Below, one piece after another: positions 1 to 64,000 of a stretch of DNA of 64,000 bases. The stretch is from Lachnospiraceae bacterium (GTDB lineage Bacteria; Bacillota; Clostridia; Lachnospirales; Lachnospiraceae). The position numbers were made by a program, and so were the translations under genes. Numbering within the stretch: position 1 is the first letter of the stretch; each line of letters starts with the position of its first letter. The notes under the pieces are model-generated. The model had not been told where the DNA came from. It saw only the letters and a program-made list of their open reading frames with translations, and ran no database searches. Location: contig JAEELW010000144.1 in NCBI GenBank assembly GCA_016282915.1, positions 1-64,000 on the forward strand. Direction: 5' to 3'.

Positions 1-332
1 GCTGAAAAAGTAATAATTATTTGTTTATTTACTGAATCATAGCTTCCATGCTGGATTGCAAGCACCAATTCATCTGTCCAGGAAATCTCGCGTGGGTATA
101 ACAGTTGCGATTTCACTCTCAAACTCCTCACCTTATTTTCTGTAATTCCCAATGCAATACTGATATCATAATCATTAGGTTTCTTATCAAGCGAATCTAA
201 AAAAACGGTAAACATCAGTACTTCGTAATCAGATTTAGCAAAACTTCCAAATCTCCTGGAAAAAAGACCTGATTCTTCAACCCTCTTCATAAGCGCCTCG
301 TCTTTGATAACAATATTACTCTCTTCAATCAT
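1..332 (-). CDS. Unknown protein, truncated by the window edge
   Basis: The reading frame starts at an ATG at 332 behind a perfect AGGAGG ribosome binding site seven bases upstream and stays open for 110 codons to the window edge, so only the N-terminal part is visible. A segment around residues 60-75 (LGITENKVRSLR) has the look of a helix-turn-helix recognition helix; nothing else is recognisable. The DNA is clearly more AT-rich than the housekeeping genes to the right, which suggests recent acquisition. It is transcribed divergently from the ribbon-helix-helix gene at 533. I do not recognise the family and assign no function. Confidence 0.75.
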   Translation of the reverse strand, partial: MIEESNIVIKDEALMKRVEESGLFSRRFGSFAKSDYEVLMFTVFLDSLDKKPNDYDISIALGITENKVRSLRVKSQLLYPREISWTDELVLAIQHGSYDSVNKQIIITFS

Positions 333-394
333 TTGGTTATCCTCCTATACTTAACTACAGCCCCCATCGCCTTGATCACAGTTTTTCACGTGCT

Positions 395-473
395 TTGCCC
401 AAAACTATACATTTTGATTATACAGAATCCGCTGCAAATTACAATGCAATTAGCATTGTATATTACTTGTAAT
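395..473 (+). promoter_or_regulatory. Candidate promoter and operator palindromes upstream of the RHH gene
   Basis: TTGCCC (395-400) and TTATAC (418-423) are spaced by 17 bp and could drive the gene at 533. Just downstream is a perfect inverted repeat, TACAATGC-AATTA-GCATTGTA (440-460), followed by a second palindrome, ATTAC-TT-GTAAT (462-473). Ribbon-helix-helix repressors commonly bind such short repeated inverted sites in front of their own genes, so autoregulation is the natural reading. The palindromes are seen directly; the promoter is weak and the function is inferred. Confidence 0.5.
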
Positions 474-532
474 ATCAGGTGCTTACAGACCAAACTTTTT
501 TCAATAAATCTGTATTGAAGGAGGTGAGGAAA

Positions 533-724
533 ATGGCCTTCGAGATCAAACCCAACCGCAGAGAAAATGAAAACAGGAATATACGCTTCTCTATCGAAGT
601 GATCGAAAAAGCCAATAATGTTATGACCAGCAAGAATGTTTCTTTTTTCAATTTCGTCATCCAATCCGTCGAATATACTTTAGAAAACATGGAAAAACAA
701 AAAAACCGCGACCCGAACAGGTAA
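533..724 (+). CDS. Small ribbon-helix-helix (Arc/CopG-like) protein
   Basis: This 63-residue protein starts at the ATG at 533, chosen because it sits behind AAGGAGGTGAGGAAA; an upstream in-frame ATG at 479 has no ribosome binding site. Residues 15-22 (NRNIRFSI) can form the DNA-contacting beta strand and are followed by two predicted helices, the order seen in Arc/CopG-type ribbon-helix-helix proteins. Such proteins are usually small DNA-binding repressors or antitoxins. No toxin-like partner follows; the next item is an inverted repeat and then the rnpB terminator. Two palindromes at 440-473 are plausible operators. The family call rests on fold pattern only. Confidence 0.65.
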   Translation: MAFEIKPNRRENENRNIRFSIEVIEKANNVMTSKNVSFFNFVIQSVEYTLENMEKQKNRDPNR

Positions 725-807
725 CGACCAGAGCATCACATAAAAAAGATTTACCCGAAAAACACTATGCGTAACGAAATGAGGAAGTGTGCATCCTCCC
801 GGAGATT

Positions 808-853
808 TTTTTACTGTAAAGGAAATGCAAAGCAATTTCCTTTACAGTAAAAA
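808..853. repeat. Perfect 19-bp inverted repeat next to the rnpB terminator
   Basis: The arms 808-826 and 835-853 (each TTTTT plus ACTGTAAAGGAAAT, in opposite orientation) are perfectly complementary around an 8-base loop. The T-run is at the outer 5' side and the A-run at the outer 3' side on both strands, so this is not an ordinary intrinsic terminator by itself. Its right arm supplies the T-tract of the rnpB terminator on the minus strand. It lies at the junction between AT-rich DNA and the core genes. Confidence 0.8.
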
Positions 854-880
854 GGCCCGAAAGCTGCCGCTTCACAGGCC
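849..880 (-). terminator. Intrinsic terminator of rnpB
   Basis: On the minus strand, 11 bases after the RNase P RNA 3' end, an imperfect hairpin (arms GGCCTGTGAAGC and GCTTTCGGGCC, 854-880) is followed by TTTTT (849-853). Confidence 0.75.
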
Positions 881-890
881 GGATAAAAAA

Positions 891-1242
891 GCAAGAAAGA
901 CTGTAAGCCGGGTTCTGTCGTGGATGATCATCTATCCAGGCCGTATGTTGCCACACGGCTCAAGCGGCCCACCTGAAAGAACGCCGGGCGAGCGTATCTC
1001 TTTCTGTTTGGCCTTGCTCCGGATGGGGTTTACATATGCCCCGGCCGTTACCGGACGGGCGGTAGTCTCTTACACTGCCGTTTCACCATTACCTCCGGGT
1101 GCATGTACACCCGGAGGCTGTTTCTTTTCTGTTGCACTTTCCTTGGAGTCGCCTCCACCGGACGTTATCCGGCATCCTGCCCTATGGAGCCCGGACTTTC
1201 CTCGTGGCGCCGAAGCGCCCCGCGATCACCCGTCTTTCTTGC
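891..1242 (-). ncRNA. rnpB: RNase P RNA (class A)
   Basis: This is the catalytic RNA subunit of ribonuclease P, which removes 5' leaders from pre-tRNAs. The minus strand carries the hallmark conserved pieces: GAGGAAAGTCCGGGCTCC near the 5' end, AGTGCAACAGAAA, a GAGACTACCGCCC segment, GGTAACGGCC, a GCAAGGCCAAACAGA segment, and AGAACCCGGCTTACAG at the 3' end. Ends were set by helix P1, in which GCAAGAAAGAC (1242-1232) pairs perfectly with GTCTTTCTTGC (901-891). The length of about 352 nt fits the family. It starts only six bases after the stop codon of the nucleoside kinase gene but has its own promoter and terminator. Confidence 0.95.
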
Positions 1243-1247
1243 GATTT

Positions 1248-1277
1248 TCTATACTTGGAAGCAGCTCCCGCCCACAA
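1248..1277 (-). promoter_or_regulatory. Promoter of rnpB
   Basis: On the minus strand TTGTGG (1277-1272) and TATAGA (1253-1248) are separated by 18 bp and place the start site close to the first base of helix P1 at 1242. The -10 element overlaps the TAG stop codon of the upstream kinase gene. Confidence 0.6.
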
Positions 1278-2910
1278 ATTCACGTACGATGGAATTCTTG
1301 GGAAGGTCCTCGCTGCTCACCCCGAGAAAATACTCGAGGAATTTGAGCATGCGCTTTGCTTCATGATATTCCGGTTCATCCGGACGTACCGAGAAGAGCA
1401 GCGGTTCCGCAAACTGCTTGAGAACGGCCAGCTCATAGATCAGCGCCGAATTGAAGGTCTCATCCGCGCTTTCCTGGAAGGGGAAGATATTTTCTTCCTC
1501 GCCCCGGCGTACCGAAGGCCACATGGAGATGGTCCTCTGCGCCGAAGCACCGCGGTTACGTGCGTCACGCACCATACGCCGGAGCAGACGTCCGTCGGTG
1601 GTGGGGATACGGTTGTGCTCATCGATATTTAAGCTGGTCAGCGCGGAGATATAGATCTTAAATTTGCTCTCCACGGGAAGCGCGTGGCTCATCCTGTCGT
1701 TTAGCCCGTGGATCCCCTCGATCACCAGGATATCCTCCGGCCCCAAGGTCTTGAAATTGCCCTTGTATTCCCGGGCACCCGTCTTGAAATTAAACGTAGG
1801 CAGCTCCACGGTCTCGCCGTTCAGAAGCTTCACCATGTCATTGTTGAACAGATCCACATCGATGGCTTCCAGGCATTCGAAATTATAATTTCCGTCTTCA
1901 TCCTTCGGCGTATCCACACGGTTCTTGAAATAATCATCCACAGCGATGGGATGCGGCTTCATTCCGTACGAAGCCAGCTGCACCGAGAGCCTGTGGGAAA
2001 ACGTCGTCTTTCCCGAAGAGGAAGGCCCCGCGATCATGACAAATTTCACGCCGCCCCGCTCCACGATCTTTTTGGCGATCTCACCGATCCTTCGCTCCTG
2101 CAGCGCCTCCTGCAGAAGCACGAGCTCGCTCAGCTCGCCCGCACAGATCTTCTCGTTCAGATCCCCGACGGAATCGATCCCCAGTCTGGCTCCCCAGTCG
2201 TCGGCGGTCTTCAGCGCGGAAAAGAGCTTGGGTCTGGGCTCCCAGCGGTCCAGACGGTCCGGCGTCTTCATCTCCGGCAGCACCAGGATAAAGCCGTCTT
2301 CATACAGCTCCAGCGAAAAATCACGGATATAGGAGGTATCCGGCAGCATATAGCCGTAATAATAATCCTGATAGTCCTCCAATGAATATACATTGACCGT
2401 GGAGCTGCGGCGGAAACGGAAAAGCTTTTCCTTATCTTCCATGCCGTGCCCCGCAAAAAGCGCTCTCGCCTCATCGGTCGGCACGGAACGCTTGGTGATG
2501 GGGACCGCCTGTTCCTGCAGCTTCCGCATGCGCTGCGCGAGCTCGTCAAGAAAGGCCTGATCCACCTTCAGTCCCTGTTTGGGGCTGATATAATAGCCGT
2601 TCCCGATGGCGAATTCCACCTTGACCTGTTTGTTTTTGTCATGCCCGCAGATATCATCAATGGCCTTGACCATCATAAGGATGGCAGTACGCACATAGCA
2701 TTTATGTCCGCCGGACTGCGCCATGGTGACAAATTCGATCTCCGCGCCTTCCTTCATGGGCCGGTTCAGCTCCCTGTACTTGCCGTTTTCCAGGACAAGC
2801 GCGATATCCGCCTCTGTCTCCGGACGGTGTGCCTTCGCTGCTTCCAGATAGCTGCTGCCTTCCGGATAGCTCTCTTTTTTCCCCTTTACACAGATCGTGA
2901 TCTCTCCCAT
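1249..2910 (-). CDS. Nucleoside kinase with TGS-like and threonyl-tRNA-synthetase-like N-terminal domains (uridine kinase family)
   Basis: The 553-residue protein has an N-terminal ubiquitin-like TGS segment (about residues 1-65), a middle region like the second additional domain of threonyl-tRNA synthetase (about 70-220) and a C-terminal P-loop kinase of the phosphoribulokinase/uridine kinase type (about 285-500). The Walker A motif GPSSSGKTT and the following VDDYF, typical of uridine kinases, are visible, as is VIEGIHGLND. It probably phosphorylates a nucleoside in salvage; the exact substrate cannot be read from the sequence. The start at 2910 has AAGGAGAGGT in front. It is the last protein gene before rnpB, whose promoter lies in its 3' end. 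Confidence 0.85.
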   Translation of the reverse strand: MGEITICVKGKKESYPEGSSYLEAAKAHRPETEADIALVLENGKYRELNRPMKEGAEIEFVTMAQSGGHKCYVRTAILMMVKAIDDICGHDKNKQVKVEFAIGNGYYISPKQGLKVDQAFLDELAQRMRKLQEQAVPITKRSVPTDEARALFAGHGMEDKEKLFRFRRSSTVNVYSLEDYQDYYYGYMLPDTSYIRDFSLELYEDGFILVLPEMKTPDRLDRWEPRPKLFSALKTADDWGARLGIDSVGDLNEKICAGELSELVLLQEALQERRIGEIAKKIVERGGVKFVMIAGPSSSGKTTFSHRLSVQLASYGMKPHPIAVDDYFKNRVDTPKDEDGNYNFECLEAIDVDLFNNDMVKLLNGETVELPTFNFKTGAREYKGNFKTLGPEDILVIEGIHGLNDRMSHALPVESKFKIYISALTSLNIDEHNRIPTTDGRLLRRMVRDARNRGASAQRTISMWPSVRRGEEENIFPFQESADETFNSALIYELAVLKQFAEPLLFSVRPDEPEYHEAKRMLKFLEYFLGVSSEDLPKNSIVREFVGGSCFQV

Positions 2911-2985
2911 ACCTCTCCTTTCAGTCTGCCTTCCTCTCCCGGGAACGCTCTTCCCTGCCCTGCGAGACTCCTTTATCTTCCGGTA

Positions 2986-3768
2986 TCACAGTACCGTAAA
3001 GGGCTCCCTCTGGGAAGCCGCGCTGACGTTCAGTGCCGGCAGCTTTTTTCTGAAAAAGTCTTTCATATAGTCCACAAAAATCTTTTCGATCCCGTAATGC
3101 CCCGCATCGATCACGGCCATCCCCGCCGCTTCGGCGTCGATACCGTCATGATGCCCGATATCCCCGGTGATCAGAAGCTCCGCTCCGGCCGCAAGCGCAT
3201 CCGGGATCATGTCTTTTCCCGAGCCCGGCGAGACCGCCACACGACGGACCTTTTGCTCACTGTCGCCGAAAAGACGAACGTTATCCAGCAGAAATGCTTC
3301 TTTCACGAGATCGACACAGTCCGCAAGCCGCAGCTCCTTGGGAAGCTTTCCCACACGTCCGATCCCTTCCTTTGCGATCGCATCTTCATAGGTCACATGC
3401 AGCACCTCGCGGTCCAGAAGCCCCAGACGGTCGGCAGCCTCATCGGCCATCCCCATCACGTCAAAATTCGTATGCATGGAATAACAGGCGACATTGCCCC
3501 CGATCAGCTTCAGAAGCCTGCGGCCCACGATATCCTCTTCCGTGATATGAGCCACATGCGGAAAGATCAGCGGATGGTGCGTCAGCAGCAGATCCGCTCC
3601 GGAAAGCAGAGCCTCCTCCACCACCTCATCCGTGGCATCAACGGAAATCAGTATGCTCTCCACCTGCATACGCCGGCTGCCGCACATCAGTCCGCTGTTG
3701 TCCCAGCTTTCGGCAAAGGACGGCGGCGACAGCTGTTCCAGTTCCGCGATCACATCTCCGAGCAGCAT
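2986..3768 (-). CDS. Nif3-like dinuclear metal centre protein (YqfO family)
   Basis: The 260-residue protein matches the Nif3/YbgI/YqfO family: LLTHHPLIF and MHTNFDV in the N-terminal half supply metal-binding His and Asp residues, and GDIGHHDGIDA and DAGHYGIEKI in the C-terminal half supply the rest. The family forms hexameric rings with a two-metal site; its reaction is still uncertain, although GTP cyclohydrolase-like activity has been claimed for some members. The length is that of the short form without the inserted PII-like domain found in Bacillus YqfO. It starts at an ATG behind GGAGGCCGTT, 12 bases after trmK, in the conserved order rpoD-trmK-nif3. Confidence 0.9.
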   Translation of the reverse strand: MLLGDVIAELEQLSPPSFAESWDNSGLMCGSRRMQVESILISVDATDEVVEEALLSGADLLLTHHPLIFPHVAHITEEDIVGRRLLKLIGGNVACYSMHTNFDVMGMADEAADRLGLLDREVLHVTYEDAIAKEGIGRVGKLPKELRLADCVDLVKEAFLLDNVRLFGDSEQKVRRVAVSPGSGKDMIPDALAAGAELLITGDIGHHDGIDAEAAGMAVIDAGHYGIEKIFVDYMKDFFRKKLPALNVSAASQREPFTVL

Positions 3769-3780
3769 AACGGCCTCCTT

Positions 3781-4479
3781 TCACGTATAATACGCGAGCG
3801 CCCTCTCGATCCTTAACAGGTTCTTTTCCACCTCGCTACGCCTTTCCCCGGCACGGCTCCCGCCGGCGGCGGAAAGCTGTGCAAGGACTTCGCTGTTAAT
3901 GCGCTTTTCCCGCTCCAGGAAACGCTTCAGTACCGGATCTTTCTTTTCCAGACCGCTTTTCCCGTAATACAGGAACAGTTCGTCCGTATCTTCTTCGCCG
4001 TCTCCGGGCGCTGCCCGGAAGGCGCTGTAAAACTTTCCTTCTTCTTCGACCATCTCCTCGGCTTCGATACAAAAGCCGTTCTCCCGGAGAAAAGCCCGGA
4101 CCGACGCGATCTCGGACTGCGGCTGAAGGATCAGCTGGCGCATCCTGCGGACCTTCTCCATACCGGCCGAGAGTATGCTCATGATCAGCACTCCGCCCAT
4201 GCCTGCGCAGATCAGCGCATCGGCCTCACCCGCTGCAAGCGCGCTCACGCCGTCGGAAAGCCTGCACTCGATACGATCCGCAAGTCCGCTTGCAGCCACA
4301 TGTTCCTGCGCAGCCGCAAGCGGTCCCTTTCTCACATCCATGGCTATGGCATGCGCAAAACGCTGCTGCTGGAGCAGACGTATGCTCACATAAGCATGAT
4401 CACAGCCCACATCCGCAACACAGTCTCCGGCTCTGCAGAGCCCCGCCACGGCTTCCATTCTGCGGGAAAGCTTCTGCAT
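3781..4479 (-). CDS. trmK: tRNA (adenine(22)-N1)-methyltransferase
   Basis: The 232-residue protein has the class I SAM-dependent methyltransferase start: LCRAGDCVADVGCDHAYVSI is the SAM-binding motif I and AMDVRKGPLAAA follows as motif II. ICAGMGGVLIMSIL is the characteristic TrmK motif IV. TrmK methylates N1 of A22 in tRNA of Gram-positive bacteria. Its ATG overlaps the stop codon of rpoD (TGATG), so translation is coupled. The gene order rpoD-trmK-nif3 is conserved in Firmicutes and supports the call. The C-terminal 80 residues form a helical, Arg/Glu-rich region as in the family. Confidence 0.93.
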   Translation of the reverse strand: MQKLSRRMEAVAGLCRAGDCVADVGCDHAYVSIRLLQQQRFAHAIAMDVRKGPLAAAQEHVAASGLADRIECRLSDGVSALAAGEADALICAGMGGVLIMSILSAGMEKVRRMRQLILQPQSEIASVRAFLRENGFCIEAEEMVEEEGKFYSAFRAAPGDGEEDTDELFLYYGKSGLEKKDPVLKRFLEREKRINSEVLAQLSAAGGSRAGERRSEVEKNLLRIERALAYYT

Positions 4480-6494
4480 CAGTCGTCCAGAAAATCCTTA
4501 ATCTTCCGGCTTCTGCTGGGATGGCGGAGCTTTCTGAGCGCCTTCGCTTCGATCTGGCGGATACGCTCTCTGGTCACCGAAAACTCCTTCCCCACTTCCT
4601 CCAGGGTCCTTGCCCGTCCGTCGATCAGGCCGAAACGGAGCGTCAGCACCTTGCGCTCACGATCCGTCAGCGTATCGAGGATCTCGTCCAGCTGCTCCCT
4701 GAGCAGGGTGAATGCTGCTGCCTCCGCCGGTACGGGCACATTATCATCCTGTATGAAATCGCCCAGATGGCTGTCTTCCTCTTCGCCGATGGGCGTCTCC
4801 AGGGATACCGGTTCCTGGGAGATCTTGAGGATCTCACGCACGCGCTCTTCCGGCATATCCATTCGTTCCGCGATCTCGGAAGGTGCCGGTTCCCGCCCCA
4901 GTTCCTGAAGCAGCTGCCGGTTAATGCGGATGATCTTGTTGATGGTCTCCACCATATGCACGGGGATACGGATGGTCCTTGCCTGATCCGCGATGGCTCT
5001 GGTGATCGCCTGACGGATCCACCAGGTCGCATAGGTGGAAAACTTGTAGCCTTTACGGTAGTCAAATTTCTCCACGGCCTTGATCAGACCCAGATTTCCC
5101 TCCTGGATCAGATCCAGGAAGAGCATGCCGCGTCCCACGTATCTTTTCGCGATGCTTACGACCAGACGGAGGTTTGCCTGGGACAGATCCTTACCGGCCG
5201 CCTTACCCCTGGTGATAGCGGCATTGTTCTCGGCGATCTTCTTCTCGAGTTCCTTGCGCTTGGCTGTATAATCCGGTGTCTTCTTCGCCTTGCTCTTATT
5301 CTTTTTCGCTTCCTTTTCCTGTTCCTTCAGCTTCTCGAGCTTCTGCGTCAGATCCTCGTTCCTCTCCTCTGCCTCAAGCCCGGCTTCCATCTGCTTGGCC
5401 AGCTCGATCTCTTCCTCCGCGGAAAGAAGGGGCACCCTGCCGATCTCCTTTAAGTACATACGGACAGGATCCTCGATATTGGCTCCGTCCGTAAGTCCGC
5501 TCTCGAGACTCTCCATATCCAGATCGAGTTCTACGTTATCCTCCAGCAGTTCTTCTTCCGGAATGTCATCATCCTCGATCTGTTCGATCCGCAGAACGAT
5601 ACGGTTCTTGTCCAGGGCATCCCAGATACGGTCAAACTGCTCCTCATCCAGATTGAATTCCTGAAAGGTGTCGATCACCTCCTGGTATTCGACAAAACCG
5701 TTCTTTCTGGCTCCGTTCAAGAGCTGTTTCAGCTTTTCGTCAAACTGTGCCTGGCTGTTTTCGGGATTCTCCTCGGGATTTGCTGCCCCGTCTGTGCCCG
5801 GCTCCGCTTCGCTGACGGAAGGATTCCCTTTTTTCTTTTCGGCCGCTTTTTTCTCTTTCTTATCCGTACTCTTTTCTGCTTTCTTTACAGTTTCCGCCGC
5901 CTTCTTCTCCGCTTTCTTTACCGGCTCCGCAGTCTTCTTTTCCGCCTTTTTTACCGGCTCCGCAGCTTTCTTTTCCGTCTTCTTCGCCGCTTCTTCGGCC
6001 TTCTTCTCCGTCTTCTTCACCGCTTCTTCGGCCTTCTTCTCTGTTTTCTTCACAGCTCCCGCGGCTTTCTTATCTGCCTTCTTCACAGCTTCTGCGGTCT
6101 TTTTCTCCGCTTTCTTTACCGGCTCCGCAGCCTTTTTTTCCGTCTTCTTCACAGCTTCCACACTCTTCTTTTCCGTCTTCTTCACAGCTTCCACATTCTT
6201 CTTTTCCGCCTTTTTTACAGGCTCCACACTCTTCTTTGTCACTTTCTTTTCCGGCCCGGCAGTCTTTTTCGCGATCTTCTTCACCATTTCTTCCGGCTTC
6301 TTTCCTGTTTTCTTTACCGTTACGGCAGGCTTTTTATCCGCCTTCCTCACAGGCTCGGAAGCTTTCTTTACCGGCTTCTTTACAGGTTCCGCAGTCTTTT
6401 TTTTGTCTGCCCCCTTCTTCTCCGCCGCAGATTTCACGGGAACTTTCTTAAGCTCCTGCTTCCCCGCTTTTTTCCTGCTTTCTTTTGCCGCCAT
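4479..6494 (-). CDS. rpoD: Housekeeping RNA polymerase sigma factor with a long basic repeat N-terminus
   Basis: The conserved part is unmistakable: region 1.1-like segment (about residues 245-305), region 1.2 ([15 protein letters not shown]), region 2 ([51 protein letters not shown]), region 3, and region 4 with the helix-turn-helix [20 protein letters not shown]. It directs core polymerase to -35/-10 promoters. The oddity is residues 1 to about 240: an almost pure Lys/Ala/Pro/Val/Thr/Glu tract made of roughly 10-11-residue units such as [10 protein letters not shown], like histone H1 tails. Total length is 671 against about 370 for Bacillus SigA. The ATG at 6494 follows AGGAGAAAGGC, so the extension is expected to be translated. 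Confidence 0.96.
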
Positions 6495-6535
6495 GCCTTT
6501 CTCCTCTCTGCATCTGTTTTAGTCTTTTTCACCGA

Positions 6536-8299
6536 CTAAAGCTTTGACCGTGTGCGCAGACGCTCGATCAGATTTTTCATCTCCACCATCTGCTCGATCG
6601 TGATCCCGCCCTCCTGGCCGGCAGTATCCATCCTGTTCTGCTTGATCCTGACCACGATGTCGCGAAAAGCCTTTTCTTTCTCTTCCGCCGTACTAACGGC
6701 ATCCAGTTTTGTGTGAAACACCTCACTGGCAGTCTGCTGCTCTTCCGCGTCTTCAAACATGTTCAGGATCGCTGCCGGCTGTGGCGGTCCTTCCGCCATA
6801 TCACGAAACATGCGCGCCGCGATCTTTTTGTATACGGGATCCGAAAAATCTTCTTCGGAGATATATTCCCGTATCCTTTCATATCGTTCCGGCTCCTCGG
6901 AAAGCCAGGTCAGAAGAAGCCGCTCGGCGTATTTTCTGTGGTCCTCCGACCGGGACTGTGCATCACGGCGGGGCGTTACTTCCACCCTGCGCTCGCGCAC
7001 CAGTCCGTCCCTCTGCGCCTCTGCGATCATCTGCTTTTTCAAAGCTTCCCTCGGTATGCCGTATTCCTCCGCTACCGCATCCAGGTAATTTTCCCTCTCC
7101 ATCTCCTCTTCGAAGACACAGAGCTTTTTGGCCACCTCCCGCTGAAAAGCGGTCTTCTCCGCCGGATCCTCCGTATTGTAATCACGCCGCAGGATCCGTA
7201 TCTCAAACATAAAGCCGTTTTCGGCTCCGTCAATGCGCTTCTGGTATTCCTCCGCCCCAAGTGCCCTGATAAACTCATCCGGATCCTTGTAGGGCTGCAT
7301 ATCGATCACCTGCCCGCGCAGTCCGCATTCCCGGAGGATCCCTATGGCGCGCAGCGCGGCCGATGTCCCTGCCGTATCACTGTCATAGGAAAGCAGCACT
7401 TTTTTCCCGAAACGCTTGAGTATCATAGCCTGTTCCGGCGTAAACGATGTCCCCAGCGAGGCCATCGCCTGCGAAAAGCCGGCCCTGTGCAGGCTGATCA
7501 CATCCATGTAGCCTTCGCAGAGGATATAATTATCTGCCCGCGAACTTCTCGCCAGATGCAGACCGTACAGGTTCTTCCGCTTTTCAAAGATCGCCGTTTC
7601 GTTGGAATTCAGGTATTTGGGTTCCCCTTCTCCCATCACACGGCCGCCAAAAGCGATCACACGGCCAGCCGCATTCTGGATCGGAAACATCACACGATTG
7701 ATGAATTTATCGCCCATGCCGTACTTTTCACTGAAAGTACAGAGTCCCGAATCCCTCAGCTCCTCCGCAGTGTATCCCTGTTTGGTGAGATACTTTGCGA
7801 GATCATTACTGTACTGCAGGCTGTAGCCCAGACCGAAACGCTTAAGCGTTTCCGCATCCAGTCCGCGCTTTTCAAAGTATTTCATCCCCAGGCTTCCCTG
7901 CGGGGAACGGAGCGCACGGTAGAAATACACCGCCGCATCATTATTGAGCGCATAAAGCCTGTCCCTGTGGCTGCGCGCTCTTTTGCTCTCTTCCGACTCC
8001 TCGGCTTCAGGCAGCTTCACTCCCGTCTTTTCCGCCAGAAATCTCACCGCCTCGGGAAAGCTCATGTTTTCGTACTTCTGAAGGAAGGTAAAAACATTTC
8101 CGCCCGCATGGCAGCCGAAACAGAAATACATCTGTTTGGAGCCCGAAACCGAAAAGGAGGGCGTCTTTTCGTTATGAAAAGGACAGAGTCCGAAATGCGT
8201 GCTCCCTTTTTTCTGAAGCCGCACATAACCCGAGATCAGATCCACGATATCTGTTCTCTGGCGGATCTCCTCAACCAGTTCTTCCGGATAATATGCCAA
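6536..8299 (-). CDS. dnaG: DNA primase
   Basis: The 587-residue protein shows the CHC2 zinc-binding domain (CPFHNEKTPSF then FCFGCHAGGNVF, residues about 38-70), the TOPRIM catalytic domain with CEGYMDVISLHRAG and SYDSDTAGTSAA, and a C-terminal helicase-interaction region. It makes RNA primers at the replication fork together with DnaB helicase. The start codon is TTG at 8299, chosen because a perfect AGGAGG lies five bases upstream and the conserved MAYYPEELVEEI start follows directly. It sits upstream of rpoD, 41 bp away, in the classic macromolecular-synthesis order dnaG-rpoD. Confidence 0.96.
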   Translation of the reverse strand: MAYYPEELVEEIRQRTDIVDLISGYVRLQKKGSTHFGLCPFHNEKTPSFSVSGSKQMYFCFGCHAGGNVFTFLQKYENMSFPEAVRFLAEKTGVKLPEAEESEESKRARSHRDRLYALNNDAAVYFYRALRSPQGSLGMKYFEKRGLDAETLKRFGLGYSLQYSNDLAKYLTKQGYTAEELRDSGLCTFSEKYGMGDKFINRVMFPIQNAAGRVIAFGGRVMGEGEPKYLNSNETAIFEKRKNLYGLHLARSSRADNYILCEGYMDVISLHRAGFSQAMASLGTSFTPEQAMILKRFGKKVLLSYDSDTAGTSAALRAIGILRECGLRGQVIDMQPYKDPDEFIRALGAEEYQKRIDGAENGFMFEIRILRRDYNTEDPAEKTAFQREVAKKLCVFEEEMERENYLDAVAEEYGIPREALKKQMIAEAQRDGLVRERRVEVTPRRDAQSRSEDHRKYAERLLLTWLSEEPERYERIREYISEEDFSDPVYKKIAARMFRDMAEGPPQPAAILNMFEDAEEQQTASEVFHTKLDAVSTAEEKEKAFRDIVVRIKQNRMDTAGQEGGITIEQMVEMKNLIERLRTRSKL

Positions 8300-8339
8300 A
8301 GCTGCCTCCTGCCGGTGTTTCCCTCCGCCGGCCCTTCAT

Positions 8340-9344
8340 TCAGCCGTGCCAGGATTTCGGTATATACAGTTCCTCATATGCGGCGATGGCAAAATGATCC
8401 GTCATCGACGCGATATAATCACAGGACACACGTTCCACCGTAGCCCCCCGTTCCATCAGATGCTGATATTCCACGGGCAGCCGGTCACGGTGTTCCACAT
8501 AATAGACATACAGGGTCCTGACCAGGGATTCCGCCTTGGATTCCTCGGCCTTGACCACCGGGTTCTGATAAACCCGTTCAAACATAAAACTGCGCATATC
8601 GATCATGGCCTCTTCGAACTCGGCTTCCATGCCGATCTCCGGCCCTCCCAGGCTGGTCATGATGATATTGTGGATCAGGTGGTCCAGACGGTCCTTCGTC
8701 GTATAGCCCAGCACCTCTCCGATGCGCTTCGGCACATCCTGATCCGTCAGCACGCCGGCCCGGATCGCATCATCCATATCATGATGGATATAGGCCAGTT
8801 TATCGGACAGTCTCACGATACGTCCTTCCGGTGTGGAAGGCCTCGAACGCATCTGGTGATTGAGCATGCCGTCCTTCACTTCCAGCGTAAGGTTCAGGCC
8901 CTCACCGTCCCGTTCCAGCACATCCACGACGCGCACGCTCTGCTCGTTATGACGGAAGCCCAGCGGACACACCTCGTTCAGTGCCCTCTCGCCCGCATGT
9001 CCGAAAGGCGTGTGCCCCAGATCATGACCGAGCGCGATGGCTTCGGCCAGTTCCACATTCATTTTCAGGGCCCTGGCGATGGTACGCGCGATCTGCGCCA
9101 CCTCCAGGGTATGCGTCAGACGCGTACGGTAATGGTCTCCTTCCGGGTTCAGAAAAACCTGCGTCTTATCCTTGAGTCTCCGGAAAGCCTTGGAATGCAC
9201 GATGCGGTCGCGGTCACGTGAAAAGACCGGCCTTATGTCGCACTGCTCCTCTTCCCGCTCCCTTCCGCGGGAATTCTCGCTCAAGGTAGCATAGGGGCTT
9301 AAACTCTCCCTTTCCAGCTTTTCCAGTTCCTCACGGATCAGCAT
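8340..9344 (-). CDS. dgt: Deoxyguanosinetriphosphate triphosphohydrolase-like HD protein
   Basis: The 334-residue HD-superfamily protein carries RTRLTHTLEVAQIAR followed by ALGHDLGHTPFGHAGE, the H...HD...D metal-binding pattern of dGTPase-like enzymes, and the N-terminal hallmark VFSRDRDRIVHSKAFRRL. Family members hydrolyse dNTPs to nucleoside and triphosphate and help set dNTP pools or protect against phage; substrate preference cannot be inferred. The length is that of the short Gram-positive form. The ATG at 9344 overlaps the end of purL by seven bases (ATGCTGA), so the two genes are probably co-translated. The next gene is dnaG, 40 bp downstream. Confidence 0.9.
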   Translation of the reverse strand: MLIREELEKLERESLSPYATLSENSRGREREEEQCDIRPVFSRDRDRIVHSKAFRRLKDKTQVFLNPEGDHYRTRLTHTLEVAQIARTIARALKMNVELAEAIALGHDLGHTPFGHAGERALNEVCPLGFRHNEQSVRVVDVLERDGEGLNLTLEVKDGMLNHQMRSRPSTPEGRIVRLSDKLAYIHHDMDDAIRAGVLTDQDVPKRIGEVLGYTTKDRLDHLIHNIIMTSLGGPEIGMEAEFEEAMIDMRSFMFERVYQNPVVKAEESKAESLVRTLYVYYVEHRDRLPVEYQHLMERGATVERVSCDYIASMTDHFAIAAYEELYIPKSWHG

Positions 9345-12300
9345 TTAAAATATTCCACTCCCGATTCGAAGAGCTGCATATCCTGCTCTCCGTAAATATT
9401 TATCGCAACTCCCCTGTCACGGCGCTCCGCATGGCACATCTTTCCGTATACGCGGCCGTCCGGAGAAGTGATACCTTCCACGGCGTAAACCGAACCGTTG
9501 ATATTCCATTCCTCTTCCATCGTAACACGCCCGTCAAGGTCGCAGTAACGCGTGGCGATCTGGCCGTTTTCATAAAGCCTGCGGTAGACCTCCTCCGTTG
9601 CCACGAAACGTCCTTCCCCGTGGGATGCGGGCACCGCATATACCTTGCCGAGGCCGGCCTTTCTGAGCCAGGGGCTTAAGTTCGAGCATACGCGCAGATA
9701 AGCCATCTTGGAGATATGACGGTTGATCGTATTGAAAGTCAGCGTCGGGCTCTGCTCATCCTGTCCGCAGATCCTGCCCTCCGGCACCAGTCCCAGCTTG
9801 ATCAGCGCCTGGAAGCCGTTGCAGATGCCCAGCACCAGACCGTCACGCTCGTTAAGAAGCTTCTCCACCTCTTCCTTCATATGCGCGTTGCGGAATGCGG
9901 TGGCAAAGAATTTTGCGCTGCCATCCGGCTCGTCACCGGCGGAAAAGCCTCCGGGGAACATGATGATCTGCGCGCCCGCGATCTCTTTCGCAAAGACGGC
10001 TGCCGCATCACGGATATCCTCTGCCGTGCGGTTTTTGAACACGCGCACCACCGGCTCCGCTCCGGCCCGCTCAAAGGCCCTTGCGCTGTCATATTCGCAG
10101 TTGCTGCCGGGGAATACGGGGATAAACACCTTCGGCTTAGCCGTTTTATTCTTACAGATCCGGACCTGATCATAGTTTTTGTCTTCACAATCCACTTCCC
10201 TGTCACCGGGGTTTTCCGCGGAAAGTGCCGGAAATACGGGATCCAGCGGTGCCTTCCAGCATTTCAGGGCCTCCGCTCCGTCCAGACGCATATCGCCGTG
10301 GACAAAATCGCCCTCCGTCACGCAGCCGACAAGCTCGACCCTGCCGGGCAGCTCTGCTGCTGTCTTTCCGGCAAGGAACGCGTCCGCATCCTCTGCCGAC
10401 ATCTCCACCAGGATATCGCCGATCCGGCTCTCGAACAATTCTTCCGCGCTCAGTTCCGCATCCAGCTCGGCGCCGAGGCCGTTACCGAAGCCCATGTTTG
10501 CGACCGCCGCCGGCAGTCCGTAGGCATCGAGCGAGTAAGCCGCCACGGCCCTGCCCTCCCGGATCAGGCCGGAAACGGCGTCAAAGATCTCCAGCGTATC
10601 CTTATAGACCGGTACATCATATTCATCCTTCGGAACCGAGAATACCAAAAGCTTATCACCGGCACGCTTGAACTCCGGCGTGACGATATCCTGCACCTTT
10701 GCCACATCCACCGCGAAGCTGACCAGCGTAGGCGGCACATCGATGTGTCCGAAGGTACCGGACATGGAATCCTTTCCGCCGATGGAGGCCAGTCCGAAGC
10801 CCAGCTGCGCATCATAGGCACCGAGCAGCGCCGCGAACGGCTGGCTCCAGCGTTCCGGATTCTCCGTCATCCTGCGGAAGTATTCCTGGAAAGTGAAATG
10901 GATCCCGTGATAATCGCCGCCGGAAGCCACGATCTTGGAAACCGAGGACAGCACCGCATAAATGGCGCCGTGATACGGACTCCAGCTGGAAAGATAAGGA
11001 TCAAAGCCGTAGCTCATCATCGTCGCGGTATCGCACTGATCCGTGCCATTCATGGGCAGCTTCGCCACCATGACCTGGGTCTGTGTCAGCTGCTTTTTCC
11101 CGCCATAGGGCATCAGCACCGAGGCGGCGCCGATGCTGGAGTCGAACATCTCCACCAGTCCCTTCTGAGAGCAGACGTTCAGATCCGAAAGCTCCGCAAG
11201 CCAGGCGGCTTTTTCATCGCCGTTTTCCAGCGCCTTAGCCACCGCCGCCACAGCGGGCTTTGTAAGAGGGCTGTCCTCACGCTCGGGGATATCCACCGAA
11301 ACGCTGCATTCCTGATGCGCGCCGTTGGTGTTCAGAAAAGCCCTGGAAAGGTTCACCACGTCGCGACCGCGCCAGCGCAGTACAAGCCTCGGCTCCTTTG
11401 TGACCACAGCCACGCGTGTGGCTTCCAGGTTTTCCTCATCGGCATAAGAGATGAATTCCGCTTCATCTTTCGGATCCACCACGACAGCCATACGCTCCTG
11501 GGATTCCGAGATCGCGAGCTCCGTGCCGTCCAGACCCGCATATTTCTTGGGTACCAGATCCAGATCCACGGTCAGGCCGTCTGCCAGTTCACCGATCGCC
11601 ACGGATACGCCGCCGGCGCCGAAATCGTTGCACTTGCGGATCAGCCGGCTCACTTCCGGCCGGCGGAAGAGGCGCTGGAGCTTGCGCTCCGTGGGTGCAT
11701 TACCTTTCTGCACCTCGGCCCCGCACTGATCAATGGACTGCTCCGTATGCGCCTTGGAAGAACCGGTGGCACCGCCGCAGCCGTCACGTCCGGTACGCCC
11801 GCCAAGGAGTATGATCACATCTCCGGGTTCCGAAGTGAGACGCTGCACGTTCTTTCTGGGCGCCGCGCCCATCACCGCCCCGATCTCCATACGCTTTGCC
11901 ACGTAGCCGGGGTGATAGAGTTCTTTTACAAAACCGGTCGCGAGACCGATCTGATTACCATAGGAAGAATATCCCGCCGCTGCGCCGCGCACGAGTTTCT
12001 TCTGGGGAAGCTTTCCCTTTAAGGTATCCGCCACCGGCACCGTGGGATCCGCTGCACCGGTAATGCGCATCGCCTGATATACATAGGATCTGCCGGAAAG
12101 GGGATCGCGGATCGCGCCGCCCAGGCAGGTGGCTGCGCCGCCGAAAGGTTCGATCTCGGTGGGATGGTTATGCGTTTCGTTCTTGAAGCTTATGAGCCAC
12201 TCCTCGGTATAGGGAGCGGTCCCGTCACCGGGAGTGATCTCCACCGGCACCACGATGGAGCAGGCGTTGATCTCGTCGGATTCTTCCACATCCTTCAGGA

Positions 12301-13171
12301 TGCCGTCACTCTTCAGCTTCTTCATCGCGATCAGGGCCAGATCCATCAGACAGACGTATTTATCCTCACGATCGCCGTACAGCTCGGTACGGGTATCGAG
12401 ATAACTCATATATGTGGTCTCCAGCGGCGTCTTGTAATAGCCTTCCCCGAAGCTCACTTCACCCAGCTCGGTCGCAAAGGTCGTATGACGGCAGTGGTCC
12501 GACCAGTAGGTATCCAGCACGCGGATCTCGGTCATACTGGGATCCCGCTTCTCTTTCTCCCGGAAATAGTTCCGTATATGCTGGAAATCCTTATAAGTCA
12601 TGGCGAGGCCGAGGCTGTCATACAGCCGTTTGAAATCCCCGTCCTCCATATCCCGGAAACCGTCAAAAACCGCCACATCCGCCGGTTCGTCATAATGGCT
12701 GATCAGCGTCTCCGGCTTTTCCATCCCTGTTTCCCTCGAGTCCACGGGGTTGATGCAATACTGCCGGATCCGTTCGTACTCATCATCACTGATATCACCA
12801 TCGATCACATAGGTCACCGCCGTACGGATCACGGGTTCCTCATCCTCCTTCAGGAAGCGGATACACTGTTCCGCGGAATCCGCGCGCTGGTCGTACTGTC
12901 CGGGCAGATATTCCACGCCGAAGACGCGCGCTCCTTCCGGGATCGGGATCTCCTCCGGATAGAGTTCATCCACCGGAGGCTCGGAAAAGACACAGCGAAG
13001 AGCCGTCTCAAAAACCTCTTCGGAAACATTTTCCACATCATAACGGATATAGACCCGTACGCTCTTTACCCCTCTGATCCCGAGATATCCCGGAATCTCG
13101 CTCATCAGCTCTCTGTCCTTTACGGCATAGGCCGGTTTTTTCGCCACATAGATTCGTTTAACGCCGCTCAT
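9338..13171 (-). CDS. purL: Phosphoribosylformylglycinamidine synthase, single-chain form
   Basis: This 1277-residue enzyme converts FGAR, glutamine and ATP to FGAM in purine synthesis. It contains a PurS-like N-terminal domain, a duplicated AIR-synthetase-type ATP domain with THNHPTEIEPFGGAATC and GGKDSMSGTF, and a C-terminal class I glutamine amidotransferase: FPGSNCEYD, GICNGFQALI with the nucleophilic Cys, and SHGEGRF. Small PurS and PurQ genes are therefore not needed. I moved the start to the ATG at 13171, behind GGAAAGGATGAGC; the open frame continues upstream only because it runs through the promoter and a structured RNA. It ends inside the dgt start. Confidence 0.93.
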   Translation of the reverse strand: MSGVKRIYVAKKPAYAVKDRELMSEIPGYLGIRGVKSVRVYIRYDVENVSEEVFETALRCVFSEPPVDELYPEEIPIPEGARVFGVEYLPGQYDQRADSAEQCIRFLKEDEEPVIRTAVTYVIDGDISDDEYERIRQYCINPVDSRETGMEKPETLISHYDEPADVAVFDGFRDMEDGDFKRLYDSLGLAMTYKDFQHIRNYFREKEKRDPSMTEIRVLDTYWSDHCRHTTFATELGEVSFGEGYYKTPLETTYMSYLDTRTELYGDREDKYVCLMDLALIAMKKLKSDGILKDVEESDEINACSIVVPVEITPGDGTAPYTEEWLISFKNETHNHPTEIEPFGGAATCLGGAIRDPLSGRSYVYQAMRITGAADPTVPVADTLKGKLPQKKLVRGAAAGYSSYGNQIGLATGFVKELYHPGYVAKRMEIGAVMGAAPRKNVQRLTSEPGDVIILLGGRTGRDGCGGATGSSKAHTEQSIDQCGAEVQKGNAPTERKLQRLFRRPEVSRLIRKCNDFGAGGVSVAIGELADGLTVDLDLVPKKYAGLDGTELAISESQERMAVVVDPKDEAEFISYADEENLEATRVAVVTKEPRLVLRWRGRDVVNLSRAFLNTNGAHQECSVSVDIPEREDSPLTKPAVAAVAKALENGDEKAAWLAELSDLNVCSQKGLVEMFDSSIGAASVLMPYGGKKQLTQTQVMVAKLPMNGTDQCDTATMMSYGFDPYLSSWSPYHGAIYAVLSSVSKIVASGGDYHGIHFTFQEYFRRMTENPERWSQPFAALLGAYDAQLGFGLASIGGKDSMSGTFGHIDVPPTLVSFAVDVAKVQDIVTPEFKRAGDKLLVFSVPKDEYDVPVYKDTLEIFDAVSGLIREGRAVAAYSLDAYGLPAAVANMGFGNGLGAELDAELSAEELFESRIGDILVEMSAEDADAFLAGKTAAELPGRVELVGCVTEGDFVHGDMRLDGAEALKCWKAPLDPVFPALSAENPGDREVDCEDKNYDQVRICKNKTAKPKVFIPVFPGSNCEYDSARAFERAGAEPVVRVFKNRTAEDIRDAAAVFAKEIAGAQIIMFPGGFSAGDEPDGSAKFFATAFRNAHMKEEVEKLLNERDGLVLGICNGFQALIKLGLVPEGRICGQDEQSPTLTFNTINRHISKMAYLRVCSNLSPWLRKAGLGKVYAVPASHGEGRFVATEEVYRRLYENGQIATRYCDLDGRVTMEEEWNINGSVYAVEGITSPDGRVYGKMCHAERRDRGVAINIYGEQDMQLFESGVEYFKC

Positions 13172-13294
13172 GCTCATCCTTTCCGCTTTCGCATCAACCT
13201 TCGCAAAATATACAGACGGTCCGGGGCCTTTTTGCCCGGCCGTATAAAACCGCAGTCTGCCGGATCGCTTTGAGACCACAGACATACAGAGTAT

Positions 13295-13323
13295 ATTATA
13301 CGCTTTTCCCTTCATTGTGTAAA
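13295..13323 (-). promoter_or_regulatory. Promoter of purL
   Basis: On the minus strand TTTACA (13323-13318), 17 bp, TATAAT (13300-13295). The resulting leader of about 115 nt contains a GC-rich hairpin (arms ACGGCCGGGC and GCCCCGGACCGT) but no purine riboswitch core that I can find. Confidence 0.7.
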
Positions 13324-13357
13324 GTTTACAGAAGTCGAAAAATTTTTTATATAAGAC

Positions 13358-13540
13358 AAAAAAACGCCGGATACCGGCTTCTGCAAATTGACTCCTGACA
13401 AACGCCAGGTGGGCGACCGCAATCGCAACATCTGCCTTCCACTGAAAACTGCTGAGGCCTGACATCCGCGCGACAATATAGGAATCCCGTTTAAAGTACT
13501 GTAGGCTCAACACACAGAAACCTGATGGTATCCGGAACTG
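13358..13540 (-). ncRNA. ssrS: 6S RNA candidate
   Basis: A structured transcript of about 183 nt is defined by a consensus promoter and a terminal U-tract. The 5' segment CCGGATACC...GGTTTCTG pairs with the 3' segment CAGAAGCC-GGTATCCGG, giving a long closing stem with one small bulge; further in, TTGA pairs with TCAA and CCTACAG with TTGTCAGG, leaving a large open middle. This rod with a central bubble and the length fit 6S RNA, which mimics an open promoter and sequesters sigma-A polymerase in stationary phase. The 3' stem is followed by TTTTTTT (13364-13358), acting as terminator. Family membership is inferred from architecture. Confidence 0.65.
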
Positions 13541-13545
13541 AATAT

Positions 13546-13574
13546 AATATACCACATTTTTCCTTTTATTTCAA
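13546..13574 (-). promoter_or_regulatory. Promoter of the 6S-like RNA
   Basis: On the minus strand TTGAAA (13574-13569), exactly 17 bp, TATATT (13551-13546); initiation about six bases later falls at the base of the closing stem. Confidence 0.7.
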
Positions 13575-13611
13575 GTTCTCCGGGGCATTTTACCGTCCTG
13601 TTTCATGCCGG

Positions 13612-13681
13612 AAAGTTACTGTGCAGCGGCCTGCCAGCCACGCAGCAGGTGCTTGCCCCGGATCCGGATCGTTACGACGGA
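13612..13681 (+). repeat. Interspersed intergenic repeat, family 1, copy 1 (divergent)
   Basis: Contains CGGCCTGCCAGCCACGCAGC and ends in CCCGGATCCGGATCGTTACG, matching the right half of the copies at 25257, 43034 and 54145. Its last bases provide the Ser-stop codons (TCG TAA on the minus strand) of the HAD gene at 13672. Confidence 0.65.
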
Positions 13682-14157
13682 AATTCCCGTTTCCGAATGA
13701 TATCTGCCTGCGCGATGATCTTGTCCTTCCAGTCGTCGTCCTGCGCGTTCAGCTGATAGACATTATAGCCGTATTGACGCCCCATAGAACAGACGATGGC
13801 CTCATCATCGATATGCAGGGAGATGCGGTAACGGTTCGGAAGCTTCTGGGGCAGCTTTTCCGGGCGGTCCCGCTGCACCTCTTTCAGATGACGGCTTCCG
13901 TTGACGATCCCGTCAAAGCGCACGCCGTAATGGGCAAAGAGCTTTTTGATATAGTTTTCGGAGCGGAAAGACGAGGTATAGATCCACACCTCATAGCCCA
14001 GCTCCTGGAGCTTATTGATGAGCTCCGGGGTTCCGAGCCGCAGCCGTTCTTTATAGATCCAGCAGAAAGGACGAGGAAGCGGCGCTTCCGTTTTATGGGT
14101 TTCCGGCAGCACAAAGAGCACTTCGTCCAGATCGAAGGAAACACGCATCTTATTCAT
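13672..14157 (-). CDS. HAD-superfamily hydrolase-like protein
   Basis: The 161-residue protein starts at the ATG at 14157, which has AAGGAG seven bases upstream and overlaps the end of the preceding gene. HAD motif I (VSFDLDEVLF, Asp9 and Asp11), motif II (WIYTSSF) and motif IV (LHIDDEAIV, two acidic residues) are all present, so a phosphatase or phosphotransferase activity is plausible. It is a shortened paralogue of the HAD half of the gene immediately upstream, including the shared PFCWIYKERLRLGTPEL-like block. The substrate is unknown. Its stop codon lies inside an interspersed repeat. Confidence 0.75.
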   Translation of the reverse strand: MNKMRVSFDLDEVLFVLPETHKTEAPLPRPFCWIYKERLRLGTPELINKLQELGYEVWIYTSSFRSENYIKKLFAHYGVRFDGIVNGSRHLKEVQRDRPEKLPQKLPNRYRISLHIDDEAIVCSMGRQYGYNVYQLNAQDDDWKDKIIAQADIIRKREFPS

Positions 14158-15052
14158 GCGCATTCTCCTTCTCAAAGCTTTCCAGAACGGAAAGCACCTC
14201 GGAAGACCAGCTGCCGGCCTCTCCCGACAGAGGGTACTCTTCATACTCCCGCTTTCCCGGATTGGTCCTGAGGACCATGGTCCTGTCGATGGTGATATTC
14301 TGCCGGTAGCTGGAATTGAAAAGCTTTTGTATCCTTTCTTTCTTTTCCCTGTTTTCCTGCGTTTCCTCTACCTTCCGCTTTGTTCCGGTGATCACGCCGT
14401 CCACATGGGCGTGGTGCAGACGGAAGAAATGCTTCAGATAATCATAGGAATAATACGAGGCCGTATAGACCCAGATATCATAACCATGCACCGCCAGAAA
14501 ATGAAACAGGGCCGGGATCCCGCGAACAAGCCGTTCCCGGTAAAAATGACTTTTCGGGAAACGGAGAGGCTTTTCCAGGAGCTCATCGCCCTCACCCCCG
14601 AACACGACCTCATCCAGGTCCAGAGACACTCTTTTGTCATGTTCGGACCTCCGGAGGATCTTTTCGATATCCGTATCCTGCGTCAGGTTCACGATCTTTA
14701 CGGGGATCTTTTTGGCACCGCAGCGCATCGCCGCCGCCCAGCGGTGATGTCCATTCAGGATCAGATACCCGTCGGGATGCATCTTTTCCACCATGACGGG
14801 CTCTTCAAAGGGATCCAGATCGTAGAGCATGGCCTTCCGGATCTTCTTCTCGTATTCGCCGATGATACGGAAGCTCGGCCCCACCCCGGGGTGGCAGAAC
14901 TCGTCCGCCGGATTCGGATGCAGACGCTCGCAGGAGAGCTTCTTTTTCGTCATGCGCTCCAGCATCCCGGCCTTAAGCGGCAGCGCGATGCCTTTGTATT
15001 TTTTTATCTCTCCGGCCAGATACTCTTCCAGCTCTGTCTGCGTTCCAGCCAC
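14150..15052 (-). CDS. ParB/sulfiredoxin-like domain fused to a HAD-like domain
   Basis: The 300-residue protein has an N-terminal ParB/sulfiredoxin-type segment around residues 80-135 with GYLILNGHHRWAAAMRCGA and IPVKIV, the nucleotide-binding G-H-x-R signature of that fold. The C-terminal half (about 140-260) is HAD-like: VSLDLDEVVFG is motif I and WVYTASYYSY motif II, but motif IV reads ITIDRTMVL, with only one acidic residue, so catalysis may be weakened. It is co-transcribed and overlaps by eight bases with the HAD paralogue downstream. ParB-fold proteins include serine kinases as well as CTPases; a kinase-phosphatase pairing is a guess. Confidence 0.65.
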   Translation of the reverse strand: MAGTQTELEEYLAGEIKKYKGIALPLKAGMLERMTKKKLSCERLHPNPADEFCHPGVGPSFRIIGEYEKKIRKAMLYDLDPFEEPVMVEKMHPDGYLILNGHHRWAAAMRCGAKKIPVKIVNLTQDTDIEKILRRSEHDKRVSLDLDEVVFGGEGDELLEKPLRFPKSHFYRERLVRGIPALFHFLAVHGYDIWVYTASYYSYDYLKHFFRLHHAHVDGVITGTKRKVEETQENREKKERIQKLFNSSYRQNITIDRTMVLRTNPGKREYEEYPLSGEAGSWSSEVLSVLESFEKENAHE

Positions 15053-15074
15053 GGCATTCTCCTTTCCGGAGCCT

Positions 15075-17189
15075 CTAGCGCCCCGCCTCCACCAGATGCT
15101 TTACGAAGCTTTCCAGTTCCGCATGGCTGACGCGGCCGCGGGGATCAAAGTACTGCTGATCCACGGGCGCGTCCGGCGCGCCTTTTCCGTCAATGATAAA
15201 CCATTTTGCGGACCAGCAGACCGCCTCCCAGTGGAAATAGTCGATCTCAAAATAATCCAGATAGCCGTCGCTGCGGCCGAAATCGATCCCTCTTAAGTAT
15301 CCCGGCACCTTTTCCGCAAAGCGCATGAGCAGGAGGGCCAGATCCTGTCTGGTGATCCAGCGGCCGGTACCGAAGGTATCCGAGCAGACATAAGGAAAAC
15401 CGGCGCAGATCTGTTCCTCTTCGGCCCAGAGCAGGGCTTTCCCGTAAGGCGCGGATGTATCCACGTCCGCAAAGCGGCTCTCCTTCAATGAAGGCTCCGG
15501 ACTGCCTGCCAGTTCATAGAGACGCCGCACCGCCTCTTCCCGCAGTACCAGATCGTCTTCCGGCGCACCCGCATCCGAATAGGGGTAAGGATCCGGATCC
15601 GGCAGAACGGCCTTCGCTTCCGCATTTACGCTTACCGCCTTATCTACACAGAAGAAGAAAATATTATCTCCTCCCGTGGAATCGTCCCAGCCGTAATCAA
15701 TGGTCCAGGAATGCACCGGTCCCACCTGCGGCTCGTCTTTCTTTGTTCCTTCCCTGCAGGTCTTTATCAGGAAAGGATTATCCCCGATGTCCAGCTCCGT
15801 AAAATCGTTTGTAAATGCCTGCAGATAATAAAGCATGAGATGCCCGCTCAGATCCAGCTCCGAAAGGCCGCAGCATTCACAGTTTAAAACGGAAAGCTTC
15901 GGATTGTGCGACAGATCGAGCCCGCCGAGCTCGTTGTAGCTGCAGATCAGCTTAAGGAGCTCCGGATTATGGCTCAGATCGATACAGTCCGCATCGTTAT
16001 AGGCACAGTTGTAATACTGCAGAGCCGGATTATGGCTTACGTCAATGCTGCCCAGCCCCGGATTGTTCCAGATATCCAGGCGCCTCATTTCCGGGCAGCC
16101 GCTCACATCCAGTGTCGTCAGATGATTTGCAAAGGCATCGAGATGCGCCAGTTTCGGATTGTTCCCGAGATCAAGCTTCTCCAGCTCGCAGCTGCCGCAG
16201 GTCAGATGCTCCAGTTCCGGATTGCGGCTCACATCCAGCACCGCAAGGGGATTGGTATTGCACTCGATAAAAGCCAGCTTCGGATTGTTCAGGACATTCA
16301 GGTTTTTGAGCTTACAGTCAAAACAGTAAACCCAAACCAGTTCGGGATTTCCGGAAAGATCCAGCGAAGTGAGGGGGTTCCCGGAGCACCACAGCCCGCG
16401 GAGATCCTTATTCTTTCTCAGATCCAGGCTTTTGATCCTGTTATCCTTGCACCAGAGTCCCTGCAGGCACACAAAATGCTCCACGCCTTTCAGGGAGCTG
16501 ACCTTCTTTCCTTCACAGTCGATATTGATGATCCGGCGGATCTCTTCCTCATCCAGAGTCCCGTTTCCGTCCCTGTCATAGCCCGGGCCTTTCAGCACGG
16601 CACGGAAATTCTTATCCGGAAAGTTTTTCGCACTGATCTTTACGGCCTTGATCTCCGGCTCCGATGTCTCCTCCGCCTCGGGATCCATGCTGATCGTAAA
16701 ATGCATCTTCTCGCTGCGGGCTGCCTTATTGAACTTACTCAGGCCTTTCTTGAACGCCGTAAGTGTCTTTCCCTTTAAGCCTATGCTTTTGGCAACGGTC
16801 TTGTCACAGACTGCTTTCACCGTAAAATACGCATCCGGCCCGCACTTTTTGTTTTTCTTCTCGGTAAATTTCCACCGGATCAGACCGCTCACATCCGAAG
16901 CTCCCGTCAGCTCCTTTGCAAGTTCATCCAGAGCAGTACTCGTTACCTTCGCGGAAAGATCCGCTTCCGCTTTGATCTTTTTACCGCTGTAGCGCACCAC
17001 ACGCTCATACTCCGCATAGGCCGTAAGCGTATAACTTTTATCACCGATCTTTACAGGATCGGCCACGATAAGACCGCAGCCGGTCTTCGCCGTCTTTTCC
17101 TCCGGATCGGCTCCCTCCGCCGAAAGCGGCCGTATCAGCCCGGCAAGCATCATAAAAGAAAGCAGAAATGCCAAAAACTTTTTTCCCAT
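15075..17189 (-). CDS. Secreted leucine-rich-repeat protein with EF-hand-like motif and SLH-like C-terminus
   Basis: The 704-residue protein begins at the ATG at 17189 (AGGAAGG upstream) with a signal peptide, MGKKFLAFLLSFMMLAGLI, cleaved near LSAEGA. Residues about 30-195 are an unrecognised, possibly Ig-like region. DRDGNGTLDEEEI is an EF-hand/dockerin-like calcium loop. Residues about 225-480 are roughly a dozen 21-residue repeats of the type LDLSHNPKLSVLNCECCGLS, resembling the cysteine-ladder LRRs of internalin J. The C-terminus (about 560-700) resembles S-layer homology modules that bind secondary cell-wall polymer. It is probably a cell-surface adhesion or recognition protein. It ends 22 bp before the ParB-HAD gene. 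Confidence 0.75.
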   Translation of the reverse strand: MGKKFLAFLLSFMMLAGLIRPLSAEGADPEEKTAKTGCGLIVADPVKIGDKSYTLTAYAEYERVVRYSGKKIKAEADLSAKVTSTALDELAKELTGASDVSGLIRWKFTEKKNKKCGPDAYFTVKAVCDKTVAKSIGLKGKTLTAFKKGLSKFNKAARSEKMHFTISMDPEAEETSEPEIKAVKISAKNFPDKNFRAVLKGPGYDRDGNGTLDEEEIRRIINIDCEGKKVSSLKGVEHFVCLQGLWCKDNRIKSLDLRKNKDLRGLWCSGNPLTSLDLSGNPELVWVYCFDCKLKNLNVLNNPKLAFIECNTNPLAVLDVSRNPELEHLTCGSCELEKLDLGNNPKLAHLDAFANHLTTLDVSGCPEMRRLDIWNNPGLGSIDVSHNPALQYYNCAYNDADCIDLSHNPELLKLICSYNELGGLDLSHNPKLSVLNCECCGLSELDLSGHLMLYYLQAFTNDFTELDIGDNPFLIKTCREGTKKDEPQVGPVHSWTIDYGWDDSTGGDNIFFFCVDKAVSVNAEAKAVLPDPDPYPYSDAGAPEDDLVLREEAVRRLYELAGSPEPSLKESRFADVDTSAPYGKALLWAEEEQICAGFPYVCSDTFGTGRWITRQDLALLLMRFAEKVPGYLRGIDFGRSDGYLDYFEIDYFHWEAVCWSAKWFIIDGKGAPDAPVDQQYFDPRGRVSHAELESFVKHLVEAGR

Positions 17190-17308
17190 GATCAGGATCC
17201 CTTCCTTTGCATCCACGCTTATTTATTCTTACTGCCACATAATGAAGCAGTTTGGCATTTTATATCATACTTGAATCCCGCAGATGTTTCAAGAAAAATG
17301 CCGCCGTT

Positions 17309-17338
17309 AAAAAAAGACAGAGGAAAATTTCCTCTGTC
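17309..17338 (-). terminator. Intrinsic terminator of rpsU
   Basis: On the minus strand a near-perfect hairpin GACAGAGGAAA/TTTCCTCTGTC (17338-17316) is followed by seven T (17315-17309), eight bases after the rpsU stop codon. Confidence 0.9.
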
Positions 17339-17345
17339 CCCGTCA

Positions 17346-17522
17346 TCAGTTATATTTGCGTTTTCTGGCAGCTTCGGATTTCTTCTTACGCTTCACGCTG
17401 GGCTTCTCGTAATGCTCGCGCTTGCGGATCTCCTGCTGAATGCCTGCCTTGGCGCAGCTGCGTTTGAATCTTCTCAACGCGCTGTCAAGATCCTCATTCG
17501 GCTTCACTTCGATCTTCGACAC
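17346..17522 (-). CDS. rpsU: 30S ribosomal protein S21
   Basis: This 58-residue gene reads [18 protein letters not shown] at its start, followed by [20 protein letters not shown] and a very basic tail ending RKRKYN, the standard S21 sequence. S21 sits at the platform of the small subunit near the anti-Shine-Dalgarno sequence and assists initiation. The start codon is GTG at 17522 with GGGGAGG ten bases upstream. It is a monocistronic unit: a consensus promoter lies 60 bp upstream and a strong terminator eight bases downstream. Confidence 0.96.
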
Positions 17523-17580
17523 CTGAACTCAACCTCCCCTCAGCTGTAGGATAATGTGCATACTTGCTGCACAGGACTGT

Positions 17581-17610
17581 ATTATAGCTGTAAAAAGCTC
17601 CGTCTGTCAA
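17581..17610 (-). promoter_or_regulatory. Consensus promoter of rpsU
   Basis: On the minus strand TTGACA (17610-17605) and TATAAT (17586-17581), both perfect, spaced by 18 bp. The -35 element overlaps the stop codon region of the upstream FliB-type gene. Confidence 0.85.
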
Positions 17611-18740
17611 GAGTTTTTTCTCCGTTCGGCACGGCTCTCCTCCGAAAGACAGGCCAGCAGATCCTTACGTGCATACTCGTTATGAAAGATGCGGCGCTCC
17701 ACTACGGAAATGATATGTGCCAGTTCCGGCTCGCCCGTAGTACCGTAACGCTCGGCCCAGAGCAGCGTAAAAAGCAGGACCAGGTTGATGCATATCACGC
17801 TGTCCGAAAGCTTCAGATGCGGACTGTAATCCTCATAGGAAAAAAGAAAACGCCGGTACAGGAGAGAGGCCGCATGATCGGCAAAGACCGATGCACTCAC
17901 GCCCTTTTCCCCGACATGCTTATCAAAGAGCCTTTGCAGTTCTTCCGCGCCTTTCCGGTAATCCAGACGGTCAAAGCGCTTATAATACAGGCGGCAGAGC
18001 TTATAGAGAAAAGGCGTGGAATACTTCAGCCAGTCCTCGTAGAAACAGCTGCTCATCATATCGTTCAGGACGCGGATCGGCAGCGGGAAAAGCCGCAGAT
18101 CCCCGGCTTCGTCCTTAAGCTCCCAGTCACTGCAGCTGCCATGGATCAGCAGCTCGTCCTGTATCCTCCGAAGCCCCGTATCCATACGGCGAAGGGCTTC
18201 ATCCAGCGCTTCCTTCCCTTCACGGCCGGCTTCCCGCAAAGCGGAGATCAGTCCGTCCCGCAGGATCTGCAGCCGTCCGAAATACTCCTCATCATCGTTA
18301 TTCCCATACAGCTCACAGGAGCATTCCGCTTCTTTAACGATCATCTCCTGCGTGGAACGATTGTGCAAAAAAAGAGAAGCGGCATGAATACAGGACAGGT
18401 CCAGATGAAACTCTGCTGCCGGCCCGTAATTCATACGGCTTCTCGGATATTCTTTACATACTTCCGCCAGGAAATCTTCCCCGCATTTTTTCTGAAGACG
18501 GCACAGCCCGTCCATCCCCAGGTGCGGACAGCGCAGGGAAAGAGGCGCAAATACCTTATTCTCCTTCCCGTGTATACTCAAACGCAGCCGCAGCCCGAAA
18601 AGGCCCTTTTCGGCTCTGAAGCGCCTGAGGGCTTCGTCATCCAGAGGGATGCTCCAGCCGTGACAGCAGTTATCCGGACAGTCTCCGCAGAGACAGCGGA
18701 AATCGTCGTAATACGAGATCCTGCCGACCTTTATCTTCAT
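17607..18740 (-). CDS. fliB: FliB-family (flagellin) lysine-N-methylase
   Basis: The 377-residue protein carries the family's cysteine clusters: CGDCPDNCCHGW near residue 20, CPHLGMDGLCRLQKKCGE near 75 and VCKEYPR soon after, which are expected to bind an iron-sulfur or metal centre. In Salmonella FliB methylates flagellin lysines; Clostridial members are numerous and may have other targets. The ATG at 18740 overlaps the alaS stop codon (ATGA), so it is translated together with alaS. No flagellin gene is in the window, so the substrate is open. The family call is good, the biochemical role tentative. Confidence 0.75.
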   Translation of the reverse strand: MKIKVGRISYYDDFRCLCGDCPDNCCHGWSIPLDDEALRRFRAEKGLFGLRLRLSIHGKENKVFAPLSLRCPHLGMDGLCRLQKKCGEDFLAEVCKEYPRSRMNYGPAAEFHLDLSCIHAASLFLHNRSTQEMIVKEAECSCELYGNNDDEEYFGRLQILRDGLISALREAGREGKEALDEALRRMDTGLRRIQDELLIHGSCSDWELKDEAGDLRLFPLPIRVLNDMMSSCFYEDWLKYSTPFLYKLCRLYYKRFDRLDYRKGAEELQRLFDKHVGEKGVSASVFADHAASLLYRRFLFSYEDYSPHLKLSDSVICINLVLLFTLLWAERYGTTGEPELAHIISVVERRIFHNEYARKDLLACLSEESRAERRKNS

Positions 18741-21424
18741 GCGCCGAGCTGTGTTTTGATGCACTCCTCCGCCGCTGCGAGGGCCGCAGGGATCCCGGCC
18801 GGATCCTTACCGCCGGCCTGTGCCATCCCGGGCTTTCCGCCGCCGCCGCCACCCACATGGGCTGCAATGGCTTTGATCAGGTTCCCGGCATGTGCTCCGC
18901 TCTTCACCGCCGCATCGGATGCCGCGGCCACCAGATTGACCTTCCCGTCCGCCGCGCTGGCCAGCACTACCACATCTCCGCCCTTGTCGCGGATCTTATC
19001 GCAAAGTTCCCTGAGGCCGTTCATATCCACGCCCTCCAGCGCACGTGTGATATAACGGATACCCTTCAGCTCTTTCATATCTTTTTCGACATCGCCCAGT
19101 GCATCCCCGGCCGCCTTGCTCTTCAGGGCGTTCACCTCAGCCTTCAGGCCGCGGTTTTCGGCCAACAGCGCCGTGATACGATCGGAAAGCTGCGCGGGCG
19201 TGGTCTTTAACTGCTCCGCCGCCGAAGCGAGCTTTCTCTCCGCATCCCGGTAATAATCGAATACAGCATCCCCGGTGATCGCCTCGATCCTGCGCACGCC
19301 GGCCGCGATGCCGGATTCCGAAAGGATCTTGAATGCGCCGATGCTTCCTGTCGAAGAAACATGAGTGCCGCCACAGAGCTCCACGGACCAGCCTCCCATA
19401 TCCACGACACGCACTTCCGTGCCGTATTTCTCACCGAACAAAGCCATGGCTCCGGTCTTTCTGGCCTCTTCGAGGCTCATGAGCTTGGTCACCACCGGCA
19501 GGTTCTCGGAGATCTTTTCATTTACGATACGCTCCACGCGCTCCAGCTCTTCCGCGGTCATTGCCTGGAAATGGCTGAAGTCGAAACGCGTACGCTCGGT
19601 ATCCTGGAAGGAGCCCTTCTGTTCCACATGGCTGCCGAGCACTTCGCGCAGTGCTTTCTGCATAAGGTGCGTAGCGCTGTGGTTCTGGCAGGTACGGTTG
19701 CGCAGCTTTGCGTCAACCTTGAGCGCCGCTGTTACACCGCTGCGGATCATGCCCGACTCCACCACGCCGATATGGGCGATCTTGGAGCCCGCCACATGCT
19801 CGGTCGTCTCCACGCGGAAACGTCCGTCCGCAGTTTCGATCACGCCGCTGTCCCCGGCCTGTCCGCCCATGGTCCCATAGAACGGTGTCTGCTCCGTGAT
19901 GATCGCGCCGCGCATACCGTCGGTCAGCACATCCGTGATCACATCCTCGCTGCCGCCTTCTTTTTCCTCTTCGGTAAAAAGCTGCGCCAGTGCCGTGATC
20001 TTTGACTCGCTCTCCAGGCGGTCATAACCGATGAATTCCGTATTTAAAGCCGCATCCAGCGACTCATAGACCGTCGCGTCGGCTCCCATGTAATTGGTGG
20101 TCTTGCGTGCGGCACGGGCACGTTCCTTCTGTTCCTTCATGGCCTCGTCAAAACCGGCGCGGTCCAGACCGTAGCCCTTTTCCTCCAGGATCTCCACTGT
20201 CAGATCCAGAGGGAAACCGTAAGTATCATAAAGCTTGAACGCATCCGCACCGGTCAGCTCCTTACGGCCGTCCTTCTTCATCTCCTCCTCCATTTCGGAA
20301 AGAAGCGAAAGGCCCTGGTCGATGGTGCGTGCAAACTGGTTTTCTTCCTGCTTTAAATTATTAAGGATGAATTCGCGCTTTTCCTCCAGCTCGGGATAAC
20401 CGTCCTTGCTGCCTTCGATCACGGTCCCGGCCAGTTCCGCAAGGAAGACGCCCTCGATGCCGAGCAGCCTGCCGTGACGCGCCGCACGGCGGATGATACG
20501 CCGCAGCACATAGCCGCGTCCCATATTGGAAGGCATGATGCCGTCGCTGATCATAAAGGTTGCGGAACGGATGTGATCCGTGATCAGGCGGATCGATTCG
20601 TCCTTTTTGTCATCCGTCTGATATGTGACCTTCGCCATCTCGCATACGCGGTCGCGGATCGCCTTCATCGTATCGATATCAAATACCGAATCCACATCCT
20701 GCACTACCACGGCAAGACGCTCCAGGCCCATGCCGGTGTCGATGTTCTTCTGCTTCAGTTCGGTATAATTGCCCTTGCCGTCGCCCTCAAACTGGGTGAA
20801 CACATCGTTCCATACTTCCATGAAACGGTCGCACTCGCAGCCTACCTTGCAGTCCGGCTTTCCGCAGCCGTATTTCTCTCCGCGGTCGTAATAGATCTCG
20901 GAACAGGGCCCGCAGGGGCCTGCGCCGTGCTCCCAGAAATTGTCGCATTTTCCGTTCTCGTCACGGTAAAACTTCGTGATACGGTCCGCGCTCACGCCGA
21001 TCTCGTCGGTCCAGATCTTTATCGCCTCGTCATCTTCATAATATACGGAAGGGTAAAGGCGCGCGGGATCCAATCCCACCTTTTCCGTCAGGAATTCCCA
21101 GCTCCATTTCAGGGCTTCATGCTTGAAATAATCCCCGAAGGAGAAATTGCCCAGCATTTCGAAAAAGGTCAGATGTCTCGCCGTCTTTCCCACGTTCTCG
21201 ATATCGCCGGTACGCACGCATTTCTGGCAGGTGGTCACGCGCTTCCGCGGCGGCACTTCCTGCCCCGTAAAATAGGGCTTTAACGGTGCCATTCCGGAAT
21301 TGATGATCAGAAGGGAATTATCATTATGAGGGATCAGCGAAAAGCTCTTCATCTTCAGATGTTCCTTGCTCTCAAAAAAACCCAGGAACATTCTTCTTAA
21401 CTGGTTTACTCCGTATTTTTCCAT
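18737..21424 (-). CDS. alaS: Alanyl-tRNA synthetase
   Basis: The 895-residue class II synthetase shows the AlaS N-terminus (LRRMFLGFFESKEH, MAPLKPYFTG, QKCVRTGDIENVG), the editing domain with NHSATHLMQKAL and CGGTHVSSTGSIG metal ligands, and a DHHA1 C-terminus with GGGGGGKPGMAQAGG. It charges tRNA-Ala and clears mischarged Ser and Gly. The ATG at 21424 follows GGAGGCGGAT; the open frame upstream is rejected because it runs through tRNA-Thr. The terminator of that tRNA is only 20 bp upstream, leaving no room for a separate promoter, so alaS may depend on readthrough. Confidence 0.97.
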   Translation of the reverse strand: MEKYGVNQLRRMFLGFFESKEHLKMKSFSLIPHNDNSLLIINSGMAPLKPYFTGQEVPPRKRVTTCQKCVRTGDIENVGKTARHLTFFEMLGNFSFGDYFKHEALKWSWEFLTEKVGLDPARLYPSVYYEDDEAIKIWTDEIGVSADRITKFYRDENGKCDNFWEHGAGPCGPCSEIYYDRGEKYGCGKPDCKVGCECDRFMEVWNDVFTQFEGDGKGNYTELKQKNIDTGMGLERLAVVVQDVDSVFDIDTMKAIRDRVCEMAKVTYQTDDKKDESIRLITDHIRSATFMISDGIMPSNMGRGYVLRRIIRRAARHGRLLGIEGVFLAELAGTVIEGSKDGYPELEEKREFILNNLKQEENQFARTIDQGLSLLSEMEEEMKKDGRKELTGADAFKLYDTYGFPLDLTVEILEEKGYGLDRAGFDEAMKEQKERARAARKTTNYMGADATVYESLDAALNTEFIGYDRLESESKITALAQLFTEEEKEGGSEDVITDVLTDGMRGAIITEQTPFYGTMGGQAGDSGVIETADGRFRVETTEHVAGSKIAHIGVVESGMIRSGVTAALKVDAKLRNRTCQNHSATHLMQKALREVLGSHVEQKGSFQDTERTRFDFSHFQAMTAEELERVERIVNEKISENLPVVTKLMSLEEARKTGAMALFGEKYGTEVRVVDMGGWSVELCGGTHVSSTGSIGAFKILSESGIAAGVRRIEAITGDAVFDYYRDAERKLASAAEQLKTTPAQLSDRITALLAENRGLKAEVNALKSKAAGDALGDVEKDMKELKGIRYITRALEGVDMNGLRELCDKIRDKGGDVVVLASAADGKVNLVAAASDAAVKSGAHAGNLIKAIAAHVGGGGGGKPGMAQAGGKDPAGIPAALAAAEECIKTQLGA

Positions 21425-21443
21425 ATCCGCCTCCATTTTTTCC

Positions 21444-21476
21444 AAAAAATGCCGCATCTTTGAAAAAGATACGGCA
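21444..21476 (-). terminator. Terminator between tRNA-Thr and alaS
   Basis: On the minus strand TGCCGTATCTTT and AAAGATGCGGCA form a 12-bp stem with one G-U pair (21476-21450), followed by TTTTTT (21449-21444). It may act as an attenuator for alaS. Confidence 0.85.
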
Positions 21477-21483
21477 TGAACCG

Positions 21484-21556
21484 AGCTGGAAAAGAGACTC
21501 GAACTCTCGACCCCTTCATTACGAGTGAAGTGCTCTACCGACTGAGCTATTCCAGC
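21484..21556 (-). tRNA. tRNA-Thr (anticodon CGU)
   Basis: The minus strand folds as a 73-nt tRNA without encoded CCA. The acceptor GCTGGAA pairs with TTCCAGC, the D-arm is GCTCAGTCGGTAGAGC, the anticodon loop CTCGTAA gives CGU for ACG threonine codons, and GGTTCGAGTC-type TPsiC sequence (AGTTCGAGTCT) is present. The discriminator is U, as in Bacillus tRNA-Thr. Confidence 0.95.
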
Positions 21557-21566
21557 AGCAAACGTT

Positions 21567-21594
21567 ATTATACTATAAAATATGAAAAATGCAA
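21567..21594 (-). promoter_or_regulatory. Promoter of tRNA-Thr (and possibly alaS)
   Basis: On the minus strand TTGCAT (21594-21589), 16 bp, TATAAT (21572-21567), with initiation about 5 bp before the tRNA 5' end. Confidence 0.7.
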
Positions 21595-21628
21595 GAAAAA
21601 AATATGCCGTCAATAAAATACTTGTATA

Positions 21629-21675
21629 TTGCGCCCTTATTTGCGATAATATATTTTGTGCCGGGGCATGCCCCG
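21629..21675 (+). promoter_or_regulatory. Candidate promoter and palindrome upstream of the AIM24 gene unit
   Basis: TTGCGC (21629-21634), 17 bp, TATTTT (21652-21657) is a weak but well-spaced promoter. A perfect palindrome, CGGGGCATGCCCCG (21662-21675), lies at the expected transcription start and could be an operator or a 5' hairpin. Confidence 0.45.
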
Positions 21676-21729
21676 CAGCGTATCGTACAGAGCCGTAAGT
21701 TCGCAGGATGCGAAAATGAGGAGGTTAAA

Positions 21730-22410
21730 ATGGGATTACTGGATCAGGTTTTTTCAACCGTAAGCAACACTGTCAGTCAGGCAGCCGGTGCTCTTTCGTC
21801 CGGCCTGAATTCGGCCTGGATGGGTGAGCAGCACATGTCGATCGGGGAACCGGCTCCCGAGAGCATCGATGCACTGCGTGCCGCCGTGGATGTGCGCGAC
21901 CCCCGCAGCGTAGCTGCATACTGGGTATACAGCACCATGCTGCTTACCGCGGATTATGATATCGGCATGAGCATGCTGAAATATCTCTTCGCGGATCTTG
22001 AGCCTTTCGGACGCGGTTTCACCGAAGGCGGAAACACCGGAAAAGCCGGCTTTGACAGCTTTTTCAACGAGCGTCTGCGCAGCGACGATTACCGCTGGCT
22101 CCCGCGCACCTATTTTGAAGGCTCGACCGCCGCAAACGGCTTCCATCCGAGCCGTCCTTTCACGGTGCATCTTCATTACAATCCGACAAACACCGACGCC
22201 ATCAACCAGCAGAGTCTCCAGCAGCTCGGCCGCCTGAACATCGTTTACTGGGTAAAGAGCAGCGCTGCGGGAAATCAGGTAAACATCACCCTGAGCCGTT
22301 TTGACGGCAGCGACCGCTGGTATGTCACGAGCGGAGCCTCTTACGGCGGTATCTTTTATGACCAGCGCGCCGGACTGACCGCTGACGCAAAGGCAAAACT
22401 TTATTCATAA
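21730..22410 (+). CDS. Conserved protein of unknown function, first gene of the AIM24 unit
   Basis: The 226-residue protein begins at the ATG at 21730 behind GAGGAGGTTAAA. It has no signal peptide or membrane segment. An N-terminal amphipathic stretch (LLDQVFSTVSNTVSQAAGAL) precedes a globular region rich in aromatic residues with patterns such as AAYWVYSTMLLT, DDYRWLPRTYFEGS and FTVHLHYNP, the latter suggestive of beta strands. I do not recognise a named domain with certainty. It is 56 bp upstream of the TIGR00266-type gene and on the same strand, so it probably works with it; a membrane-stress role is only a guess from that partner. Confidence 0.6.
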   Translation: MGLLDQVFSTVSNTVSQAAGALSSGLNSAWMGEQHMSIGEPAPESIDALRAAVDVRDPRSVAAYWVYSTMLLTADYDIGMSMLKYLFADLEPFGRGFTEGGNTGKAGFDSFFNERLRSDDYRWLPRTYFEGSTAANGFHPSRPFTVHLHYNPTNTDAINQQSLQQLGRLNIVYWVKSSAAGNQVNITLSRFDGSDRWYVTSGASYGGIFYDQRAGLTADAKAKLYS

Positions 22411-22428
22411 AGTACTTTAAAAAGTACT
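22411..22428 (+). other. Short perfect hairpin between co-directional genes
   Basis: AGTACTTT-AA-AAAGTACT directly follows the stop codon of the first gene. It lacks a T-tract, so it is more likely an mRNA-stabilising or processing element, or fortuitous, than a terminator. Confidence 0.45.
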
Positions 22429-22466
22429 AAGAAATAAAAATCTTTATAAAAAGAGGAGGAAAGAAT

Positions 22467-23144
22467 ATGCAGTTTTCAATCGAAGGCGAACCCTTACCCG
22501 TAGTCATCTGTACCCTGGATGCAGGCGAGACCATGATCACCGAAAAAGGTGCCATGTCCTGGATGACATCCAACATGAAGATGGAGACCAGCTCCAACGG
22601 TGGCGTAGGCAAGATGCTCGGCCGTGCATTCTCCGGCGAGTCCATGTTCCAGAACCGTTATACCGCAGAGGGCGGCTCCGGCATGATCGCTTTTGCGTCA
22701 AGCTTTCCGGGATCCATCCGTTCCTTTGAAATCGCCCCGGGAAATGAGATCATCGCGCAGAAGAGTGCTTTCCTCGCTTCCACAGCGAGTGTAGAGCTTT
22801 CCGTACACTTCCAGAAGAAACTGGGTGCCGGACTTGTCGGTGGTGAAGGCTTCATCATGCAGCGTCTTTCCGGCAACGGTGTCGTATTCCTGGAATTCGA
22901 CGGCTATATCAAAGAGTATGAACTGCAGCCCGGCCAGCAGATGATCGTCGATACCGGTTATCTTGCAGCCATGACCGCTTCCTGCTCCATGGATGTACAG
23001 ACCGTTCCGGGTCTTAAGAACATGCTCTTCGGCGGCGAGGGTATCTTCAATACCGTGATCACCGGTCCGGGCCACATCTGGCTGCAGACCATGCCGGTAT
23101 TCCAGCTCGCAAGTTCGATCCGCGGCTATATCGTAAACAAATAA
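22467..23144 (+). CDS. TIGR00266 family protein (AIM24-like beta-barrel)
   Basis: The 225-residue protein has the family's glycine- and serine-rich beta pattern: EPLPVVICTLDAGETMITE at the start, GAMSWMTSNMKMET, then GKMLGRAFSGESMFQNRYTA, SFPGSIRSFEI, and a C-terminal LKNMLFGGEGIFNTVITGPG. This arrangement is highly characteristic of the TIGR00266/AIM24 family, which forms a two-domain double-stranded beta-helix trimer; the biochemical function in bacteria is unknown (the yeast relative affects mitochondrial inner-membrane organisation). It starts behind GAGGAGGAAAGAAT, 56 bp after the preceding gene and about 73 bp before the following small gene. Confidence 0.88.
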   Translation: MQFSIEGEPLPVVICTLDAGETMITEKGAMSWMTSNMKMETSSNGGVGKMLGRAFSGESMFQNRYTAEGGSGMIAFASSFPGSIRSFEIAPGNEIIAQKSAFLASTASVELSVHFQKKLGAGLVGGEGFIMQRLSGNGVVFLEFDGYIKEYELQPGQQMIVDTGYLAAMTASCSMDVQTVPGLKNMLFGGEGIFNTVITGPGHIWLQTMPVFQLASSIRGYIVNK

Positions 23145-23217
23145 ACATAAAAAACTGCAGGGGATCCCGGAAGGGGTCCCCGCTTATATGACAGAAAGAA
23201 TGAGGACGGGAATAAAG

Positions 23218-23565
23218 ATGGACAAAGCCGTGATCGATGAACTCTTTGCAGAAGGAGAAGGACAGGACAGCCCCAGGCATACCGGTACGGAGCTTTCGGA
23301 AACGCTGCAGAAAAGCCGTGAACAGTGCAGCGCGCACCTTCAGCGGATCGGCGAACTGAAAGCCGCTCTGCTGGAGCTGCAGGATACGATGCGTGAAGAA
23401 GGCAATGCGCTCCAGGACCTGTATGACGATCTGGATTTCGGCCAGCAGAGCGCCGCGGACGGCGTGGCGCTGGACCGCTGTGCCGACGAGCTGGAAACAG
23501 CCGCAGATGAACTGGATACGGCGATCGACGCGCTTTCCGATCTGTGTATCTTCCGCTTTCATTAA
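23218..23565 (+). CDS. Small coiled-coil protein of unknown function
   Basis: About 115 residues, soluble and acidic, with a long heptad-like helix from around residue 25 to the end (LSETLQKSREQCSAHLQRIG, then LKAALLELQDTMREEGNAL). The start is uncertain: ATG at 23218 has GAGGACGG about 10 bases upstream, while ATG at 23188 (ten residues longer) follows AAGGGG at a long distance. It closes the AIM24 unit and is followed by a strong terminator, so it likely shares that operon's role. No family recognised. Confidence 0.6.
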   Translation: MDKAVIDELFAEGEGQDSPRHTGTELSETLQKSREQCSAHLQRIGELKAALLELQDTMREEGNALQDLYDDLDFGQQSAADGVALDRCADELETAADELDTAIDALSDLCIFRFH

Positions 23566-23588
23566 TACGATAACACCCGGCTGACTTA

Positions 23589-23616
23589 AATAGGGCGCGC
23601 GCTGCGTGCCCTATTT
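23589..23616 (+). terminator. Intrinsic terminator of the AIM24 unit
   Basis: AATAGGGC (23589-23596) pairs with GCCCTATT (23608-23615) and runs into TTTTT. Confidence 0.85.
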
Positions 23617-23617
23617 T

Positions 23618-23692
23618 TATACCCGCGACCGGGATCAGCTGCCGATCGCGATCCGTCTCCGCGCTATATACAGTTAAACCTGACCGTTTGCC
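23618..23692 (+). repeat. Interspersed repeat, family 2, copy 1
   Basis: Starts TTATACCCGCGA, contains GCCGAT and GTCTCCGCG-TATAT, and ends TTAAACCTGACCGTT. The same blocks occur in the same order and spacing at 49122-49196. Confidence 0.6.
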
Positions 23693-23720
23693 TTCGGCAG
23701 ACAATAAGCTTAAGCGGGGC

Positions 23721-24671
23721 TTACTGTTGCTGCGGCACCATCCCGTTCGCGAGTTCCACCAGATCCACGCCGTCCAGGCCGCCTTCCGTATTACAGTAAT
23801 ACAGCGAATAGGACGTTTTCGTTGCTTCATCCTGCCAGATCAGAAGCATAAAGGCCGACTCATCATCCACGGTATTAAAGCACTCGGCCCTCGCTCCTCC
23901 CCATCCGCTCAGGCTCACTTCCTCCTTTACGGCCCGGAAGGAATAGACCCCTGAGATATCCCATTCCACATCATAGCCCTGCTGCATCCTGGCGAGATAT
24001 TCCCGGCCGTCCAGGTCGAAGACCATCTCGACAAGCGGGGAAAGATCCTGTTCCGGGTAGTTGTTTTTCAGGATCCTGTACTCGACAAGCTGCGCATTCT
24101 CCGGCAGGGAAAACAGCACATCGGGAAAGACCGTACGCAGCGTCGCCTCATCCGTCGTATCCCACATATAATACGCCGCTGCCGAGATCTTTTCAAATTT
24201 CAGGTCTTTACCGATCTCTTCCTCATAATTATTCCAGTGCAGATAACCGTCATCATCCAGGGTAAAGCGGGCCCCCAGTTTTTCCGCAACGGTCTCCTCC
24301 GACAGGATCTCACCCTTATCATCATATTTCCGTGCCGTCTTATAACCGTAGCCCGGATCCGTAAGCGAAGCGCTTGCCTCTTCATACATGCACGCGTAAT
24401 ACCAGCTGTACTCATTTGCATCGTCCTGCCGGTAGTCGACCGACACTTTATATCCCTCGTCCTCGGCCTCTATGCGCATGCCAAAAGCCTCGCAGGACCA
24501 CAATCCCGCAAAAGGCTCCCCCCTGGGATCCGCCTGGACTCCCGTATATTCTTCCTCTTCTTCCTGCGGCGTCGGAAGTACCGCCTCTTCCTTATCTTTA
24601 TCCGTTTTCCCGCAGGCTGCGAGCAGTACAGTCATCAGGATGCCGCTTAGGATAACGCGATATTTTTTCAT
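23721..24671 (-). CDS. Lipoprotein of unknown function
   Basis: The 316-residue protein has a lipoprotein signal peptide, MKKYRVILSGILMTVLLAAC, with a lipobox LAAC and Cys20 as the lipidation site, then an acidic linker rich in Glu. The remainder is a soluble, acidic, aromatic-rich domain facing outward, with no recognisable family signature. ATG 24671 has GGAGCGG immediately upstream. The gene follows the unknown gene at 24741 at 69 bp distance and converges on the AIM24 unit terminator. It may be a substrate-binding or inhibitor-type lipoprotein, but nothing visible decides this. Confidence 0.7.
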   Translation of the reverse strand: MKKYRVILSGILMTVLLAACGKTDKDKEEAVLPTPQEEEEEYTGVQADPRGEPFAGLWSCEAFGMRIEAEDEGYKVSVDYRQDDANEYSWYYACMYEEASASLTDPGYGYKTARKYDDKGEILSEETVAEKLGARFTLDDDGYLHWNNYEEEIGKDLKFEKISAAAYYMWDTTDEATLRTVFPDVLFSLPENAQLVEYRILKNNYPEQDLSPLVEMVFDLDGREYLARMQQGYDVEWDISGVYSFRAVKEEVSLSGWGGARAECFNTVDDESAFMLLIWQDEATKTSYSLYYCNTEGGLDGVDLVELANGMVPQQQ

Positions 24672-24740
24672 CCGCTCCGTATCTTTCCTTTCCTCTGTCG
24701 TATTGTCTGAAATCCCGTTATATTCTTTCTCCTCCGCTCC

Positions 24741-25196
24741 TTACGCCGTCCAGAAATCGATCAGCTCCTGCATCTTATCGACGATCGCCAGATATACGCC
24801 GTTACGCACGCCCTCATTCCATACCGTGCCTTTGGTCTGGCCCTTCAGGATGTAGCTGGAAAGGATCGCTCCCAGCACCTCGATCTCCATGATCTGCACC
24901 CGCGAGATCTGACGCAGCTCATCGTCGGCATCTTTGATCCGCAGCCTGCGATAGGTGTACATGTAATTGCGGTCGATAAAAGCGGTCTTCCTTGCGCTCT
25001 TTACAAAGGCCAGAAGTGTGGAATCGTATACCGGCACCTGCATGGTGGGCTGTTTCCCTTCCGCAGGATCCACCAGCTTCGTCAGGTCCTGGCCGGACCT
25101 GCTCTCCAGCCAGCCGCGGTAACGTGCCAGTTCCGCCACATCCTTCCTGTATTTTTCCACCTGTCTGCTGATGCTTTCCTTATTCTCCTGCAACAT
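24741..25196 (-). CDS. Unknown cytoplasmic protein
   Basis: The 151-residue protein starts at an ATG behind AAGGAGATGGAGCC. It lacks signal or membrane segments. Residues 1-35 are a charged helix (SRQVEKYRKDVAELARYRGW); the second half contains YTYRRLRIKDADDELRQIS and a hydrophobic region ILGAILSSYIL-like helix. No family recognised. It lies between the lipoprotein gene downstream and a family 1 repeat plus the hybrid kinase gene upstream, so its grouping is unclear. Confidence 0.6.
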   Translation of the reverse strand: MLQENKESISRQVEKYRKDVAELARYRGWLESRSGQDLTKLVDPAEGKQPTMQVPVYDSTLLAFVKSARKTAFIDRNYMYTYRRLRIKDADDELRQISRVQIMEIEVLGAILSSYILKGQTKGTVWNEGVRNGVYLAIVDKMQELIDFWTA

Positions 25197-25256
25197 GGCT
25201 CCATCTCCTTTCCTGCATTCTCACAGCTGTCAGTTTTCTATGATGTCTGTCTGTAT

Positions 25257-25342
25257 CCTGTTGATCAAAGTATCGCCCGCAGCCATGCAGCAAGTGCGCG
25301 GCCCGGATCTGAACAGTAAGCTTCTCTTACAGTTCAGCGGTC
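25257..25342 (+). repeat. Interspersed intergenic repeat, family 1, copy 2
   Basis: Contains TGATCAAAGTATCG (identical in copy 4), CCCGCAGCCA and GCCCGGATCTGAACAGTAAG. The tail CTGAACAGTAAG is followed after a few bases by CTTACAGTTCAG, forming a near-perfect terminal hairpin found only in this copy. Confidence 0.75.
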
Positions 25343-25360
25343 TGCCCCCGGTCTGTATCA

Positions 25361-28144
25361 TCAATACAGCTGCCGGATCAGTTCCATCGCCTCATCATAT
25401 TCAAAGTCCGCCACTGCCCGTTTCACCTCCAGCAGCTGGCGGCGTATCCCCTCGTCCATGGGATAGGTCAGCAGGTTATCGATCTTGCGCGCCGCTTCGG
25501 ACTGCTCCAGAAGTTCAAGGCTGCCCTGCAATGCATGCAGCATATTGGAAAACTCTTCCCAGGAAAGCTCCTCTTCCCGGATCTGGATGATCTCCTCACG
25601 CAGCATACCCGCATCGCTCAGAGCCTCACGTATCGCATCCAGCATCTTTTCATACTGTGAAACCAGGAAGAAGCCTTCGCGGTCGATGACATCCACCTTT
25701 CCGTCACGCCCCGCATATTCCTGAAGCCGCGCCAGTTCGGACAGGTGCCCCGCGCCGATCCCGGCCATCAGGCTCTTCAGCGCATGCACCTCATAGATAT
25801 ACTGACGGTAATTTCTCGACGAAAGGCAGTCCCGGAGGCGCTGTACATGTCCCGGTCCGTCGTCGCAGATATATTTGAGGATCTGCAGATAACGTCCCGT
25901 ATCCTGTCCGTAATTCTTCAGGCCCTCATCCACATCTACACCGGGCAGGCTGATCCTCACATCACTGTAATCCTCGTTTTCATCGCTGCGGTCCACAAAA
26001 TGGATGATATCCGCAGGCAGGAATTTTTTCAGCACTGCCTCCATGCTGGACAGCGCGATGGGCTTGGAGATGTATTCCTGGAATCCGTTCTGCAGAAACA
26101 TCTCCCGCGTACCGCTGATGGCATTGGCCGTAAGGGCGATGACCGGAAGGCTCCGTATACCGGGATCACGGTGCGCACGGATCCTCGCCGTAGTTTCGAT
26201 ACCGTCCATCTCCGGCATCATCTGGTCCATCAATACCATATGGTAATTGTTCTTTTCCAGCTTCTCCAGGCACTCCCGGCCGCTCATGGCGGTATCCACA
26301 CGCACCTGGTACATGTTCAGTATGCCCTGCGCCACCTTGATGTTGGTGATATTATCATCCACCACGAGGATCTTTGCAAGGGGAGCGATAAAACTCTTGC
26401 GTTCATGTTCCGCCTGTATGGGCAGCTCCAGATAATCATAATTGCCGAGCGGCGAAGGATCCGCGATCTTCTGACGGTAATGGAAGGAAAACACGCTCCC
26501 GATCCCGTAGGTACTCTTGACGGAGATGCCGCCGCCCATGCCTTCCACCAGGCGCTTGCAGATGGCCAGGCCCAGGCCGGTTCCCTCTATGGTACGGTTC
26601 TTGATCATATCCGCACGCTGGAAACTGTCAAAAAGGGTCGGCAGGCTTTCCTCGCGGATACCGCTTCCGGTATCCTCCACCGAGACCTTCACCACCGCTT
26701 CGTCACCGTCCGCTTCCCAGTCCACGTTCACGCGTATGTATCCGCGGTTCGTATACTTGGCGGCGTTGGTCAGGATATTGGAATAGATCTGTCTTATGCG
26801 GGTCTCATCCCCGAGAAAGCAGCGGGGCAGCGACTCCTTCACATGAACGATCAGTTCCACGTTCTTGTCCGCAAGCCGCAGGAGGATCATATTGCTGCAG
26901 ATATCCTTCAGTACCAGTCCCAGATTGTATTCCGATTCCGTGATCTCCACCTTGCCCGTTTCGATCTTGGAGAAGTCGAGGATACCGTTGATGATGGAAA
27001 GCAGGGTATTGCTGGCGTTGCGGATATTGTTCGCATTCTCCTCGACATGGCTGTTGATGTTGTCGTTGAGGATCAGTTCCGTCATACCGATGATGGCATT
27101 CATGGGCGTACGGATCTCATGGCTCATATTCGCCAGAAAGACCGATTTGGCCTGGTTGGCTTTTTCCGCTTCGTTCTTCAGCTCGATCAGCCGGTTCGTG
27201 AATTCATGTTCTTCCGTTTTGTCCACGATCCAGATCGTGGTCCCCTTACAGGTCTCCCTGTCGTAAAAAGGCACCAGGGAGATCAGAAACTGCCGGTCGG
27301 CAACGGTGATCTCCTGTTTATCACTCTTTTTCAGCCGGTCGACCACAGCCTCCCTCGTAGCTTCGTAATTGAGCTCCGGAAATATCTCGCTGGCCTTTTC
27401 ATTTACGAAGAGGATACGGTCCATCGCATCGATCACGACAAAGGCATCTTCGATGGTCTCGATGATATCGTCCCGCGCCATGATCATGGAATCAAACATG
27501 CGGTAGCGGAAGACCAGCCCCACTACCAGCACCCAGCAGAGGATCACCACAAAAGTGATCAGCTCCGTAAAGTGCACGGCAAGCAGGAGATGCAGCCAGA
27601 TCCCTACGGGCGGGATCAGCTGAAGAAAGGCCAGCCAGCGGGTGCCGCTGTTGGTCTCAAGCATCTTGTTACGATAATAACGGTAGGTGATATAGAAGCC
27701 GAAAACAGAGATCGCCGAAGTGATGGACGCAAACATATAAAGCAGCGGATGGATCTCGATCATACCGGTATAAATCTGCTCTTTTGCAAAAAGATCCACG
27801 CCCATGGCCGGCAGCGAAATGACCAGCACGCTGTGGACCAGCAGATAGACCAGGAAAGGCACGCCGATCAGGGAAGGGGTTTCCACGCCGCAGGCACGGA
27901 TCGAGAAAAAGACCAGTGCCACAACAAAAGCGCATACCGCCATCCACTGAAGCTGCTGTGAGATCAGCACATTCCCTTCCCCGCTCCCCCACAGGGAGAA
28001 GCTCTGTCCGAGAAGGCCAAGCAGCACGGAGATCCCCGTAAAATTCAGGCTTTTCTGAACATGCGAGGGTTCACCGATATTGATCAGGATCATTGTAAAC
28101 AGCCAGCCCAGACCGGCCGTGATACAAAGCAGCTGAAAAACCAT
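25361..28144 (-). CDS. 7TM hybrid sensor histidine kinase (PAS-HisKA-HATPase-REC-HPt)
   Basis: The 927-residue protein starts at the ATG at 28144 (AAAGGAAG upstream). Seven hydrophobic segments fill residues 1 to about 215 in the 7TMR-HisK pattern. A PAS domain follows (FVVIDAMDRILFVNEKASEI), then the phosphorylatable histidine in FLANMSHEIRTPMNAIIG, an ATPase domain (NILTNAAKYT, DTGSGI, GTGLGLAICKRLVEGMGG), a receiver domain (ILVVDDN, LMDQMMPEMDGI, ALTANAI, ISKPI) and an HPt domain with VHALKSLMAGIGA. It should run an internal His-Asp-His relay, but no partner response regulator is adjacent. The signal is unknown. Confidence 0.93.
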   Translation of the reverse strand: MVFQLLCITAGLGWLFTMILINIGEPSHVQKSLNFTGISVLLGLLGQSFSLWGSGEGNVLISQQLQWMAVCAFVVALVFFSIRACGVETPSLIGVPFLVYLLVHSVLVISLPAMGVDLFAKEQIYTGMIEIHPLLYMFASITSAISVFGFYITYRYYRNKMLETNSGTRWLAFLQLIPPVGIWLHLLLAVHFTELITFVVILCWVLVVGLVFRYRMFDSMIMARDDIIETIEDAFVVIDAMDRILFVNEKASEIFPELNYEATREAVVDRLKKSDKQEITVADRQFLISLVPFYDRETCKGTTIWIVDKTEEHEFTNRLIELKNEAEKANQAKSVFLANMSHEIRTPMNAIIGMTELILNDNINSHVEENANNIRNASNTLLSIINGILDFSKIETGKVEITESEYNLGLVLKDICSNMILLRLADKNVELIVHVKESLPRCFLGDETRIRQIYSNILTNAAKYTNRGYIRVNVDWEADGDEAVVKVSVEDTGSGIREESLPTLFDSFQRADMIKNRTIEGTGLGLAICKRLVEGMGGGISVKSTYGIGSVFSFHYRQKIADPSPLGNYDYLELPIQAEHERKSFIAPLAKILVVDDNITNIKVAQGILNMYQVRVDTAMSGRECLEKLEKNNYHMVLMDQMMPEMDGIETTARIRAHRDPGIRSLPVIALTANAISGTREMFLQNGFQEYISKPIALSSMEAVLKKFLPADIIHFVDRSDENEDYSDVRISLPGVDVDEGLKNYGQDTGRYLQILKYICDDGPGHVQRLRDCLSSRNYRQYIYEVHALKSLMAGIGAGHLSELARLQEYAGRDGKVDVIDREGFFLVSQYEKMLDAIREALSDAGMLREEIIQIREEELSWEEFSNMLHALQGSLELLEQSEAARKIDNLLTYPMDEGIRRQLLEVKRAVADFEYDEAMELIRQLY

Positions 28145-28164
28145 GATCTTCCTTTCGCTTTTGC

Positions 28165-28204
28165 TTGACAATTTCCACAACGCCAAGTATAATCTTCGTT
28201 GTGG
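28165..28204 (+). promoter_or_regulatory. Perfect consensus promoter of tRNA-Trp with overlapping inverted repeat
   Basis: TTGACA (28165-28170), exactly 17 bp, TATAAT (28188-28193). An inverted repeat CCACAACG (28175-28182) and CGTTGTGG (28197-28204) flanks the -10 element symmetrically, like an operator. The promoter diverges from the histidine kinase gene, which starts 20 bp away on the other strand. Confidence 0.9.
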
Positions 28205-28224
28205 CGTGTGAGCGCGGCACATAA

Positions 28225-28295
28225 AGGGGATTAGTTAAACGGTTTAACATCGGTCTCCAAAACCGTCGAAGAGGGTTCGACTCCTTCATCCCCTG
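28225..28295 (+). tRNA. tRNA-Trp (anticodon CCA)
   Basis: A 71-nt tRNA without encoded 3' CCA: acceptor AGGGGAT/ATCCCCT, anticodon loop CTCCAAA giving CCA, GGTTCGACTC T-arm, and discriminator G, as expected for tryptophan. Confidence 0.95.
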
Positions 28296-28302
28296 CTGAG
28301 AT

Positions 28303-28331
28303 AAGGGATCCTTTCAAAGGATTCCTTTTTT
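28303..28331 (+). terminator. Terminator of tRNA-Trp
   Basis: AAGGGATCCTTT pairs with AAAGGATTCCTT (loop CAA region) and runs into TTTTTT just after the tRNA. Confidence 0.85.
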
Positions 28332-30261
28332 ATGTTTCCGATAGTTCCTCCTCGAGTTTTTCCCACTCCGCAAGCCAGGCTTCCTCCTGTGCGGCCGCCT
28401 CGTCCAGCTTCTGCTGGATCTCCTGGAGCTTCTCATAATCGCTGGCCCAGCGCGGGTCGGCAAGTTCCGCTTCCAGTCCGGCTTTTTTCCCGTCATTTTC
28501 CTGAAGGAGTTCCTCCAGCCGCTTCTGTCTGCGCTCGGCCCGGGCACGTTCCTTCCCCGGATTCCCTTTCTTTACCGGAGGGGCAGCCGCTGCCGTTTCT
28601 TCTTCCTTCTCATGTCCGTCGATCTTCCAGACCGCGGAAGCCTCCAGGATCTTTTCCTTCCCGTAATGCCGCTCATATTCTTCGTAGCCGAAAGGAAAAT
28701 ACTCGGCCTCGCCGGGCTTGAAGATCAGCAGCTCATCCGCAAGACGCCGTATCAGATAACGGTCATGGGAAACAAAGACCAGCGTTCCGGTATAAGACGA
28801 GAGCATCTCCTCCAGCGCTTCTTTTCCGACGATATCCATATGGTTCGTCGGCTCATCCAGAAGCAGCAGGTTCGGCCTGGTCTGCAGAAGCTTTGCCAGT
28901 GCAAGCCGCACCCTCTCGCCTCCGGAGATCTCGGATACGTTTTTGTATACATCGTCCCCGCTGAAAAGGAAGCCTCCCAGCACGGAACGCACCTCCGTCT
29001 CCGTCATGGACGGGTATTCATCCCAGAATTCGTCGAGCACGGTCTTCGTACTCTGGCTGCGGGCCATCTGCTGCTCAAAATATGCCACATCCACGGCATA
29101 GCCGAAGCTGTACTTTCCGCTCTTTTTCGGGATCTTTCCCATGATCGTACGCAGAAAAGTGGACTTTCCCAGCCCGTTTCCCCCGATGATCCCGAGCTTT
29201 TTTCCCTTTTGAAGATTCAGATTTACACGGCACAGGCTCTCTTCATAACCGATGCCGAGGTTTTCCACGATCAGGACATCGCGTCCGCTCTGCCGCAGGG
29301 GTTCACTCAGCCCGTGGAAAGCCCGCAGATCTTCTTCCTCCGGCTTTTCCACCACTTCCATGCGCTCGATGGCCTTGCGCTTGGAACGCGCCATGGCCGC
29401 CTTCGTCGGCTTTCCGATAAAGTGATCCGCAATGGTCTGAAGCCTTTCCTTTTCTTTCTGCTGCGCCAGGTATTCCTTTTTCTGATGCTCGTAACGTTCT
29501 TTCTTCTGGCGGACGTAATCGCTGTAATTACCGAAATAGCGTGTGACATGCCCGCGTTCGATCTCGTAAACCGTCTCGGCTACACGGTCCAGGAACAGAC
29601 GGTCGTGGCTCACCACCACCACAGCCCGAGGATATTCCGCGATATAGCCTTCCAGCCATGCGATGGTAGAGATATCCAGATGGTTCGTGGGCTCGTCCAG
29701 GAGCAGGATATCGGGCCGTGTCAGCAGCAGCTTGATAAAGGCGATCTTGGTCCTCTGACCGCCGGAAAAAGACGAAAGAGCTCTGTCCTCATCCTCTTTC
29801 GAAAAACCGAAACGCGAAAAAAGCTGCTCATAATCCTTTTCGTAACGGTAACCGCCGAGATACGAAAAGCGTTCCTCCAGTGCGGCATATTCTTCCGCAA
29901 GCTTCTCGTCCCCGCCGGCGGAAAGCTTTTCCAGCAGCGTATCCATACGCGCCTTCAGTTCCAGCACCGGTGCAAAGACACTGCGCAGCTCATCCCCCAG
30001 ACTGGCTTCTTCATTGGCAAAGGTCATCTGGGAGAGCCAGCCTATGGTCGGATCTCCTGTCCGCACAACGGAAGGAAGATCGTCGGAATCCCTGGGCTGC
30101 GGTGTCAGCTCTCCGGTGATCAGTTTTAAGAGCGTAGTCTTTCCGCAGCCGTTTCTGCCTACAACGGCGATCTTTTCCTCTTTACGGATGTCAAAATGAA
30201 CATCCTCAAGGATCGGATCGCCGCCATACGAAACATCTGCGTTTTGAATAGATATCAGCAT
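28330..30261 (-). CDS. ABC-F family ATPase (translation factor type)
   Basis: The 643-residue protein has two ABC cassettes without membrane segments: GRNGCGKTT, SSFSGGQRTK and ILLLDEPTNHLD in the first, GGNGLGKST, ISGGERVRLALAKL and LLLLDEPTNHMD in the second, joined by a charged linker, and a C-terminal coiled coil (about 555-640). ABC-F proteins bind the ribosomal E site and relieve stalling or antibiotic blockage; this one resembles the Uup/YdiF housekeeping type rather than a specific resistance factor. The ATG at 30261 is five bases after the preceding stop codon, with only a weak ribosome binding site, so translation is probably coupled. Confidence 0.9.
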   Translation of the reverse strand: MLISIQNADVSYGGDPILEDVHFDIRKEEKIAVVGRNGCGKTTLLKLITGELTPQPRDSDDLPSVVRTGDPTIGWLSQMTFANEEASLGDELRSVFAPVLELKARMDTLLEKLSAGGDEKLAEEYAALEERFSYLGGYRYEKDYEQLFSRFGFSKEDEDRALSSFSGGQRTKIAFIKLLLTRPDILLLDEPTNHLDISTIAWLEGYIAEYPRAVVVVSHDRLFLDRVAETVYEIERGHVTRYFGNYSDYVRQKKERYEHQKKEYLAQQKEKERLQTIADHFIGKPTKAAMARSKRKAIERMEVVEKPEEEDLRAFHGLSEPLRQSGRDVLIVENLGIGYEESLCRVNLNLQKGKKLGIIGGNGLGKSTFLRTIMGKIPKKSGKYSFGYAVDVAYFEQQMARSQSTKTVLDEFWDEYPSMTETEVRSVLGGFLFSGDDVYKNVSEISGGERVRLALAKLLQTRPNLLLLDEPTNHMDIVGKEALEEMLSSYTGTLVFVSHDRYLIRRLADELLIFKPGEAEYFPFGYEEYERHYGKEKILEASAVWKIDGHEKEEETAAAAPPVKKGNPGKERARAERRQKRLEELLQENDGKKAGLEAELADPRWASDYEKLQEIQQKLDEAAAQEEAWLAEWEKLEEELSET

Positions 30262-30266
30262 ATCTT

Positions 30267-30689
30267 TTAGAACTTGGTATAGATCTCCGTGTCGATGGAA
30301 TCCTGTCCGTCACGGTAAGCAAAGCTGATGGGCGGTGTCTGGATGTTGAGTCCCACCATGGCCGAAACGATACGGATCTTCTCATTGACCGAGAGCATCA
30401 CATCGTTCACATAGTTTTTCTTGATCACATCATCGAGATTGTCCACAAAGGTGCTCACACTGATGGGAGTGAGGGTTTCCAGTTCCATGGAGACCGCCTT
30501 CTTTTCCTCATCCGCCACCTCAAAGTGAACGATGACCATCGCCGTGGTAGGCGCCGCCGGATTCAGGCGCACTGCAAGCTGCGTCTTCACTCCCAGCTTG
30601 ATCTGCTCGCCGGGCTTGGCGGTGAAATTGTTCTCATACTTCAGCGATCTGATATTGGTTGCTGCGATACTTACTTTTACGTCCTTCAT
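30267..30689 (-). CDS. Small conserved protein, possibly SecB-like fold
   Basis: The 140-residue acidic protein begins behind AGAGGAGAAAAAA. Its first 85 residues alternate like beta strands (VKVSIAATNIRSLKYENNF, KTQLAVRLNP, AMVIVHFEVADEEKKAVSME), followed by helix and a C-terminal IVSAMVGLNIQTPPISFAY, which is reminiscent of the G-x-P-PI/V-NF end of SecB-like chaperones. The SecB-like idea is weak. It sits tightly between the Mrp gene and the ABC-F gene, five bases from the latter, suggesting a shared transcript and perhaps a role in nascent-chain or ribosome handling. Confidence 0.6.
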   Translation of the reverse strand: MKDVKVSIAATNIRSLKYENNFTAKPGEQIKLGVKTQLAVRLNPAAPTTAMVIVHFEVADEEKKAVSMELETLTPISVSTFVDNLDDVIKKNYVNDVMLSVNEKIRIVSAMVGLNIQTPPISFAYRDGQDSIDTEIYTKF

Positions 30690-30788
30690 TTTTTTCTCCT
30701 CTTTTTCCGGTTTATTTTTTCCGACTCCTGCGGATGTCCTCCGGGAGTATCGGGTTCCTTCCTAAAATTTTATCCCTCTCTGCGCAGT

Positions 30789-31628
30789 TCAGCTTTCCAG
30801 TTCCGCTTCGATCTCGCCCGCAAAAGTTCCGAGCAGGGACGCATCCAGCTCGTCTCCCCGACCTTCGTCGCAGAGCGCCGCATTGGCGGGGAGTATGGGC
30901 AGGCTCATCACATGTTCGATCCCGTATCCCGCCGCCACCTCACGGGCATGGCTCTTTCCGAAGAACTCATGACGTTTTCCACAGTCGGGGCAGTCGAAAT
31001 AGGCCATGTTTTCCACCAGTCCCAGAATGGGAACATTCATGGCCTGGGCCATATGCACGGCCTTTGCCACCACCATGGAGACCAGCTCCTGCGGTGATGT
31101 CACCACCACGATCCCGTCCACCGGCAGCGACTGGAATACCGTAAGAGGTACGTCGCCGGTACCGGGAGGCATATCCAGCAGGAGATAATCCAGTTCTCCC
31201 CAGGCCACTTCGGTCCAAAACTGCCGCACCGTGGAGGAAATGATGGGACCGCGCCAGATCACGGGGTCCTCTTCATGCTCCAGCAGCATATTGATGCTCA
31301 TGATCTTTAAGCCGCCGGCAGTTTCCTTCGGTAATACCGCCTTTCCGTCGCTGTCCGCTCCGCCATGGATGCCGTACATCCTGGCGATGGAAGGTCCTGT
31401 GATATCCGCATCCAGTATCCCCGCTTTTTTCCCCGAAGCACGCAGCGCATTGGCCAGCAGGGCGCAGATCTGGGATTTGCCCACACCGCCCTTTCCGCTG
31501 ATCACCGCGATCAGGCGTTTTACCGAGGAGCCTTCGTTACAGGCATCTTTTGCAAGCGGATCCTTTCTGGAGGGGCAGCCGCTCACGCCGCAGCTGCCGC
31601 AGTCGCTTTTATTGCAATCTTCACTCAT
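30789..31628 (-). CDS. Mrp/NBP35-family iron-sulfur cluster carrier ATPase
   Basis: The 279-residue P-loop protein carries a deviant Walker A GKGGVGKS, a switch region LDADITGPSIARMYG and LLDMPPGTGDVPLTV, all typical of Mrp/ApbC/NBP35 proteins that assemble or carry Fe-S clusters. An N-terminal cysteine-rich stretch (CNKSDCGSCGVSGC) resembles the NBP35 ferredoxin-like motif, and a C-terminal CPDC (in YFDCPDCGKRHEFFG) is the bridging-cluster motif. The start ATG follows AAGGAACGAT, eight bases after cheC. It probably supplies clusters to anaerobic metalloenzymes. Confidence 0.92.
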   Translation of the reverse strand: MSEDCNKSDCGSCGVSGCPSRKDPLAKDACNEGSSVKRLIAVISGKGGVGKSQICALLANALRASGKKAGILDADITGPSIARMYGIHGGADSDGKAVLPKETAGGLKIMSINMLLEHEEDPVIWRGPIISSTVRQFWTEVAWGELDYLLLDMPPGTGDVPLTVFQSLPVDGIVVVTSPQELVSMVVAKAVHMAQAMNVPILGLVENMAYFDCPDCGKRHEFFGKSHAREVAAGYGIEHVMSLPILPANAALCDEGRGDELDASLLGTFAGEIEAELES

Positions 31629-31636
31629 ATCGTTCC

Positions 31637-32299
31637 TTAAAAAGGCGAAGCCGCCTCATTCTGGTTTTTCTTTACGATGAACAGATCCGCTATGGCTTTT
31701 GCAAGGCGGAAAGGATAAAGCTGAAGCATATTTGTGGTGATCAGTTTACCCATCCTCACTTCAAAGCCGATCTGTACAAAGCGTTCTTCCTTCGGAAATG
31801 CATCATTCAGGTACTCACAGGGAGCCACCTCGAAGGTCTTGGGCGTGGAAATATCCACCAGCTTGTTGATCATCATGCCCATGGCCGTTGCCGCGCTGCC
31901 CATCATCTGGTTCATGGATTCGCTCACGGCGCTCATATGCAGTTCCGACACATCCTGTTCAAAAAACATCCCGTGACCGTCGCTGCCCATCATCAGGTCC
32001 GTCATGATCTTTACATCATCTTCCCTCAGAAAGAGCACGCTGTAGCCGTCCAGGCCCTTCACATAGTCCACACGGGTCACAAAGGTCTTTACCGGCAGGC
32101 TCTCAACGATCTCGCCTTTATTCTTGATCTCCACCAGCGGGGTCGAGATATCGATATCATTATGCAGAAGCACACTGAGCGCAGTTACGGCATTACCGAG
32201 AGTGATATTGGCCACCTCGCCGATCGCAGAGATCTCCATCTCGTTAAATCCCATCTGCTCTGCCTTTTGCCGCGCCGCTTCGATCAAAGCCTTATCCAT
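31637..32299 (-). CDS. cheC: CheC-family CheY-P phosphatase
   Basis: The protein (220 residues from the ATG at 32299) has the duplicated CheC active-site motif E-x2-N: SAIGEVANITLGNAVTAL near the start and SAVSESMNQMMGSAATAM in the middle, each followed by DISTP. Both sites are intact. CheC dephosphorylates CheY-P in chemotaxis; no SpoA domain follows, so it is not FliY. I prefer the internal start because a promoter ends right at the upstream ATG (32344) and GGAGG lies in front of 32299. It leads a transcript with mrp and the ABC-F gene, and no other chemotaxis gene is near. Confidence 0.8.
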   Translation of the reverse strand: MDKALIEAARQKAEQMGFNEMEISAIGEVANITLGNAVTALSVLLHNDIDISTPLVEIKNKGEIVESLPVKTFVTRVDYVKGLDGYSVLFLREDDVKIMTDLMMGSDGHGMFFEQDVSELHMSAVSESMNQMMGSAATAMGMMINKLVDISTPKTFEVAPCEYLNDAFPKEERFVQIGFEVRMGKLITTNMLQLYPFRLAKAIADLFIVKKNQNEAASPF

Positions 32300-32347
32300 A
32301 CCGTCTTCATCCTCCGTACGCATTTCAAACCCAACAGGTAGCATTTA

Positions 32348-32377
32348 TTTTACCACAGACCCTACCCTTTTCGCAAG
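32348..32377 (-). promoter_or_regulatory. Promoter of cheC unit
   Basis: On the minus strand TTGCGA (32377-32372), 18 bp, TAAAAT (32353-32348). Initiation would be at about 32341-32344, which rules out the ATG at 32344 as the main start. Confidence 0.55.
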
Positions 32378-32433
32378 GTATTTGTTCGTTACTGTTTCCA
32401 GTTCGCTGCTGTTCGGCCCCGCTTCCCCCGCCC

Positions 32434-32462
32434 TTGCGTTTCCGGGCCCCGGGGGGTATAAT
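32434..32462 (+). promoter_or_regulatory. Promoter of the DUF5050-type gene
   Basis: TTGCGT (32434-32439), 17 bp of very GC-rich spacer, TATAAT (32457-32462). The leader contains a GCGGGGGC...GCCCCC hairpin. Confidence 0.7.
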
Positions 32463-32570
32463 TTATGCGGGGGCACAGAGCATTTACGCCCCCTGATCAC
32501 ACGGCTGCCTGAGCTCTGGGGGCGCTTCCTGCCGCCCGTTGAAACAGGCTCCGCACAGGAGGATTCCTTC

Positions 32571-33629
32571 ATGGGACGCACCGGAAAACGTTTCCTGGCC
32601 GCAGGCATCGCGCTGGGCCTGATCATATTGGTCGCCGTGCTCCGTCTTGCCGGTAAGAGCGCGGCCGCCATCCCCAAAAACCCTCCCGGCACCACGGGAA
32701 GTTCCGCGGGAAACCTGTATAACGGCGGAAGCTTCTGCGAATCCGACGGGATCGTCTTTTTTTCCAATCCTTACGACGGCGGCAGCATCTATGCCATGAA
32801 CCCCGACCAGAGCGGTATCCGCAAGGTAGTCACGGCCGACGCTTCGCTGATCAACTGCGCCGGGGGCTATCTGTATTATTTTTCCGCCTCTTCCGCCGGT
32901 CAGTCCGGTCTGGGCTACGTGCGTGACGGCCGCGGGATCTACCGGGTGGACAGCGCCGGAAAACGGAACATCCTCCTGAAACAGATCACCACCGATACGC
33001 TGCTGCTCTACGGAAACGAACTGCTCTACACCAATTTTACCGAAGATGAAAAGAAACAGAGCGCCGTGGTCACGCTCAGCAGCATCTCCATCGACGGGGA
33101 AACGGAAAGGCCTCTGCTCTCCGAGCATCCGAAACTGGGCTGTGTCGTCGGGACCGAGGTCTGGTATGCCGGGATGGACGGGGATCATCACCTGCATGCC
33201 CTGGATCCTCTCAGCATCTCCAAGCGAGAGGTCACGTCCCTAAACATGTACGAGCCCGATGAGGACAACGGACTCGTGTATTTTCTGGATATGGATGACG
33301 ATATGCACCTGAAGGTCTGGTCTTCTTCCGACAATTCCGTCCGGATCATAAGTGAAGAGCGTATCGAAACTTTCAACCGTTACGGCGATACCATCTATTA
33401 CCAGACCATCGATGAAAGCGGTGCAAACAACTATGCCTTCAAGCGTATCCGTACGGACGGGAGCGGCGAAGAAGTGATCTACGAAGGTGTGGTCCGCGAT
33501 ATCCAGGTTACTTCGCAGTATGTATATTTCCGGGACTACAAAGCGGATCTGCCGATCTACCAGCTTGCTCCCGGAGCAAGTTCCATCGGCGTCTTCAGCG
33601 GTGCCGCCGATGCGGTGGCTGCTCCCTGA
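32571..33629 (+). CDS. Membrane-anchored beta-propeller-like protein (DUF5050 type)
   Basis: The 352-residue protein starts at the ATG at 32571 with AGGAGG seven bases upstream. One N-terminal hydrophobic segment (FLAAGIALGLIILVAVLRLA) anchors it, and the rest faces outward. Repeated motifs such as YLYYFSA, IYRVD, LLYTNFTEDE, GLVYFLDMDDD, TIYYQTIDES and YVYFRDY recur about every 40-50 residues, the pattern of DUF5050/propeller modules of Clostridial surface proteins. No enzymatic motif is visible. It is a single-gene unit with its own promoter, and its terminator lies inside the convergent folB-folK gene. Confidence 0.75.
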   Translation: MGRTGKRFLAAGIALGLIILVAVLRLAGKSAAAIPKNPPGTTGSSAGNLYNGGSFCESDGIVFFSNPYDGGSIYAMNPDQSGIRKVVTADASLINCAGGYLYYFSASSAGQSGLGYVRDGRGIYRVDSAGKRNILLKQITTDTLLLYGNELLYTNFTEDEKKQSAVVTLSSISIDGETERPLLSEHPKLGCVVGTEVWYAGMDGDHHLHALDPLSISKREVTSLNMYEPDEDNGLVYFLDMDDDMHLKVWSSSDNSVRIISEERIETFNRYGDTIYYQTIDESGANNYAFKRIRTDGSGEEVIYEGVVRDIQVTSQYVYFRDYKADLPIYQLAPGASSIGVFSGAADAVAAP

Positions 33630-33636
33630 CCCTGCA

Positions 33637-34476
33637 TTAACCTTTTATGATATGTTTTTCCTTAAGACCGTCGGCCATTTCGGTCACGGTCTTTTTGTTC
33701 AGCGGGTGTCTCAGATACGGCGCAAGCTCTTTCAGCGGGAGCAGGACGAAGTCCCTGGCCTCCATATCCGGATGCGGTATCACAAGCTTATCGCTGTCCA
33801 GGACCAGATCGTCATAAAAAAGGATATCCAGATCCAGCTTCCGCGGCCCCCAGTGCTGCTTTTTTGCATGTTCCACACCCTGTTGTGCCTCGATCTCCTT
33901 TAAACGCTTCAGGAGCTGCCAAGGCTCATAAGAGGTCTCCAGCTCCGCGACGAGATTGCAGAAATCCGCCTGTGCAACGCCGCCGTAAGGAGTGCTCCTT
34001 ACCATGCTGCTCCTGCGTATGAGCCGGCAGGCCGGATCTTCATCCAGCGCCGCAAGTCCCGCTTCGATCTGCTTCTCGCTCTCCCCTTCATTGGCTCCGA
34101 CGCCGATAAAGACACGGTGCCTTTTCCTCCGTATCGTTATCCCCACTTTGGAGACTTCGGCCCGTACAGGCGCTTCCGGTTTATAAATGCCCAGCTCGAT
34201 CTCCTCGATCATCGGATACTCCCGAAAGACCGCGCGGCACAGATCCTCCGCCACGGCTTCCAGCAGATCCCTCCGCTTTTCCGTAAAGACCCGGCTGATA
34301 AAAACGCAGAGCTCATCGTAGGAGACCGAGCGGTCCAGTTCATCCGTGATCCCCGCCTCCTGCAGCTGCATAAAAAAGCGCCCGGAAACAAGAAAATCCT
34401 GTCCCGTGCGTTTTTCTTCGTCGTATACTCCGTGATATGCAAAGATCTTCAGATCCCTGATCCATATCTGATCCAC
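33637..34476 (-). CDS. folBK: Bifunctional dihydroneopterin aldolase / HPPK
   Basis: The 279-residue fusion has a FolB domain (about residues 1-118: LKIFAYHGVYDEEKRTGQ, VSYDELC, YKPEAPV) and a FolK domain (about 122-275: VFIGVGANEGESEKQIEAGL, and GPRKLDLDILFYDD). It converts dihydroneopterin to hydroxymethyl-dihydropterin and then pyrophosphorylates it. The start is GTG at 34476, behind GGAGGAAAAAGCAC, rather than a TTG further upstream. It is the last of the folC-folE-folBK set; folP (dihydropteroate synthase) is not in the window. A plus-strand terminator hairpin of the neighbour lies within its last codons. Confidence 0.93.
   Translation of the reverse strand: MDQIWIRDLKIFAYHGVYDEEKRTGQDFLVSGRFFMQLQEAGITDELDRSVSYDELCVFISRVFTEKRRDLLEAVAEDLCRAVFREYPMIEEIELGIYKPEAPVRAEVSKVGITIRRKRHRVFIGVGANEGESEKQIEAGLAALDEDPACRLIRRSSMVRSTPYGGVAQADFCNLVAELETSYEPWQLLKRLKEIEAQQGVEHAKKQHWGPRKLDLDILFYDDLVLDSDKLVIPHPDMEARDFVLLPLKELAPYLRHPLNKKTVTEMADGLKEKHIIKG
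33664..33696 (+). terminator. Terminator of the DUF5050-type gene, inside folBK
   Basis: On the plus strand AAGACCGT (33664-33671) and ACGGTCTT (33686-33693) form the stem and TTTTT follows, 35 bp after the stop codon and within the 3' end of the convergent fol gene. Confidence 0.7.
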
Positions 34477-34571
34477 GTGCTTTTTCCTCCACAATAAACG
34501 CCGGTTTATATACGCCCCGGTCCGGCTCCCGGGGACGCCCCAAGCCGCCGCCGCGCAGCCCCGGACCCTGT

Positions 34572-35129
34572 CTACCTTCCCAGCATCGCGTAAAAGCGGT
34601 TCTGCAGCACTTCGTCATCCTCAAAATCCCCGCGTACCGCCACGGTCACTGTTTTGCTGCCGGGTTTCTTCACACCGCGCATGGTCATGCAGGTATGCTC
34701 CGCCTCTACCATCACCATGGCTCCGTAGCATTCCAGCTCCTCCATGAGTGCGTCGGCGATCTGGCCGGTCATGCGCTCCTGCATCTGCAGGCGCCTTGCA
34801 AAAACCTCCACAGTCCTGGCCAGTTTGGAAAGTCCCGCCACCTTTTCATCAGGGATATATGCCACATGAACCTTTCCGAAAAAGGGCAACAGATGATGCT
34901 CGCAGGTGGAAAAAAAGGCGATATCCTTCTCCATCACCATATCGTCTGATTCGGTCGTAAAAGTCCTGGCCAGATGCGTCGAGGCGTCATCTTCCATCCC
35001 CGCCAGTATCTCCGTATACATCCGTGCCACCCTCTGCGGGGTGTCTTTCAGGCCTTCCCTGCCGGGATCTTCGCCCATGCCCTCGAGCAAAAGTTTTACT
35101 GCTTTTTCAATCTTTTTTTCGTCTACCAT
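34572..35129 (-). CDS. folE: GTP cyclohydrolase I
   Basis: The 185-residue protein shows the standard FolE features: [40 protein letters not shown] with zinc-binding Cys and His, [15 protein letters not shown] with the second zinc Cys. It converts GTP to dihydroneopterin triphosphate, the first step of folate synthesis. Its ATG (35129, behind AATAAGGAAA) lies within the last 23 bases of folC in another frame, so the genes are tightly coupled. A 95-bp gap separates it from folBK. Confidence 0.96.
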
Positions 35130-36408
35130 TTTCCTTATTCTCCACGATCTTTTTAAGTCTCCCCAGCCAGGAGAGCGAGCCGCAGGCCACTATGGGAAGC
35201 TTTCTGCCCGAAAGCAGAAGCGCCAGCTCCAGGCCTTCTTCCACACTGTCTGCAGCCGTCACACCGCAGGACGCATCAAGCCGCAGCGCGCATTCCGATA
35301 GTTCAAATGCCGGCAGTGCACGCGCCGTCCCCGGCGGTGTGATACATATCAGCTGTGTTGCCAGCGGCAGAAGGGTCTTTAACATCCCTTCATAATCCTT
35401 ATCTTTCAGCACGCCCATCAGAAGGATCACCGCCTCTGACGGGAAACAGATCCTTATGCTTTCCGAGAGCCGCTCCGCTCCGGCGGGATTATGCGCACCG
35501 TCCGCCACCAGCACGGGTTTTCTTCCGAGAAGGCTGAAACGTCCGTACCAGACGGTCTCCTCCAAGCCCTTCCGGATCACTTTCTCCGTACAGGCAAAAC
35601 CGCATTCCGCGAGTTCCTCCAATACCGTCAGGGCGAGTGCCGCATTCTGCGGCTGACAGCTTCCCGTCAGTCCCGTATGCAGCGCCTTATACGGCCCCAG
35701 ATCCATACGGCAGCCCGACAGGGATATCTTTGTCTTCACCGGATCATAAGCAGACCGCAGCTTTGTTCCGCAGCGCTCCGCCGCTGCGGAAAGCAGCTCC
35801 TCCGCCTCCGGCTGCTGGCGGGCACTCACCACACGGCAGCCCGCTTTGATGATCCCGCTCTTTTCCGCGGCGATGGCAGCGATATCCGCCCCCAGTACTG
35901 CCGTATGATCAAGCGAGATGGGTGTAAAAACACTTACCAGCGGCGCCGGAAGGATATTGGTCGCGTCCCCTGCCCCTCCCATACCGCATTCCACGACTGC
36001 GATATCGCAGTTTTTTTCCTTAAAATACAGAAAGGCCAGCACAGTCAGCGCTTCAAAAAAGGTCGGCCGCTCTTCTTCCGGAAAGCTTTCTTCCGCCTCG
36101 CGGATCTGCCCGAGCAGGGCGTACCAGTCTTTTTTCGCAATGGGCCTTCCTCCGCACTGCACGCTTTCACGATCCGTATCCATGGCAGGCGAAAAGAAAC
36201 GCCCCACACGGAAACCCGCGCTTTTCAGCACGGTCGACACATAGGCAAGGACCGAACCCTTTCCGTTGGTCCCCGCGATATGCACAGAGGGAAAGGCTTC
36301 CTGCGGCCGGCCCAAAGCCTCAGCCAGCCGCCGCACACGTTCCAGCCCCGGCCTGCTGCCGCGGCTTTTCAGACTTTCAATATATGCTTCCGCTTCCTGC
36401 GTCGTCAT
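35107..36408 (-). CDS. folC: Folylpolyglutamate synthase / dihydrofolate synthase
   Basis: The 433-residue Mur-ligase-like enzyme carries the P-loop [11 protein letters not shown], the [14 protein letters not shown] and [13 protein letters not shown] motifs, and [14 protein letters not shown] in the C-terminal domain. It adds glutamate to dihydropteroate and to folates. Start and stop are both overlapped: its ATG at 36408 shares bases with the stop codon of the PH-like gene (TGATG), and its 3' end overlaps folE by 23 bp. The grouping with folE and folBK makes this a folate operon. Confidence 0.95.
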
Positions 36409-36821
36409 CAGAACTCGTCGGGCATCCCGTCTCCGTCCATATCGACATGATCCGCCGCATAGCCGATCGCCTGCATATTCACGGTACGCCTGCGGATCCG
36501 TTCTCTGTCCGCCTGTTCCAGAATATAATCCTTGACCTGACGGGCGTGCCGGATGTGTTTGAACACAAGCGTGGAATCCGTCACATCGCCCGTATAGCAG
36601 GTGACCGTCCCCAGTTTGCAGATGCGCTCCATAAAACTGGCGTTCAGGCGCACGTCCGTCACTTTATACATGTAACAGTCGTCTTCCTGCTTGCTGAGGA
36701 AGCCCGAGTCGATGGTGATCATATCCGTACGGACATGATAGACCGTAAAGGTCCAGGGAAGACCCAGGAACAGCCAGCGCTTTCTTTCCCGAAATACGTC
36801 CTGCTTTTCGTCGTCTGCCAT
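36408..36821 (-). CDS. PH domain-like (YdbT/DUF304-type) protein
   Basis: The 137-residue protein begins behind AAGGAGGTAAGAAA. The segment WTFTVYHVRTDMITIDSGFL...YKVTDVRL...GTVTCYTGDVTDSTLVFKHI has the strand order and wording of bacterial pleckstrin-homology domains (DUF304 type). No membrane helix is present, so unlike most relatives it is cytoplasmic. The C-terminus ends DMDGDGMPDEF, a Ca-loop-like acidic tail. Its stop codon overlaps the folC start. Function unknown; PH domains of this class often bind membranes or partner proteins. Confidence 0.7.
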   Translation of the reverse strand: MADDEKQDVFRERKRWLFLGLPWTFTVYHVRTDMITIDSGFLSKQEDDCYMYKVTDVRLNASFMERICKLGTVTCYTGDVTDSTLVFKHIRHARQVKDYILEQADRERIRRRTVNMQAIGYAADHVDMDGDGMPDEF

Positions 36822-36912
36822 TTTCTTACCTCCTTTTTATTCTCTCCCGCCCGGCTTGCAGCGGCAGATGTGATCAGCTCCCGCTCCGTCTTCCGTCGTC
36901 CCCGGTCCGTCA

Positions 36913-37563
36913 TCAGCCGGAGCTGTCATTCTCGTTTTTCTGCTTGCGCTTTTTCATGCGCTCGATATATTCGACCACTTCGGGGTTCTTATCGGTACAG
37001 CGGCAGCCGTACAGCACATACTGATCCATTTTTTCCCTCCGGATCACCTTTCCGCTCATATGTACGGTATTGCCGTCCTTTTCGTTCACGGTGCAGGATA
37101 CGTTCTTTCCCGTGGAGATGGGAAGACGTTTCTTTGCATCCAGCACAAACGCGAAACCGCTGGGGCTGACATCCTTCAGCGTGGTAAACAGCTGGTCGGG
37201 CAGCCCTTCGATCGTGAAGATCGCCGGCACCCAGACATAGGTACGTCTCTCACCGCGCCGGTTCTCGATCCCCTCGCTCATGGGCGAGACGATGCGGTGA
37301 TACAGAAGCCCGTTCTTTTTAACGGTATCGATATTGCAGTTTTTAAAAGTCCAGTTGTTCCCTTCTCCGTCGGGCACTTCCATATGGATCTGCACACCCG
37401 TACCGGAAAAGTTCACCCGCACACCCTTATGCATAAACGGGATCACCAGAAGGGCCTTGTTTCCCGTCTTCATCACACGCGAGATAAACTTCGCCTGCGT
37501 ATCGCCCCCGTTGGTGACGCTGATCTGGACTCTTACCCCCATAGGGATATCCGCATAGTTCAC
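36913..37563 (-). CDS. PilZ-domain protein (c-di-GMP receptor, YcgR-like)
   Basis: The 216-residue protein has an N-terminal YcgR/PilZN-like beta domain (about 1-95) and a C-terminal PilZ domain with the two c-di-GMP motifs: the arginine pair in RRGERRTYVW and DVSPSGFAF (D-x-S-x2-G). It should bind cyclic di-GMP and act on motility or polysaccharide synthesis. The start is GTG at 37563, overlapping the glgB stop codon (GTGA) with GAGG upstream, so its translation is normally coupled to glgB, which here carries an internal stop. The basic C-terminus (RMKKRKQK) may touch membrane or nucleic acid. Confidence 0.9.
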   Translation of the reverse strand: MNYADIPMGVRVQISVTNGGDTQAKFISRVMKTGNKALLVIPFMHKGVRVNFSGTGVQIHMEVPDGEGNNWTFKNCNIDTVKKNGLLYHRIVSPMSEGIENRRGERRTYVWVPAIFTIEGLPDQLFTTLKDVSPSGFAFVLDAKKRLPISTGKNVSCTVNEKDGNTVHMSGKVIRREKMDQYVLYGCRCTDKNPEVVEYIERMKKRKQKNENDSSG

Positions 37564-39428
37564 TTCTCTACCTCATAGATCACGGCACTGTAAGGCATAA
37601 GGTTCAGCTCCATTACGCGTTCCCGTGAAAGCAGGGTCTCCCTGCTTTCCGGCAGGCTGCCGCCAAAGCGCTCCCAGCCGGTGCAGAGGATGCTCTTCCA
37701 GCTCTCTTCTTTCTTCCTTGCTTTCTTTTTCTTTGCTGCCGCTTTCTCTTCCGCTTTTTCCTCAGCCTCTTCTTCGGGATCCAGCGCCAGAGCGAAGTCC
37801 TTTATCTCTTCATCCCCGAAATTCAGGGCGCAGACATAGCTTTTCTCCTTTGTCATGCGGCGGAATACGTAAAGCGGTGCAGCTCCTTCCTTGCAATACA
37901 GCCACTCGTAATTATCGCGCTCATATTCCCTGCTGTAAAGCACTTCTTCCGAACAGTACAGTTTCTGCAGCTCGCAGATGCAGTCGTAGAGCCCCCGGTG
38001 AAGCGGCTGTTCCAAAAGCGAAAACTCCACTTCCCGCTGCTCGTTCCATTCCGTACGCTCTCCGAGCTCATTGCCCATAAAGGAAAGCTTTTTGCCCGGA
38101 TGCATATACATATAGGCGTAATAAGCCCTGGCCTGGGCAAACTTTTCTTCATCCGTTCCCGGGATCTTTTCCAGTATCGTTCCCGCTCCCCCCACGACTT
38201 CATCATGGGACAGCGACAGGATAAAGCGCTCGTTATAATAATACCACATGGAAAAGGTCAGCTTGTGGTATTCCTGCTTTCTCCGTGCCGGAGGAAGAGA
38301 AAGGAAATACAGTCCGTCATACATCCAGCCCATATCCCATTTATAATCAAAGCCCAGCCCGCCTTCGGCCACGCTTTTTGTCACGCCGCCCTGCCAGGAG
38401 GAGGAATCCTCCGCAAAGAGCATTACCTTCGGATATTTCTTCCGGATCAGGGTGGTCAGCCTGCGGGCAAATTCCATCCCGGCAGGATTTTCTCCCTTAT
38501 CCTACTGCCCTCCCCTGTAGATCAGACAGCTCACAGCATCCACGCGCAGGCCGTCAAAATGGAATTCCTCCAGCCAGTAATCCGCGGAAGACAGAAGGAA
38601 ACTTGACACCTCGGGCCTTTCATGGTTGAACATGCAGGTCCCCCACTGGCTCTCGGCCACGCCGGGACTGTAATACTCATAAAGGGCAGTCGTATCATAA
38701 AGCTTTAATGCAAAATCATCGATCGCAAAATGCACCGGCACAAAATCCATGATCACGCCGATCCCCGCGAGATGACACTGATCCACCAGGTACTTCAGAT
38801 CCTCCGGCTTTCCGTAGCGGCAGGTCGGTGCAAAATACCCGGTCAGCTGATAGCCCCAGGACCCGTCGTAAGGATACTCGCAAAGCGGCATCAGTTCGAT
38901 ATGCGTATAGCCGCTTTTCTTTACATGCTCGATCAGCGGCGCTGCGATCTCACGGTAGGTATACCAGCCGTGCTCTTCTTCGGGATTACGGATGAAAGCG
39001 CCAAGATGCGCCTCATAGATGGAGAGCGGACGGTCCTTGCAGTTGCTCCTTTCCTTCATCCATTCCTCATCATGAAACTCATAGGTGGAAAGCTCCGTGA
39101 TCCTGGAAGCACTTCCCGGGCGCAGCTCGGCTCCGAAAGCATACGGATCCGCATGTTCGGCGCGCCAGTTGTTATGCCCGTAGATCACGTATTTGTACAG
39201 ATCTCCCGGCTTCGCTTCACTGACGGTCACGCTCCAGCAGCCGTGTTCGTCCCGCTCCATCGGCAGCTCGAACCAGTGATTGAAATCCCCGAACACATTG
39301 ACGCCGGTGGCTCCCGGCGCATAGGTACGGAACGTCACTCCCTTTTTATTCACATGCGCGCCGAAAAACTTCCAGGCCCGCAGGCTCTTCCCTTCAAAGA
39401 ATTCCTTCATCTCCTGTTCCCTGCTCAT
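37560..39428 (-). pseudogene. glgB: 1,4-alpha-glucan branching enzyme interrupted by an in-frame amber codon
   Basis: One continuous frame of 623 codons encodes a GH13 branching enzyme except for TAG at 38504-38502. The first part (308 residues) has the CBM48 domain (GVNVFGDFNHW), the YEAHLGAF and GVIMDFVPVHFA regions and the nucleophile in GLRVDAV. After the stop the frame resumes with the acid/base Glu in LFAEDSSSW and the LSHDEVV motif. The N-terminal half alone cannot be active. A restart ATG at 38477 has AAGGGAG 14 bases upstream. The amber sits in a loop (IYRGGQ, stop, DKGEN) where homologues have a normal residue. It may be a recent nonsense mutation, a readthrough site or a sequencing error. 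A Lys/Glu-rich insert near the C-terminus is also unusual. Confidence 0.85.
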
Positions 39429-39472
39429 CCTGTCGCATCTCTCCTTAAAACTGTTTATTCCGGTCTCCGCGT

Positions 39473-40252
39473 TCAGTTGACCGTTATCGTTCCCAGACGC
39501 AGCTGTCCGTCGATCTCCGGCATCAGTTCCGCCTGATAGCGCTCCATAAGCGAAGCATAGTAGCTGCCTCCCACATCCACGCCCTCGATCCCTTCGTCCT
39601 GAAGCGAACGCATATAAGCGGCAGCGGTACGCTCTCTTTCCATGGCATTCTGAAGTACTCCCGTATCCAGTCCGGTGGCGCTTTTTTCACGCTCCGTCAT
39701 CTTCAGCCATTCCCGCTCCGCATCATAGCGGATCGACTTTTTCTCCTCCGGATCCAGCGAAAAGCCCGCATTCTCCGCTTCCCGCGCATAGATCAGATCC
39801 CGGACCGCATAATCCGTCACCGTATCCTTTGCCATCTCGTAAATATAGGAAGCCTCATCCTGCTTGCTGATCCGCAGCTTCCAGTAGGCTTTCGGATCCT
39901 CCGCATTATAACGCAGTGCCTGTTCGTTCACGGCTCTTTCCATACGCAGGACATACCAGGCCAGTTCCCCGCCGCTCATCTCTGTCCGCGCCCCGTTTCC
40001 GGAAAGGACGATGGCAGCATCGTTTACATGCTCCGCAAGCTGATAGCCGTTGTCCTCCAGGCGTCCGCGATTTGCGATATTATATCCGAGCAGAAAGATC
40101 GCCAGCGCAAGGAACAGCGGACGGTAGCGGTGCAGTATCCCTGCGGGCGCCGTCTTTGTCCTGCGCAGCATGGATACGGGCGCCTGCCTCTTTCCGGCAA
40201 GCTTCCTTATCCCTGCCAGTCTCTTTTTTCTCAGGCTCTCCCTTCCATCCAT
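39473..40252 (-). CDS. Single-pass membrane protein with SurA/PrsA-N-like helical region
   Basis: The 259-residue protein has a basic N-terminus, one membrane segment around residues 45-62 (YRPLFLALAIFLLGYNIAN) and an outward helical domain (ELAWYVLRMERAVNEQALRY, AYWKLRISKQDEASYIYEMA) resembling the N-terminal chaperone region of SurA/PrsA foldases; no parvulin isomerase domain follows. Its ATG overlaps the stop codon of the GH9 gene (ATGA), so the two are co-translated. A role in folding or holding the secreted cellulase is a reasonable inference, not shown. Confidence 0.65.
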   Translation of the reverse strand: MDGRESLRKKRLAGIRKLAGKRQAPVSMLRRTKTAPAGILHRYRPLFLALAIFLLGYNIANRGRLEDNGYQLAEHVNDAAIVLSGNGARTEMSGGELAWYVLRMERAVNEQALRYNAEDPKAYWKLRISKQDEASYIYEMAKDTVTDYAVRDLIYAREAENAGFSLDPEEKKSIRYDAEREWLKMTEREKSATGLDTGVLQNAMERERTAAAYMRSLQDEGIEGVDVGGSYYASLMERYQAELMPEIDGQLRLGTITVN

Positions 40253-42879
40253 CAGGGTTCCTCTCCGAAGATCGTATCGCCCTTATAACGGAAAACAATA
40301 TGTTCCGCGGCTGCAGCCGAATGATCGTTCGTCGTGTCCATCATCGACCAGTCGCTTCTGTGTATACTGAAACTGAGCACCAGCGTCGCGTCCTTATCCA
40401 GAAGCAGACTGTCCCCGAAGCTGATCACGCAGCAGCTGTCCGCATCCTTCCCGGAGGCATTCTTAAAAGTTCCCTTTACGCCGCTCAGGGCCTGATAGCT
40501 GCCTCCAGCACCCTGGACTGCCGCATGATAGCATTCAAATACCGGTGTGCTGCCGCCGTCCGCGGTAAAGTAATAATCGATCTCCAGCTCGTTCAGCGCC
40601 AGAGAGGTACCGCCCGCTCTCCGTACCTCCATGGTCCCGGCCAGCGCCGTGGCGCTGCTGCCCATACCGTCGTAGCGCACGCTGACAGACAGCTCCCCGT
40701 TGGCAGACGCATCGTTCTTTGCCGCATTTCCTCCGGCGGGATCCCAAGCGTTCCCCTGCCCCGGAGCTTCGCTCACAACAGTTCCGGCGTCTTCCCCGCC
40801 CTCCGGCTCGCTGCCGAAGATGAGGCTGCCCTTTTCATAAAGGGCGATGCCATAGGCCGTCACCGTCTGTCCTTTGACTCCGGCCAGCCCCTCGAAGGAG
40901 GGATCGTTATCGTCCTCCCAGACACCCAGAGGATTGCGCATACGCACCTGGATCTCTTTTTTGTAATGCTCCTGGCCGCCGGGATAGAGCGAACCGTCGT
41001 CAAAGACTACGGAAAGATAGTACAGATGCTTATCCTCTTCCCAGACCTTCAGACCCTCGATGCGGCCTCCCGCCATATAATTGTTCGAGATCTCGATATT
41101 GCCGGCCGTACCGCCTGCCGCGTATACCTCGCTCAGATCCACGAAATAGCGCAGCTCCAGATCTTCCGCCACACGCGCAGGCCAGGCGCTCACATTGTAC
41201 ACCAGCGCCTTGATCTCGGTAAAGTCGTTTCCGTCCGCGTTGATCCCGGCCTCGACATAGAATTCCGCGCCGTCCGGCTTTTCCACCGCGCCGAAATCCT
41301 TCAGCGTCTTCCCGTGATAACGGCCGTACATGGCCGCCAGCAGGCCGGTAAAACCGGCGTTGTAATCGCAGGCCACCTCATTGGTCACATAATTTGAGAC
41401 CTCATCGGTATAATTATCCGAGGCATCCGGTCCGCCCACAAGCGCCCCGTACAGGGTATGGCGGTGAGAAGCCGGTTCGTTCATATTGTTGGACCAGGAT
41501 GCCTGCGCCGTGCGGTGGTGCGGATGTACCGGCGGGTTCTTTCCGAAGCCGCAGACGTAGGAACGCCCGCTGCTGCCCAGTGCGTAATCCGCCTGGGAGC
41601 AGGCAAATTCCCAATAGGCATCCTTCCTGCTGCTGCCGCACAGCTCCGATTCGCTGTAGACTGCCGCCACAAAAGCCGTTGTGGTGGCATAGCGCAGCGG
41701 TCCCCACTGATCCAGCCAGGCCAGGCCTTTCGGCGTATATCTGATGCGCTGTCCGTCAGAGGTCCCTGTGCTCCAGTAATCCAGGTGCTTTTCCACTTCA
41801 TCCTGATAGAAGCCGTCCTTCGTTTCGCGGGCCAGCAAAAGGGCTGCACCGATATGCACATCATCCCAGCAAAGGCTCCAGTTGTAATCCCATTCCTTTG
41901 CCCGGTAGTCTTTCTCTGCTTTTTCCAGATACTCTTCCTGTCCCGTTGCAAGATAGAGCCAGGTTCCCGCCCAGGCCAGTTCGTCATAAAAGCCGCTGTG
42001 GGAATCGTAAAAACCGTTCGCCTGCGTATAGCCTGCATCGGAACGGCCCTGATCCGCCATGCGGTACAGGCCTTCCGCATGCTCCAGGCAGCGTTTTGCG
42101 TAATCCGCGTCCCCGTTTGCGCTGAATACCACGGCAGCCGAGGCCAGGCTTGCCGCAGCTTCCGCACAGACGGTACTTCCCGGCGCCGAAGCATCCACCT
42201 TATAGGCCGGCCGCTCCATCGGAAGCACCTCTGCCGGTCCCCACCAGGAATGATCGCTGCCGCCGTTTCCTACCTGATAATAATACACATCCTCTTCCGG
42301 ATGGCACTTCATCAGATAATCATTGACCCAGCGCAGATCGTCCAGAAGATACGGAAGCTGTCCGCTCTCCCGGTAGGCGTCCGGAAACTCGCAGAAAGAC
42401 CAGGCCAGCATCGCTCCGGAATAGGCCATGGGCAGATTGAACTTGACATGGTCGCCGGCATCATACCAGCCCCCTGTCAGGTCGAGCCCCACGTCCGCTC
42501 CGTCATTCAGCGCGCTGTCGCCGCGCCAGTTGCAGCGTACTTTTTCGGGCAGATCTCCGGAACGCTGCAGTTCATAAAAGAGCAGGGCTTTCTGAAGAGC
42601 CTCTCCGTAATTGTAAGCTCCGCTGCCTTCGATCCCTTCATATTCCGCCGCATCCTCCGTCAGCCCACCGGTATCCTGCTCTGCCGATGCACTTCCCGAT
42701 GCGGCATCATTCCCATCGCCCTGCGTCGGGGCCGCCCCGGCCTCCTGTCCGGATACGGCTTCCCGGCTCCCGTCTGCGGCTGCATTGTCCGAAAGCGCTT
42801 CTTTATCTCCGCATGCCGCCAGCAGCGACATGCACAGGATCATGGCGATCCCTTTCCTTTTCAGATCAATCCTTTTCAT
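40252..42879 (-). CDS. GH9 endoglucanase lipoprotein with two CBM3-like modules
   Basis: The 875-residue protein has a lipoprotein signal ([14 protein letters not shown]), an Ala/Gly/Glu linker, then a family 9 glycosidase (about 80-530): [20 protein letters not shown] with catalytic Asp residues, PHHRTA with the conserved His, and [20 protein letters not shown] with the general acid region. A CBM3c-like module follows directly (about 545-690, [15 protein letters not shown]), then a linker and a second CBM3-like module (about 735-875). It should cut cellulose at the cell surface; there is no dockerin, so lipid anchoring replaces a cellulosome. It has its own promoter and heads a run towards glgB. 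Confidence 0.92.
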
Positions 42880-42917
42880 CCGTCATCCTGTCCAAAGTGT
42901 CAGAAAAAGTCCAATAT

Positions 42918-42946
42918 ATTATACCTCTTTTTCCCTTAGATAGCAA
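42918..42946 (-). promoter_or_regulatory. Promoter of the GH9 gene
   Basis: On the minus strand TTGCTA (42946-42941), 17 bp, TATAAT (42923-42918), about 40 bp upstream of the start codon. Confidence 0.75.
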
Positions 42947-43033
42947 ACGGCAATCCTGTCTGCGGAGCGATCCTCCTTGCGTTAATCCCGTGGATATGCC
43001 ATAATAGGAAAGAATGTTTCCGGCATGGCGGCA

Positions 43034-43104
43034 GGCCTGCCGATCAGAGTATCGGCCCGCAGCCACGCCGCAGCTGCGCTGCCCGGGTCTGAACAGTTAC
43101 GACA
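43034..43104 (+). repeat. Interspersed intergenic repeat, family 1, copy 3
   Basis: Contains AGTATCGGCCCGCAGCCA (18 bases identical to copy 4), CGCAGCTGCGCTGCCCGGGT and the tail CTGAACAGTTACGA. It ends 29 bp before the glycosyltransferase-like gene. Confidence 0.8.
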
Positions 43105-43132
43105 GAACAGTATATGAAGGAGAATACAGGGC

Positions 43133-44086
43133 ATGGAAAAGAAAAAACTCATCATGGGCGTATGTAAAAACTACTGGTGGTACAAGGTTGAGCCCTTCTA
43201 CGTCTCATGCTCGAGATATAACGGAAAGAACTGCGATATCGTCGCTTTTACGAAAAACCTCTCGGCCTTTACCCGGGATAAGCTGCGCGAATATCATATC
43301 CACAGCATCGAGATCCCCGATTCCTATGAAAAGAACGGCCCCATCGATTACCGCTACGGACTGTATATCGAAATGCTGAAAAAACGCGGTGAGGATTACG
43401 ACCAGGTCCTTTTCTGCGATACCCGCGATGTTTTCTTCCAGGATGCCATGTTTCCCGAAGATGCCACAGAACCGTATCTCGGCGTGGCCGTAGAAAGCGG
43501 ACTCATCAACGGGGACGACTGGAACCGCCGCTGGATGCAGGAACGCTTCGGCGAGGAGATCTACAATGAACTGAAGGACAATCACGTGCTCTGCGCCGGG
43601 ACGATCTGGGGCAGCACCTCCGTGATCCGTCATTTCTGCCAGGCCATGATCGACAATCTTTCCGACCCGCAATTCAACTTTATCGATATCAACGACCAGA
43701 CCTCCTACCAGTACATGGTCTACAAGGGGATCGAACCCGTCAACGCTTCCACCTGCTTCAGCAGCCTGGACGGCGGAAGGGTCGCGACCATCGGAAACGA
43801 AGGGGACTTTACGCTCAGCGGCGATACACTGCTCTGCCCCGAAGGCGGGAACACGCGTCCGGCCCTGGTCCATCAGTGGGACCGTCACAAAAAGCTTACG
43901 CCTTTTGTAAAACGCCTCTATCGCGAACGCCATCCGCGCATCCGCTGGAAACGCTACTGCGACTGGAGAAGCTTAAAGGACATCGCCCTCAGTTCCTATC
44001 ACGACGGTCATTTTATGAACATGTTCATTGCAAGCGTAAAATATCTCTTTGCGGAAAAACCCAGGGGCGAACGCCTCTGGAAATGA
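43133..44086 (+). CDS. Putative glycosyltransferase, GT-A fold
   Basis: The 317-residue soluble protein starts at an ATG behind GAAGGAGAATACAGGGC. MGVCKNYWWYKVEPFYVSC at the N-terminus and LFCDTRDVFFQDAMF around residue 95, an acidic DxxD metal-binding-like motif after a hydrophobic strand, suggest a nucleotide-sugar-dependent transferase of the kind annotated as DUF-type glycosyl transferases in Clostridia; HVLCAGTIWGS and an acidic DQTSYQYMVY region fit that fold. It stands alone on the plus strand and meets murI tail to tail. Substrate unknown, perhaps surface polysaccharide. Confidence 0.65.
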   Translation: MEKKKLIMGVCKNYWWYKVEPFYVSCSRYNGKNCDIVAFTKNLSAFTRDKLREYHIHSIEIPDSYEKNGPIDYRYGLYIEMLKKRGEDYDQVLFCDTRDVFFQDAMFPEDATEPYLGVAVESGLINGDDWNRRWMQERFGEEIYNELKDNHVLCAGTIWGSTSVIRHFCQAMIDNLSDPQFNFIDINDQTSYQYMVYKGIEPVNASTCFSSLDGGRVATIGNEGDFTLSGDTLLCPEGGNTRPALVHQWDRHKKLTPFVKRLYRERHPRIRWKRYCDWRSLKDIALSSYHDGHFMNMFIASVKYLFAEKPRGERLWK

Positions 44087-44093
44087 AATGTAT

Positions 44094-44879
44094 TTAAACG
44101 TCCGTCTCCCTGCAGAGAGACAGATGCTTCAGCACGTCCCGGTAGAAAGCAAGCTTTGTTTCATCCGTAAGCTCCCTGCCGGAAACATAATAACGGATCG
44201 AAGGGCTTTTCTCTGAGGAAAGCCCTTTTTCTTCCAGTATCCTCTTCATGTTCCGCGCGGTCCCTTCGCTGCCGTCGATCATATTGATCTTCGGACCGAG
44301 CAGTGAGCGGAGCACCGGACGGAAATGATTGAAATGAGTGCAGCCGAAGACAAGCGTCCCGTATATTTCGGCGGTATCCTGCCCAAGGCTGTCCTTTAAG
44401 TATTTTCTTACCGCTTCGGAATCAAACTCCCCGCGTTCCGCAAAATGCACGAGTCCCGGCAGGGCCAGCACATCTACGATCCCTTCTTCATCTACCTTCA
44501 GGATCAGATCATGCAGCTTTTTCTCCGCTGCGGTCAGAGGTGTGGCGATGACCAGGATCCGCTTCCCCTCACCGCGTTCCACGGCAGGCTTAACCGCAGG
44601 CTCGATGCCGATCACGGGTATGTCGTATTTATTCCGGAGGTATGCTGCCGCAACCGCGGTCGCGGTATTGCAGGCGATCACGACACAGTCGCAGCCCAGC
44701 CCGCAGAGAAATGCCACCGCCGTATCCGCATAGGAACGTATCTCTTCCGCAGTCTTTTCCCCGTAAGGTACATGGTCCGTATCCGCATAATAGTAATAAG
44801 CCTCCTGCGGAAGGAGCTTCCGTGCTTCATAAAGCACGGTCAGCCCGCCGATCCCGGAGTCCATGATCCCGATCTTCAT
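44094..44879 (-). CDS. murI: Glutamate racemase
   Basis: The 261-residue enzyme shows MDSGIGGLTVLYEARKLLP, the two catalytic cysteines in VIACNTATAVA and FGCTHFNHF, and DTDHVPYGEK. It makes D-glutamate for peptidoglycan. The ATG overlaps the stop codon of the upstream pseudouridine synthase (ATGA), within the compact lysA-rluB-murI run, two of whose products (diaminopimelate to lysine, D-glutamate) touch cell-wall precursor pools. Confidence 0.95.
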   Translation of the reverse strand: MKIGIMDSGIGGLTVLYEARKLLPQEAYYYYADTDHVPYGEKTAEEIRSYADTAVAFLCGLGCDCVVIACNTATAVAAAYLRNKYDIPVIGIEPAVKPAVERGEGKRILVIATPLTAAEKKLHDLILKVDEEGIVDVLALPGLVHFAERGEFDSEAVRKYLKDSLGQDTAEIYGTLVFGCTHFNHFRPVLRSLLGPKINMIDGSEGTARNMKRILEEKGLSSEKSPSIRYYVSGRELTDETKLAFYRDVLKHLSLCRETDV

Positions 44880-45589
44880 AAACCCACCGCTGTATAAAGT
44901 TCCTTAAGCTGTGCCGGAGTCAGTTCCGCATACTCGCCGGGTCTTAAGTCGCCGAGACTGACCGTTACCACCCGGGTGCGTTTCAGCGCTCTTACGCGTA
45001 TCCCCCGCAGTGCCCACATCCTGCGGATCTGGCGGTTTAAGCCTTCCCGCAGCACCATGCGCACCACGCATTTGCGCAGCCGTTCGATCCGGCAGGCTCT
45101 GGTCTTCTTCTTCAGATCTTTCAGATAAACTCCTGCCCGCAGAACTTCCAGATCCTCTTCGGAAGGATCCTTCCATAGATGAACGATATATTCCTTTTCA
45201 TGTGCGAAACGCCCCTGCATCATCACATGGATCAGTTCGCCGTCATTCGTAAGCAAAAGCAGGCCTTCGGAATCCTTATCCAGGCGTCCGGCATAACTGA
45301 CACGGAGCGGATAATCGATCGCGTCGGCCACCGTAGTCTCCGCATGGGGATCGCGTTCACTCACCACCACGCCCGGGGGTTTGTAATATGCCAGGACGAC
45401 TTTCTTTTCCTGCCGCTTCAGGGGCTGCCCGTCCAGACACACCTCATCGCCTTCCGTGACCACTTCCCCGAGAGAAGCCACACGTCCGCCGACCTGCACT
45501 CTCCCGGCTTCGATCAGCCGGTCCGCTTCGCGTCTGGAGCATACGCCGCAGGACGCAAGGTATTTATTCAGCCGTTCTCCTTCCTTCAT
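44876..45589 (-). CDS. rRNA pseudouridine synthase, RsuA/RluB/RluF family
   Basis: The 237-residue protein has an S4 RNA-binding domain (LNKYLASCGVCSRREADRLI) and the catalytic pseudouridine synthase motif AGRLDKDSEGLLLLTNDG with its Asp, followed by GLNRQIRRMWALRG. Such enzymes modify a uridine in 16S or 23S rRNA; the position cannot be assigned, although the RluF-like GxNRQIRRM is typical of the large-subunit group. It overlaps both neighbours by four bases (ATGA), so it is translated with lysA and murI. Confidence 0.92.
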   Translation of the reverse strand: MKEGERLNKYLASCGVCSRREADRLIEAGRVQVGGRVASLGEVVTEGDEVCLDGQPLKRQEKKVVLAYYKPPGVVVSERDPHAETTVADAIDYPLRVSYAGRLDKDSEGLLLLTNDGELIHVMMQGRFAHEKEYIVHLWKDPSEEDLEVLRAGVYLKDLKKKTRACRIERLRKCVVRMVLREGLNRQIRRMWALRGIRVRALKRTRVVTVSLGDLRPGEYAELTPAQLKELYTAVGL

Positions 45590-46863
45590 GAGCGCTCCGT
45601 AAGTGCTCTGTACTCGTCAAAGCAGTCCAGAGTGGCAAAATAATCCGAAGGCTTCTCCGCCCGGCGGATCAGCTGTACGCTGCCGTCTTCTTTCAGCAGA
45701 AGCTCCGCCGATTTCAGCTTTCCGTTATAATTATATCCCATCGCATAGCCATGGGCCCCGGTATCATGGATGACCAGATAATCCCCGATGGCGATCTCCG
45801 GAAGTTCACGGTCGATGGCAAACTTATCATTGTTCTCGCAAAGCGAACCGGTCACATCATAGACGTGATCGCAGGGATCGTTTTCCTTCCCGAGCACCGT
45901 GATATGATGGTAAGCACCGTACATGGCCGGACGCATCAGGTTCACCGCGCAGGCGTCCACGCCGATGTACTCCTTATAGGTATGTTTCTCATGGATCGCT
46001 CTGGTCACGAGACAGCCGTAAGGTCCGGTCATAAAACGTCCCATCTCGGTATAGATGGCCACATCCCCGAGACCGGCAGGTACCAGCACCTCTTCGTAGA
46101 CCTTCCGTACGCCTTCGCCGATCACGCGGATATCGTTCGGCGTCTGATCCGGACGATAGGCGATCCCCACGCCGCCGGAAAGATTGATAAAGCTTAAACT
46201 CACTCCGGTCTTTTCTTTTATCTCAAGCGCCAGCTCAAACAGCGTGCGCGCAAGCATCGGATAATAATCATTCGTGACCGTATTGCTCACCAGGAACGCA
46301 TGAAGACCGAATTCCTTCACTCCCTTTTCCTTCAGGATAACGTATGCCTTAAGGAGCTGTTCCTTTGTCAGGCCGTATTTTGCATCCCCCGGATTGTCCA
46401 TGATGCCGTTACTGATGGTATATACCCCGCCGGGGTTATAGCGGAGCGAAAGCTTCTCGGGAAGCTTTCCAAGCGTCTTTTCCAGAAAATCGATATGCGT
46501 GATATCGTCCAGATTTATGATGGCCCCGAGTTTATGCGCAAGGACATAATCCTCGGCGGGCGTATCGTTCGACGAGAACATGATCGCGTCCCCGCGGGCT
46601 CCCGTGGCATCCGAGAGCATCAGTTCCGTATAAGAGGAACAGTCACAGCCGCAGCCGTACTCTTCCATGATCTTCATGAGAAAAGGATTCGGGTTGGCCT
46701 TGACCGCAAAATACTCCCGGTAACCCGGATTCCACGCAAAAGCCTCTTTGATCGCCTTTAAGTTTTCCCGTATCCCCTTTTCATCGTAAAGATGAAAGGG
46801 CGTGGGATATTTCTTTACGATCTCTTCCACCTGTTCCTTTGTAACAAACGTTTTCTTTTCCAT
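45586..46863 (-). CDS. lysA: Diaminopimelate decarboxylase
   Basis: The 425-residue PLP enzyme carries YFAVKANPNPFLMKI with the PLP-binding lysine, the glycine-rich NLSGGVGIAYRPDQTP, and the C-terminal CAVNLMRPAMYGAYHHI and GSLCENNDKFA stretches with the active-site Cys. It makes lysine from meso-diaminopimelate. The sequence is of the variant found in Clostridia, with extra spacing relative to E. coli LysA. ATG follows GAGGAGAAAGAAG. It heads the lysA-pseudouridine synthase-murI run. Confidence 0.92.
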   Translation of the reverse strand: MEKKTFVTKEQVEEIVKKYPTPFHLYDEKGIRENLKAIKEAFAWNPGYREYFAVKANPNPFLMKIMEEYGCGCDCSSYTELMLSDATGARGDAIMFSSNDTPAEDYVLAHKLGAIINLDDITHIDFLEKTLGKLPEKLSLRYNPGGVYTISNGIMDNPGDAKYGLTKEQLLKAYVILKEKGVKEFGLHAFLVSNTVTNDYYPMLARTLFELALEIKEKTGVSLSFINLSGGVGIAYRPDQTPNDIRVIGEGVRKVYEEVLVPAGLGDVAIYTEMGRFMTGPYGCLVTRAIHEKHTYKEYIGVDACAVNLMRPAMYGAYHHITVLGKENDPCDHVYDVTGSLCENNDKFAIDRELPEIAIGDYLVIHDTGAHGYAMGYNYNGKLKSAELLLKEDGSVQLIRRAEKPSDYFATLDCFDEYRALTERS

Positions 46864-46944
46864 CTTCTTTCTCCTCTGTATTTCGCTTCGGGATCCGCTT
46901 CCGTGATCCCGGCGGCTTCTCCTTTCCGAAAAGATCCGCGCCTC

Positions 46945-47613
46945 TCAGCGGATCTGCCAGTCGACGGGCTCCACCCCGTGGCTTTTCAAAAACTCATTGC
47001 ATTTGCTGAAATGACGGCAGCCGAAAAATCCGCGGTATGCCGACAGCGGACTCGGATGCGGCGCCTTGAGGATCAGGTGCTTCGGATTCTTCAGCATCTC
47101 ACTCTTCTTCTGCGCGGGACTCCCCCATAAAAGAAAGACCATCGGCCGGTCCTCCTTATCGAGGATTTCGATGATCGCATCCGTAAACTGTTCCCAGCCG
47201 ATACCGCGATGGGAAAAGGCTTCGTGCGCACGCACGGTCAGCACCGTATTGAGGAGCAGCACTCCCTGCTCCGCCCATGCCTTGAGATTGCCGTGCTGCG
47301 GGATATCGCAGCCCAGATCGTCATGAAGCTCCTGATAGATATTCACAAGCGAAGGCGGGATCTTTACGCCTTCCGGAACGGAAAAACAAAGCCCCTGCGC
47401 CTGTCCCGGCTCGTGATAGGGATCCTGTCCCAGGATCACGACCTTTACTTTACTCAAAGGCGTCAGGTGCATTGCGGTGAAGATCTCTTCCTTGGGCGGA
47501 AAGATCCTTCGGCTTCCGTATTCCTGTACAACTGTTTCACGCAAACGACGATAATAAGGTTTGCGGAATTCCGGCGAAAGCGCCGCCTGCCATTCTCCCG
47601 AGAGCGCCGGCAT
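46945..47613 (-). CDS. ung: Uracil-DNA glycosylase
   Basis: The 222-residue family 1 enzyme shows the water-activating loop VVILGQDPYHEPGQAQGLCF and the Leu-intercalation loop HPSPLSAYRGFFGCRHFS. It removes uracil from DNA in base-excision repair. The start follows GAGGAGGAAATAAC. It lies between hisF and lysA, 38 bp after hisF; no functional connection is expected. Confidence 0.96.
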   Translation of the reverse strand: MPALSGEWQAALSPEFRKPYYRRLRETVVQEYGSRRIFPPKEEIFTAMHLTPLSKVKVVILGQDPYHEPGQAQGLCFSVPEGVKIPPSLVNIYQELHDDLGCDIPQHGNLKAWAEQGVLLLNTVLTVRAHEAFSHRGIGWEQFTDAIIEILDKEDRPMVFLLWGSPAQKKSEMLKNPKHLILKAPHPSPLSAYRGFFGCRHFSKCNEFLKSHGVEPVDWQIR

Positions 47614-47651
47614 TGTTATTTCCTCCTCTGTATGCTTCTCGTATCCGGCTC

Positions 47652-48410
47652 CTAAATACGGACCGGGATCCCCTTCTCCCGGAGGAACGACTTCACATCC
47701 GCGATCCTCAGTTCTTTAAAGTGGAAGAGCGATGCAGCCAGCGCGGCATCTGCCTTTCCTTCGGTAAGCGCATCATAGAAATGCTCCATGGTCCCCGCAC
47801 CGCCGGAAGCGATGACCGGTACCGGAACCGCTTCGGAAATGCGCCGGGTCAGTTCCAGATCATAGCCGGCCTTGGTCCCGTCGCAGTCCATGCTGGTAAG
47901 CAGGATCTCGCCGGCTCCGAGTTCGCAGCCCTTTATCGCCCATTCCACGGCATCGATGCCGCAGTCGATACGTCCGCCATTTTTATAAATGTTCCAGCCG
48001 CCGTCTTCACGCCTTTTCGCGTCAATGGCCAGCACCACACACTGACTGCCGAAGCGGTCCGCCGCATCGGCGATAAGCCGCGGATTCTGTATCGCGGCGC
48101 TGTTTACCGAGACCTTGTCGGCTCCGGAACGCAGGATCTCCTTGAAATCATCCACAGTACGTATCCCTCCGCCTACCGTGAAGGGAATGAACACCTTTTC
48201 CGCAACGCGGCGCACCATATCCGTTACGGTAGCCCGTGCATCGGAGGATGCGGTGATATCCAGAAATACCAGTTCATCGGCGCCCTCGGCATCATAGGCC
48301 GCAGCGATCTCCACCGGATCACCGGCGTCGACCAGATTCACGAAATTGACTCCCTTTACCACCCGTCCGCCGTTTACGTCCAGACAGGGGATGATCCTCT
48401 TGGTATACAT
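47652..48410 (-). CDS. hisF: Imidazole glycerol phosphate synthase cyclase subunit
   Basis: The 252-residue half-barrel enzyme has [48 protein letters not shown] and [12 protein letters not shown], the standard HisF phosphate-binding and catalytic elements. With HisH it makes imidazole glycerol phosphate and AICAR. It begins one base after the hisH stop codon. Only hisH and hisF of the histidine pathway are here. Confidence 0.97.
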
Positions 48411-48411
48411 A

Positions 48412-49017
48412 TCATAACTCCATAAAATTCTTCAGTATGTGCAGGCCCACGCGTGAACTCTTTTCCGGATGGAACTGCGTTGCGAAAACGTTATCTTTTT
48501 CCACGGCTGCATGGATATGCACGCCGTATTCCGTACTCGCCGTCACCAGCTGCGGATCTTCGCTTTCCAGATAATAGGAATGTACGAAATATACGTAACT
48601 GCCTTCGTCAAGCCCGTGAAGCAGGCGGCTCTCCCGCTCCAGATGCAGGCTGTTCCAGCCGATCTGCGGCACCTTCAGCCCGTCGGACGCCGGAATGCGC
48701 TTTATCTTTCCCGGAAATACTTTCAGACCTTCCGCTTCCGGGCTCTCCTCGCTGCCGTCAAACAGAAGCTGCAGCCCTACGCAGATCGCCAGAAAAGGCC
48801 TGCCGCTTTCGATCACGCTGTGTATCGTTTTTTCCAGCCCAAAACTTTTCAGCTTTTCCACGGCATCGCCAAACACGCCCACACCAGGCAGCACCACCTT
48901 CTCGGCCGCTTCGATCAGCGCCGGATCACGGCTTAAGACCGCATCCCCGCCCAGTGCGCGAAAGGCATTCTCCACGCTCTTGATATTTCCCGCATCATAA
49001 TCAACGATCGCTATCAT
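48412..49017 (-). CDS. hisH: Imidazole glycerol phosphate synthase glutaminase subunit
   Basis: The 201-residue class I amidotransferase has [20 protein letters not shown], the nucleophile region [12 protein letters not shown] and the catalytic pair in [14 protein letters not shown]. It feeds ammonia to HisF. ATG 49017 follows AAAGGGATCATT. The interval upstream contains a family 2 repeat; a dedicated promoter was not recognised. Confidence 0.96.
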
Positions 49018-49121
49018 AATGATCCCTTTATCCTTTTAATTCCTGCAGGCCCGATCCGCTGCCTCTTCCGCTATCTTTCCGCGTTATATACTGTCCGGCC
49101 GCCCCTTTGCCTGCATCGTCC

Positions 49122-49196
49122 GTTATACCCGCGAACACAATTATCCGCCGATTTCAGTTTGTCTCCGCGGTATATGCCTTTAAACCGGACTGTTAA
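49122..49196 (+). repeat. Interspersed repeat, family 2, copy 2
   Basis: TTATACCCGCGA, GCCGAT, GTCTCCGCGGTATAT and TTTAAACCGGACTGTT align in order with 23618-23692. A related half unit (CCGCGTTATATACTGTCCGG) lies just before it at about 49079. Its end supplies the TAA stop of the acidic repeat protein gene. Confidence 0.6.
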
Positions 49197-52100
49197 AACT
49201 GCTCACTTTCGATCCTGAGTTCCACCGGAGTTTCCGCATTCTCGTCCTGCGGGGGTGCCTGCTGCCCGTCTGCGGGTGTCTCTCCCTCTGCCGGCTGCTG
49301 CTCGAGGCCTCCGTTTTCGATATAATCCCGCTCTTCCGGCAGAAGATCCGGCAACTCCTCTTCCGCCTCCGGTACCGACTCCTCTTCGAGGTTCAGACCA
49401 TAATCCTCAAAGATCGCTTCTTTCATGGGCCGGTATGGCTGTCCGTTTACGGCCGCTTCGATCTTTCCGGTATAATCCGCCTCGGAATAGTGCAGCGTTT
49501 CCAAAGCTTCCGTCTCACTGATCCCGTATACGGACGAAAGCGCATCCAGTATCTTATTGCGTATCACCATCGCCTCGATGCTCACATCCAGCTCTTCGGC
49601 TTCCGCTTCCAGTTCATTGTATCGCTTCAGCCCCTGCAGCAGTGCATCCAGCGCCTCTTTCTCCATTCCCATGGAACGGTAATGTTCGAAGGATTCGTAT
49701 TTCCGGTCCAGCATCACCAGCAGACGGGAACGACGGTAAAGCACGCGGTCACTGTCATTCAGTTCCTTGCCATACATGGAAAGGAAGGCGGTCTTGTAAT
49801 CCTCGTTATAGAATGCGTCTCTGGCCGACTGCATATTCATCAGCACCGGCACATAGGAGGTGACCACCACCAGTGCAACCAGAATGGAAAATGCCAGGAA
49901 CATTGTCCGCCGGATATACTTCTTCGGAATGCGTTTCCCGTTGTCGGGTTCTTCCTTCTTTTCCTTCTTCGGCTTGACCTTCTTTTCTTTCTTGGGTTTT
50001 TCTTTCTTTTCCTTTTTGGGCTTTTCCTTCTTTTCCTTTTTCTTTTTGCCCTTGCCTTCGTCTCCTTCGGCATCGATCTCGCTCAGGATCGCGGCATTTT
50101 CGTCGCTGAGCTTTGTTTCCCCGGCCTCCTTGGGCTGGGCTTTTTCTTCATCCTCTTCCGGCTCGGCAGTCAGCGCACTGAAAAGTCTTGCAAAGAAGCC
50201 CGGTTTCTTCTCACGCTTCTCTTTCTCCTCGCCTTCTTCTCCGTCCTTTTTCTTTTCTTTCTTCTTTTTCTCTTTCTTTTCTTTTTTCTTCTTTTCCTTT
50301 TTCTTCTTTCCGCCTTCCTCTTCTCCCTCAGGCGTTTCGTTCGATTCCAGCAGACTCTCGTCTACCAGTTCGTTATTATCCGACTTCTGCAGCAGATTTC
50401 CGATATCGCTCAGATCCACGTCATCTTCGCCCAGCGTAGCCAGCAGGGCCGCCACATCGTCTCCATCGTCCACCGGAAGTCCGTCCGCTTCGTTCGCTCC
50501 CGCCTCGGCAAGCTTCATCTGGGCCTCGATATCATCCAGTCCCATGTCCATGGAAAAGTCATCGCTGCCCGTATCATCTGCCGCCGATGCCAGCAGCTTC
50601 TCGATCTCGGCGTCCTCATCACCCGTTCCGTTCAGAAGTGCTGCCATCTCCTCCAGGCTGCTGTCATCTCCGGCCTCCGCAGCCGCTTCGCCTGTCGGGG
50701 GCGGCGTGACGCCTCCGCCGATCACGGTATCGGAATCGCCGTTTGCGGCAAAGAGTGCCGCAATATCATCCGTGCTCAGGGATTCCCCACCATCTGAAGA
50801 AACAGGGGCAGGCTCCTCTTCCGCGGGAGTTTCCTCTGTTGCAGGCTCTTCCCCGGCGGGCTCGTCTCCCATTGACGCCAACAGCGCCGCAATATCATCC
50901 GGCGACATCATCTTATTCGGATCGTCGCTCACCGCAGGCGCGGGTTCTTCCTCTACGGCAGGCTCCTCCTCGGGGGGTGCTTCTTCCGCGACAGACTCTT
51001 CTTCCGCGGCCGCATCGTCTCCCATCGACGCCAACAGCGCCGCAATATCATCCGGCGACATCATCTTATTCGGATCGTCGCTCACCGCAGGCGCGGGGAC
51101 CGCTTCCTCTTCTGCAGGCTCCTCGGGGGCAGCTTCTTCTGCAGGCTCTTCTTCTGCGGCGGGCTCGTCTCCCATCGACGCCAACAGCGCCGCGATATCA
51201 TCCGGCGACATCATTTTATTCGGATCGTCGCTCACCGCAGGCGCGGGTTCTTCCGCAGGAACTTCCTCTGTTGCAGGCTCTTCTTCCGCAAGCGGCTCTT
51301 CCGCGATCTCAGGCACTTCTTCCGCGACCGGCTCTTCTTCTGCGGCGGGCTCGTCTCCCATTGACGCCAATAACGCCGCAATATCATCCGGCGACATCAT
51401 CTTATTCGGATCGTCGCTCACCGCAGGCGCGGGGTTTTCCTCTACGGCAGGCTCCTCTTCTGCAAGCGGCTCTTCCTCGATCTCAGGTACTTCTTCCGCG
51501 ACAGTCTCTTCTTCCGCGGCCGCATCGTCTCCCATTGACGCCAATAACGCCGCGATATCATCCGCCGACATCATTTTATTCGGATCGTCGCTCACCGCAG
51601 GCGCGGGCGCAGGGTCTTCCGCAGGAACTTCCTCTGTTGCAGGCTCTTCTTCTGCAAGCGGTTCTTCCTCGATCTCAGGTACTTCTTCCGCGACCGGTTC
51701 TTCCTCCGCAGGCTCTTCTTCATACGCAGCCAGCTCTTCCTCTACGACAGGCTCTTCTTCTATCTCAGGTATTTCTTCCGCGACCGGTTCTTCCTCGGTC
51801 ACAGGTATTTCTTCCGCAGGCAGTTCTTCCTCAGCGGCTGGCTCTTCTTCATACGCAGCAATCTCTTCTGCTTCCGGCTCTTCCTCGATCTCAGGTACTT
51901 CTTCCGTGACCGGCTCTTCCTCGATCTCTGATACTTCTTCCGCGACCGGTTCTTCTTCGATCCCGGGTACTTCTTCCGCGACCGGCTCTTCCTCGGTCAC
52001 AGGTATTTCTTCCGCAGGCAGTTCTTCCTCTGCGGCAGGCTCTTCTTCAAACGCAGCAATCTCTTCTGCTTCCGGCTCTTCCTCGGTCACAGGTATTTCT

Positions 52101-53407
52101 TCCGCAGGCAGTTCTTCCTCTGCGGCTGGCTCTTCTTCATACGCAGCAATCTCTTCTGCTTCCGGCTCTTCCTCGATCTCAGGTACTTCTTCCGTGTCCG
52201 GTTCTTCTTCGATCTCAGGTATCTCTTCCGCGACCGGTTCTTCCTCGGTCACAGGCTCTTCTTCGGCAACCGGTTCTTCCTCGATCTCAGGCTCTTCTTC
52301 AACCGGCTCTTCCTCCGCGGGCAGTTCCTCCGCTACGGCAGGCTCTCCTTCGACTTCAAAGACTTCCTCTACTCCCGGCGTCTCTTCAACTACCGGTTCT
52401 TCTTCAACCAGAGGTATATCTTCTACAATCGGTTCTTCCTCGACCACCGATGCTTCTTCAAACGGCTCCTCTTCAACTAAAAGGGCATCCTCAACTGCCG
52501 GTTCTTCCCCTGGCAGAGACTCTTCTGCTGCAGCATCCTCCGCTTCCATCGAAGCCAGAAGCGCTTCAAAATCCATCTGCATCGGATCTGCCGCTTTTCT
52601 CTTCTTCGGTAAAAATTCTTTTTTCGGCAGTAGCTTTTCTTCTTTGGGCACCGGCTCCTCTTCAGCTATCGCCTCTTCCTCCACAGATGCATCTACTGCC
52701 TCAGAAGCCTCTTCTGCTGCTTCTTCTTCGTACTCCGCTTCACCCTCGTATTCCGGCTCTTCTTCGTACTCTGCTTCACCCTCAAATTCCGGCTCTTCTT
52801 CGTACTCCGCTTCACCCTCAAATTCCGGCTCTTCTTCGTACTCCGCTTCACCCTCGTATTCCGGCTCTTCCTCGTACTCCGCTTCACCCTCGTATTCCGG
52901 CTCTTCTTCGTACTCCGCTTCAGCCTCATATTCCGGCTCTTCTTCGTACTCCGCTTCACCCTCATATTCCGGCTCTTCTTCGTACTTCGCTCCAGCCTCA
53001 TATTCCGGCTCTTCTTCGTACGCCACTTCCTCTTCTGCTGCCGGCTCTTCTTCCCAAGCAGACTCTTCTTCCCGGAGTGCCGCCTCTTTTTCGTGATCGT
53101 CCAGTTCTATGCCGGATACCACTTCAGCGATCTGGCGGAAAGAGGGCAATACAAAATCATCGTCAGCTTTTTTGCTGACGTTCACCGTTTCAGGCTTTCT
53201 TCCGACTATCGAAAAAAACTCCGGATTTTTCTCCGAAGGCTCCGAAGCTTTTTTCTCCTCCTCACCCCGGGATTCCTTCTTTTCCCCGTCCTTCCCGGAC
53301 CGGTTTTTTCCGGAATCCTTTCTGTTCCTGTCGGAGGGATCTGTCTTCTGCATCTGTTGTTGTGCTGCCCGCAGCAGCTGGTCCAGATAATCCTCTTCCG
53401 ATGCCAT
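49193..53407 (-). CDS. Giant acidic repeat membrane protein with repeated FliM/FliY-N-like motifs
   Basis: The 1404-residue protein has residues about 115-240 as tandem 10-12-residue units (EYEEEPEYEGEA), 250-600 as Glu/Pro/Val repeats (VAEEVPEIEEEP), and about 600-880 with five near-identical units containing MMSPDDIAALLASMGDE plus degenerate ones (LSTDDIAALFAANGD, SLEEMAALLNGTGDE, GDDVAALLATLGED). These resemble the LSQxEIDALL peptide by which FliM and FliY bind CheY-P. Two Lys/Glu tracts precede a single membrane helix near residue 1165 (TMFLAFSILVALVVVTSYV), with basic residues inside, so the long acidic part is cytoplasmic. The ATG at 53407 has no clear ribosome binding site and a very short leader. 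Function unknown. Confidence 0.8.
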   Translation of the reverse strand: MASEEDYLDQLLRAAQQQMQKTDPSDRNRKDSGKNRSGKDGEKKESRGEEEKKASEPSEKNPEFFSIVGRKPETVNVSKKADDDFVLPSFRQIAEVVSGIELDDHEKEAALREEESAWEEEPAAEEEVAYEEEPEYEAGAKYEEEPEYEGEAEYEEEPEYEAEAEYEEEPEYEGEAEYEEEPEYEGEAEYEEEPEFEGEAEYEEEPEFEGEAEYEEEPEYEGEAEYEEEAAEEASEAVDASVEEEAIAEEEPVPKEEKLLPKKEFLPKKRKAADPMQMDFEALLASMEAEDAAAEESLPGEEPAVEDALLVEEEPFEEASVVEEEPIVEDIPLVEEEPVVEETPGVEEVFEVEGEPAVAEELPAEEEPVEEEPEIEEEPVAEEEPVTEEEPVAEEIPEIEEEPDTEEVPEIEEEPEAEEIAAYEEEPAAEEELPAEEIPVTEEEPEAEEIAAFEEEPAAEEELPAEEIPVTEEEPVAEEVPGIEEEPVAEEVSEIEEEPVTEEVPEIEEEPEAEEIAAYEEEPAAEEELPAEEIPVTEEEPVAEEIPEIEEEPVVEEELAAYEEEPAEEEPVAEEVPEIEEEPLAEEEPATEEVPAEDPAPAPAVSDDPNKMMSADDIAALLASMGDDAAAEEETVAEEVPEIEEEPLAEEEPAVEENPAPAVSDDPNKMMSPDDIAALLASMGDEPAAEEEPVAEEVPEIAEEPLAEEEPATEEVPAEEPAPAVSDDPNKMMSPDDIAALLASMGDEPAAEEEPAEEAAPEEPAEEEAVPAPAVSDDPNKMMSPDDIAALLASMGDDAAAEEESVAEEAPPEEEPAVEEEPAPAVSDDPNKMMSPDDIAALLASMGDEPAGEEPATEETPAEEEPAPVSSDGGESLSTDDIAALFAANGDSDTVIGGGVTPPPTGEAAAEAGDDSSLEEMAALLNGTGDEDAEIEKLLASAADDTGSDDFSMDMGLDDIEAQMKLAEAGANEADGLPVDDGDDVAALLATLGEDDVDLSDIGNLLQKSDNNELVDESLLESNETPEGEEEGGKKKKEKKKKEKKEKKKKEKKKDGEEGEEKEKREKKPGFFARLFSALTAEPEEDEEKAQPKEAGETKLSDENAAILSEIDAEGDEGKGKKKKEKKEKPKKEKKEKPKKEKKVKPKKEKKEEPDNGKRIPKKYIRRTMFLAFSILVALVVVTSYVPVLMNMQSARDAFYNEDYKTAFLSMYGKELNDSDRVLYRRSRLLVMLDRKYESFEHYRSMGMEKEALDALLQGLKRYNELEAEAEELDVSIEAMVIRNKILDALSSVYGISETEALETLHYSEADYTGKIEAAVNGQPYRPMKEAIFEDYGLNLEEESVPEAEEELPDLLPEERDYIENGGLEQQPAEGETPADGQQAPPQDENAETPVELRIESEQF

Positions 53408-53432
53408 TAGATTCAACCAATATAAACAAATA

Positions 53433-53470
53433 CGTAACTGTCCAAAACCCCGTGGTCATGAACAGTTACG
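53433..53470. repeat. 9-bp inverted repeat upstream of the acidic repeat gene
   Basis: CGTAACTGT (53433-53441) and ACAGTTACG (53462-53470) are perfectly inverted with a 20-base spacer. The GAACAGTTACGA end equals the tail of family 1 repeats, so this may be a relict of that element. A TATATT -10-like box lies between it and the start codon. Confidence 0.6.
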
Positions 53471-53519
53471 ATTTTAACACAAATGCCTTTCCAAAACAAG
53501 TGCGCGCAAGCGCCCCTGC

Positions 53520-54035
53520 TTATTCCGGATCGATCAGATCAACCTGAACCGGTCCCATAGCTTTCAAGGCCGTCTCATGCGATTCGGGCGTCACGCAGGC
53601 ACAGAGCTTTCCAAGAACGCAGACACGCACTTCCGGTCCGAAGGCTCTGACAAGAATCGCATTACTCAGTACGCAGATCCCCGTACATACTCCGCAGAGA
53701 TACACTTCATCATAATCTTTGGCAAACTGCCCCAGTTCTACCGAACCGAAGACAGGTTTCCGAAAGATCTTTTTCGCCTTTTTCGTAAGCTCCTGCAGTT
53801 CGGGTATGATCTGCCAGCCCTCGCTCTCCTCGATACAATGCGCTACCGGAAGTTTCTGTCCCTCCTGGGTCTGCGGATAGTTCTCCTGATGGGTATCCTG
53901 CGTAAAGACGATATCCCCGTCAAAGTTTTCCGCATATTTCTTCAGATCCGGAATGATCTGCTGCGCTTCCTTCGTGCCCAGGCAGCCGGTCACAAAATCA
54001 TTCTGCATATCGACGATCACAAGAAGTTTTTTCAT
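53520..54035 (-). CDS. Isochorismatase-like cysteine hydrolase (nicotinamidase-type)
   Basis: The 171-residue protein starts at the ATG at 54035 behind GAGGAGGTATAGCT. LLVIVDMQNDFVTGCLGTK holds the catalytic Asp and metal region, RKPVFGSVE the Lys, and LCGVCTGICVLSNAI the nucleophilic Cys with the preceding cis-peptide, the Asp-Lys-Cys triad of this superfamily. VFTQDTHQENYPQTQEG fits nicotinamidase-like members that hydrolyse nicotinamide or similar amides. It lies downstream of a family 1 repeat and the nitroreductase gene. Confidence 0.88.
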   Translation of the reverse strand: MKKLLVIVDMQNDFVTGCLGTKEAQQIIPDLKKYAENFDGDIVFTQDTHQENYPQTQEGQKLPVAHCIEESEGWQIIPELQELTKKAKKIFRKPVFGSVELGQFAKDYDEVYLCGVCTGICVLSNAILVRAFGPEVRVCVLGKLCACVTPESHETALKAMGPVQVDLIDPE

Positions 54036-54144
54036 AGCTATACCTCCTCTTTCAGAAAACACCTGCCCTTGCATTATACTTCCGTTCTGCCTCATCCGCA
54101 AGTTTGTTTTCTGAGAAGTATGGCGCAGCAGCATATGCTGTCAA

Positions 54145-54212
54145 TTTACTATTCAGGCCCGAGCGCCGCGCTTGCTGACTGGCTGCGGGCCGATACTTTG
54201 ATCAGCAGGCCG
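54145..54212 (-). repeat. Interspersed intergenic repeat, family 1, copy 4
   Basis: On the minus strand it reads CCTGCTGATCAAAGTATCGG then CCCGCAGCCA, a GC-rich middle and CGGGCCTGAATAGTAA; best match to copies 2 and 3. It lies between the nitroreductase and the hydrolase genes. Confidence 0.8.
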
Positions 54213-54229
54213 GTCAAAACTCCGCTCCC

Positions 54230-54754
54230 TCAGATGCAGTATATATAGTTTTCTTTTCTCGGCGCCGGATCCTTTGCAGCTTCCGCCGCGTAGCCGAGTG
54301 CGCAGTGGCCGATCCCCTCATATTCGTCTGTGATACCAAGTTTCTCGAGGATCGCCTTTCCGAAATCCGATTCGAATTCTTCCTTCGCCCTGTGGATCCA
54401 GATGCTGGCGACTCCAAGGCTCTCGGCCGCATTCATGAGATTGCCCATCACGAGCGATCCGTCATACACATGCGTAACCACATCCTTTTTTTCCAGAACG
54501 ATCAGTATGACCGGCGCCCCATAGAACGGGTCAAAACCCTCGCCCCAGCCGCCGATCTTTCTGTTTTCTTCGGAAAGCGCATCACGCGTAGCTTTATCCG
54601 TCACAGCGATGATGATGGGACTCTGCTTGCCCATACCGGTAGCTGCATAGGTTCCGGCCTTCAGGATCGCCTGAAGTTCTTCATCCTTCACCATATCCGG
54701 CTTAAAATTCCTGCAGCTTCTTCTTGATTCCAAAACCTTCAATGTTTCGTTCAT
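54230..54754 (-). CDS. Nitroreductase-family FMN oxidoreductase
   Basis: The 174-residue protein has the FMN phosphate-binding start ESRRSCRNFKPDMV, an ATGMGKQSP segment, PVILIVLEKKD, and a GNLMNAAESLGVASIWI helix typical of the small single-domain nitroreductases, with IGHCALGYAAE near the end. These enzymes reduce nitro compounds, quinones or flavins with NAD(P)H; the substrate is not predictable. It sits with glutathione peroxidase upstream, which suggests a small redox-defence group. ATG follows AAAGGAGAACGAAAA. Confidence 0.9.
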   Translation of the reverse strand: MNETLKVLESRRSCRNFKPDMVKDEELQAILKAGTYAATGMGKQSPIIIAVTDKATRDALSEENRKIGGWGEGFDPFYGAPVILIVLEKKDVVTHVYDGSLVMGNLMNAAESLGVASIWIHRAKEEFESDFGKAILEKLGITDEYEGIGHCALGYAAEAAKDPAPRKENYIYCI

Positions 54755-54829
54755 TTTTCGTTCTCCTTTATGATATTCTTTGCAAACTGCACTGCCCGAT
54801 CAGAATCACCGCCGGGATCGTATTCCGCT

Positions 54830-55369
54830 TTACAGCAGAGCTTTGATACACTCCTCAACCTTCTTCATGTCGGCTGTCGGCTCAAATCTCGCCACGACAT
54901 TTCCTTCACGGTCGATCACAAACTTGGTGAAATTCCACTTGATATCCGGCTTGGAAGCCCAGTCCGGATCCGCTGCGTTAAACATATTCTCAAGGATGCC
55001 CTTAAGCTCATGCTCATCGAAGCCTTCAAAGCCCTTTTGCGCTTTCAGATAGGTGTACAGCGGAAGCTCGTTCTCACCGTTCACATCCGACTTTTTCATC
55101 TGCGGGAAGGTCGTATTAAAATGCAAAGTGCAGAATTCATGGATCTCTTCATCCGTACCGGGGGCCTGCCCGCCAAACTGATTGCAGGGGATGTCAAGGA
55201 TCTCGAGTCCTTTGTCGTGATAATCCTTATATAACTGCTCGATCGGCGCATACTGCGGCGTAAAACCGCAGCCCGTGGCTGTGTTCACCACAAGTATCAC
55301 TTTTCCCTTATACTCCGCTAGGCTGAGTTTCTCATCTTTTCCCGTGGTCACTTCATAATCGTAGATCAT
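54830..55369 (-). CDS. Glutathione peroxidase-like thiol peroxidase
   Basis: The 179-residue protein carries the family signatures VVNTATGCGFTPQYAPIEQL, with a cysteine (TGC-coded, not selenocysteine) at the peroxidatic position, LDIPCNQFGGQAPGTDEEI, and KWNFTKFVIDREGNVV with the tetrad Trp and Asn. A second cysteine in PCNQF and the lack of the oligomer loop fit a thioredoxin-dependent monomeric enzyme that reduces hydroperoxides. ATG follows GGAGGAACAAAAA. It is 75 bp upstream of the nitroreductase gene. Confidence 0.93.
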   Translation of the reverse strand: MIYDYEVTTGKDEKLSLAEYKGKVILVVNTATGCGFTPQYAPIEQLYKDYHDKGLEILDIPCNQFGGQAPGTDEEIHEFCTLHFNTTFPQMKKSDVNGENELPLYTYLKAQKGFEGFDEHELKGILENMFNAADPDWASKPDIKWNFTKFVIDREGNVVARFEPTADMKKVEECIKALL

Positions 55370-55456
55370 TTTTTGTTCCTCCTTTTTTCTCTGCTTTTAT
55401 TACAGCGCCACTTTGGAGCCTTCGATATCGGCCCGTGTCTGATCCGGCGCTTTGGT

Positions 55457-56113
55457 TCATGATCTTTCCTGCACCTCACGATGACCGTTTTTCAAAAATA
55501 CCGCGATCATCAGGATATAGCATATGGTCTTCGGCAGCATCAGCATCCCGAGCATGGGGATCAGTCCTGCCCCTACGGCTACCGGGATATAGAATGCGAA
55601 GGAAAGAAGTATGCAGATCCAAAGAAGCCCGAAGCCCTTTTCCTTCTTTCTGTTTTTGAAGTACAGATAACAGATGAGCGCCCCCAGGATGACAAAGGGT
55701 ATGTTCCGGAGTATCCCCCAGGTCATATCACTGCTGTTCTCAAACCAGCCGTTCTGCGGAAAGAAACACAGCGCGATCCTCAGGATCGCCGTACAGCAGA
55801 TCACGGCGCTCAGATTCATATTCTCTTTTTCTTCGTACAGTCCGATCCAGATCCGGTAAAGCAGCAAGTAAAATACCGTCATCGTAATGGAGGTGACCAG
55901 CTTCCCGACTCCGAGATAAACGCTCATATCTCTATCCAGGAAATAATTCAACACCCGCGGGATCAGATGAAAAGCGTCCCCGCAGCCCAATACAACGGCC
56001 GCAATACCCATATATCTCTCCGTTTTGCTATCTGCTCTCCTGAGGATAAGACATCCGCTGATCACCGCAAACAGGAGATATGCGATATCAAAGCTTGATT
56101 CTCCGTACTTCAT
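55457..56113 (-). CDS. Integral membrane protein, about seven helices, unknown function
   Basis: The 218-residue protein is nearly all hydrophobic, with six or seven predicted membrane helices (for example IAYLLFAVISGCLIL, GIAAVVLGCGDAFHLIPRVL, LVTSITMTVFYLLLYRIWI, IPFVILGALICYLYF, MLPKTICYILMIAVFL) and short loops. His and Arg in the second helix (AFHLIPR) are the only polar residues that look functional. ATG follows GGAGGCAGACT. It lies 87 bp downstream of the Pr6Pr-type gene and may be co-transcribed. Family not recognised. Confidence 0.7.
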   Translation of the reverse strand: MKYGESSFDIAYLLFAVISGCLILRRADSKTERYMGIAAVVLGCGDAFHLIPRVLNYFLDRDMSVYLGVGKLVTSITMTVFYLLLYRIWIGLYEEKENMNLSAVICCTAILRIALCFFPQNGWFENSSDMTWGILRNIPFVILGALICYLYFKNRKKEKGFGLLWICILLSFAFYIPVAVGAGLIPMLGMLMLPKTICYILMIAVFLKNGHREVQERS

Positions 56114-56200
56114 AGTCTGCCTCCTTAGCTTCCGATACTTTCCGGGATTCCCGTTTTACCGCTCCGTGCATAATGCTCTTCATAGCTCCCATCCTCTCTG

Positions 56201-56878
56201 TCAGGGATTCTTTTTTCTCTTCAGACCGTCCGCGATCTTCAGGTAAAGATATCCCACGATGATCAGAAAGACCAGCAGCAGCGCGATCCACCACACACAG
56301 CCCATATACGGCATTTCCTTCGTGAATCCGAATGCTCCCGCCGGACTTCCCCAGTTGAGGAAGAAATAGGGATAATTGATCCCTTCCGCAAACTGCCAGT
56401 TGTTCGCATAAGCGATCCCGGCATAGACCGCATATGCGATCGGCGGAAGGATCACCCAGAAGACATCTTTTTTCCGGATATCACTGCCTGCCGCTGTCAC
56501 AAAGAAATCAGCCACCGCCGCTGCCGGAACGACCACATGGGTCAGGATATTCTGTACGTTCCAGGCATAGATCCCCAGCGTCGGCGCAAGTACAAAACAG
56601 AATACCATACCGGTCAGGGTGATCGATACCGTTCCCACGTATTTGATCAGTGACCATACAGCCGGCGTTTTTTTTCCGCTCAGGAGCATAACGCCGCCGA
56701 TCGCACAGATCAGCGCGATCGCGATGTTTGACTGTATCGTGAAATACATAAATACAACTTTGCCTCCCATAAAGCTGTCTCTTCCGGCATACGCGCTTAA
56801 GAAGGTACCGAGGACCGCCGAGATGACCACTGCAGCTTTCAGGATCAGGGAAATTGTCTTTTGCTTTGCAGATAACAT
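56201..56878 (-). CDS. Pr6Pr-family membrane protein
   Basis: The 225-residue protein has six membrane helices with the family features FMYFTIQSNIAIALI, LTHVVVPAAAVADFFVT and YPYFFLNWG, all around the third to fifth helices, matching the uncharacterised Pr6Pr (FAR-17a/AIG1-like) group. It is the first gene of the 54-57 kb run and has a strong promoter. ATG at 56878 follows CGGAGATCTGA. Biochemical role unknown; eukaryotic relatives hydrolyse fatty acid esters. Confidence 0.85.
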   Translation of the reverse strand: MLSAKQKTISLILKAAVVISAVLGTFLSAYAGRDSFMGGKVVFMYFTIQSNIAIALICAIGGVMLLSGKKTPAVWSLIKYVGTVSITLTGMVFCFVLAPTLGIYAWNVQNILTHVVVPAAAVADFFVTAAGSDIRKKDVFWVILPPIAYAVYAGIAYANNWQFAEGINYPYFFLNWGSPAGAFGFTKEMPYMGCVWWIALLLVFLIIVGYLYLKIADGLKRKKNP

Positions 56879-56923
56879 TCAGATCTCCGTTTTTGTTTTG
56901 TGCTATTTGCTTTTGCAAAATCT

Positions 56924-56952
56924 ATTATTGCGCAATATATCAATTTTGTCAA
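56924..56952 (-). promoter_or_regulatory. Promoter of the Pr6Pr-type gene with overlapping palindrome
   Basis: On the minus strand TTGACA (56952-56947), 17 bp, AATAAT (56929-56924). A perfect palindrome TATTGCGCAATA (56926-56937) overlaps the -10 region and could be a repressor site. Confidence 0.75.
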
Positions 56953-57016
56953 TAGGCAGATAAACAAAAATCCCTGACAGCGGTCCGGATTGTAGAATAC
57001 GAAGGGATCTGTTAGA

Positions 57017-57070
57017 ATGAACGATATGAGGGATAAAGGAGGAGTCCGCAGGAGACTGCCCGGACGCTGA
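57017..57070 (+). CDS. Possible 17-residue leader peptide
   Basis: ATG at 57017, with AAGGGA about 10 bases upstream, encodes MNDMRDKGGVRRRLPGR and stops at 57068-57070, four bases before the metallopeptidase ATG. That ATG lacks a ribosome binding site of its own, and GTCCG/CGGAC inside the leader can form a hairpin, so translational coupling is plausible. The peptide itself may have no function. Confidence 0.35.
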   Translation: MNDMRDKGGVRRRLPGR

Positions 57071-57074
57071 GCCC

Positions 57075-57869
57075 ATGATAAAAGAAGAACAGATCATCCG
57101 AAGTAGGCGCAGAAGCATCGGGCTGGAGATCCGGCCCGGAGGAAAGCTGGTCGTAAGAGCCCCCTATCATGTCTCAAGGGACGAGATCGATGCTTTTATC
57201 GCTGAAAAACAGGACTGGATCGCTTCACATCAGGATAAAAGCCGCAAGGCTGCAGGGAAAGCCTTAGACGTCACTGCCACCGAAGGCAGCCGTGTGCCTT
57301 TTCTCGGAAAAATGCTAAAGCTCGGATATCATCGTGAAAAAGTTATGCGCCTTGCAGACAGCTCTGCGGAGGATGGCGATTATTATAAAAGAGCAGAGAA
57401 CTTTACGGCAGGATTGCCTGCGGATGACAGTGCAACGCTCCTTTTACCGCATCCGGGGCTGCGTGCAAAGGGCATACAGCTGATCACTCCCTCCGAGAAG
57501 GAGCTCCTTTCCCAGAACAGGGCCATGATGATCTATTGGTACCGCATGCAGGCGAAACGCCTCCTCCCGGTGCGGACGGCATATTGGGCACAACAGATGG
57601 GACTTGATTACTCCAGGATACGCATCTCTTCCGCCAGGACCAACTGGGGTTCCTGCAATGCGCACTCCGGCATCAACTTCAGCTGCTTTCTCATCACCCT
57701 CTGCCCGAGAAGCATCGATTACGTCATCGTCCATGAGCTCTCCCACATCCGTCATCTCGACCACTCCAAAGCCTTCTATGCAGAGGTGGAAAAAGTACTG
57801 CCGGATTACCGCGAACGGGAATCCGGCATCAAGGAAGACCAGTGGGTGCTGGAGATCCTGAAGGACTGA
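57075..57869 (+). CDS. YgjP/DUF45-type zinc metallopeptidase (SprT/M48-like)
   Basis: The 264-residue soluble protein starts IKEEQIIRSRRRSIGLEIRP as in the YgjP family, contains RTNWGSCNAHSGINFSCFLI and ends with the zinc motif VIVHELSHIRHLDHSKAFY (HExxH plus a third His), then VLPDYRERE. Such proteins are probably intracellular proteases of unknown substrate. The ATG has no clear ribosome binding site; a leader ORF ending four bases upstream may supply coupling. The gene ends one base from the convergent adhesin gene, so the two transcripts can overlap. Confidence 0.9.
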   Translation: MIKEEQIIRSRRRSIGLEIRPGGKLVVRAPYHVSRDEIDAFIAEKQDWIASHQDKSRKAAGKALDVTATEGSRVPFLGKMLKLGYHREKVMRLADSSAEDGDYYKRAENFTAGLPADDSATLLLPHPGLRAKGIQLITPSEKELLSQNRAMMIYWYRMQAKRLLPVRTAYWAQQMGLDYSRIRISSARTNWGSCNAHSGINFSCFLITLCPRSIDYVIVHELSHIRHLDHSKAFYAEVEKVLPDYRERESGIKEDQWVLEILKD

Positions 57870-57870
57870 T

Positions 57871-60800
57871 CTACTTCGCTTTCACCGTGATCGTGATGCT
57901 CTTTCCGTTGATCTTTGCCGTAAGTTTGGCCTTGCCCTTCCCCTGAACGACCAGTTCACGTTCTTCGTTCACATAGGCGACGCCCGGATTGCTGCTCTTA
58001 AAGGCCACGAAACGGTCCAGGGCTGCGAGCTCGAGTTTGAACTTTGTTCCGACGCTCAGTTCGGCCTCATATTTCTTTCCTTTTACTCTGAGCGCAGTAT
58101 TTGTGATCGTGCAGTTCTCTACCGTCACATTTATACGGTATTCCGCGCCTTTATACACCGTCGTAAGGATCGCCGTTCCGGGGGCATTCGCTTTCAGCCT
58201 GTTCTTCTTTACAAATTCCACGCAGCTTCCGGAGGAAATACTCCATTCCACATTCTTCAGGCCTTTGACGGAGATGCTCTTCGTACCGCCCACATTAATG
58301 TGCAGCGTGCGGCTCTGCTCGGGCGAAGTCTCCGTTACCTTTACTTTGCAGCTGTAGCTCTTTCCGTTCACAAAGGCCGTGATCGTGGCGCTGCCGCGGC
58401 TCACTGCCGTGAGCTTTCCGCTCACAGGATCGACCGCTGCCACATCCGGAGCCGAAGAAGAAAAACAGAAGGGCAGGCTGCCGTCCCCGGGATCAAATCC
58501 GCAGCTCATGCTCACGCCGGCCTCCAGCTTCAGGGACTTCTTTTTAAAGACCGGCTGGGAGATATAAACTTTGATGCGCTGTCCCGTGCTCCTGTTCTCC
58601 AGGATCACGAAACTGCCCGTCCCCGTCACCTTCTTTGCGCTCACGGCTCCTTTTTTGCTGACGTTCAGATACTTCTTATCCTTTTTGCTCACACTCCAGC
58701 CGCTCTCCGGCATCGTAAACTTCTGTCCCTTCACCAGATGCAGCTCCGTCGTCAGTGCATTCAGCGCGGGAACGGAATTGAAAGCCGAAGCCAAAGCTCC
58801 GCCGCCGCCCTCGGGAAGGCTTCCGTCTTCCTTTTTCAGGATCACCGTGATACACACGGGGTCGGTGTCGGCATGAGCGGAATCGCCGCGCACATAATAC
58901 CATACATAATAATATGCGGGTTTCTCGGCTTTCGGCAGAGTCATTGCAAACTCTTCTGCCGCGGGAGCGGTCCGGTCATTGCTTCCGAGACAGTACACCA
59001 TGGTACCGCCCGAGGCCTTCCCGCGTTCGATCAGCACCTGACTTAAGTGATTGCAGCGCAGATCCTTTGCTGCAGGTTCTGTGATCACCAGGGCAAGCGG
59101 CTTTTCGTCTTTTTTGTACGTTGCCGTCACCGTGACGGTCTTTGCCGGCATCACGAGACTCGTGACCGCTGCTCCCGCATCGGCAAAAACGACCTCATCC
59201 TCGCTGTACCAGGAGCTGAATACTTTCCCGGCCGGTGCGGCATCGGCGGTGATCATTACGCTCTCTCCCGCCTCATATTCTCCGCCGCCCTTCCCGTTCT
59301 CGACTTTGAGCCTGCAGACCGCGGAACGTATCCTCACGCTTACCGGCGTGGCGTCCAGACCGTTTACCGTGGCTGTGGCGCTGATCCGGTACCAGACCGT
59401 GTAGTTTCCGGCCTCAGTCCCGCTGGGGACAGCGCTGTCGAAGCTTACGCCGTCCGCACTGTATTCCATCATGCCGCCCTTTGTCACACTCCCCGGATTC
59501 AGAAGCTCCTGGGGCGCCCCCGTATAACTTAAGCTTTTTGCCGTCGGCGCCGTATATTCCGGATCTTCCAGACCGTTTAAAGTGATCGCGACCCAGAAGG
59601 TGCAGTCAAAGTTCGTTCCGTAAGCGATCAGTGAGACATGGATCTTATCCCCTGCCTTAGCTCCGTGGATCTCCATACGTAGGATCCCGTCATTGCTCAC
59701 CGTGATATCGTCCACGATCACGCTGCCGGTCTCGATCCACTGTTCATAGGGTTCGTATCCGCTCACCGTCCCTGCTGCCTGAGGGACCATGGATGCCAGC
59801 GGTATGGAAAGCTGCTCACGGATCCCCACGCTGCGCGTAAGGGTTCCCAGATCCCTCGGCCCCCCTTTGCCGATGCTGAAGGTCGTGGAACCGCTGACGG
59901 TATAATTTCCGCCTTCTCTGTCCACAAGCGTGATCAGCGCGCTGTTCGTACCCACATTCACATTATTTGCATAAAGCACCGTATATTCCGCGGCACTGAC
60001 AAGACCGTATTCGCTGCTTACCGTCACGGCAGGCTCCACGGCAGCGCCGGTGTAGGACGCATGTCCCACACTGATCGCCGGATCCGTAAGGATGCAGGGG
60101 GCGATCTCGAAACTGCCATAGGTCTCTCCGGAATACATTCCCTTTCCCGTAACAATGATCGTCGCGCTGCCGGCATCGATATTGTCTTCCGCAGAATAGC
60201 TGTAGTCCGTCCCGTATGTAAGGCTTACTCCGTCCAGACTGACCGCGACATCGGAAGGCTCGGGAAGCAGCTCTTCACCGATATAGCTGTAATTTCCTCC
60301 CACACTGACCACGGCTGCCTCTAGGCTTCTGCCCAGCACCGTCAGTGTTCCGTTCTCATAGCTGATATTGTAATTTCCCGTCACGTCCACGCCGTTTTCA
60401 TCGGCAATGCGGGCATCGGAAGGGGTGATCGTTCTGCCTGTCGCCGGCACGGAAGTATCACCGCTCAGCTTCACCTCACTCAGTACATGACCGTAGGCCG
60501 CCCCCTCCAGTACCGCCAGCCCGGGGGCGGAAGGCAGCGCTACGCCGGCCTCCACACTCTGGTCTGCCGCCCTTACCGTAACGTCACAGGGCAGGATATC
60601 CGCTTTGATATCCTGCGGCCATTTTTCCTCCGAAACACTGTAATTGTATGCTGCATGGGACGCAGCGGGGCACTCCAGTTCCACCTCTGTGATGATGACT
60701 GCCTTGTCGTTCCCTACGGACGGATCCGCAAATTCTCCCAGGACGATCAGCCCCACTTCCACCTCATCGGCGGGCAACACCCCGCCGATGGGATAGGATA

Positions 60801-63591
60801 CCTTCATATCCGCCCAGGTACCGCCGTTATATACACGGCTCTGTGCCGTGATCCCTTCCAGAGAAACAGGCTTCGCTGTGATGTCAAATTCCGCACTGCC
60901 GCTATAGATGGCGCTTGCAGTTTCCCCGCTGACGCTTACCACATAATGCCCGGCATCCCGGGGCTTTTCATCACTGTCATAATCCTCGGAATAGGCCGTG
61001 ACACCGCTGTAGTGGATCTGCGCTGTCCAGCTTCCATGTGCAAACTGCGGATCCGGCAGGGGCGTTCCGTATACAACGGATTCCTGCGCTACCGTCAATT
61101 CTTCCATCTGCAGGTCACGGATCTCTACATCAAAGTAAAGGCTCTTTTCTTCATAATTTTCATTTCCGGCGGCTGTTGCCCTGATCCGTATCTTCCCTGC
61201 GGAGTCACCGGTGGTAAGCATGCTCCCGCTGATGCTGCATCCCAGTTTTTCCCCTTCAATGGAATACGTCAGCTCTCCCACAGCCGAGGATACGGCTATG
61301 GCAAGATCCCGCTGGCGGCCGTTGCTGCCTGCGCTGATATTTCTCACGCTCATGGGATTTGCCGCCTTTTTGATGATCAGGGTGCCGTATTCCAGCCCCT
61401 GCGCCGCCGAAATGTTCTTTCCCCCCGCCACATCAAAAGTAACGGCGTAGCTTCCGGCATTCACCGGTGCTTCCTTCTCACCGTTATAGTATACGCTGAT
61501 CTCCCCGCAGCCGCTCATCGGACTCTTCAGTTCCGGCAGGGATACGCCCTTTGCCTTCCCGTCATAACTGTACGGTCCGAGGCTTCCGAGCACAAAATCT
61601 TCAGGCTGCGGCGTTCTCATAAAGATCCGCCACTGGGAGCTTTTCGTCCCTTTGAAATTCCCCATACCGGTAACGGCAACGGAATAGGTCCCTGCATCAA
61701 GGCCGACCTGGGAGTTAAGGCTGTAATCCGTTCCTTCTTTCAGAAGACGATCGCGATAGCTTACCGAAAACCTGCCGCCGCTGCCATAGCCGTCGTAGGG
61801 AATACGCATCGTCTGCGCGATCGTGAGCTCGCTTACATCCCGGGGCCGGATCGAAAAGTCCGTGACTCCGCTCATTCCGTTACTCGCCGATACTCTGAGT
61901 ATATAGCTTCCGGCTTCCGTGGGCACCGTGGGACTGAAGGGCTCCGAAGTCCTTGCCCTGCAATAGCCGGCACTCCTGATCGTCAGATCTTCACTGCCGT
62001 AACGGTCCGCATTCATCAGTCTCGGCGTGGAAGCCGCCTCATCATAGGTCCAGTTATCGATCAGGGGCACCACCCTGGTGGCATCCAGGATCGCAAATTT
62101 CCAGCCATATACATAATCCGCCTTCACGGACGTATTCGATCCGTTATAGTTCGCGCCTCCTTCAAAGACCGGTGCCGTGATCGACGGCTTTCCTCCGCCA
62201 GCGCTCTTTGCAGCACTGATGGCTTCGCTGTAGCCTGCTGCCGTAAGCTTCCCTCCCGTCAGCGTAAAATAGGTATTGACCTTGATCCCATAGCTGGTAG
62301 CGGCATTTCCGGCTTTGGCTGTGATCTCACCACCTATGACCTTTGTCTCGCGCTCGTTTTTATCCGTCAGCCTCAGTGCATAGCTTTCGCCCCTGCTTCC
62401 GCCGGAAACACTTCCGGCTGTGGCCGTAAGGCTTCCTCCGCCCATGGCAAAGGTCCCCGCATCCACGGCAATGCTCTGAGACTCCCCGGAACTGCCTGCT
62501 GTGGCTTTCAGTGTTCCCAGAACGATGATCAGCTTGCCTGTACAGTTGACCGCCCGGCTGACAGCCTTTCCCCCGGCATCGGCAGCCGTCGCTGTCAGCG
62601 TTCCCCTGGTCAGGTTCACGCCTTTGGTCACATAAAGGGCACAGGCTTCCGTGTACAGGTCACCCGATACCGATGCGGTAGCAAGCGTAAGGCTTCCGCC
62701 GTTCATCTTCAGCTCCCCGGCATGATAAAGGCCGTAGCTTTTAGAGGAGGAAGACTGGACACTGCCGCCGGCAGCCGTGATACTGCCTCCCTTCATGAGG
62801 AAATCCCCGTCCTTGGACATGATGCCGTAGCTGTTCTTGCTGTTGCTCGTCACTTTGCCGCCGGAAGCCTTAAGGTTTCCGGAATTCATGGTGATGCCGC
62901 GGCCCGCGCGCACACCGTAGCTTTCCTGCTTTGCTTCACTGCCCTTTGCGGTCACGCTCAGCGCGCCGATGGTACTGTCCGAAAAGCTGATCCCGTAACC
63001 GCAGAAGATCCCGGCCGCCGTCCCTTTGGAGCTGCCGCCCATCGCCACGTTCAGCGAACCGCCCAGAAGGTTTTCGGAGGACTTGATCGTCAGCTCCTGA
63101 TCCACATGGATCCCCTCAATGACGGTACTGTCCGAAGAGGCGTTAGCGTTGATGGAGCAGTTCCCTTCCACAACGATATTGAGCTTTCCGTCGCAGAAGA
63201 TCCCATAGCTTTCCGATCCGCTTTTTTTATAGGCGTTCGAGATATGGAAATCCTTCATGGTCAGGGTACAGCTGGACGCATTATAACTCAGCTCACTGTC
63301 CCCTTCCCTGATACTGTCTCCGTAAGTGACCAGGTTTACGACTCCCTTGGAAGAGGTATTCACGTACAGCTGGGTCGGCTCACCGCTGAAGGGTCCTCCG
63401 TCCGGCTCTGCGGGAATATCGTCCTCCGCGTCCGCATCTTCGTATGAATCCGCCGTAAGCTCCTCCTCATCGTATACCGGCTCCTCAGGGTCGGCGGCGC
63501 GGACTCGTGATCCGCTTCCAAACTCGCCCAGAAGAAGAAAGCCTGAAAGCAGCATTGATGCCAGACTGCGGAAACATTTCTTTTTTTTCAT
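57871..63591 (-). CDS. Giant secreted multi-domain adhesin-like protein
   Basis: The 1906-residue protein has a signal peptide from the ATG at 63591 (GGAGGTG upstream), cleaved near VRAADPEE, then an acidic linker. About residues 75-490 are repeated beta-helix-like units (GSLTATAGSVSGGSRGESYA), followed by MBG/YDG-like Ig modules (about 500-1340, e.g. SVGHASYTGAAVEPAVTVSS), an InlB-like B repeat (GKGGGEYEAGESVMITADAA) near 1400, and three Big-2-like Ig domains at the end (PDVAAVDPVSGKLTAVSRGS). There is no LPXTG or SLH anchor, so attachment is unclear. It is probably a cell-surface or secreted adhesin. Confidence 0.82.
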   Translation of the reverse strand: MKKKKCFRSLASMLLSGFLLLGEFGSGSRVRAADPEEPVYDEEELTADSYEDADAEDDIPAEPDGGPFSGEPTQLYVNTSSKGVVNLVTYGDSIREGDSELSYNASSCTLTMKDFHISNAYKKSGSESYGIFCDGKLNIVVEGNCSINANASSDSTVIEGIHVDQELTIKSSENLLGGSLNVAMGGSSKGTAAGIFCGYGISFSDSTIGALSVTAKGSEAKQESYGVRAGRGITMNSGNLKASGGKVTSNSKNSYGIMSKDGDFLMKGGSITAAGGSVQSSSSKSYGLYHAGELKMNGGSLTLATASVSGDLYTEACALYVTKGVNLTRGTLTATAADAGGKAVSRAVNCTGKLIIVLGTLKATAGSSGESQSIAVDAGTFAMGGGSLTATAGSVSGGSRGESYALRLTDKNERETKVIGGEITAKAGNAATSYGIKVNTYFTLTGGKLTAAGYSEAISAAKSAGGGKPSITAPVFEGGANYNGSNTSVKADYVYGWKFAILDATRVVPLIDNWTYDEAASTPRLMNADRYGSEDLTIRSAGYCRARTSEPFSPTVPTEAGSYILRVSASNGMSGVTDFSIRPRDVSELTIAQTMRIPYDGYGSGGRFSVSYRDRLLKEGTDYSLNSQVGLDAGTYSVAVTGMGNFKGTKSSQWRIFMRTPQPEDFVLGSLGPYSYDGKAKGVSLPELKSPMSGCGEISVYYNGEKEAPVNAGSYAVTFDVAGGKNISAAQGLEYGTLIIKKAANPMSVRNISAGSNGRQRDLAIAVSSAVGELTYSIEGEKLGCSISGSMLTTGDSAGKIRIRATAAGNENYEEKSLYFDVEIRDLQMEELTVAQESVVYGTPLPDPQFAHGSWTAQIHYSGVTAYSEDYDSDEKPRDAGHYVVSVSGETASAIYSGSAEFDITAKPVSLEGITAQSRVYNGGTWADMKVSYPIGGVLPADEVEVGLIVLGEFADPSVGNDKAVIITEVELECPAASHAAYNYSVSEEKWPQDIKADILPCDVTVRAADQSVEAGVALPSAPGLAVLEGAAYGHVLSEVKLSGDTSVPATGRTITPSDARIADENGVDVTGNYNISYENGTLTVLGRSLEAAVVSVGGNYSYIGEELLPEPSDVAVSLDGVSLTYGTDYSYSAEDNIDAGSATIIVTGKGMYSGETYGSFEIAPCILTDPAISVGHASYTGAAVEPAVTVSSEYGLVSAAEYTVLYANNVNVGTNSALITLVDREGGNYTVSGSTTFSIGKGGPRDLGTLTRSVGIREQLSIPLASMVPQAAGTVSGYEPYEQWIETGSVIVDDITVSNDGILRMEIHGAKAGDKIHVSLIAYGTNFDCTFWVAITLNGLEDPEYTAPTAKSLSYTGAPQELLNPGSVTKGGMMEYSADGVSFDSAVPSGTEAGNYTVWYRISATATVNGLDATPVSVRIRSAVCRLKVENGKGGGEYEAGESVMITADAAPAGKVFSSWYSEDEVVFADAGAAVTSLVMPAKTVTVTATYKKDEKPLALVITEPAAKDLRCNHLSQVLIERGKASGGTMVYCLGSNDRTAPAAEEFAMTLPKAEKPAYYYVWYYVRGDSAHADTDPVCITVILKKEDGSLPEGGGGALASAFNSVPALNALTTELHLVKGQKFTMPESGWSVSKKDKKYLNVSKKGAVSAKKVTGTGSFVILENRSTGQRIKVYISQPVFKKKSLKLEAGVSMSCGFDPGDGSLPFCFSSSAPDVAAVDPVSGKLTAVSRGSATITAFVNGKSYSCKVKVTETSPEQSRTLHINVGGTKSISVKGLKNVEWSISSGSCVEFVKKNRLKANAPGTAILTTVYKGAEYRINVTVENCTITNTALRVKGKKYEAELSVGTKFKLELAALDRFVAFKSSNPGVAYVNEERELVVQGKGKAKLTAKINGKSITITVKAK

Positions 63592-63602
63592 AAACACCTC
63601 CA

Positions 63603-64000
63603 TCATTCCATACTATACTTTTCTCTAACCCAGTCTTCCGGTACATGATCCTTCAGCACTGCGTCTGCGCGCCCGATCATCTCCTCATAGGTAAGGATGG
63701 GGATACGGTATACGCTGTCATCAAAGATCGAAGAGACGATCAGGCTCTTTCCGTCCGCTCCCGGCCACCGGAAGGTACAGAGCGGCAGATCCGCGATCCT
63801 CCGGAAATCCCTGTCATAAAGAGCGTTTTCCAGAACATAGACCTGCGCCTCTTCCAGCCAGGGAAAACTGTTTTCCGAAAGGAACACCCCCGCATCATAG
63901 ATCACACGGACCGCGTGTCCCTCTGCATCAAAGACATGCAGGGTGTCTTCCGTATCGATCACCACGGTATACTTTCCGTCCCCCGAGCGGGATGCGCCGA
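63603..64000 (-). CDS. C-terminal part of a protein running off the window
   Basis: The frame is open from the window edge and ends at 63603 (132 codons visible), 12 bp before the adhesin start. The visible part, with DGKYTVVIDTEDTLHVFDAE, EGHAVRVIYDAGVF and GADGKSLIVSSIFDDSVYRI, alternates like blades of a beta-propeller/WD40-type repeat and ends VPEDWVREKYSME. No signature of a named family is visible. It is probably co-transcribed with the adhesin gene. Partial at its 5' end. Confidence 0.65.
   Translation of the reverse strand, partial: GASRSGDGKYTVVIDTEDTLHVFDAEGHAVRVIYDAGVFLSENSFPWLEEAQVYVLENALYDRDFRRIADLPLCTFRWPGADGKSLIVSSIFDDSVYRIPILTYEEMIGRADAVLKDHVPEDWVREKYSME

Follow-up and report, generated by a model that had tools for sequence, protein, structure and literature searches.

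Introduction

HubP/FimV and ChePep, as outlined in the sources cited below, are precedents for acidic or Glu-rich organisers of chemotaxis. HubP/FimV combines a single membrane span with a cytoplasmic region that is long, acidic, repeated, and variable in length, and has a tie to chemotaxis and flagella (PMC8789113, PMC12918733). ChePep of Campylobacterota is a poly E-rich, lineage-specific accessory chemotaxis protein, which is described as recruiting CheZ, a CheY-P regulator (PMC11237671, PMC9665402, PMC3561388). In Vibrio, the accessory motility protein MotV is reported to be tied to FliM and to CheV4, a CheV with an unusual switch residue (PMC8789113). At the motor, the N-terminal peptide of FliM (FliM-N) is stated to raise the number of CheY-P molecules near the core (PMC9126983) and has been described as a flexible tether (PMC7355467). 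The titles and opening abstract lines listed in our searches of an open-access library, on CheY-binding peptides and Lachnospiraceae chemotaxis, describe no protein such as the one reported here and nothing on the mechanism of Lachnospiraceae chemotaxis.

The window analysed in this study (the whole stretch of 64,000 nucleotides from a Lachnospiraceae bacterium) contains the gene of a long acidic membrane protein. The new result is that this protein belongs to a Lachnospiraceae family which tracks FliM and is encoded beside CheV. The long acidic repeated region next to one membrane span, typical of HubP/FimV, is present and is predicted to be cytoplasmic. Unlike in HubP/FimV, the tail lies on the N-terminal side, an outer helical domain takes the place of the cytoplasmic FimV domain, and the family was found only in Lachnospiraceae in the searches made. 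The periplasmic LysM-like domain of HubP was not detected (Pfam; the outer domain was modelled as all-helical), nor did Pfam match a C-terminal cytoplasmic FimV/TPR domain; the C-terminal domain is predicted to lie across the membrane, and its TPR likeness is weak. The Glu-rich composition and lineage specificity recall ChePep (HP0322), compared here by its published descriptions, in which a membrane anchor and FliM-like units are not reported. The likeness to the Vibrio system, where MotV is likewise known by description, lies in an accessory protein tied to an unusual-switch CheV and FliM, whereas CheV4 has Ala at the switch place (PMC8789113) and the CheVs found here have Gln. That the acidic protein works like HubP or ChePep is part of our tentative main model, given somewhat less than an even chance; the comparison is one of function and not of family membership.

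Structure of the Gene and Protein

The open reading frame extends from TTG 53416 or ATG 53407 down to 49193. The ATG is the more likely start codon; the reading from it begins MASEEDYLDQLL... and resembles the N-termini of many homologues. The main features of the gene are as follows.

49193-53407, minus strand: gene of the acidic single-pass membrane protein (ORF, 1,404 residues)
53372-53395, minus strand: N-terminal EDYLDQLL peptide, common to many homologues
52722-53029, minus strand: 36-bp acidic repeats of the EEEPEYEGEAEY type, 8.6 copies (Tandem Repeats Finder, 93% matches)
51639-52333, minus strand: Glu/Pro/Ala-rich acidic repeats (tandem-repeat analysis)
50366-50416, minus strand: second tail peptide DLSDIGNLLQKSDNNEL, present in some homologues
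49850-49900, minus strand: predicted membrane helix (hydropathy), with a Lys-rich stretch before it
49400-49933, minus strand: membrane helix and conserved, predicted all-helical outer domain (alignment A5), the stretch used to find the family

From the N-terminus, the protein comprises the EDYLDQLL peptide, acidic repeats, repeated units with weaker look-alikes, a Lys-rich stretch (30% K), the membrane helix, and the helical domain. Residues 111-1000 contain 33% Glu and carry a net charge of -335. Hydropathy in 19-residue windows rose above 1.6 at residues 1164-1175 alone, the highest value in the rest of the protein being 0.94, which indicates one membrane segment. According to the established positive-inside rule, the Lys-rich side of the helix places the acidic part in the cytoplasm, where the predicted tail is probably disordered. 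Hydropathy, the Lys-rich side, and charge thus bear out the preliminary description, which had proposed a long acidic single-pass protein with a cytoplasmic repeat part. No Pfam or NCBIfam match was obtained for the whole protein at E<=1, and FliM and CheC/SpoA domains were absent in the same searches.

The pattern [DENS].YL[DN].LL of the N-terminal peptide occurs in 58 of 81 homologous tails and in none of the shuffles. When 4 changes or fewer are allowed, LSEIxDLLxKSDNNEL is present in 16 of these 81 tails. The outer domain was modelled by AlphaFold2 as all-helical (pLDDT 91, pTM 0.74). Foldseek gave no significant match to it (best E 0.58 among the 50 matches listed); the many TPR proteins among these 50 are only a hint that the domain may be TPR-like. 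Its profile obtained two chance-level matches (E 0.16 and 0.35) against PDB sequences.

Distribution of the Family and Co-Occurrence with FliM

Of 200 Lachnospiraceae genomes searched with the outer domain, 84 proved to encode a single homologue each, and the profile recovered the same 84 strongly; weak matches in four of the 200 (G028, G073, G129, and G163) were not counted as carriers. This search for homologues had been proposed together with one for repeat-number variation; tails that carry units have arrays of 1-12 copies. In 291 genomes of the class, profile A1 found eight strong matches, all in Lachnospiraceae. Six other class-wide matches of this profile (E 4.8e-5 to 6.8e-4), covering 58-81 model positions near its start, were rejected as noise. 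An alignment made from 30 outer domains proved too divergent for scanning a collection. Most of 80 named loci are titled Lachnospiraceae or Butyrivibrio, Lachnospira, Robinsoniella, and Mobilitalea, genera which we take to belong to Lachnospiraceae. A further ten carry less specific or different titles (L155, L171, L186, L194, L198, L199, L201, L205, L212, and L213), including Lactobacillus rogosae (L201), Eubacterium (L205 and L213), and Bacteroides (L212).

FliM (PF02154 over cut-off) was present in 108 of the same 200 genomes, namely in 81 of the 84 carriers versus 27 of the 116 non-carriers. The carriers without a match over the cut-off were G042, G147, and G174. Among the 27 FliM-positive non-carriers, 19 have a divergent, low-scoring FliM and eight a conventional one; five of these eight genomes are <90% complete. 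For a ribosomal-protein tree, 90 of the 200 genomes were picked before any tree was built and 83 were kept (six had no L2 match and one was too gappy); the tree was a quick one, with 26 of 80 inner branches starred. Ten independent pairs differed in conventional FliM; on average 9.4 of them showed a matching difference in the acidic protein, and none an opposite one (median p 0.002). With any FliM, 13 pairs gave 8.6 the same way, 0 opposite, and 4.4 with no difference (median p 0.004). The agreement of the independent contrasts means that the association with FliM reflects more than one shared ancestor.

Tail length among the homologues ranged from 68 to 1,169 residues, some tails being shortened by contig ends. 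A zinc-ribbon-like C..C...C..C pattern was observed in 14 of 81 tails (L055, L066, and L078, for example) and stands before the N-terminal peptide in several homologues.

Genomic Context

Apart from the window there are 83 carriers, and the gene neighbourhood was retrieved for 80 of them (all but G101, G168, and G150). Neighbours such as hisH, hisF, ung, and the histidine kinase were identified by inspection of their sequences. A full-length CheV is encoded one to three ORFs upstream in 65 of the 80 loci; seven of the 15 loci without it have <800 bp before the frame. Both CheVs tested with Pfam (one upstream CheV and the L319 CheV of the window's genome) have the CheW and receiver domains. At least 64 of the 65 neighbouring CheVs, for example that of L088, carry an unusual and conserved Gln at the aromatic-switch position, which we take to be equivalent to the aromatic switch residue of CheY. 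Judged from this residue, it may be that CheV is no partner of the FliM type. Two more families recur upstream, one of lipoproteins (28 loci) and one without a name (25 loci), and the downstream clusters contain hisH (50 loci), hisF (73), and ung (65).

In the genome of the window, no CheV lies upstream of the acidic gene, which is followed by hisH. CheV, a lipoprotein, and a histidine kinase occur together on contig C99 (L319), and the gene set is thus split; the C99 lipoprotein is of the same family as the recurrent upstream one (28 BLAST matches). Two neighbours in the window are relevant here.

48412-49017, minus strand: hisH-like gene, named by eye, the first of the downstream hisH-hisF-ung common to many loci
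31637-32344, minus strand: CheC-family protein (PF04509, E 1.9e-20, two copies), 17 kb from the acidic gene

The CheC-family protein may be a phosphatase of the same pathway as the acidic protein; further CheC-domain matches lie on contig C16 of the same genome. The CheC noted in the preliminary description was thus confirmed, and the flagellar connection that it had guessed was upheld by the FliM and CheV data. Co-occurrence with FliM and linkage to CheV make a flagellar or chemotaxis role of the family well supported.

Other genes of the window, all on the minus strand, include a probable surface protein of 1,911 residues with InlB B-repeat-like, Big_2, and YDG domains (57871-63606), an ABC-F protein of the ribosomal-protection-like class (28330-30261; NF000355 over its cut-off, score well below the threshold of the OptrA model), and a hybrid histidine kinase (25361-28222; receiver over cut-offs, Hpt just under its cut-off).

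Repeated Units of the Tail

The tail contains five near-identical units, SDDPNKMMS[P/A]DDIAALLASMGD[E/D], of which four have MSPDD and one has MSADD, followed by a diverged sixth; Tandem Repeats Finder detected arrays of 153-174 bp. Bits below refer to the FliM/FliY matrix.

51524-51595, minus strand: unit 1, MSADD form (13.6 bits)
51350-51421, minus strand: unit 2 (13.6 bits)
51164-51235, minus strand: unit 3 (13.6 bits)
51014-51085, minus strand: unit 4 (13.6 bits)
50861-50932, minus strand: unit 5 (13.6 bits)
50735-50782, minus strand: unit 6, variant SLSTDDIAALFAANG (unit profile E 1.8e-4; 9.7 bits)
50621-50662, minus strand: weak look-alike SSLEEMAALLNGTG, given earlier as SLEEMAALLNGTG (<8 bits)
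50429-50461, minus strand: weak look-alike DDVAALLATLG (<8 bits)

All five near-identical units reported earlier were located; of the "about eight" motifs counted at that time, six are convincing, and the last two are present at scores below 8 bits.

The strict unit pattern gave six matches in the window protein; among 81 homologous tails it matched 44 times, in 10 of them, and 200 residue shuffles of the tails gave a mean of 0.005 and a maximum of 1. The other 71 homologues have no unit by this pattern; counts in homologues are lower bounds, as some tails end at contig ends. Among copies within the window gene, located by the string SDDPNKMMS and thus exclusive of the diverged sixth unit, pN/pS was 0.04 in units versus 0.36 in spacers. 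Four of these copies differ at 26% of synonymous and 1% of non-synonymous sites in the units, and at 34% and 12% in the spacers. One unit from each of 25 relatives gave pS 0.78 and pN 0.24, and the 17 downstream codons of the same relatives (gap-free alignment) gave 0.75 and 0.59. All 25 units agree in D, P, I, and the second A, while S is found in 24 and N in 22, an invariance that is partly by construction, since the pattern by which the set was chosen fixed P and I and narrowed other positions. AlphaFold2, run on the single sequence of residues 598-930, predicted at low confidence (mean pLDDT 52) a coil with seven short helices, which correspond to the six units and SSLEEMAALLNG. From these comparisons, the units look to be under selection rather than low-complexity by-products. 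A frame of unknown kind in G052 (L317:1620-2321, minus strand, 234 residues) ends with GGDDPNRVLSPDEIQALFAAMGAG, a window-type unit with the DPN prefix.

Comparison of the Units with FliM and FliY

The N-terminus of FliM in 21 genomes follows [VI]LSQ[SNED]EID[NSA]LL and that of FliY in 20 genomes [MVS]L[ST]Q[DE]EINAL[LI]; the shared core is L-S-Q-x-E-I-[DN], against [LM]-S-[PAD]-[DE]-[DE]-I-A in the tail units. Like FliM/FliY-N (EIDALL; PDB 1F4V, 4IGA), the units are short and amphipathic, with S, an acidic pair, I, and A/x-L-L at the same spacing. Unlike them, they have P/A/D for Q, A for D/N, and a DPNK prefix, are repeated, and sit in a membrane protein without FliM or SpoA domains. The FliM peptide of PDB 4IGA closely resembles the N-terminus of FliM in the window's genome. 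Relatives have variants that are much closer to FliM/FliY: SMSQEEINALMG (L153), MMSQDEIAALLE (L219), NMSQSEIEALLA (L148), and MMSEEEIDRLLG (L183). The Asp at the D/N position, which is replaced in the units, is presumably a CheY contact.

Of 154 distinct tails (160 minus six duplicates), 27 reached >=12 bits on the FliM/FliY matrix, built from the N-termini above, eight of them from the 81 sampled genomes; 20 rounds of shuffling gave a mean of 0.45 and a maximum of 2. All 160 tails were used in the comparison with neighbouring proteins and in that of variants. Among the 591 neighbouring proteins (170,513 aa) the best-scoring segment gave 11.5 bits, and none reached 12. When the window tail was shuffled 500 times, one shuffle exceeded 13 bits, at 17.4. 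Profile A7, built from FliM/FliY only, found FliM and FliY in all 20 carriers and no tail unit at E<=3 in these genomes. Profile A4 (16 units, some of them FliY-like) matched the FliY N-terminus in 11 of 12 carriers, where FliY was the best match outside the acidic protein itself in 10. This match was not taken as independent evidence, as FliY was nearly lost when FliY-like units were excluded: profile A6 (12 plain units) found it once in 20 carriers, at E 0.72. Taken on the sequences, the likeness of the units to FliM/FliY N-termini appears real, and the window's units are read as a diverged form of this peptide type. The resemblance claimed earlier thus holds in the matrix scores and in the nearer variants; it fails at the Q and D/N positions and in the FliM/FliY-only profile. 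Docking of CheY-P or another receiver by the units is plausible, and it cannot be the common task of the whole family, because 71 of 81 homologues have no strict unit.

Profile A7, also run on 20 FliM-lacking genomes (none better than E 0.144), revealed stand-alone FliM-N-like proteins in three of 20 carriers. In G135, a protein of 132 residues (L322:3062-3457, plus strand), located away from flagellar genes, consists almost entirely of four such units (LTQEEIDTLI, LTQPEIDSLI, LSQPEIDSLI, and LTQAEIDKLI); it had no Pfam match over cut-off and no relative in the viral contigs scanned. Small proteins of 64-95 residues ending in NRVLSQAEIDALFAAM, GRVLSQAEIDALIASM, and VGLSQEEVDALLNGI are encoded in G079 (L324:3829-4050, minus strand) and G193 (L325:3343-3534, minus strand, and L323:2225-2509, plus strand).

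Possible Function

Our tentative first reading, which falls a little short of an even chance, is that the acidic protein is a membrane scaffold concentrating phosphorylated receivers in the flagellar chemotaxis of motile Lachnospiraceae. The small helical domain outside the cell and the one membrane helix would anchor the long acidic cytoplasmic tail, which in the window's lineage and some relatives would present an array of 1-12 short amphipathic FliM/FliY-N-like peptides. By analogy with FliM-N, which captures CheY-P ahead of its action at the core of the motor, each unit would have a weak hold on phosphorylated CheY, or on another receiver, and the array would take up many molecules at once; this would raise or buffer the local receiver concentration at the membrane site of CheV and the receptor array, or at the motors. 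An array on a CheV-linked membrane protein should gather CheY-P at the membrane, with motor feeding, buffering, or array placement as possible outcomes. The gene, its family, the topology signals, the conservation of the units, and the ties to FliM and CheV are computational results; for the units, we infer receiver binding, its dependence on phosphorylation, and an effect on switching. The eight genomes with conventional FliM but no acidic protein, the three carriers without a FliM match over the cut-off, and the separation of the gene from cheV in the window's genome speak against the scaffold. Since members without units also track FliM, the common role of the family is probably scaffold-like, with the units as a lineage elaboration.

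A multivalent CheY-P reservoir is possible, at a lower probability than the scaffold: the units would form a decoy FliM-N array, with copy number set by tandem duplication, beside CheV arrays or motors. CheY-P, gathered possibly in a condensate-like layer, would set a threshold or memory of flagellar switching, and the stand-alone mini-proteins of G135, G079, and G193 could be soluble counterparts. The titles and abstract openings listed in our open-access searches describe no such control layer between the receptor array and the motor.

A placement factor, that is, a polar or array landmark like HubP/FimV, whose tail recruits positioning proteins or CheV/CheA assemblies and whose units dock something other than a receiver, is rather unlikely. 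The broad build of anchor and long acidic repeated cytoplasmic tail is as outlined for HubP/FimV (PMC8789113, PMC12918733), and the links to FliM and CheV, kept by unit-less members, would fit a landmark; no LysM or FimV domain was found by Pfam, however, and the end with the helical domain is predicted to lie outside the cell. It is improbable that the family acts through its outer domain on the flagellum or envelope (in assembly, at the stator, or by contact with the wall), with the tail as a spacer and the units lineage-specific and unrelated to receivers. Linkage to CheV, unit conservation, and FliM/FliY likeness speak against it; in its favour, conservation is centred on the outer domain, which follows FliM, and the tail varies widely in length, in part by truncation at contig ends. 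Still less credit is given to units that mimic FliM/FliY-N in order to dock a CheC/FliY-type phosphatase or switch-assembly factor: CheC domains are encoded in the window and on C16, but no evidence was found here for such proteins binding the unit peptide. That the units are a functionless low-complexity by-product of tandem duplication, for which the tandem arrays and the frequency of unit residues in the tail could be cited, is very nearly dismissed, being largely contradicted by pN/pS, by shuffles that do not yield the unit, and by the same core in 25 relatives (a pattern-chosen set); the by-product without conserved hydrophobic positions, named in the preliminary description as its refutation, was thus contradicted.

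Conclusions

Motile Lachnospiraceae are important gut bacteria, and among their conserved proteins is an unnamed one whose gain and loss follow the flagellar switch and whose gene accompanies that of CheV. Co-variation with FliM and linkage to CheV clearly mark it as a candidate for a component that the pathway still lacks. If the units of the proposed membrane scaffold bind CheY-P, nature would offer in them an array of FliM-N-like peptides with variable copy number. In the two-step CheY-FliM mechanism the first step involves the peptide only, and such an array would allow a direct test of whether this step can store or steer the signal away from the motor. If they act as a reservoir, chemotaxis in these bacteria would have an added control layer between the receptor array and the motor.
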